Below, in pieces: positions 1 to 35,928 of a DNA stretch of 35,928 nucleotides (position 1 is the stretch's first letter; every line of letters starts with the position of its first letter). The stretch is taken from assembly GCA_002812745.2 (NCBI GenBank), contig NCSJ02000406.1, positions 1-35,928 on the forward strand, written 5' to 3'. The translations under genes were made by a program, and so were the position numbers. The stretch is from Scytalidium lignicola. Taxonomy: Eukaryota; Ascomycota; Leotiomycetes. The notes below the pieces were generated by a model, which was not told where the DNA came from, ran no database searches, and saw only the letters and a program-made list of their open reading frames with translations.

Positions 1-215
1 CAACATGGCTAGATCAAGATTTTGTCGGTTTTGATAAATAAATGTATTGTAACAGATCTAGTTTTCTCTTTCAAGATAGATATTGTATGGTAAATTGTAT
101 GGTTCGGTTACCTCCGAAGAGGGAACGAGTTTTGGCGACGGAACGAGTTTTGGCACCAACCGCCCCTGGGTGGTTGGTTTGCGATAAAATTGCGCCTTCC
201 GAGCGAGCCAACAAT
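1..215 (-). mobile_element. 5' terminal part of a pogo/Fot1-like DNA transposon, extending out of the window
   Basis: The block at 122-210 matches, in opposite orientation, the 5' end of the element at 31723-31910. Both contain a hairpin with 9-bp arms and a 4-base loop (here 156-164 and 169-177, one mismatch), followed by similar sequence around TCCGAGCG. Both have two subterminal direct repeats (here GGAACGAGTTTTGGC at 122-136 and 140-154) and then an ACCATACAAT leader. The right-hand copy leads into a transposase-like reading frame, so this copy should read leftward out of the window. The exact terminus and any target-site duplication were not found. Confidence 0.5.
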
Positions 216-585
216 TAAGAAAGATGAAAGAGTGGGGTTGCAGCATACGTACGGAGATTATTTGGGCCTCGCCGATACCTCGGTCCGCACAATGATCCCA
301 AGCCTTGAATATAATTAACATATGGAAAATAATTGTCGGCTGAACAAAGTGCATGAAGCCGACGATTAAATACAGTAATGCTCAGTGCAATATCTATGTT
401 TATTGTAATATTGATGTACTCTTTCAAAACAAACCCTCGTAACAGCTCCACAGGGAGCAGACACTGCAACCCGTATTACACTTGTCCCATCGCTATGGAA
501 TTAAGGAATGGTTAAGATCCTCTAAGAATATGAAATCCTTTAAGAATTTAACACTATTATTCTCAACACATGCCCTCTCAAAAAT

Positions 586-1047
586 TTAACTTCTAACCTT
601 TCCAAAATTTATTGGAAACGCCTTTGTACCTTGTACTTCCTTTTCCCAGCCCATAACCCTGACCAACTTTTTCCACGACTCCATCCCTCTAGAAGCATGC
701 TTTCACGGACAAGAAGGATCCGGACCAGCCATTGTCCGTGAGAGCAATTCTAACGGCACCCAACCTTTATAATTCAACCTGTCTGCATCGGTGATTATCC
801 CGAGGACATCAATAATGGGGAGATAAGCTGACTTCTTAAACGGGAACAGCCTTGCGTTTCTTGACCAACTCATCCGTGGAGGTTGCCCATCGACATGAAA
901 AAATATGGTCTTTGTTGAGAGGATTGCGCATTTCTCTGCATCCACAACTTGGATGAAGAAGACTCTATTGACATCGACGGTCTGTCTCAACCTTACTATA
1001 CTTTGTTTAAGTATCTTATCTGCGTTAGGGTTCTTTCCATCTGGTCC
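586..1047 (-). pseudogene. TIM-barrel (3-dehydroshikimate dehydratase / xylose isomerase-like) gene fragment
   Basis: From 1047 the minus strand reads a continuous frame beginning GPDGKNPNADKI and containing FFIQVVDAEK, RMSWSRNARLFP, YLPIIDVL and GWVPLELLSRTM. From memory this is the C-terminal third of fungal sugar-phosphate isomerase/epimerase-type TIM barrels related to 3-dehydroshikimate dehydratase. A TGA at 703-705 interrupts the frame just after GPDPSCP. The family-like continuation (HASRG, ESWKKLV) follows in the same frame to a TAA at 586-588. The upstream two thirds of the protein are not recognisable, although weakly similar pieces may reach about 1215. I read it as a decayed gene. 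No search was run. Confidence 0.55.
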
Positions 1048-1624
1048 ACTATGAACAGCTCACGTATAATGATTTTTACACAATTGAAGGCTGACGATAT
1101 CTTAGTTTGAGCCCAGCTATTTCTGCAAAAGCGAGCGATTCCATCCCTGAAATTTATAGTGTTGAGATGAGGGCAAAGGAGATACTTCGGAACGCTCCGG
1201 TGAGTTTTGTACAATGGGTATATATTTATCGTGATAGCTACATCTAACTATTTTACAACTAGTCCTCTTGCTTGGAGATATGGGTTCTACACATTTCAAT
1301 GCAGTATATACTTTTGTAACCCTTGTGTCCAAATTTATGTGTAGTTGGAGACCAAGATTGATAGTGACATAAATCGTGGCATCTTGCTCTTGAATTTCAC
1401 AGTGTATTGACTGTTTTCCCCAACCACCCTTCCTAGGAAATGAATTTCTTCTGCGCTAGCAGTCTCAGTTAATAATGCTTCTGAGGAATATTAGATATAT
1501 CGATTACAAAGTAATCCGTTCACCCAGAGGATGAACAACTCGGTGGCTGCGCGAAGTCGGCCTGGTCTCACTTTCTCTTAAGTTCAGTATCGGCTACAGA
1601 AACCGATGCTATCTCGATCCATCA
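1048..1624. other. Unassigned intergenic DNA
   Basis: Short frames here have no recognisable motif. Part of 1048-1330 may be further decayed remains of the adjacent TIM-barrel gene, since the spacing and strand fit. I cannot show this residue by residue. Confidence 0.3.
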
Positions 1625-2666
1625 TCAACCCATCAATTCCGGCACCATTCCAGTCGGTAACTCAGTCCTTCCAGCACTTTTATTGGCGTTATTATGGAGC
1701 TCGTGAATCATTTGTGTTGTCCCTTGGTTGATCTTCACTGCGTCAAAATATTGCCCTTTGGGTTCGCTGTCGAGTGCTGCCTTCGCGTTGGCCTTCCGTC
1801 GTCGTGAACGGCAGAAAAGGATAAGGAGACCGAGAGAGACTATAGCACCAGCACCAAGAACGCCGCCAATTACTATACCGCCGATTGCAGCGGAACTAAG
1901 GGAACTCAACTGGGAGGATTGTGTTGATTGTGCCGGATTAACTGTCGGAGTCAATGTGGAGCTTGAAGTTGAGGACGAAAATGAGGAAGAGGATGTGGCG
2001 GAAGTGGATTGAGCTGGTTGAAAGGTCGATGATGCGCTCTATAGCCACATGTTAGCTACCGTAAACAAAATATATAAAAGAAAATCTAAAGCAGGTGGAA
2101 CTGCAAATAGATTCGCTGCCGCCCCGCTTCGAAGCAGCAAAATAGAAATACAAATGGTACCATAGCCATACCTGTATCGAAGAGAATGTAGCCAGCATAG
2201 CACTGGACGTTATTGAGCCGGCGGGGAGATTGAGATCCACCAACCACTGTCCTCCAGCCGGATCCGTATTCATAATAGGTAATGTCTTATCAAGAGCATT
2301 TGGATCAACCCCAAGAACATCTGCCTGGGATAGTAACTGATTCCTCAATACCCAAGTTCCATTTTCCGTATTGGTGATGATCCACTGCATGCCCAAGGCA
2401 ACCCCCGTTGGTAGCATCTGCGGCACGAATGAATTGTTATCGGGCAAACCCAGTTGGTACTGGCTGCCCCAGTCATAGTTACGTATGAAATAAACGCCGC
2501 TGTCGAAAAAGACTTGCCAGTTTTCCGATGTGTGTGAACGGATTGGTGAGATGGTTGGTGGTGATGGAGGATCAGTCTTGTCACCTAATGTGAGAGTGAA
2601 GTTACTGCCGTCGAGAGTGTTGAAGAAGCGGTAGTAGTGTGCGGTGTCGAAGAGGTTGGCGGACAT
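1625..2666 (-). CDS. Single-pass membrane protein with beta-trefoil-like ectodomain
   Basis: Two exons, 2172-2666 and 1625-2038, joined in phase across a 133-nt intron (CAG|GTATGG to CTATAG|AGC), giving about 302 residues. The start is the ATG at 2666 (MSANLFDTAHYYRF). The N-terminal ~165 residues show spaced Q/W-type motifs (NWQVFF, GMQWII, GGQWLV), as in ricin-B-like beta-trefoil proteins of fungi. A Ser/Thr-rich stalk follows (about residues 166-210), then a strong transmembrane segment (AAIGGIVIGGVLGAGAIVSL, continuing LGLLILF). Next come a basic stop-transfer run (CRSRRRK) and a ~60-residue cytoplasmic tail. There is no classical signal peptide at the ATG, so secretion may depend on the TM segment. 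The lectin-like assignment is a fold-level guess. The topology is well supported. Confidence 0.65.
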
Positions 2667-4349
2667 TGCGGGCCTAAGATAAATAGGATCTACTAAATAA
2701 CAATTAGAAATGAACGACCGGCGATTTAGAAAGAGCAAGATACAAAGAGAGAGAAGGTTCAATATCGACTAAGAAGAAGAAGAAGAAGAAAAGCAAGAGA
2801 AAGAGGGAAACACAACCCAGAGCTTCCCTCGTGGTATAATTACCAGCGCCGCAGGAAAGTCGCGGATCTCTCCACGCCCGCGTGTGGCGAAGCTAATTAT
2901 TACTGTACAGTATTAAGCCGGGACATTAGATTGAGAGGATTCCTGCACTACTGGTACAGCACTATTCTGGTACTACTGTAGGAAAGGTAAGTGGGCGCGT
3001 AGCTCACAGCGATCTTGGCCCTAGATGTAACCCAACAGGAGACCAGCGTGATGGAACACAAGGGGTACTGAACCATTAATTACCAGCTGTTTTATGTCCG
3101 TGCTCCGGGTCCGTGCTCCGGGTCCCTCTCTAGGGTTATTTCTATTTTTACCTACGAAGTACTCCGTACATATGATCGAAGTAAAATATGATGCGGCTAA
3201 ATAAGACCCCTAATTTTTGCACAGACAGAGTGAAGTCCAAGATCTAGTCTGAGGACGAGATGGATTACTTAATTATTTTTTTGTTGACGATAAAATATTT
3301 AGTTGCCTGTGTCAAAGCTGTTTCGGGGGTCTTTCGACCAGACCACGTATGTGAATTCATTTAGATTCGGCCAATCAGTGGCGGATCCTATGCTACATTG
3401 TGAGAGTCTGCGGGTGGCACAGCGCCAACCTGCATCATGCAAAGCTACTGAATCATTAGCAAAACTTGGCAGGAGGGACTCATCTTGGCTGTCAGTCTCG
3501 CAGAGTACGGTACGGTCCCGAACAGCACAAGTGGCAGCGGGTATTTCATTCAGTAAAAAAAAAAAGATTTGTATCAGAAATTACGAGACAAGTTGTGGTT
3601 GAAAGAAAGAGCGAGCGAGCCCCTGTACACGTGTAGCTAAGGATAAGGAGTCAAAGCTGGGAATTATGCTTAAGAGCCTGTTTGGTAACGAGCGATCTAG
3701 AGGTTCCATATTCCCCACTCTATACTGATTAGTCACGCTCCATGGTGAACCTCATATCATTAAATCAAATTCTTTAGTTATAGATCCAAACTATGTCTAC
3801 GTTCTACGTGATCTTCATCAGCTCCTTTGACAGATTCTGATAAATCAAGTTAACACAGAGTCGAGGTATATATACAATTTGGAATTAAAAGGACAAGCTT
3901 TCTTTAACGGCCGGCCATGACAGAAAAACTTTGTAAAAAGCTATTAATAATTGTATTTTGCACCAATTATAATAGCGACTGCAAAATGGAGGCACAGCGG
4001 AAGTACAGTGGGTAGACACTCGTCTGACTGAAAAGCGCGTAAAGCCTTGCTGTCGTACGTTCCGACCGTACACACCGATCGCCCGCCTCCACAATATTAA
4101 TATTAAACTTTATATATTATAATTTTATTAGTTAACTTTAATTAATAATTAGATATCTAAGCTCAACTAAGTTTAATTTTGGTTACCAATCAGAGATTTA
4201 AGCCTAATCGGGTTTAATAGTTGAATTTCTAGCTAATTGAGAGCAATACAGATTGGCTCTATTGTGCACGGAACAGAAGTTAACTATGGTAGTGATGAGC
4301 TGCCATCTATTTTTAATCGAACTAAGCAGCTAAGCTGTCACACAAGNTT
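2667..4349. other. Intergenic region with repeats, no supported gene
   Basis: This 1.7-kb stretch has no frame with recognisable protein features. It includes a purine-rich GAAGAA run near 2770, a 13-bp tandem duplication at 3096-3121, an A11 tract near 3557, and one copy of a dispersed repeat at 3636-3744. The AT-rich part after 4090 contains Ns next to T runs. The frames at 3303-3602 and 3885-4094 look accidental. Confidence 0.5.
3636..3744. repeat. Dispersed repeat, copy 1
   Basis: The segment from GCTAAGGATAAGGAGTCAAAG through TTATGCTTAAGAG to GATTAGTCACGCTCCATG is matched by 9482-9577 in the same orientation, with indels and mainly transition differences. It may be a remnant of a mobile element. 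Its true ends are unknown. Confidence 0.55.
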
Positions 4350-6009
4350 TTAAATCTTAAGATCTAAAAGAGACATCAAAATCTGTGAGATTATAAGTAA
4401 TAAGTCTGAAATCNTTTTTTTCCATGGCTCACCTTTTCAATAAAACGAACACCCACTAAGAGTCCGTTCTCATCTNAAAAAGTCGTTTTCAAGCCCAAAG
4501 GCGTTATCAGTCTTATCTAAACACGTCAAGCATATGACTACCACTTCGGCATACTTGCTGCCCATTTTGGCCGGCAAGGACTCCTCAGCGACTCTCACCA
4601 AACCCCTCTTTAACTCGAAGGCTCGTTTTCGTTTATCCTTAATCGAGGAATCAAAGATACTCTCTAGGAAGGCACTGGGCACTGGCTGATCAAATTCATA
4701 GCGTACGAACGAAGTAGCTATTCCAATCTCCAGCAGGCAGACACCGAGGGAGTATATATCGTGCTGCATGACATAATCCTCTTCAGGGCGAATACCCTGA
4801 CGCATCGGATGCCGGTACAAGTTCTTCTCCCACAGATCATCACCTTGAAGGAGCGTTTTGCTCTGATCGAGTCGGAAGTTCATGAACCCCGTGAGAAAAA
4901 CGTGAGGTTCATGAGCTGTGTCGCGGAAGATCAGCGTCGATTCGGGGTGGATGTTCTTATGGACAAATCCGGCCGAATGCACGAACATGACAGCTTTGGC
5001 AAGTTGTCTTGCCAGCAAAAATCGCTCTTCTAAAGGCCTTACTTTAATGTCATCCATAATGAAGGTTCGTAAACTCTGCGGTTCCACCAGCTGAGCTGGG
5101 ATAGAGAAGACAAAGCGAGTGGAAAAGGGAATTTTTGTGTCCAAGGCTGTACTTAAAGCAGGTAACTTCATCACCCCATAGCATCTGAGGATCCCGAATT
5201 GCAACGGCTCAACGCTCTTCAATATATTTGCCAAGTTGCACACATCAGCGAGAGTAGATGTGTCTTCTGGAGGGTCAGTAAGGTAATTTTCAGCTCTGTC
5301 AATATCTTGCCAGATTTCCAAAGAAGAATGCTCTACTTTGATTGCTGTGTTCTTAATCGAGTCACCGGATAAAAACACGGTTACCTTCTCTGCCTCCGAG
5401 TTAGTTTTGATGGTTGAGTAGATGGCATTTCTCAAATCCTTGAGAGTTGAGAATGCGTCGTTATCCGATTCTGCGATAGGCTTAAGTTCATAATCGATAG
5501 CTTGGTTTGACTGCAGTATGACAAGATACCAGGAAACGTCGAAGACTTCACTCCAATCTTTCAAATCAGCCAGGACGTCTTGGAGTTTGCTTTTGGCCTA
5601 TATGGCGTACTTGGCCCGCTTAACATCGCCGTGCTTCAACCGGATGCTTTTGGCCGAGGCTTCCGGATCCAGCTTACCGATGAGACCGTCGATTAAGGTA
5701 GTTGCAGCTGCAATCTTGCCTTGTAAGACCTGAAAAACAGTATTCTGGTGAATCTGATAGTTTTCATCTAGAGTTGGCCATATTTTACGCATGAATTCGA
5801 GCTGGCGTTCGATTTTTAACCAGTGAGTCTCGATCTTCAAAATAGCTTCTCGAATTTCCTGATCTCCGCTCCGGTACGATTTACAAGTCTTTACAAGGAC
5901 GGTGCCGTACCTATATCTTATGATCAACTTATATAATTGTCGATCTTGAAATTCTTACAAACCTGATGCAGATATCTGCAACGCTGATGGCGGAGACAGC
6001 GATGTCCAT
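4350..6009 (-). pseudogene. HeLo-like domain plus pseudokinase protein, with in-frame stop
   Basis: Exons 5963-6009, 4433-5910 and 4350-4382, with introns of 52 nt (4383-4432 is 50 nt), give about 518 residues. The start MDIAVSAISVADICIR is followed by a helical ~120-residue N-terminal domain typical of fungal HeLo-like effectors (YGTVLVKTCKSY, ETHWLKIERQLEF). A kinase-like fold follows. The catalytic loop reads FVHKNIHPES instead of HRD, the activation segment reads LTGFMNF instead of DFG, and there is no clear glycine loop, so it should be catalytically dead. The conserved end (VVVICLTCLDK, then LLVGVRFIEK) is present. A TAG at 5598-5600 interrupts the frame between the two domains. An N in a T run near 4476 shifts frame close to the 3' end and may be a sequencing error. 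Related proteins serve in fungal cell-death or incompatibility systems (family knowledge). Function here is inferred. Confidence 0.7.
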
Positions 6010-6584
6010 AGCTTTGGCTTAGCCTATAAATGCCCTAAAAAGTATTGAAGTTAATAAAGTTCTCAAAGCACCGCCACTGGCGCCCTTATCGGCCTTCACT
6101 GCCTGTAACTTCTAAATATTTGAGGTGGTGAACCTTTATTTATGTAATATCGAATATCACAGCTGTTAACTTACACTGGGAGACCTTTCTTAAATATTTA
6201 GTTTGTGACCGAAACACATTTTCCCTTGCTGAAAAGGAGTATCAAGATTCTTTTATAATAATACGAGCAACTTGGTCCAATTCAAGTGCTCAAAGATGTG
6301 CCGGGACACGTGGCGGGGATCACGAGTCTGCCTCGCATCTCGTGCATGAGGGCTGAAGATGAAGCCCCGCCTCGTCAGAGAGTAGAATTGTTCTTTGTTT
6401 TCATGTGTCCTGAGAGGGGCATCTCTGTCGCCGTGCCATTCACGTCGGAGCAGCAAGCTTCAATGCACCTTCTTATAGGATCAACACCGCCTTGCTGACC
6501 CTCATCGTCTTTCCGTGTCTCTGAAGTCTTCAATAACCCCGCAAGGCTGTGAGGTTAAGGTGGCCAACTTCCAGAAGACCATCA
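6010..6584. promoter_or_regulatory. Divergent intergenic region between HeLo-pseudokinase and kinase genes
   Basis: The two genes are transcribed away from each other and share this 575-bp spacer, which must hold both promoters. I see no distinct operator motif. Short frames at 6253-6498 on both strands look accidental. Confidence 0.35.
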
Positions 6585-9254
6585 ATGTCTCTCACAGAGG
6601 ATTTAGACGACTACAAGCTCGACTCTGAATTCCAATTTGAACCAGAGATTATCCTCCACAGATCGTATCATGCAGACCGAGGAAGGGGGAGACACCGGGT
6701 TGTTGTGGAAGAAAAATGGGTTCCTCAAAAGCCTCCCCTTGGTGCTGGTTCATTTGGCATTGTCCGTCTCGAAAGAAGACAGGATGTCGATGGGGGGGGG
6801 GGGAAATATGAGAGCAGAGCAGTCAAACAACCGCGCAAATTTGATCTGACGCGAATGAGGGTTGATTTCCGAAAAGAGCTGTTGGCATTAACTAAGTTTT
6901 CGAGGACAAAAGTTCGTAGACTCTGCCCTAATCGGAGATACCGGAATTGATTGCTTTTGAAGTTTGTTCGGTCACAGGCCTTTGTAGAATTCTTTGGCTG
7001 GTTCGAAAATGATGATTACATCTTTATTGCCATGGAATACTTTTCGCATGGCACTTTGGATAAATTCATCTCCACCCTCACGGAACGTGACGTCCAAATC
7101 ATTACTTTACAGGTGCTTGAAGGTGTGAGAATCATGCACGAAGAGCGATTCGCGCACCGAGACCTAAAGCCCCAAGTAAGCATTAAACTCACATTCTTGT
7201 CACCAGCGACAAAGCTGATGAATCAGAATATATTTGTAGTCCAGAAATCACCGAACTGGTGGGTAAAAATTGGGGATTTTGGGATCTCTAAGCGTGTTGC
7301 AAACAATGAAACAGCATTACGAACAAATACAGGAACGCCGAATTACACAGCTCCTGAAATATTTCACTACGTCTCCTTAGAGGATGATGAATCTGAAGCT
7401 TACACCAATGCCGTTGATATATGGTCACTCGGCTGTATGGTGTACGAAATGTTGGCTCTCCAAGTTCCCTTTATCGACTGGCCCAAGAACCTCGTGGCTT
7501 ATTGTAATGGCGGTCCGTTTCCAGATGCTCCTCTAAAAGCCCGCGCAACCACCCATGCGATTAACTTTGTCAGTCATATTTTGACACCACTGCCGTACCA
7601 ACGACCCACAGCACAAGAAGCTCTCAACTCATCCTGGTTCCAAATTGAGTTCCCAAATCTGCTTCATACTACAGGAGGCTCGAAGGTAAAGGAACGTTAC
7701 AATGCAGGTAGTGATGATACATTGAAACCTACAAGCTCATATGGATCTTCCACTCTTACATTGCGACCTTCCTTTGAATGTGTTAAAAAAGACACTACAT
7801 TAAGCTCTTCCTCTAATTCAAATCAAACGAGTCATACTTCGCAAAAGGAGGATCGCAGCTACAATTTAAACCTCTTCTCAAGGGGAACTAGAAAAGAGGT
7901 TCCATCAGGCGGGGCCACGCGCAAGAAGCAGTCCGAGCCCGAAGTCAGGAGTGTCACTCACAGCAAACAAGAAGAGACGCGGGATAAAGAGAAAAAGCGT
8001 GGTCTGGAGAATTCTTCGCATCATGCGTACGTTGAAGAAGTTGATTCTGATGAGTATACTCCAACTCCACCCAAATCGAACAACAAGTCGGCTCGTCGCA
8101 TGGAAGAGGAGATTAGGACGCGAAATGATGAAGCAAGAGAGCGGCTGCGAGATAATGAACCAATCTGTACACCGAACTGGGATGATCACAAGGAGTACGC
8201 TGCTCAATACCTGCAAGCTGCGCGACAGAAAGGATTGGTGAAATCGAGTGATGAAGCAAAGGGGTGGGAGCGAGATAATGAACCAATCCGTACACCGAAA
8301 CGGGACAATCACACGGATTACGCTGCTCAATACATGCAAGCTGCACGACGGAAAGGAATGGTGACACCGAGGGATAAATCCTATGATGATGCACTAAGAT
8401 GATCATCTGGTCGTTCCTCATCCCAAGAACCATTAGAAACATCAGGTCGGAGTCGCGAAAAATCGCGATTGAAGTTAGACAAGCGCGATGATTATATCGT
8501 TCCGCTTGCCCTACGATCGAAAGTCAAGCCTCCTCATTCTTACTCCTCAGCACTTCCTGACATACCTGCCTACCCACCGGCGCGGCTATATTGGCAACAA
8601 AGCGGCTATCCCTCCCAGCAACCTCCATATACAACCCCACCATCTCATTCCCCGTCCATGCAATCGCAATATCCAAGAAAAGTGTCTGTACCACCAATAG
8701 CTCATGCTGATAGCTCTAGAGGTAGCAGGAGGGAACGGTCTATAGAGTTTGATTCCGAATCAGACTCTAGCTCGGAATCGGAATTTAACTCACGCATCTA
8801 TACCTCTCAAAGATCCGCCAACTCTCCACACGTCTCCAATAGTCGGACAACTCCCATACCTCATCAATCGGATTATCAAGATGATGGGTACTGGAGTGAT
8901 CATGGTGTGTCACCATTATCGAGTCCTACGAGGCTAACGACTAAATGGACCTCCAGTGGTAGACAGGGACATTATCAGACCTTCGATGGTCGAGAGCAAG
9001 AGCCGATTGTAATGCCAGTTCACCCTAAGAAGTCACCACATGAATCTGGGCATCGATCCTCTGCAAGTCGGGGGCTACCACCATTATATAATCCACAGGA
9101 ACCACATTATGGTCCTGCAGATGTTGTCTACACTACTCTACCTCGCAACAATGAGAGTGAGCGTGATCTAGAGCATCAAAAGTCCCAGACGACTAAGCGG
9201 ACATCCAGTGGTAGAAAGGCCTTCATATATGAAAATAAGGTTGTAAACATATAA
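6585..9254 (+). pseudogene. Ser/Thr protein kinase with long disordered tail, in-frame TGA in the tail
   Basis: Exons 6585-6911, 6978-7175 and 7227 onward; introns of 66 and 51 nt, both phase 0. The kinase domain looks complete: glycine loop LGAGSFGIV (52-60), Lys81 in AVK, HRDLKPQN with Asp171, DFG at Asp192, GTPNYTAPE, then DIWSLGCMVYE. It stops at TGA 8400-8402 after 566 residues. The same frame stays open for 283 more codons to 9254 with similar Ser/Pro/Arg-rich composition, so the ancestral protein was probably about 850 residues. The active kinase is kept and only the tail is lost, so a functional truncated product is possible. Residues about 470-555 hold two 41-residue repeats (EYAAQYLQAARQKG and DYAAQYMQAARRKG). 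A G homopolymer near 6792-6802 encodes a glycine run. It lies divergent to the HeLo-pseudokinase gene, which suggests a linked signalling role. Confidence 0.75.
8127..8372 (+). repeat. Two 123-bp tandem coding repeats in kinase tail
   Basis: Units 8127-8249 and 8250-8372 align end to end. Each starts GATGAAGCAA, contains GATAATGAACCAATC, and encodes RDNEPI.TP followed by YAAQY.QAAR.KG. The period is exactly 41 codons, so frame is kept. Divergence is moderate, so the duplication is not recent. Confidence 0.85.
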
Positions 9255-10677
9255 TTAACTATTAAAGAAGACATTAAATAATCATACACATGAAGGATAT
9301 TATAAAAATAAAAATNAAAAGTTATAAATATATTAATTACTAATTATGTTAATTTTAAAGAATAAAATGTTAAAAGTATTNAAAAAGTTTAAAGACCTGT
9401 TAAAGAAAGTAGAAAAGTTTATAAAAAGAATNAAAAGTNAAAAAAGGTTTATATATTAAGAGTAAGCCTTTATATATGTTTAACTAAGGATNAAAAAGTC
9501 AAAGCTAGGATTATGCTCAAGAAGTTAAGAGCTTATTTGGCCCTTGCTCTATAACTACTGATTAGTCATGCTCCATGTCATGCTTTTGAATAACTTAGCT
9601 TTTCTGGTATGTCACGTGCTAGTATAGCTGTGCCTTGGTGTAGTGTTGATTGTGCGATAATCGCAGACTCATGCAGAAGGGATGAGAGGGCGGAGAAGAG
9701 CATGATGTGGACGGATGGAAGATGGAAGTGGAGTGTGTTGGCCAATCCCAGCGCGTGCTGGCGACAGGCCCCAGAGGGATGGTGTGCCCAATCATATGAA
9801 TTTGCGGCGTGCTGCGCAGAGTGTGAGAGCAGACATAACAGCAGAGCCACATCAGTCCTGCAGGCTCCGTAATAGACTTTTTGAAAGACCCACACAACTC
9901 GCGAGTCGTGGATGACCCGTAGCCAATCATCTCACCTCACTAGGTACTGCGGGGAAGTGAGGAGGAGTTCGTCGCAGAGCCTCACTTTTGCAGTGTGCCT
10001 CGCCCCCACGACTAGCCTACCGTGCTCGAGAGAACTGCCAGCATCAAAGAAGAATCACCACGCATGGAACAGTCTGAGACATGAACTGGCATGTGCTCAA
10101 CCACCCAGACTTGCAAGTATTGAAGACAACCAAAGCACTCCTTTATACGGATATGTACAGGCGTAGGTAGGAGCCAGACCGCTCAGCTGAGCAGCTTGAT
10201 GGTCACATTCGTGTGATGAAGTGAAGGGCTTTTACGCTCCTTGGCAACTGCGACGAAGCTGGGCCATTCCGGCAACCCCCCCGCCGAGAGGCTGGAGCCA
10301 TGTATGACATAATCAACCAATCAAACCTTCAGTGAGATCAGAGTCACATGTGGCGTACTGGATCGCAGGCTTTGATGAGATCGGAGCAACCGGTTACACG
10401 AGAGTATTATATATACGTGAGGATTCTCTCTTGGATTAAGAGTTTCATGCGCAAGTCAAGATAGAAATCTAGTTTGTTGGTTTGTTTGTTCTTTGATCGG
10501 CCGCTATTTGCCCCTGGTCCGTCCTGATTGGGTCTACGAGTAGCTCAGAGCTCGCTGTATATCGACTCCCCCTTTCCGTCGGATATATACCTTCGTAATA
10601 AAATACATATTCGAAGTCTAATATGCTGTTCTCCGCCGCTTAGTCTTTACAAGGATTTCGACTGGGGAGAATATTTC
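9255..10677. other. AT-rich then unassigned intergenic DNA
   Basis: 9255-9500 is strongly AT-rich with several Ns beside A runs, as in the RIP-like tracts elsewhere. 9482-9577 is a dispersed repeat copy. 9600-10560 has balanced composition but no recognisable protein. Overlapping frames on both strands here share no family motif. The stretch around 10400-10600 (TATATATACG, then a GT-rich run) has a faintly LTR-like look, but no terminal repeats were found. Confidence 0.4.
9482..9577. repeat. Dispersed repeat, copy 2
   Basis: Matches 3636-3744 in the same orientation: AACTAAGGAT..AAGTCAAAGCT, TTATGCTCAAGA, and TGATTAGTCATGCTCCATG. This copy is more AT-rich than copy 1, consistent with C-to-T decay, and lacks about 15 bp from the middle. 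Confidence 0.55.
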
Positions 10678-13600
10678 TCAAGGAGTAGCGTCAGTTTCAG
10701 TGGAGACGTTGATGTTTAGGTCAGCAGGGACCGTAGATGCTAAGTTAAATGGCTAGTCAAATTTCGTCGTTTTGATCAGTGGGGGAGAGAGGACGGAGAG
10801 GACTTACATGAATGCGACTCATATTCACTTCATTATCTGATATCCTCTTCTGAGAAAAGAGGAGTCCTGCCAGATGAGCCTTTCGGTTTTGAAGTTTCAA
10901 CATGTGCTTTCGAGAAAAGTTAGCAACCTCTTTTCTATTTATTTGTTTTGGGGGGAGAAGCCTGGACATACGTCTTCGAAAGAGTTGTCCATTACGTATC
11001 TAACGGTCGTGACCTCCCGTGACTGGCCCATACGGTGTATTCGAGCAAAAGCCTGTTCTTCAATATGCGGGTTCCAATGGGGCTCCATGAGATACGCTCG
11101 GCTTGCAGAGGTCAGATTAATCCTATAACCTGTGAGTCGAAGAGATCGAACGTGGGCAGTTATGCATCATATTTACCCGACTGCGCCACAGGATAGACTC
11201 AAAAGAAGAACCGCAACATTATTATCGTCGCGGAACTTCTCGAATGCCGAGATTCGCTTCTTCGTGTTCAGTTTTCCATCTACTCGTGCATATCGAATGG
11301 AGGATCTGTCGAGTGCTAGTTCCACTATATCAAGTGTTGATGTCCAAAAGGAAAATACAACACTGGAGAAGTCAACGTTAGGGCTCTTCAATGGTCCAAG
11401 AATGATAACTTGCCAGTTTGAATCATCGGCTATATTACCTTTTAGTGTTGCCTGGAAGGCTCTTGATATCCTCAACGAGGCTTTTGACCTTCGTCGGAAA
11501 CTCGATCGCATGATTCGACGCCCATGCATCATTAGACAGCTCACTGGATGAGCAGCTTGTCGAAACGACAGCGCTCGGGCATGGAGTTGGTTTCCCACAC
11601 GAGTAACAATGAGAGGTTCGCTTCTTGTCCCGCTTCTGGAAACACTGATTGCAAAAGAGAAGCAAGCACTCGAATAGTCTGCCTTCACCACTCTTCTGTA
11701 CAGATTCCTCACTTGTATGTTGACTTATAGACTCAAGATCCAAGCCGCATTCGGCGCACTTGGCTGCTCCGACCGTGATCAGACCATTTAAATTAGCTTG
11801 AGCTGTACAGTCATTCCAGTGATCTTGAGGAAGAGACTTGTTGCTATCCTCTTTCGAGAACTTGATAAAGGTGCCAAGATTGCAGATCATTCGGAGCTGG
11901 TTGATTTTTTGCAGAGCATTCGCGTATAGATTTGATTCATATCTTCCGGTTCTAATCGCATCATCTAGAGTGGTAACAATCGAAGTCTCTGCTTCGCGGT
12001 ATTGTGTAAGCTCTGCTTCTGTGAATTCGAGCCTGCGCACGACGTTAACCCTGGTAGGCAATTCAACGACTGACTTTGAGCGTCGAAGAGCAATCGCCAT
12101 GAAGAGCTTCTTCAAACGCTGTATCGCCTGCTCTTCGTTCCCTCTTTTCCAAGGTTCAACGATATGTGCTTCAAACATGGTGGTCTCGTTGTAGGGGTGA
12201 GGACGTAAGAATTGAAGCAAGCTCATAAGGTCAGATAAGCGGTTTTGGATAGGTGTGCCTGTCACGATCCATCGTGACCTGGATTCCAGTGAGCAGAGTG
12301 CTTTTGCAGCGATAGTGTTGCTGTTGCGGATCTGGTGCCCTTNAAAAAAAATGTTAGGGCTTAACAATTTAGTCGCTGTAAATATCTACTCACCCTCGTC
12401 CAGAGCAATCCGGTGCCACTTGTGGAGGAGAATTGGGCTTGAAACACTTTCTCGCTTCCTCCATTCCGATGTGATAGTTTGATAGCTCGTGAGTACTATG
12501 TCATATTGACAGATTTGAGTGGTAGTTGTTAGACGTCTTTGACCGTGGTGCGTGACCCATTTAAGGGTACCCGGCTTTAAATGCCTGCAGAATGTGATCA
12601 GCCAGGAATTATTTTGAGGCATAGGCTTGATACCTTTGAAGCTCCGCATTCCACATATCGAGAACTGTGCGGGTGTCAGGAAATCAACAAACTAAAGACT
12701 TAAAAAATAAAAACCCCTAATCTCACGCGTTGAAGGTGCAACTAGCAAAGTCGTTTTTCTCCTCGTCAGTATTGACTCAAATGAATCATTTCGGGCAATT
12801 GCCAACTTTTCAGTCGGGTTCCTGTCTGATGCGATCAAAGCAATTGTACTTAATGTCTTTCCAAGACCCATTGGGTCAGCGAGCAAACCTCCGCGAAATT
12901 GTACTGGGATCTCATCTTGAATGTCCCCTGTAATATTGTTCACATATCTGGTTTCATTCAGCAATGCATGGGCAATAGGGAGTGTATAGAACCTTCGTCT
13001 CTTATCATCAATCAACTCACGCCATATATCCTGATCAGCATCAGAGAGAGCCCAACCGTTCTCCCTCTTCAACATGAATGTCAGGGCCTGTTTTTGGTGA
13101 CTTGATTACAGATCAGTAAACTCAATTCGCAGTTTCGGAATAGCTCACCTATATAGCTCCGTCGCTAGACTGTCTGGGCTGATCGTTTCAGAGAGCAAAG
13201 TATGCGTTTCGAAGTCGGAGAAGACATCGATCGGGGATTGGAGAAGTTCTTCGGCACGTTTCTCTTGAGGTTGAGGCTTTCTTAGTTCCGATGCCATTGG
13301 AGCATCCTCATCTAGTCCAGATAAACGGTGAGGGTTCCGATACCTGACCTTTCGATCGCAGTCTTGGGGATCTTGCAGGTACATGCCAACGTCTTGAAGG
13401 AATTGTCCAATCTCGTCGTACACTGTCATTGGTCCATAGATGATGACACAGAGACTTTCTGCATCGTGCGTTGCATCGTGTCCGTGACTGACGCTTCTCA
13501 ATGGGAAGCTCGAGGTCTTTGGGAAGCAGGAAAGCTGTAGTTCCACCCCGCGCTCAGAGGAGAGCAATCGGAGCACACCAGCGACATCCTGTTGAATATT

Positions 13601-14293
13601 GCCCAGCGGTAATCCAAAATCATCAAACAATGTGCGACCATTGCCCAACTTGACTCGGATGGGGCCCGAGATCGTAANTTTTTTTTAGTTTGACTGAGAT
13701 ATTACGAAGCTGTGCAAATTAGCGTTTCTGTTGATTAATTGAAGCAGTTGTCCCGTTGACGAACCTCTCCAAAACACACCACTTCCGTATCATGACTACT
13801 ATTTGAACCGGAATGTCTCGTTAAGGCATTATTGACTTCGGCTGAAAACGTCTCGTCTTCCAAATGTTGCGGTGCGAGGCTGTTCGAGAGACATTGAAAT
13901 TCCGTCGTGCCTGGCAGGGCAAATGGTGATGCGCATGAACCTGTACCCGTGAGATTTGAGCCTGTGGATCTATTGCTCCCTAACCTTAAAGTAATAGTTG
14001 GTCGAGCGATGGAGATGCGTACCAACAGCTTCAAGGGTTGGAAACGCACCTTCGGCATTCGAAAATGTAGTTTGATCGTTCCAATAGTACGACATGCTCT
14101 GCTCATTGCCGGTGCCATTATTTTCCTCGACAAAGTCACTGTACGAGTAATTCTGGACTGAAATCGGCCCCACTCGTTGCGTTTCGAGCTTTTCATATAA
14201 ATGGCCAGACCCCACTCTGCGGCAGTTTTGGGGGGGTCTCCCCGACGCTCCAAAGTGTATCCTCGTTGTTGGATTCCATAGACTTTCCAGCAT
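10678..14293 (-). CDS. SNF2-family DNA-dependent ATPase, RAD5/HLTF type
   Basis: Spliced exons from the 3' side: 10678-10752, 10808-10906, 10972-11122, 11177-11362, 11439-12339, 12394-12584, 12634-12664, 12727-13100 and 13149 upward. Introns are 48-76 nt and all junctions keep frame. SNF2 motifs in order: ELYSHQKQALTFM (Q-like motif), LLADPMGLGKT (Walker A, near 12870), DEGH split by an intron (12394/12339), WIVTGTPIQN, a Cys-rich RING-like insert (CAECGLDLE..CNQC..CYSCGKP), then VVFSFWTSTLDIV, YARVDGK, INLTSASRAYLMEPHWNP and RIHRMGQ. Such proteins remodel chromatin or replication forks, and the RING suggests a ubiquitin-ligase activity. The 5' end is uncertain: two frames compete at 13735-14350 and an N in an A run near 13679 blurs the first junctions. 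ATG 14293 is one candidate start. The last exon may be unspliced, ending at 10757. Confidence 0.8.
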
Positions 14294-14555
14294 GAAGTTG
14301 AGATTTCGGTGAAGAATTGTCTGAACGTGGTTCTCGGCACGACGCTGCCTCAAGCAGACACGTCACTGCCCTGACCCGACGCCCAGTTCTGCCTCGCGAC
14401 CCATTCACTTTGCACTGCCACCGCCAAATGCTGAATCATAGTTCCAATCTATCAGAAGCCTTATTATATTGTCCGGGGCAACTCTTTGGCAGAGCTACGA
14501 CCTACCAGTGCAAAATGTGTATTCACGAAGCACAATCGAGAACGACTTTCTAGCC
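14294..14555. promoter_or_regulatory. Divergent promoter region between SNF2 and NLR genes
   Basis: About 260 bp separates the uncertain SNF2 start from the NLR start codon, so both promoters lie here or overlap the first exons. No specific site is recognised. Confidence 0.3.
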
Positions 14556-17500
14556 ATGTCTACAGCCGCATCTCCGTCTCCGCAAGCGCGGATTATTTTT
14601 CAAGACGCGTTCAACCGCTTCGAACAAACAGTACATTTTGACGATAAGAGAGAGTTTCAGCTGACAACCCTACAAGATGTGAGAGAGGCTGCCCGACAGA
14701 TTGAACGAGATTTAGGGGATCGAGGCTGCCTTCGAAATATGAGACGTCTTCAACCCTTTTTCAATGGACTTGATCAGTACTCCAAAATCATCGAAGTTCT
14801 CTGCAACGGAACGCCCTACCTGCCTTATATATGGGTGAGTGGAACCTGAAGGCTTGACCATCTGAATCATCTGAACCATTGTGCAGGCACCTGTAAAACT
14901 CATGCTCAAGGTGGGTCGTCCCCCAGATCCAGGATATCAAATCGAGAATTAAGAATCTCGCAGCTCGCCTCAGACTTCTTGTCCTCTTTTGACAAGCTGA
15001 TTGGCGCATATGTTCGGATAGCTGAAAATCTCCCACGCTTTGATAGACTCAGTGTCGCGTTTCAAGGCACTTCGGATTTTCAACAGGTGCTTGCTATGGT
15101 ATATTCGGACATCCTTGAATTTCACAGGCGCGCTTACAAGTTCTTCCGTCGACGAGGTAAGAAATGGATCCTGTGATGATGCTATAGTTCTTGCCCAAAT
15201 GACTTTCCTTCAGGCTGGTCATGCTTCTTCGACTCTACCTGGGCCCAATTTGATCGCAGATTTTCTGGAATTCTCGAAGACCTTGCAGTCCATAGCGATC
15301 TTGTAGACAAGGAGGCGAATGCACTTCATATCTCTCAAGCAGCAGAGATGAGATCCCGAGCGGCCAAGGAGATTTCAGAGAGTGAAAGGCATCGAAGTTC
15401 CATCCAAATGCAGGCTGTAAATGTGTGGTTAGATGCGAACTTGGCATTGCTCCATGATGAACTAGACCGGCTCGCCTACCACTGTTACCCGGGATCCACA
15501 GATTGGATCATAAAAAGTTCGAAAATGAATGCATGGCTACAAAACCGTACTGGTCAGCTTATATGTTGGTTGGTGGGAAAACCGGGAGCAGGGAAAAGCG
15601 TTATCTGCTCTAAATTGATACAGGACCTGCAGAAGGATCAACAGTGTAGCACGATTTTCTACCTCTGCAATCACTTCAGTACATCTCCCAACGAAGCAGG
15701 GCAGATACTCAGATCACTAGTATCACAAATGGTGCAACAGAGTCCGGACCTTGTACCTTACATTCTAGACGAATGTGTATCTCGTGGTGTTCCAGCATCG
15801 GGATCGCAGCTGAGGAAAATGATTCCCAAACTTCTCATGGGTTTTTCTTGTCTACGCATCATTGTTGATGGCCTGGATGAGATCGAGGAGTCTCAGCAAC
15901 GGCAGGTTCTGTCAGATCTCATCGACTTCGCCACTAAGCCGCTTGGTCCTGGGTCATCCTGCAAAATTCTTATTGCAAGCCGTGACGTGACCGTGATCTC
16001 CAGATTCCTGTCACAGAGAATGGTCTTATCACTGGGGGATGACCTTCAAGCTTTTCAAGCGGCAGTTCAGCCATACGTGCATCACGAACTTAGCCAGATA
16101 CGCAACGCCTTATCGGACATTGAGGTAGAAGAAAGCACCATGGCTATCATTGAGCGTCGTTTGGTCGAAAAAGCGAATGGTAACACCCACTACTTCACTG
16201 TTTCCACCGAATCCGGAACTGACTATTTCAAGGAATGTTTCTATGGGTTCGGCTTGTTATTGCCACTCTGGAGGCTTCGTACACTGTATCGGATCTGCTT
16301 AAGGCCACTGAAACACTTCCGGATGGGATAGAGAGAGCGTAAGTTGTGCAAAAATTCTGCATATATACCTCAGCTTAAATTGCACAGTTATGGAAGGATT
16401 TTGGAACATATTAGCAGCCGTCTTCACCCTAAACAGCGAGAAATCGCAATGCAAATATTAGAATTGGTTTGCTTTGCGAGGAGACCATTAAAGCCTTACG
16501 AAATTCAGTCAGCAATTGGGCTTGGTCAGCATGGTATCACTTTCCACAATGGCGTCACAGCCTCGGAGACGATGCTAGACTTATGCCGGCCACTTATCGA
16601 GCGTGGGCCTCGCGATGCTGTCATCTTTGCGCATTTCACAGTAAAGGAGTATGCGAGAGCCCATTTGAGTCCTATGTATTTTGTGTTCTCGTACTGAGCT
16701 TGTCTAGATTCATGTTGCACACAATAAGCGGTCCTTTTATAACCGCCCTCAATGCCGAAAGGAACATTTCTCTTGCTCTGGTTACTTACTTATGCTCGAG
16801 CTTTGCGCTTATTGACTCTCGGGTTAGAGACGAGGAGAAGATCGCCGATGTTGCAAAAGGGTTCCATGGTCTCCATCTATACGCAAACGAGTTTTGGGTG
16901 GCGCATTTTTTGGAATACATCGAAGTCAATACTGAGCTGGACCAGCATATGCTTGATCCAGTTCTGGAACGGGTTCTGGCTCTTTGTGATGCTCATGATC
17001 TCATTACTCTTCCGACGGATGATACCGAGGAAGAGGAGGACTTGGTATCGCGTGAGAGTCAACAACCAGACGGTCACCCTGCACTGCAAAAGTTGGAAGC
17101 ACATTTTGACATACGTGACTTTCTTGGAAAGATTATCGAATATCGTGAGAAAACACACGAAGCACAGCTTCAAGCATCTGGAGGTGAGTATTCAGGCGCT
17201 TAACTTGGTGTTCATCTCTCAGACACGTATGCCACTGACGCACCAAGACCTCCCGATTCTGGATCCAGAGCTTGATCCTTTGATGTTCTCTAAACTTCGT
17301 GTGAAATACACTCGACTTGTATGTCAAATCCTAAATATGAACCATGTGGATGGTATTAGCGACATACAACTGGCCAAATTTCGACAAACGGAGGGCCAAA
17401 GTGCCTTTGTATGCCGCTTTCAAGGTTGCCTTCGCTCCACCGATGGCTTCTCTACTAGGTCTGAGTGCGAAGCGCACGAATTGGGTCACGTTCGACGATT

Positions 17501-18139
17501 TTTTTGTGACGATCCGTCTTGTCCATTCAAGCGAATACCACTTACTTCGCCTGCCGCGCTCCAGCAACACAACCATACGTACCACGCGGAAAGTTTTGGT
17601 ATTGACACATCTACCACATTTCGCGGCAAACAGGTGAAAGATTATCTCAAGAGCGCCCAGGAAGGACTTCGTTGTCGTTATACAGGATGCAATGCTCCAC
17701 CTTTCCAAACTCAATACCTTCTAAGGTAAGAAGCATTCCCTCTATTTGATGTCGTGCTTGTAATAACAACCACTGCTTAGATCCCACGCCAATGTCCATA
17801 GCCTAAGCAGGCCTCACCACTGTCCTGTCAAAGGCTGCCCCCGTGGCCAGGGCGGAAAAGGTTTCAAAAGGAAAAATGAAATGGTCCGCCACGGCTTAGT
17901 CCATGATTCGGTAGGATACGTATGCCCATTTTGTCCAGACAGAGAGCACCGATACCCAAGACCGGACGCACCCCAAAGGTAACTACGTAATCCTGAGATC
18001 GAGGTGCGTATTGATTAACAATAATAGACACACCCGGGTTCATCATACAGATAAAGATAAAGACGATCCTCTATTAATGGAAATCCTGAGTCAGCGAAGC
18101 GATGGTCCTAACCGTGGAAGACGTAGGCGTAAAGTCTGA
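14556..18139 (+). CDS. NACHT-domain NLR (STAND) protein with C-terminal C2H2 zinc fingers
   Basis: Ten exons: 14556-14834, 14887-14910, 14964-15156, 15214-16179, 16233-16338, 16388-16675, 16729-17183, 17223-17725, 17781-17978 and 18028-18139, giving about 1040 residues. The N-terminal domain (FFNGLDQYSKIIEVLCNGTP, YIWAPVKLMLK) is the conserved one that precedes NACHT in many ascomycete STAND proteins. Walker A is GKPGAGKS near residue 287 and Walker B is IIVDGLDEIEE near 384. Winged-helix-like LLKATETLPDGIERAYGRIL and a helical region follow. Five C2H2 fingers end the protein (CRFQGC; CDDPSC; CRYTGC; CPVKGC; CPFC), instead of the usual WD40, ankyrin or TPR repeats, then a basic tail RGRRRRKV. 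Nine junctions look ordinary. The intron at 17184-17222 is only 39 nt and does not keep phase, so a frame error or odd splicing lies there. Such NLRs act in fungal self/non-self recognition (family knowledge). The ligand is unknown. Confidence 0.85.
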
Positions 18140-19900
18140 AAACTGTTCAGCTTATTGTGAGGAAGCTATATGTGTGTACAGTCAGAATATACGACAGCAA
18201 AGTAGGTTCAGTAGAAATACGGTCCGTAAGGCCTGACTTGCTGAGCCGTAACCAATTACAGCGTAGCTACAGTAGCTGACCGGGCGGAATGGAGGAAGGA
18301 AGGTTTGTTGATTGTTGGCCACTATTATTATTACTGCTGCGATATATACCTAGGAGCTAAAGTGCGGAGTATGTGGCCCCTTACCACGCCATATCAATAA
18401 AGCCTTAGTCTTCTTTGTGCCCTCTTACCTTGGGACTTGAGTGTAAGACGGAAGACGGAAGACAGAAGGAGGAATTATCTTATAACAACACACCCGGATA
18501 CAACGAAAATACTTCAGCCACGGTGAGCAGGTATTGAGCAAGTTGAGCAGAATTGTCCAATAAGAGCCGCTCAGGGAGTATAAATCCGATTTTCACAAAG
18601 GCTAAGCAGTATACTAGTCGCAGGCCCGCGACATTGTCGACACGGATGTGGCCTTCCTAAGCTTAAATTCTAGGACAAGTTAGATGAAGACGTAATGCCC
18701 AGCCCTAAATCTTGATGTGACTGCCCTGGGTTTCGTCTGCCTGGTCAGCACCTCATCTGACTTAACGTAAAACTTTGTTGACGTCTTCCAGTAAAACGCC
18801 ATTGCTAACTCCGACGCTTAGGGTAACATTTTGGAGGCTTATTTCTCATAGATTGTAAGATTTTCTGCCTTTTGATTCAACGTTAACTTTACCATTATTG
18901 TTTTCTTGAACGGAATAGCCTTAATTAAGTACACCGGCAACCTAATGACTGATTTAAATGTCATCTCCAACGTTATTACTGTTGACCTTTTTATTTTCGG
19001 TGATAGTACTTCTAATACAACTGCTACTCTATCTATGGCTACACTACTGAGCATCACTGTGTTTACTCCACGAGGTGGTGAGGATGTTAATATCGACGGG
19101 ATCAATTAGTTAGAGTTGTTATGGTTTAATCAAAGAACATCTATTTCTAAGTTAATTTTTAATATTTTATCATTTTTTGTAATCGTTGAATGCTCCAACA
19201 AAAGGTTAAATATCATTTTAGAAGAATTGTAATTGAATCCCTAACTTTTTATAGCATTTTGTGTAGGGTTGATCAAGATACAAACATATCATCTATAATC
19301 TAGACATAGATTATCCGCACTTTTTCCTGTCATAATCCTGTTTATTCCCACACTGCAGCTGTTGCTTGCTCTAGGTATTTTAGTTCACTAGTTCTCCCTC
19401 ACTCTCATCTACTTCTTCCCTCTTCTTACTATGTTGTATCCATCCTATCCCCTGGGACCCCACAGGTTTTAAAAGCCTTTTGTTTTTAGCGTAGTTGCCT
19501 TACGTCTCTTTGATGTATGACTGGTGAGAGAGAGGTTTTGGATGGATGATATTCCTGGACGTCGATTTTTGCCTGACGAGCTTAAACGAGTGGGGTCCCA
19601 GAGGATAAAAAAGCACAGCTTGAGCCACATCATTTTCAGAGCCCAACTAATACCCAAAATGATTGCCAACATACAAGACTCCCGTGGAGACGGAGAAGAG
19701 GTAAATGGCTTCATTGACAAAATATTAAGTGCTGAGATGCCCATTATTGACGAAGATGCTGCTGATAAGGGGATGGACCAAGGCTATTCTATTATTTATG
19801 GAGAAGTGAAGTGTTTGAAGTGTCCCATGCCTCTTGTTATAAAGTCAAGGAGCTGGTTGATCATCCGGACACGGTCTTCGCGAATAAAATGCCTCTCTGA
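18140..19900. other. Gene-poor intergenic region
   Basis: No frame here has a recognisable domain. The open frame at 18906-19109 (plus) is Thr/Ile/Val-rich. The one at 19524-19970 overlaps the start of the chitinase remnant. Both could be decayed coding DNA on the plus strand, but I cannot name a family. Confidence 0.35.
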
Positions 19901-20945
19901 CCACACTATACAATTGATTTTGCCCCAGCCAGCTACTCCTCAGACAATGTCGTTGTCTACTGGGTGGTAACTTCAATGGTAACTAGGAGCTGGTAGCCGT
20001 CTGTTCAAACCCAGATATTGATGCTGTCATGCTTGTCTTCATCAGTGGCTTCCCAGCTCAAGGTAATTGTCTCCCTATTGAGAACTTTGGAAACAAGTGC
20101 TGGGGGAGTTACTTTTAAGGACCAAGAAACAACCGGTCAGCAGACAGCCTTTTTCAGACCTGTCTAAATGTTACAACAAACATTCCTATCTGTTTTGCTA
20201 CTAGCAAGGAAGTCCTTTCTCTCGGTAGTGACGCTGGAAGTCCCTATGATCTTGAGAGTGGATCGAATGAAGTGGATTTTGATTTTGGGATGCCTACAGT
20301 CCCTACAATTATACCTGGATGGACAATGGTAGTATCCCTCCCTTGGATAACGGATTAGGTAGCTATTTCTATCTCGATGGATTTTGATCTCGACATTGAG
20401 AAGCCAAGTTCGGATAACTCCGCAGGATACATTTCCTTGATCAACACTCTGCGCAGGAATTTCAATCAGAATCCATCCAAGTAGTATCTCAGTACAGATA
20501 GTCTCCAATGTAACTTCCTGGAAGCAAATATGGGCGATATGATTACTTTGGGTTCGGTTCGATACTCTTTAGATCCAGTTTTATAATACCCCAGCTTGAT
20601 CAGCTTAGGTTGTGCTTCTACTTCTTCTCCAGCTTCGACGCAACTGAGCTTCACCACCACCGTAGAGTCGACATCAAGGACCACTGTAAAGGGTGCTTTT
20701 ACAATCCATGTGACTGTTCAAGTTCTTCAGAGTACCTACCGCTGTTGAGTCCACTGCCTCCGCTGCTGCTTCGGCTCCTGCCACATTAGTACTAGCTGTT
20801 CAACTATACCCCACGGGTCCTGAGAAGTTCGTGCCCACACCAAATTGCTATGGTACTGGAGTTGTTCCACCTCCCAAATTAGACCACTGCAGCTGGCAGA
20901 TCTTCTACGTCGGCTCCCCGGTAATACACCAATGGGACTGAGTGC
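19901..20945 (+). pseudogene. GH18 class III-type chitinase remnant
   Basis: Pieces in different plus-strand frames follow the order of a fungal class III endochitinase: SSDNVVVYW (near 19932-19963), DIDAVMLVFISGFP then NCLPIENFGNKCW (20017-20103), NVTTNIPIC and EVLSLGSDAG (20165-20240), and the catalytic-strand remnant MDFDLDIE (20377-20400). Next come GYISLINTLRRNF and LSTDSLQCNF, a Ser/Thr/Ala-rich linker, and a Cys-containing tail NCYGTGVVPPPKLDHCSW (near 20843-20900). Between these lie several stops and frame shifts, and the DxxDxDxE motif has lost a residue. The gene is dead. Chitinases of this class cleave beta-1,4-GlcNAc polymers in wall remodelling or mycoparasitism (family knowledge). 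Confidence 0.6.
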
Positions 20946-22579
20946 GTGACACCCTCAAGGTTCCATCCGCCATGATTGCGCAAACTTCTAAATCAAGCCG
21001 GATATCAGCGGAAATGAATCGGGATGGAACGCCGACCAATTTCTAGTCGGAGATGAGGTCGTCAAGATGGGATGAAAGATGCTGGCCAATTGTTGATGTT
21101 GATGGAAGAAGTCGTCGGGAGAGGGAAAAATTCATCTCCGTCGATCTAGGCTCGCTAAAGTAGTTCCCGCTCCCTAAATAACCCCTGAATGAACTCGCGA
21201 TCCATGATGATTTGTATCTCGTGAATTCTCAAATGGCACTGTTTAAATTCAGCACACAGAAAGGCTGGAAATAATGTTGGTTGGCTACCCTTGTGGATTT
21301 TGTGTGTTTTTCGAATCGATCCGCCTTTACACTCCTCCAATATGTTTGGCTGCCATGACTTTGCACCGGTAATGATGACTCCGATGTTGAAGAACAGTTG
21401 ACTAACTAGCTAGAGAAAGTTCATGCCGGCCGAAGACACAGAAAAAGCAACCGAATTTTGGCAGGGGATATTTATCCGTGATACACATAGTGAAGGTTGT
21501 TATCGCAGTGTGGACCCCCAGCGCTCAGATAGGCAGGTTACTAGAAGTTCATTGCAACGCTGCAGCCTGAACTAAATCAATGCTTTAAAACCATGTGATA
21601 TTCTATCTTATTCTTCCAAACTATAGTTTTCATCTTAGCTACTGTAGTCAATTGTTTTCGCCATATGATTCTTTTTCAACATTTCTCAATTAGATTTATA
21701 TCAAGACTTGTAAAAGGGTATGGCATTAATATAATCTCATATAATATACGTCAAATTGTACAGCGATTCTTTGTAGGCTTATAGCTGTGAGCAGGATTGT
21801 TATCTTCGATAAATAATGGCTCAGTTGAAAGGCGTAAAAGGTAGGCTACAGCTGCAAAAATAAACATAAATGGTGTAAGTCGTTAAGTAGCCTAAATCAC
21901 ACAGACTTTATTCGGTAGGTCGTTACATGATCCACAGTTGTGATAAGCTGAAGATGGCATTTTGAGACACAGCCAATAAGACATCAAGCCTTGCAATAAA
22001 GCAGGGAATAAAAACCCAACAGCTGAATTGTGCAGATCTGTATGAGAACTTCACCAAGGTTGAGTTTAGGCTGCTCGACTGTGACTGTGCATGATCTTCA
22101 CCGACTAGTTTCCGTAGCTTTATGTGCACTTAATGCTTATTCTGCAGATAGAAGCTGAGTAGGCGTATAATAGACTAATAGTCAGCCCTGTGTGAAGCTT
22201 TAAAGGCTATTTTTTTACGTAGTATAAAGCCAAAGTAGTATGTAATCATCTCAATATATATTTAGTGCTTATTTCACAGATGGTAGCTGAGTAGGTGCAT
22301 AATAGACTAATAGTCAGCCTTGTGTGAAGTTTATAGAAGCTANTTTTTTTATGTAGTATAAAGTCAAAGTAGCGCGTACTTCACTGATTTCGGATGCGAA
22401 GGTGAGAGATGGACAATAATATAGCAACCTGACATATGCTCCGCATTGAAGGTAAAATGAAAGATATTGAATATCAGGACAGTATCACCTGGGAAACAAA
22501 TTTTTGTTTTTTAGGGCTCGTCGCCTGTGGCACTTTCCTTGGTCTGACAAATGGAGAATAAGTATGCTCCTTTTCATTG
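20946..22579. other. Intergenic region with tandem duplication
   Basis: Nothing coding is supported. After about 21600 the sequence becomes AT-rich and includes the duplication at 22134-22375. Short frames at 21155-21340 and 21923-22129 have no motif. Confidence 0.45.
22134..22375. repeat. 132-bp tandem duplication
   Basis: Copy 1 begins TGCTTATTCTGCAGATAG at 22134 and copy 2 begins TGCTTATTTCACAGATGG at 22266. Both continue GCTGAGTAGG, CATAATAGACTAATAGTCAGCC (T in place of C in copy 1 start), then TGTGTGAAG and a T run followed by GTAGTATAAAG.CAAAGTAG. Most differences are transitions. An N beside the second T run leaves its length uncertain. Confidence 0.8.
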
Positions 22580-23431
22580 TTAACGATTGGCTTTTATTTG
22601 TCTTTTGAGCAGCATCTCGTTCTCATCCCTCCTGGCCTTTTCTACCTGCTTCCTGGCCTTGATAATGACTGCTTTCTGCTGTGACCTAGACAAGTGCATG
22701 AGACTCATTCGATCTGCAGCCCGCAAAGTGGCAAGCTGATTGTGAAAGGTAGCGTCGCGTTTTGCAATCTTATTCGATTCATACTGCGCAGATCGGCTGA
22801 GAGCTGTATCTGACGGAGGCCTAGAAATATCGAGGGCTGTAGATTGACTTGTTGGAGGGAGGCTCCGAACTTTGGTGTAAGTTGTCCGGTGTTGGTTTAG
22901 GCGCCGTTTGCCTTCCGTTCGATGCGACAAGAGCTTTCCTGATGGCAGACGCATCGATTCTTCGACGACGACACCATTCGAGCCCTCTGGAACCAATTTG
23001 ATAGTCCTGCCATCGCTGTCGTCAGAGGTAGAGTGAAAATCATAGAAGTCCCTGAATTCCGAATCCTCGCTGAGTATGTCAATCTTGCAATGCCCTTTGC
23101 CCACCATGTGTTGCTGCGCAGCTTGAGCACTGCTTCGTTGAGAGCCACAGTACAGACACTCAAAGTAGACGAATATAACGAGGTGGAGGTACTCGGCCAA
23201 GGTTTCAATATCTACTACCAGATGGGAACTATCCGGTATGAAAAGACCATGCCTTTTAAGCATGTGCTCGAGGTTCTCATCGAGGTCTATGCTGCTGTGT
23301 TTGCAGAATAAACACTGCGTATGGTCAAATTGGATGTCTGACTTCTGTCTGTCTGCGCTGTCATCGTTCACAGATAAAAGAGACAAGCCTTCCTCGATAC
23401 CCCTAGTAGAATCGTGAGAGTTGGTCGACAT
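22580..23431 (-). CDS. REI1-like C2H2 zinc-finger protein, apparently N-terminally truncated
   Basis: From ATG 23431 this is a 283-residue frame. It has the two central zinc fingers of the REI1/ZNF622 family, CLFCKHSSIDLDENLEHMLK..H and CLYCGSQRSSAQAAQQHM..H, joined by HGLFIPDSSHLVVDIETLAEYL. The basic C terminus ends KRQIKANR. In yeast REI1 acts in cytoplasmic maturation of the 60S ribosomal subunit (established knowledge). The usual N-terminal finger pair is absent: the only upstream frame (MTDNSETQSDL..., ATG at 23582) lacks zinc ligands, and I could not find an in-phase intron joining the two. It may be a truncated paralogue or a divergent gene. It sits just outside the peptide cluster with no obvious link to it. 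Confidence 0.65.
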   Translation of the reverse strand: MSTNSHDSTRGIEEGLSLLSVNDDSADRQKSDIQFDHTQCLFCKHSSIDLDENLEHMLKRHGLFIPDSSHLVVDIETLAEYLHLVIFVYFECLYCGSQRSSAQAAQQHMVGKGHCKIDILSEDSEFRDFYDFHSTSDDSDGRTIKLVPEGSNGVVVEESMRLPSGKLLSHRTEGKRRLNQHRTTYTKVRSLPPTSQSTALDISRPPSDTALSRSAQYESNKIAKRDATFHNQLATLRAADRMSLMHLSRSQQKAVIIKARKQVEKARRDENEMLLKRQIKANR

Positions 23432-24141
23432 CAAGAGCAATTTGAACTAACGTTAGGCCATCTACCTCGTGACACGCTTCGTAGCTCAGATCTATATTAG
23501 CTCCCTTTATCTTGAGGGAATCAAGAGTTTCGAAGCTCGAGCATGGGGACAAATCGCTTTGTGTCTCTGAATTATCGGTCATCTTCGGGGGTGTACTGCC
23601 TCTCAAGCTCGTTGTTCTCGTGATGAATGGCTTATTGAGAGGCAGTGAATCAAAATTTCTGGCAGCCGAATGTACCGTGGTAAGTACGTGATAATGATGT
23701 AGATTTGGATACAGTCGAAAAAGGAACGTAAACCAGGTACTCAATTTAAAGTGGGCAATGGAATTGAACCAGCAGTAAGGCTGAAAGAGATCGGCCAGAG
23801 ATTGGCAAAGCCTGAACATGATTTGCCACGTCGTATTCGGGGTTCCTACTACGCCTCCCCCTCTCTCTCGCGAATGCCAACCGATCCCACTAGTGGGAAG
23901 CTGGTTATGGACCTTCTCGATGCAGCACATGTCCATTAGTTCGAGGTAATATAACCGAAAAGAGAGGTTCCTCGCGCCCGTCGTTGCTCATGGTATTTTC
24001 AGAAGTTTGCGTACAACAGGGCATTATCTAAAGCGGCACAGCCGCAAGGAAACGCCGATTTGCGCCCGATTTGCGCCCTCTGAGAGGTTCGAGAAGGACT
24101 TTCTAAGTTGCACTCGGGTCGGATTTTGGGCCGTTAAGTGA
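23432..24141. other. Region between REI1-like and transcription-factor genes
   Basis: It contains a possible upstream exon of the REI1-like gene (ATG 23582, minus). On the plus strand at about 24020-24130 it holds KRHSRKETPICARF followed by SCTRVGF, which loosely resembles a Zn2Cys6 cluster with cysteines replaced. This could be the decayed DNA-binding domain of the adjacent factor. The match is weak. Confidence 0.3.
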
Positions 24142-25699
24142 GATGCGGGTCAAAGTGAAGGCGTATGGGATGACAGCGAGACTCGAGATGACCTTCTTAC
24201 TTCCGATGGAACAGCCTGGACTTCATCTTCTGATAAAGAGAACTTTCTTGAGTCCCGCCCAGAATCCGCCTCTCAATATCAAACCCACCCAGTAACTCGA
24301 TGTCAAAAGGATGCTGTGACTTCTGGGATCTCTGGGCAACTGATAACGGCCCTGGCAGGGCCGAATCAGTTGGCCCCCAGTGGAGAAACTGAGGACATGT
24401 TGTTTATGCACTACTTAGATCTGGTATTCTATATTCAGTATCCATTCTTTGATGCACATAAGAAACAGAAGAGAGGCTGGCTACTTTCTATCCTGAAGCG
24501 AGTCAAATCGGCATACCACGCAAGCCTCGCTTTAAGTGAGCATCATCTGCTCTCGATACAATTTCGAAATTCTGAAACAACCACTTCTCTTATGAAGCTG
24601 CGATCCAAGGATAGTTACTATTACCTAGCAAATCAGGAGATGGAACTCAGCGTTGGGGGGTCGAGTGGGTGGGATGAAAGCATCCGCCGGGTGCGTAGCC
24701 TTGAATGTCTCACTTGTATTCTACAGCTCTTGTTCTTGGAGGTAGATAAACTGATTTCCAACTTTCCTGCCCACTTGCTGACTCTATATTTCTGCAGATA
24801 TTTGCGGGCGGTGCAGATAATTGGCAAAAGATTCTCCGCACAGCTGCACATTTTCTTCCGGCAATCATACAAGGGTCGACTTCTCTTGTACCAGGGCATT
24901 AAGAGATCGGAATCTTAGGAGCAGCGAGCATATACAGAAGTCTCTGGGTGCCAATGAGAATGAGGCAATTAACTTCTTGCTTGGCTCCTTCATAGCTCTT
25001 GATATTATTTCTTGTGCCTCTACTCGTTCAACACCTCTGTTGGATATCGATCATATATCAATGCTTCAAACGCTTGATGTTGATTCAAGAAGCTTCATAG
25101 GCTGCGATAATACTATCATGATTCTCATCTTCGAGATATCTCAATTAGATAATTGGAAAAAAGACGCTAATGAGTCTCAAAAGCTTAGCATTGTAGAGTT
25201 GGCAAAGCGTGGAAGTCGAATCGAGGAGCGTATACACCACAAGATTGCTGAGATCGAGAATGCATCTTTGTCTAGGCAATCCTCGAAGAGGGATTCGAGA
25301 TGGTTGTTGATGTCGGCTTATGCTGATATCAACAGAATCTTTGCTCTTTCTGCAATTGTCTACCTCCACGTTGTTATTTCTGGAGCCCATCCCGAGCTAC
25401 CAGAAGTGAAAGAAGGCGTATCGAAGAACCTAGCTGCTCTGCAGAGCTTGGAAGATAAGGAACTGCTGGTAAATGCTGTTTGGGCATTCTGCATTTCTGG
25501 GTCCTTGGCAGTTGAAAGTCAGCAAGGGTCTTTTCGAGAACCTTTTTCGGCAGCGAAGGTCACTAATTCTACTGTTGGATCATTTGCAGAGGCTTTCAAG
25601 ATTATGGAAACATGTTGGGAGATGAGAAGGAATAGTTCATGCAGTTGTGATTGGGTTTCTGCAATGGACAAACTCGGTCGATATGTTCTGCTGCGGTAG
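24142..25699 (+). pseudogene. C6-type fungal transcription factor (Fungal_trans_2-like), frame-broken
   Basis: The plus strand encodes the regulatory half of a C6 zinc-cluster factor: LITALAGPNQLAPSGETEDM, FMHYLDLVF, GWLLSILKRV, YHASLALSEHHL, CILQLLFLE, a 56-nt intron (24742-24797), then NWQKILRTAAHFLPA. That frame ends at TAA 24900-24902. The family pattern resumes in another frame with NEAINFLLGSF, DIISCASTRS, SIVELAKRGSRIEERI and a natural-looking end MDKLGRYVLLR at 25699. The frame change near 24893-24903 is not at a homopolymer, so it is probably real. No intact Zn2Cys6 motif is present upstream. Factors of this family often control neighbouring secondary-metabolite genes. If the break is real, cluster control may be lost or altered. 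The first start codon is not resolved. Confidence 0.6.
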
Positions 25700-25953
25700 C
25701 TGGGTGGGAAACTATGAGAGCCTCTGTACGAGTCAGAGTCACGGACATGCTTCACAGGGTCTTGGACTGCTTTTGCAATACAATGAAACCCATACTCGCA
25801 TCTTTAGATATCCTGCTTCACCCTAGTAGTGTGGCTCACAGAAGATTCCTCTAGAGATTACAATTAGTTTGGGAATTCTAGAGTAATAAGAAATCCATGT
25901 CAAGTTTCTAGATGTGGAATTTTGATCACAGATATTAGTTATTCTATATTTCT
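25700..25953. terminator. Convergent 3' region between factor and UstYa-type gene
   Basis: The two genes end 254 bp apart in tail-to-tail orientation. The spacer is AT-rich, as expected of 3' ends. No specific polyadenylation signal was resolved. Confidence 0.3.
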
Positions 25954-26696
25954 TCAATTATTTGGCAAAGAAGTGTGGTAACCTTTCTTTAAAACACGAT
26001 CATATAACAAGGCGGACTGTCCACATTTCCTGGTATCGTCTGCTCCGTTGATGAAGTGCTGTAGCGTACCATTGATGACAGGAGGTCGCTCTATTGTACT
26101 GTCCGCATTGCATAACAGAGTCTTGTAGAGAAAATTCATTAGTTCAGTTGAGCATGATTCAATTAGAATGATCTTACCTGTCTCAAATAGTCCATGCAGT
26201 GTGGCCAATGGAGGTCGTCGTCCTGATCTATTCCAACGAATTTCCCTTCAGACGAAGCTTGGAGCGCCATTCTCAACCCGGCGAGGCAATGTAATTGATG
26301 AAACATAGAAATCATCCCAACTGTCTCCTTCCCATCCAGATTGCCGTCTGAGGCCCAGATCAATCCTCCATGCCCTGAAGTGTCATTCACTGTAAGAGCT
26401 TCCCAAAGGACATCTTTTCGGTGGTCAAGTGTCATGTAATCTGTGTTACCACCAAACTTTTTTATCGAGAATTCTGTCTGTTGTGGACATTGCGCCGAGA
26501 ATATAGCCAACGGGAGACAGGGAATCAGTATTCCAAGCAGTACTAAGATAATCAAGCGCTCTGGGGTGAAGCGTGACCGTAAAGAACGAAAAGTGAAAGT
26601 CTTCAAAGATATAGAACGAGTCCTTGTGTATTGAGATGTGGGAAGTGATTCAGTACTGCTCTCGTCGAAATCCTTTTCAGGAAGCTTTGTGTACAT
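25954..26696 (-). CDS. UstYa-type (DUF3328) membrane oxidase
   Basis: Exons 26178-26696 and 25954-26121 are joined in phase across a 56-nt intron (CAG|GTAAGA, branch ACTAATG, ACAAG|ACT), giving 228 residues from ATG 26696. A basic ~47-residue cytoplasmic tail leads to one transmembrane helix (about 48-68, LIILVLLGILIPCLPLAIFS). The lumenal domain carries the two family motifs HQLHC (133-137) and HWPHC (163-167), then YLRQTLLCNADSTIE and NGADDTRKC, all typical of UstYa proteins. In ustiloxin, asperipin and phomopsin pathways, UstYa-type proteins cyclise the precursor peptide oxidatively in the secretory route (established knowledge). The precursor gene lies 1.9 kb away, so this is probably a cross-linking enzyme for it. 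Confidence 0.88.
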
Positions 26697-27199
26697 ATTG
26701 GTGGTAAACTTGAGTTGAGAATAACTATGAGTGCAAGCAAGAAAACCTCAGTGCAATGATATAGGAAGCAACCTAGGAGAACTACATCTACCTCGCTCAA
26801 AGATCGAGTGTCTCTATACTACAGTGGCGGTAACGCTACTGACTGTACTTCTGGACAGCCGCGCGCAGGTCTCTCGGCGGCATTCAAGGCAGCGCAGTCG
26901 CATTATCCATACGGAATGGAATCTTACTGGGTGTAACAGACAGCACGGCAAGACGAGCAATTTTGATCGGCTTCGAACCGTTGCTCCTAGTGTCTACAGA
27001 AGATGGGCCTCCAGCTAATATCAAAACCCGGAGGAGTTCAGATACTGCTTTGCACGTGAAATACCAAGAAGCATTCACTTCAACGTCACAACTTCATGGG
27101 AGAGATATCAAAATGATCATGAAAAAAAATGCTTCGTCAAGTCATATTTAGCAGAGACAGGTTCAATAAATTTCGCAGTAATTCCAGGTTGTCATAACT
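26697..27199. promoter_or_regulatory. Upstream region of the 25954-26696 gene
   Basis: The minus-strand UstYa-type gene must be driven from here. I see no gene on either strand and no clear operator, apart from a GC-rich patch with GCCGCGCGC near 26858. Confidence 0.3.
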
Positions 27200-28076
27200 C
27201 TAAGGCCTCTCCATATGCCCATGCCCATGTCCATGCTCATGGCCACCAACATCTCTCTCTCCTCCAAGCTTTACGCCGAATCCCGCACCTATTGCATCCA
27301 GAGGAATATTTGCCATAAATATTGGATAGCAATGCTCAACATGAGATATTTTTTTTATTAGTCCCTTTAAAAATTTAAATAAAAAAAGGGTTTTATAAAT
27401 ATTTATCTATGAGGAAATTAGCTAAAAAGCTATTATAATACACACCGTAGGTTAATATTTGAGTCACCTAACTTTCTCTATCATACCGATTCTCCAACAT
27501 GAGACCCTTAGCCCTCATCCTGAACTCCTTTCTCCAATAAAAGGCGCAATGTGCAACATGCCAGCCAAATGTTGAATAAAACATCGCGTGAGGTTTCGGC
27601 AAGTTTGCTAAAAGTCCAACTTCCTCCAAAGTCATGCGTCTCGTTCCATTACTGTCGGCCCAATACGTCCACTCGCCATTGGGTCGATCACCAGCATGTT
27701 CAAATTCAGCCGTGAGTTCATCGTCGTGGCAGTGCATTGGTAGCCAGCAGGCAGCCAAGCTGTCGTATTTGCAGCCCAAAGTCTCCGCCTCAGAAGTTGA
27801 GCTGCCACACAGACATTCAATAGGCTTCGGACCGATCCCGTGGTCTTCCATGGCATGGAGATTTGCAACGTAGGTCCCGAGGGCCACGACCAAGACGGCC
27901 AAAAAGATGATAATGCCGTACAATTTCCTTCGCCACGTTGTATACTGTGGTCCGGGAATGACTTTAAGCTCAACTTCACTGTCTTCAGAATACGAAGAGT
28001 CTGGTGAAGATACCAGTGGATGGTAGGTCTGGGAGGCCTTCTGGGTGTGTTTGCCCCAGGAAACAGGTGAATTCAT
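27200..28076 (-). CDS. Divergent UstYa-like membrane protein interrupted by an AT-rich block
   Basis: The first part (27468-28076) encodes 202 residues: a Ser-rich tail, one transmembrane helix (about 53-72, YGIIIFLAVLVVALGTYV), then CLCGSSTSEAE, GCKYDSLAACWLP, CHDDELTAEFE, GEWTYWAD and the motif HVAHC (173-177) followed by FYWRKEF. It stops at TAG just after ENRYDRES. About 100 bp of nearly pure A/T follows. Then 27200-27363 reads on in a frame holding HVEHC (27329-27343), PLDAIGAGFGVKLGG and a His-Gly tail ending HMERP. That second HXXHC motif completes the UstYa signature, so I infer one gene with a degenerate intron or AT insertion between its parts. No splice pair keeps frame exactly. 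An A8 run beside the join may be miscounted. Alternatively, the protein simply ends at 27468. Confidence 0.65.
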
Positions 28077-28563
28077 TGTCGAGGTGGAGGTTTCAATATG
28101 ATATTTTTTGCTTCGCTGGAGGTTCAGACGAGAAATTGAGCAGCAACCAGCCTAAAGAATTGAATGCTTGAGTCTTGGGTCGGACGGCCAGTAAAGTTCC
28201 ATTGGTTCTGTGCAGGATGTTGACTTCCATAACTTGGAAGGACATTTGTGGGCGTGATCTACCAAAGGCGGCTGTCACTGATGAGCTCCACTTAACGCGC
28301 GGTATGCTGTTGGATGTTTGAAGAAATGGCATTGTTCGGTACCTGGGCCGCCGCGGCGACATCTTAGAACCGCGGAAGGAATGTGAACATGCACGAGCTG
28401 ATTGGAAACTTCTACCATACTCGAGAAGCTTCCCTTCATGAGGAGTATATGAACCCATAGAGCCCCTAAGTACAAAAGGCCCTCAAAAACTACAGCTACC
28501 ACTATCATTAACTCATCTTTCAAATATCTAAGCCTCCGGTTTCTTACACAAATAATCGCCAAG
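28077..28563. promoter_or_regulatory. Bidirectional promoter of precursor and UstYa-like gene
   Basis: The 487-bp spacer separates divergent starts at 28076 (-) and 28564 (+). It contains two CCGCGG palindromes at 28351-28356 and 28370-28375, 19 bp apart. CGG half-sites of this kind are typical targets of C6 zinc-cluster factors. A TATAT element at 28446-28450 sits about 115 bp before the precursor ATG, followed by a CT-rich leader. Regulation by the neighbouring factor is inference. Confidence 0.4.
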
Positions 28564-28896
28564 ATGAAGATTACTTTCATCAGTTTCATCTCACTTGCAG
28601 TTGCCATCTCAGCACTGCCAACTACCAACGTCAAGATGGGAGTTGCTACTGCTAGGTCCCCTCACGAGGAGGGGGCAGACGAATACGGTGCGAAGTGGGC
28701 CAAGCGTGCAGAGGATGGTGCAGATGAATATGGTGCGAAGTGGGCTAAGCGTGCAGAAGATGGAGCAGATGAATATGGTGCGAAGTGGGCTAAGCGTGAA
28801 GAAGATGGAGCAGATGAATATGGTGCAAAATGGGCGAAGCGCAGAGGATGGTGCAGACGAATATGGGGCGAAGTGGGCTTAGGACCATGTAAGTAA
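28564..28896 (+). CDS. Kex2-processed repeat precursor peptide of a RiPP (dikaritin-type) cluster
   Basis: 110 residues from ATG 28564. A signal peptide (MKITFISFISLAVAISALP) and a short leader are followed by four units ending at Lys-Arg codons 28702-28707, 28747-28752, 28792-28797 and 28837-28842. The unit is AEDGADEYGAKWAKR (first copy PHEEGADEYGAKWAKR, fourth starts EED). Lys-Arg is a Kex2 site, so cleavage should free four nearly identical peptides around EYGAKWA. After the fourth unit the frame runs into a non-repeat tail ending GLGPCK. A fifth unit is present one frame over (28841-28882, ending in TAG), because this copy lacks two bases compared with the others. The design (signal peptide, identical cores, Kex2 sites, flanking UstYa genes) matches dikaritin precursors such as those of ustiloxin, but the core is one I do not recognise. 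A possible donor GTAAGT at about 28890 could mark a 3' intron. Confidence 0.85.
   Translation: MKITFISFISLAVAISALPTTNVKMGVATARSPHEEGADEYGAKWAKRAEDGADEYGAKWAKRAEDGADEYGAKWAKREEDGADEYGAKWAKRRGWCRRIWGEVGLGPCK
28663..28882 (+). repeat. 45-bp tandem repeats encoding the peptide core
   Basis: Units are 28663-28707, 28708-28752, 28753-28797, 28798-28842, and a final copy to 28882 that is two bases short at its start and ends in TAG. Copies differ mainly at third codon positions (GGT/GGA, GCG/GCA, AAG/AAA, GAC/GAT, TAC/TAT), and the core residues EYGAKWA are unchanged in all five. This pattern suggests selection on the peptide, not only recent duplication. Confidence 0.95.
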
Positions 28897-29791
28897 GGTT
28901 TCCCAGATACATTTGAGTTTCTTCAGCTAAAGCTCTATTAAGGAGAGGAGTAACGACTAAGCGCTAGTCATATATCAGTGAGATATGTCCTAGAGCTAGA
29001 TACTCGTCTAGGATATGATTAGGGAAGGTCGTTCGGTGACTTTGTTAGTTGTAGTCAAGTTTCTTGTAGACTAAACAAATTCACACTCATTGAAAATCGC
29101 TAAATTATGTGCATCCGACATACCTTGCCAGGGTAGTTAAGTTAAGTGACCTTGATTGTAATTGAACCCATAAACCTGAATGGCCAGTAGACAAATAATT
29201 ATACCTGCTACTTGCATACTTGAAAGGGTTCTCGGTGCGAAATTCTTGGAACGTTCTAGCTATTCACATGTACCAAGAATTAGACATAATTGGATTTCTA
29301 TTTCGCCTCTTTCAGCTCTCCCGGAATATGAGTTGGATTCCATATTCAGCATACAAATTTAGTCACTTTCACTAGATACTGTATTGGCGGATGGGGCACG
29401 GCTGAGGCGGCGGTGCGGGACGCTGCCATTGACCAAGCGCGGGCGGGATAAGCTTATGTGAGCACGGTTCGGCAGCACGCCCGTTCTCTACCGTGCGCCG
29501 CCATTTTGGTGCATTTCGCAGATTTCCTTTGTGCTGACATTTGCAGAAATGCCCATGCCAATCCAATGTCGCGCGGAGCGATAATTCACGCGCAATGCGG
29601 ATCGGGCAATTCGAGCGCGCGGAGGCTACAAAGCTTACAGATAAGAATCCCGATCAAGATACATGGTGTTTCCGTTTGTAATAATACGATACAATCACAC
29701 TATTCAAAGTACCTGAGCTTCACAACAACTACGTACTTCAGTCAGCCACTCCCATCAAAACTTCCACGAGCCCAGCATTCCGAGTACCACA
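28897..29791. other. Intergenic region upstream of the second UstYa gene
   Basis: It contains the 3' region of the precursor gene, then a GC-rich patch (about 29390-29640) with many GCG/CGC words that probably belongs to the promoter of the gene starting at 29792. No frame here carries a recognisable domain. Confidence 0.4.
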
Positions 29792-30886
29792 ATGTACGAC
29801 GAAATCTCATCCTCTGAGGGACTACTCTCTCGCTCAAGCTCGCCGTCCTTCACGTCTGAAGAAAAACTTGAAATCCCGAGGCGTAGAAACGCTCTCGTTC
29901 TTCCAAAAACTACCTACATCCTGATCGCTCTGTTAGTTTTGTCTCTAATAGCCAATGTCGTTGTGGTAGTCATGAATACTGCTATTTCAAAGGCGAATGG
30001 GCTGCTCGGGGATGAAAAAAGAAACCGCAAACCTCAGACAAAGCTTTACTGTGAGTATTTGGCCACTCAACCCAGAATTGATATCACTGAAGACAAAGTT
30101 GTGTCTAACTTTTCGCTTAGCCCCAGCTCAAGATGCACTGGAATACAAGATCACCAAGTTTGAAAGTTCGATTTATGGGGGAGAAACAGAATATCAAGGT
30201 CCACTGACTGAGTATAACAACCGATTATGGAAGCAAACCTACTCCCGTATGTACAAACCAACGGTTTGAGGTTTCCTAGGATGAATCAACTACCAAATCA
30301 TTGACTGACCAGTTATAAATAGATATGAACACTCACATTACCGAAGAAGAGGCAAAACAACTTCCGAATAAGACGATGCCGGAGCCTCCGTATGAAGGCA
30401 GCGGATACCTAATTGTACTGAACGTATTTCACGACTTGCATTGCATAGACAGCCTCCGTTTGGGACTATATTACTTTTTAGACGATCAGTGGAACAGCAC
30501 CTACAATCCCTACACTCTTTTTGAACATCCTGACGATGCACTTTGGGCCAAGGGAGGGCGCGACTTGAGTATCATGCACTTAGACCATTGCATAGATGCT
30601 CTACGCCAATCCACACAGTGCAATGGGGACATTACCCCCAATGTATACCAGTGGAGCGAGAAGTGGGGAGAAGTCCGAGCATGGGCTACGATAGTTCATG
30701 AGTGTCGGAACTTTGACAATGTAAGTGTACAGAAAAGCCATGAAAAATTGAATTTGCTAACAATCAAACAACAAGATCGTAGATTGGGCGAAGTCTCACT
30801 ACTCCCGGTTGCCCGTTGCGTTTGGAGACGGCCCAGCAGCTGGCAAGTGCGCATGGGACGATCCTTGGACTTGTCTATGGGCTTGA
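29792..30886 (+). CDS. UstYa-type (DUF3328) membrane oxidase, four exons
   Basis: Exons 29792-30050, 30121-30246, 30323-30720 and 30776-30886, with introns of 70, 76 and 55 nt (GTGAGT/TTAG, GTATGT/ATAG, GTAAGT/CAAG with a GCTAAC branch), give 297 residues with every junction in frame. The N-terminal Ser-rich tail and RRR precede a transmembrane helix (about 41-61, TYILIALLVLSLIANVVVVV). The first splice creates YSPAQDALEYKITKF, the hallmark start of the UstYa domain. The two motifs are HDLHC (165-169) and HLDHC (214-218), followed by IDALRQSTQCNGD. The C-terminal extension (IVDWAKSHYSR, then CAWDDPWTCLWA) is long for the family and Trp/Cys-rich. It is transcribed in the same direction as the precursor and lies 0.9 kb downstream. 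Likely role: oxidative cyclisation of the precursor peptide. Confidence 0.9.
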
Positions 30887-31722
30887 GTTGAGGTTCTAAT
30901 AGGAGCTATCTTCGAAATATTGTCCCAAATTTATCCTGTGAAACACTATGCCATGTCCCACTCCAAGCCCTAGCTGTCCATTCTGATATACGAAGAGCCT
31001 CCTATTATTTGAGGAAGGGGTGGAGGAAGGAGGTCGCTAAGAAAAGGGGCTCGCTAACAAGCCTACTCCTATAAGTCGGCGAAATACGGGCCCCTTTCTG
31101 GCTATTTTCAGGATTTTCAGGCTTCATATATACTCTACCAAAAGCATCAATTTTATGACTTAACTAGTCTTTAATTAGAAGCTAACTAACAATAACGCTT
31201 TATAAGTACATAAACCGAGATGCTCTTACTTCTTTATTAATGTCTTTAAATAATCTTGTAGTAATTTATCTTATTCTTCTATTATTACTATTTTAATTAT
31301 AAATTAATTTTATTAATTCCTTACTACAATATAAGTTATATAAAATAAAATAAAAGATAAAAGTTTATGCTTTAACTGTTATTTAATTATTAAATTTAAT
31401 TTATAAAGAGAAAACTTAAAACTAATTTAAATAATATTTAACTACTACTTTATTATTATTTAACCATTACTTTCCTTACGCTTACTGATCTCTCTAAATT
31501 GGAAGAGTAATTAAAGTTATAAAAGTGGATGTGCTTTTGGAAGGAGAGACCTGAAAATAACCGACAAAAGGCTTGTATTTCACGGACTTACAGGGGTGGG
31601 CTTATAACTCGTAAAGAAGCATGCCCCCTGAAAGAATCGCTTGAAATGACTCATGTTTTGGTGCCGCGCGCAAGGAACTCTGCCCAGGCAGGAAGTTTCA
31701 CACCTTCCTAATATGTCAGCTA
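30887..31722. other. AT-rich intergenic tract
   Basis: After 31130 the sequence is strongly AT-rich with no long frames and looks RIP-decayed. I see no supported gene here. Confidence 0.5.
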
Positions 31723-32640
31723 ATAGTTGGTGGGCGCTCGGACGGTGGGAAATTTTCGCTACCAACCACCCCTAGGTGGTTGGCACAAGTATTCCATCAC
31801 CTCAAAGTAATCCGTCACCTTTCGCGAACCCCAAACACTAAAGTCACGTACCTTCATTATGCGTTTTGCTGTCAACACCATACAATATTTTAATCAATAT
31901 ACTTCTCAAAATGCCAAGGACCTCTTCTACAATGATTGCCCAACGATTGGATAAAGCTATCGAATGGTATTTCGATAATCAAGACCCTGAGGATTCTGCT
32001 ACAATTACAGCCACTACATGTATATTCAACCTCAAAATCAACATACTTCACAAAGCAATCCAACGCCATTCAACACCTATTAAAAGCTCTAAACAAGGTA
32101 AAGAACAGCCTTCTTTCCTGAAGCCTTACTAAATTAACGTATTGTACTCCTATATTATAACATAAGCATATGATAACAACCCATTAAACAAGGCTATACT
32201 TATGAGGGCAACAAAGCACTTTCATGGCACTAATAAAGAATCTTCAGTACAGTGGATACACAACTTCTTAAAGTCTTATTCTAACCAATTCTATATAATT
32301 ATAATTAAACCCATTGAGAAAAAGCGAATTTAAGTACAAGATACAAAGTTTATAAAGGAATAGTTCTTGAAATATAATAATATTCAGCAGGAAAATAGGA
32401 TTTGAAAGGAGAATATCTATAATATAGATAAGACAAGATTCTGTATTAGTATAGTAAAAGGAGAATAAGTTATTGTACTAATATATATTAAAGAGGTATT
32501 AAAGATAAATATATTTGAATAATACTTAATTTATTAATAAATTAGTAGTTATATGAAAGTACCTTTTAAAACTGTAAATCCCTTATAATCATAGAATATG
32601 TATTAGCTGATAAAAGTGCTTTTATTCTACTTATTATACT
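31723..32640 (+). mobile_element. Decayed pogo/Fot1-like DNA transposon
   Basis: The 5' end holds a perfect hairpin (arms CCAACCACC 31762-31770 and GGTGGTTGG 31775-31783) shared with the element at 1-215, and subterminal repeats at 31790-31830. ATG 31911 opens an 73-residue frame (MPRTSSTMIAQRLDKAIEWY), which resembles the helix-turn-helix start of pogo-family transposases. Further on, 32409-32468 reads ENIYNIDKTRFCISIVKGE, close to the first catalytic-Asp segment of that family (IYNMDETGF). Many stops and the high A/T content show it is dead. The 3' end was not found. Confidence 0.6.
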
Positions 32641-32724
32641 TATNAAAAAGTATATAGATTATAGAAAATTAAATCTAAGAGAACTTTCTTAGAAATATTC
32701 TTATACTTTTTACTCCTTCAGGAT

Positions 32725-33087
32725 ATTATTACAAAACTACGCCATCCAGGTCACTGGATAGCCAAGGGTAAGGTAGATGTTCAGGGACAATGGAAATGTG
32801 TAACACACAAGCAAGCGACTAAGTCCAAGGTAAGGTCTAGTAATGTATTTAGGTTGAACACAAGGAGTTTACTCTCATGTTCTTACAGTGTGCTTATATA
32901 GATAATGAAATACAATGGGATCGCTGGATTGTTTTAATCCCTCAATCCAGGTCCTTGGATCATTGGATTACTCTGATTTAGTGATCCCAGTCATATGACC
33001 TCCTAATTGTTAGGTTCTCTATGCATACTTGTTATGTACCAAGCCTTAGGCTTACACTAATTAACTTGTTCGGTCAAACCTATAACA
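32725..33087 (-). repeat. 3' long terminal repeat of the Gypsy element
   Basis: On the minus strand this segment begins TGTTATAGGTTTGACCGAAC directly after a polypurine tract, and contains a CTATATAAG promoter-like motif (near 32895). It is less AT-rich than its surroundings. The distal boundary (about 32725, possibly 32797) is uncertain because no second LTR lies in the window for comparison. Confidence 0.55.
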
Positions 33088-33100
33088 TTATCCCCTTTTT
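33088..33100 (-). other. Polypurine tract of the Gypsy element
   Basis: The minus strand reads AAAAAGGGGATAA immediately before the LTR start TGTTATAGG. This is the expected position and composition of a plus-strand primer. Confidence 0.6.
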
Positions 33101-35928
33101 GCATTAGTGTTATCTTAATGCTTAACTATTATCATGAACAATCTTATTACTTATTAATTCTTTCCTTCTTTTAAACATGCTATCTAAACGTTTAAATCCT
33201 GATGACAATAATTTACTAAAACGATTATGATTAAGGAAACATTAAGAAAGATTAAGTCTTGGTATTTATATCCAAAACCTCAAGATCAAAGTAATGTCTT
33301 GTATATATTGCAAACGAAAAGGACTATTATGTAAGATGGTTCTTGATTCTGATCATTGCAAGGAATACGTTTATAATGGCTGCAAATGTGATGGTGAGTA
33401 TCTTCACATACCCTCTTAAGAGTTATATAAATGTGAGGACAAGTATCTTTCCTTTAAGTATAAGAAGACTTCTATTACCTTGACTTAAGCTTTTTAGGCC
33501 TTGGCTGAGGTTACTACTTGTCTTGCTTGTTTGGACAAACAGTAAATCTTTCTTTGAAAGTATGCTAAGGAGATAGTTTGTTGTGGTCTAAAAATCCTGG
33601 ATGAACTAGATGTTAAGAAGAGCAAAGAGAAGTAAGAGAAACAAAATTCTTTATAAACTTTAAAGTTATATTCTATTAACTTAAATGTAACTTCTTCTTC
33701 TGTTATCAACCTCTTCTTTTCTAACTTTGTAATTTTATCGTTTGAAAATCTATTTTAAGATAAGCTTGGTAATATACCTTTAGTAACTTCTCATAACTTA
33801 TGAGATTAAAAGTAAGTTCTTATTTATTCTTACTTTCTGGATATCCTATTTATTTAACTAAATATTATAGTTTTTTATAATATATCTTATAGTTAATGAT
33901 TTTCTTAACTTCATATTTTCTTTCTGGATTAACTTCTTCTAACATTAGTGTTTAAGTGTTTTCAAGTACTAGTTTAAGAAGTGAAACATAGAAGATAGGA
34001 TATATCTTAACTGTTGTTAATAACTTTAATTTATATATTAAAGGTTTATAAACTTCCTTAATTTTATATAGTCTTATCTTTACCTAGTCTAGTTTATTAC
34101 TTAGTCTTGTTGTTTTAATGTTTTTCCTAAGAAGATAAACTTTATCCCCTTTTTTTGTACATTAATTCTATCAAGTATTTGTAATTGTAATACTTCTTTA
34201 TTCTTTCTTTAGTATATTGAAGTAAATTCTTGATCTTTTCTTGTATTTCTTCTATTTGTTTTATATAGATCTTTACTGATTCACTTGTGGATTCTAATTC
34301 TAGTCTAGTACAAAACCCTTCTAGTTCTTGTTTATAATTTACATAGAATAGAGTAATCTTGATTGATTCATGTAATATACCATTATACACTATTTCTGCT
34401 ATTAACAAGTAATTAACCCAATTATCTTGATTATAATTGATATAGTATTTAAGGTATCCTTCTAATTATCCGTTTAAACATTCTGTTTTTCCGTTGGTTT
34501 ATAGATGTTATACTGTTAACAACTTCCTCTTGACTCTTATTCTTATTATTAATGTCTTCTAAAACTTAGATGTAAATCTAGTATTTCTATTAAAGATTAT
34601 CTGTTTTGATAATTCTTATTAAGACATTATTCTTTGTAAAAATATATTAGTTACTTCTTCTACTCCTTAAGTCTTCTTGAACAGTTCAAANTGTTGTATA
34701 ATTAATATGATGTTCAATTATTACAAAGATAAAGTTATACTTGACCTTTGTCATATGATTTGTGGAAATTAGTAGTTTTATAATAAAATTTTATTTGATT
34801 AGTTTCCATGGATTGTTAAGTATTTGTGTAAGGTATAATTGTCCCTAAGGCTTCCTTCTTAGATTCTTAGCCTTCTTATAAATCTTGTATTCTACAATTA
34901 CTTTCTTAACTGTTAATTGTAATTTCATGATAAAGTAATCTTTATTAATTTAATAATAATATCAAGTTACTCTTATATGTCTGTTATATAGTAGATTATA
35001 CTATTCTCTGACAAATTCTTCTGTTAGTTTTGTTAGTATATATAATCTTTTGTTCTTATACTAAATATTTTCGATTTTCTCTTACTTGTCCTTGATTATG
35101 TTTAGTAAAGTATTTTCCTCTTTTTNCCTTTTTNGATTACTTCTCTGATTTGATTAGCCTAATATTTGTTTGTTACTATTGTAATAATTATAAGTTGTCC
35201 TTTATTGTATACTAAGAATTCACTTTCATCTTCCTTCAATATAAGTTCACTTTCTTCTTTCTCCTTAACTGAGTACTCAGGTTTTTAGTTTAAAGCGTTT
35301 GTTCTTCTATTGTCTTCTCCTTTGACATAAGTAATCTTAAAATCATATTTAAATAACTTCTCTGCTTATTATACTTGTCTTATATTCAATTATTTAGTTG
35401 TTATGAAATATTGAAGGTTATGATAATCTGAAAGTATATCAATTGTCTTATTAGATTTAATAACATATATCCTTCAATACTTTAAAGCTTTTATAATAAC
35501 TAACATTTCCTTATCTAATGTTTAATAATTCCTCTTTGTAATGTTCAGCTTTCTTGACTAAAATACTAATAGTATTTAATAATGTTGTTTATTGATCTGT
35601 TATGATTATGATAATATAATTCTTAATGTTATATTAGAGGTATTAGTTTTAATTCTTATTCCTTTTTCTAGATTGAAGATTCTCAAGAAATCTCCTTTTA
35701 CAAAGGTATTCTTAATGTTTTAAAATGCTTCTTTCATAATGTTATTCTACTTATAAGCTTTAATTCTTTTTTATAAGTTTAGTTAATGGTATAAAGATTT
35801 TGGAATAGTCTTTTACAAATCTTTGGTAATAGTTAGTTAACCTTAAGAAACTTTATAATTGTTTAATTGTCTTAAGTGTTTTTTTATTCCTTGATTGATT
35901 GAATTTTATCATCAAGGGTTTTTTATTC
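33101..35928 (-). mobile_element. RIP-decayed Ty3/Gypsy retrotransposon, 3' half of pol
   Basis: On the minus strand, from the window end inward, I can read the end of reverse transcriptase (GDFLRIFNLEKGIRIKT, about 35640-35730), then an RNase H segment (DILSDYHNLQYFITT, about 35395-35450). An integrase C-terminal part follows at 34142-34408 (EIVYNGILHESIKITLFYVN, ESVKIYIKQIEE, ERIKKYYNYKY). This RT-RNaseH-IN order is that of Ty3/Gypsy elements. Almost every other stretch is stop-ridden and extremely A/T-rich, with TGA and TAA codons where C-to-T change is expected. The 5' half and 5' LTR lie outside the window. Confidence 0.75.

What the first reader, a model, noticed from the sequence alone, without database searches (positions are those of the whole stretch)
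24142..30886. Apparently undescribed RiPP cluster built on an EYGAKW repeat precursor and three UstYa-type proteins
A secreted precursor with five copies of one core and Kex2 sites is flanked by three membrane proteins, each with two HXXHC motifs, and by a C6-type factor. This is the minimal architecture of dikaritin-type fungal RiPPs (ustiloxin, phomopsin, asperipin). I recognise no known product with this core. No methyltransferase, tyrosinase or flavoprotein is seen, so the product may be a simply cyclised peptide.
Basis: partly seen in the sequence, partly recalled or inferred. Interest (0 to 1): 0.88.

Follow-up and report, generated by a model that had tools for sequence, protein, structure and literature searches.

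The report
Decaying fungal modified-peptide gene cluster
A wood-mould fungus carries a small gene cluster that looks built to cut out and chemically modify a repeated short peptide, but one of its enzyme genes is interrupted by a repeat element, so this copy is probably a relic of a pathway that related fungi still keep.

Summary
The window is a Scytalidium lignicola contig. The finding is largely real. A secreted-looking precursor (28564-28896) has 15-residue units ending in KR: four in frame, a fifth out of frame. All 7 variable sites in the 30-nt core GADEYGAKWA are silent third positions, so the peptide has been under selection. Genes A and C are UstYa/DUF3328 proteins (PF11807). Gene B is not in PF11807: it belongs to a separate family with a Cys-rich domain plus two HxxHC motifs, at most a remote UstYa relative. 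In this genome 10 of 14 B-like places lie within 10 kb of PF11807 matches, where 1.3% of the genome lies. Gene B itself is split between its two motifs by an AT-rich repeat element, and the regulator's domain is split over two frames. The protein search returned two metagenomic precursor relatives; one probably sits beside a gene-B relative. Best reading: a dikaritin-like RiPP locus with a core I did not find in print, probably decaying in this strain. New member of a known kind; the B family is the better lead.

The parts
28564..28896 (+). Precursor: hydrophobic start, four in-frame units ending GADEYGAKWAKR, then an out-of-frame fifth copy
   Evidence: relatives P0001 and P0002
28666..28879 (+). 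Tandem array, period 45 bp, 4.8 copies
   Evidence: TRF; core variation all silent
25954..26696 (-). Gene A, UstYa (PF11807), HQLHC and HWPHC, one intron 26128-26177
   Evidence: 55.3 bits, E 1.1e-14
27468..28076 (-). Gene B, first piece: membrane helix, Cys-rich domain and first motif HVAHC; B family, outside PF11807
27349..27470 (.). AT-rich repeat element inside gene B; 95% and 96% copies at C285 and C648 (ends approximate)
27200..27346 (-). Gene B, second piece in another frame: second motif HVEHC and His-rich tail (ends counted by hand)
   Evidence: conserved in relatives
29792..30886 (+). Gene C, UstYa (PF11807), HDLHC and HLDHC; introns 30051-30120, 30247-30322, 30721-30775 (third one placed by hand, agreeing with P0039)
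   Evidence: (134.9 bits)
24142..25699 (+). Regulator: Fungal_trans_2 domain over two overlapping frames; no zinc cluster found

Best explanation
This is a dikaritin-like fungal RiPP locus. The precursor enters the secretory pathway, a Kex2-type protease cuts after each KR, and the membrane-anchored double-HxxHC proteins A, B and C act as copper-dependent oxidases (or, for B, an oxidase partner) in the Golgi lumen on the released or still-joined core, most likely at its tyrosine and perhaps its tryptophan (YGAKW). Shown: repeats, KR sites, gene families of A and C, conserved motifs, selection on the core. Inferred from the families: signal peptide function, Kex2 cutting, copper chemistry, the cross-link. 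In this strain the locus is probably non-functional or altered because gene B is interrupted.
For: Array and KR sites; core changes all silent; PF11807 in A and C; B relatives with two HxxHC in 33 of 36 and a predicted order of elements like that of gene C's relative; B-like places near PF11807 matches in 10 of 14 cases; precursor relative P0002 and B relative P0005 both on a 1,842-base contig, and the two genes at window spacing would need 1,543 bases; B relative P0018 and C relative P0045 both C. sublineola, both on a 23,047-base contig. DUF3328 genes accompany 22% of Kex2-processed repeat proteins but almost no pheromone precursors (PMC7329392 abstract). DUF3328 enzyme CctR is copper-dependent through the double HxxHC motif (PMC12435403 parts 1-2 of 3). 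Interruption.
Against: No product is known. No B or C relative on the 6,089-base contig of P0001 appears in the lists (gene A was not searched). No tyrosinase, methyltransferase, P450, transporter or peptidase domain in the 31 of 44 window ORFs of 110 aa or more that were scanned. Contig identity is inferred from equal lengths only. The genome is an Ion Torrent draft, so the breaks may not be real.
Confidence: 0.7

Rival explanations
1. The locus is intact and active in the living strain: the breaks in the fifth unit and regulator are sequencing or assembly errors, and gene B is spliced in an unusual way.
For: Ion Torrent, reads 140-260 bp (PMC6256649 whole text), against a 214-bp array; the out-of-frame fifth copy still has an unchanged core. 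Of 24 splice choices, two with a non-standard GC donor keep both HxxHC motifs.
Against: Those two drop about 14 residues that are largely conserved, and GCTAAG is a poor donor. The element has two other copies at 95-96%, so it is not an assembly invention, and relatives read through.
Confidence: 0.25
2. Gene B is not an oxidase but the copper-delivery or electron partner of UstYa enzymes.
For: 10 of 14 B-like places lie near PF11807 matches. His-rich stretches outside the motifs in 9 of 36 B relatives against 2 of 48 UstYa relatives (Fisher p 0.008). Extra invariant Cys residues. The CctR authors suspect such a partner (PMC12435403).
Against: 33 of 36 B relatives keep both HxxHC motifs, as a catalyst would. 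27 of 36 have no His-rich stretch by this measure. On 20 of 27 contigs with PF11807 matches no B-like place lies within 10 kb. Related sequences are not independent, so the p-value is generous.
Confidence: 0.2
3. The repeats release linear signalling peptides (pheromone-like), and the UstYa genes beside them are unrelated.
For: KR-spaced repeats and a secreted start also describe alpha-pheromone precursors; modification was not observed.
Against: Nearly all annotated pheromone precursors lack DUF3328 neighbours (three exceptions; PMC7329392 abstract), while two PF11807 genes flank this one. The core has Tyr after acidic residues, like the EDYXI of ustiloxins and phomopsins (PMC6339444 passages).
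Confidence: 0.1

Closest known systems
Ustiloxin and phomopsin loci (dikaritins)
   Same: Secreted precursor with repeated cores between KR sites; DUF3328 proteins; Tyr after acidic residues (PMC6514808 and PMC6339444 passages)
   Different: Core EYGAKW instead of YAIG or the phomopsin core; no tyrosinase, methyltransferase or S41 peptidase seen among the ORFs scanned
Asperipin-2a locus (aprA, aprY, aprT, aprR)
   Same: Few genes, DUF3328 protein with no tyrosinase (PMC6514808 passages)
   Different: Two PF11807 proteins plus one B-family protein here; no transporter or reductase found; different core
Kex2-processed repeat proteins (KEPs)
   Same: At least 3 repeats of 8 residues or more between Kex2 sites (PMC7329392 section 13)
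   Different: No difference known; listing of this precursor in that survey not checkable. Genus Scytalidium is in its types G-2 and G-3
CctR, the copper-dependent DUF3328 hydroxylase
   Same: Membrane helix and HxxHC(x)nHxxHC on helices (PMC12435403; models)
   Different: CctR acts on a non-ribosomal peptide; B lies outside the family model and has an added Cys-rich domain
Lichen UstY loci, clans R1 and R2
   Same: UstY-based loci not matching known products (PMC12048977 passages)
   Different: No repeated precursor was found there; here it is clear

Membership tests
Kex2-processed repeat protein (KEP) | At least 3 tandem repeats of 8 aa or more between Kex2 sites, none over 100 aa | tested here: met
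   Four in-frame 15-residue units ending in KR
Kex2-processed repeat protein (KEP) | Signal peptide | not testable with these tools
   Hydrophobic start seen by eye; no SignalP
Dikaritin | DUF3328/UstYa protein beside the precursor | tested here: met
   A and C over the PF11807 cut-off
Dikaritin | Tyrosinase and methyltransferase (older definition; asperipin-2a has neither) | tested here: not met
   None in the 31 of 44 ORFs scanned; definitions from PMC12048977 passages
Dikaritin | Cyclised product | not tested
   Needs chemistry
UstYa (PF11807), genes A and C | Score over the curated cut-off and two HxxHC motifs | tested here: met
   55.3 and 134.9 bits, cut-off 25
UstYa (PF11807), gene B | Score over the curated cut-off | tested here: not met
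   Gene B: no match at E 1. Of 21 members, 9 match weakly, best E 1.2e-4; P0012 20.1 and L011 17.1 bits against 25
UstYa superfamily, gene B family | Membrane helix, then two HxxHC motifs on successive helices | tested here: inconclusive
   Relatives fit: 33 of 36 have two motifs, predicted order like gene C's relative, both motifs paired by hhalign at E 0.0046 but probability 7.6% (4.9%). The window's copy is split. No superposition could be made
C6 (Zn2Cys6) regulator | Zinc cluster | tested here: not met
   Pattern absent from all frames; Fungal_trans_2 present

The most novel reading that the evidence does not exclude
Gene B belongs to an unrecognised second family of double-HxxHC membrane proteins (signature CG-x4-EA-x4-C-x8-W-x4-C, then two HxxHC motifs) that works as a dedicated partner of UstYa oxidases, as copper loader or electron donor or as a second oxidase, across many fungal peptide pathways.
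Probability: 0.4. Interest if true: 0.65.

Novelty: new member of a known kind. Interest (0 to 1): 0.42.

Why it matters
The core adds one more to a large, mostly uncharacterised set of fungal repeat peptides. More useful is the B family: most relatives keep both copper-type motifs, the standard domain model misses them, and in this genome they cluster with UstYa genes. If B is a partner of these enzymes it would supply the accessory protein that the CctR authors suspected, and genome mining would gain a marker. The repeat element inside gene B would also be a direct view of such a pathway decaying.

Tried and rejected
Gene B as a single-HxxHC protein: my first reading stopped early; relatives showed a second motif, then found downstream in another frame. 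Gene B as an ordinary intron-containing gene: 24 splice choices were listed (4 with GT, 20 with GC donors); none keeps the whole conserved stretch. B loci as richer in repeat precursors: 3 of 7 loci with B and PF11807 against 1 of 8 with PF11807 alone, Fisher p 0.28, not significant; 13 of 27 PF11807 contigs were not fetched, the stretches fetched were of unequal length, and the scan sees only uninterrupted frames. Solved structures: gene C gave two chance-level hits (E 0.21), the B profile none. NCBIfam gave nothing over a cut-off for 5 proteins. Fold searches never started. Horizontal transfer (gene C 94% identical in Acephala, 51% in the Xylogone hit) was not tested for want of a genome-wide baseline. 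One broad paper search listed 40 of 1,069 papers, most of them noise.

Full report
What and where. The gene C protein matches B7463_g11598 of Scytalidium lignicola at 100% over 82% of the query, on a contig of exactly 35,928 bases; the assembly held has 46.85 Mb in 664 contigs. The published strain DSM 105466 (47.7 Mb, 826 contigs) was sequenced by Ion Torrent with reads of 140-260 bp (PMC6256649, whole text); I take it to be the same genome. This matters for the array and the frame breaks below.

Precursor. At 28564-28896 lies a small protein with a hydrophobic start and four in-frame units ending GADEYGAKWAKR. TRF sees 4.8 copies of 45 bp. Among five copies all 7 variable sites of the 30-nt core are third positions and silent; random placement gave that in 0 of 200,000 trials, and in 8 of 200,000 for the six sites of the four in-frame copies. 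The pattern used to find units allowed only silent variants, but all five copies placed by TRF fitted it. Residues before the core do change. The fifth copy lies in another frame yet keeps the core. No second copy was found in the genome (one match). The search of 5.8 billion clustered proteins returned two relatives (it needs shared 5-residue words and similar length): P0001 with six units, and P0002 with two, the second breaking off inside the core.

Flanking proteins. A (230 aa) and C (297 aa) belong to PF11807, each with two HxxHC motifs. C's best-scoring named relative is Acephala macrosclerotiorum, 94%. B has no Pfam match over a cut-off. Its 36 relatives, of which 20 were aligned with it, share a Cys-rich domain and the HxxHC motifs; in a 21-sequence alignment with six paralogues from this genome the Cys-rich signature and both motifs are invariant, and 33 of all 36 relatives have two motifs. 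Nine of 21 members touch PF11807 weakly, best E 1.2e-4. Profile comparison pairs both motifs with those of UstYa at E 0.0046, but with a probability of only 7.6% (4.9% in a first try). Predicted models of relatives show the same order, membrane helix, then strand, HxxHC helix, HxxHC helix, strand, for C (P0039, pLDDT 75.4) and B (P0003, pLDDT 78.8). So B looks like UstYa and may descend from it, but is not a PF11807 member.

Gene B is interrupted. The first piece stops after the first motif; the second motif lies downstream in another frame. Between them are about 120 AT-rich bases that recur at two other places, at 95% and 96% identity; those two places resemble each other beyond the element too. 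Relatives read straight through. Of 24 splice choices none keeps the whole conserved stretch; two with a non-standard GC donor keep both motifs but drop about 14 residues. The regulator's Fungal_trans_2 domain lies over two frames; whether by intron, error or lesion I did not resolve.

B and UstYa in the genome. B-like matches occur at 14 places, PF11807 matches at 54 (both are lower bounds). Ten of 14 B-like places lie within 10 kb of a PF11807 match, where 1.3% of the genome lies; without this locus 9 of 13, binomial p 7e-15, which treats places as independent although the ten share 7 contigs. Of the other four, two have no PF11807 match on their contig, one is 16 kb and one 48 kb away. Repeat precursors were seen at 3 of 7 B-plus-UstYa loci and 1 of 8 UstYa-only loci, not significant.

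Conserved neighbourhood. P0002 (precursor) and P0005 (B relative) both report a 1,842-base contig from the same source; at the window's spacing the two genes need 1,543 bases. P0018 (B relative) and P0045 (C relative) are both Colletotrichum sublineola on a 23,047-base contig. Contig names were not shown, so this is inference from equal lengths. Against it: nothing in the B or C lists has P0001's 6,089-base contig, though B lies only 487 bases from the precursor in the window.

Mechanism. In known loci Kex2 is thought to cut the repeat precursor, and DUF3328 proteins (with a tyrosinase in some) cyclise it through Tyr (PMC6514808, passages; PMC7329392, abstract and sections 6, 7, 13). The DUF3328 protein CctR is a copper enzyme that uses O2 and lost activity when HxxHC residues were replaced; its authors suspect an accessory protein for electrons or Cu(I) (PMC12435403, parts 1-2 of 3). 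Here ADEYG resembles the EDYXI of ustiloxins and phomopsins (PMC6339444, passages), so a core starting at Y (YGAKW) is likely; the cross-link partner is unknown and Trp is a guess. B relatives carry His-rich stretches more often than UstYa relatives (9 of 36 against 2 of 48, p 0.008), and the window's second B piece ends in one. That makes B a candidate for the partner, though its two motifs equally suggest catalysis.

Novelty. A full-text search of the open-licence library for EYGAKW found 0 papers. 'Undescribed' therefore means not seen, not proven. Other window genes scanned (31 of 44 ORFs of 110 aa or more) gave kinase, SNF2/helicase, NACHT and C2H2 domains and no tailoring enzyme. Verdict: a new member of a known kind, probably decaying here, with a protein family worth following.

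Noticed in passing
L039:3502-4221 (contig C44), minus strand: Another repeat protein with KR sites, carrying DEFGPW/DEFGSW and HHTEAQIKAKEAA-type units, lies between the closest B paralogue (C44:82016) and PF11807 matches (C44:89237). Its DE-aromatic-G-W motif recalls DEYGAKW.
   Followed up: partly
L041:3282-3668 (contig C365): Repeat protein with many DIESVDKR units near a B-like gene and a PF11807 match.
   Followed up: no
L018:8280-8486 (contig C188), minus strand: Repeat protein with PPYHPNIDVVDKR units near the strongest PF11807 match of the genome.
   Followed up: no
window 22140-22380: A stretch of roughly 100 bases appears twice in tandem, by eye.
   Followed up: no
window 15180-16331: NACHT/NPHP3_N NTPase gene of the fungal NLR type (2.3e-32).
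   Followed up: no
window 31000-35000: AT-rich end of the contig (GC 0.35 falling to 0.23), so genes beyond gene C may be missing from view.
   Followed up: no
gene C, window 29792-30886: 94% identical to Acephala macrosclerotiorum, but the Xylogone hit is only 51%: possible transfer or patchy loss, untested.
   Followed up: no
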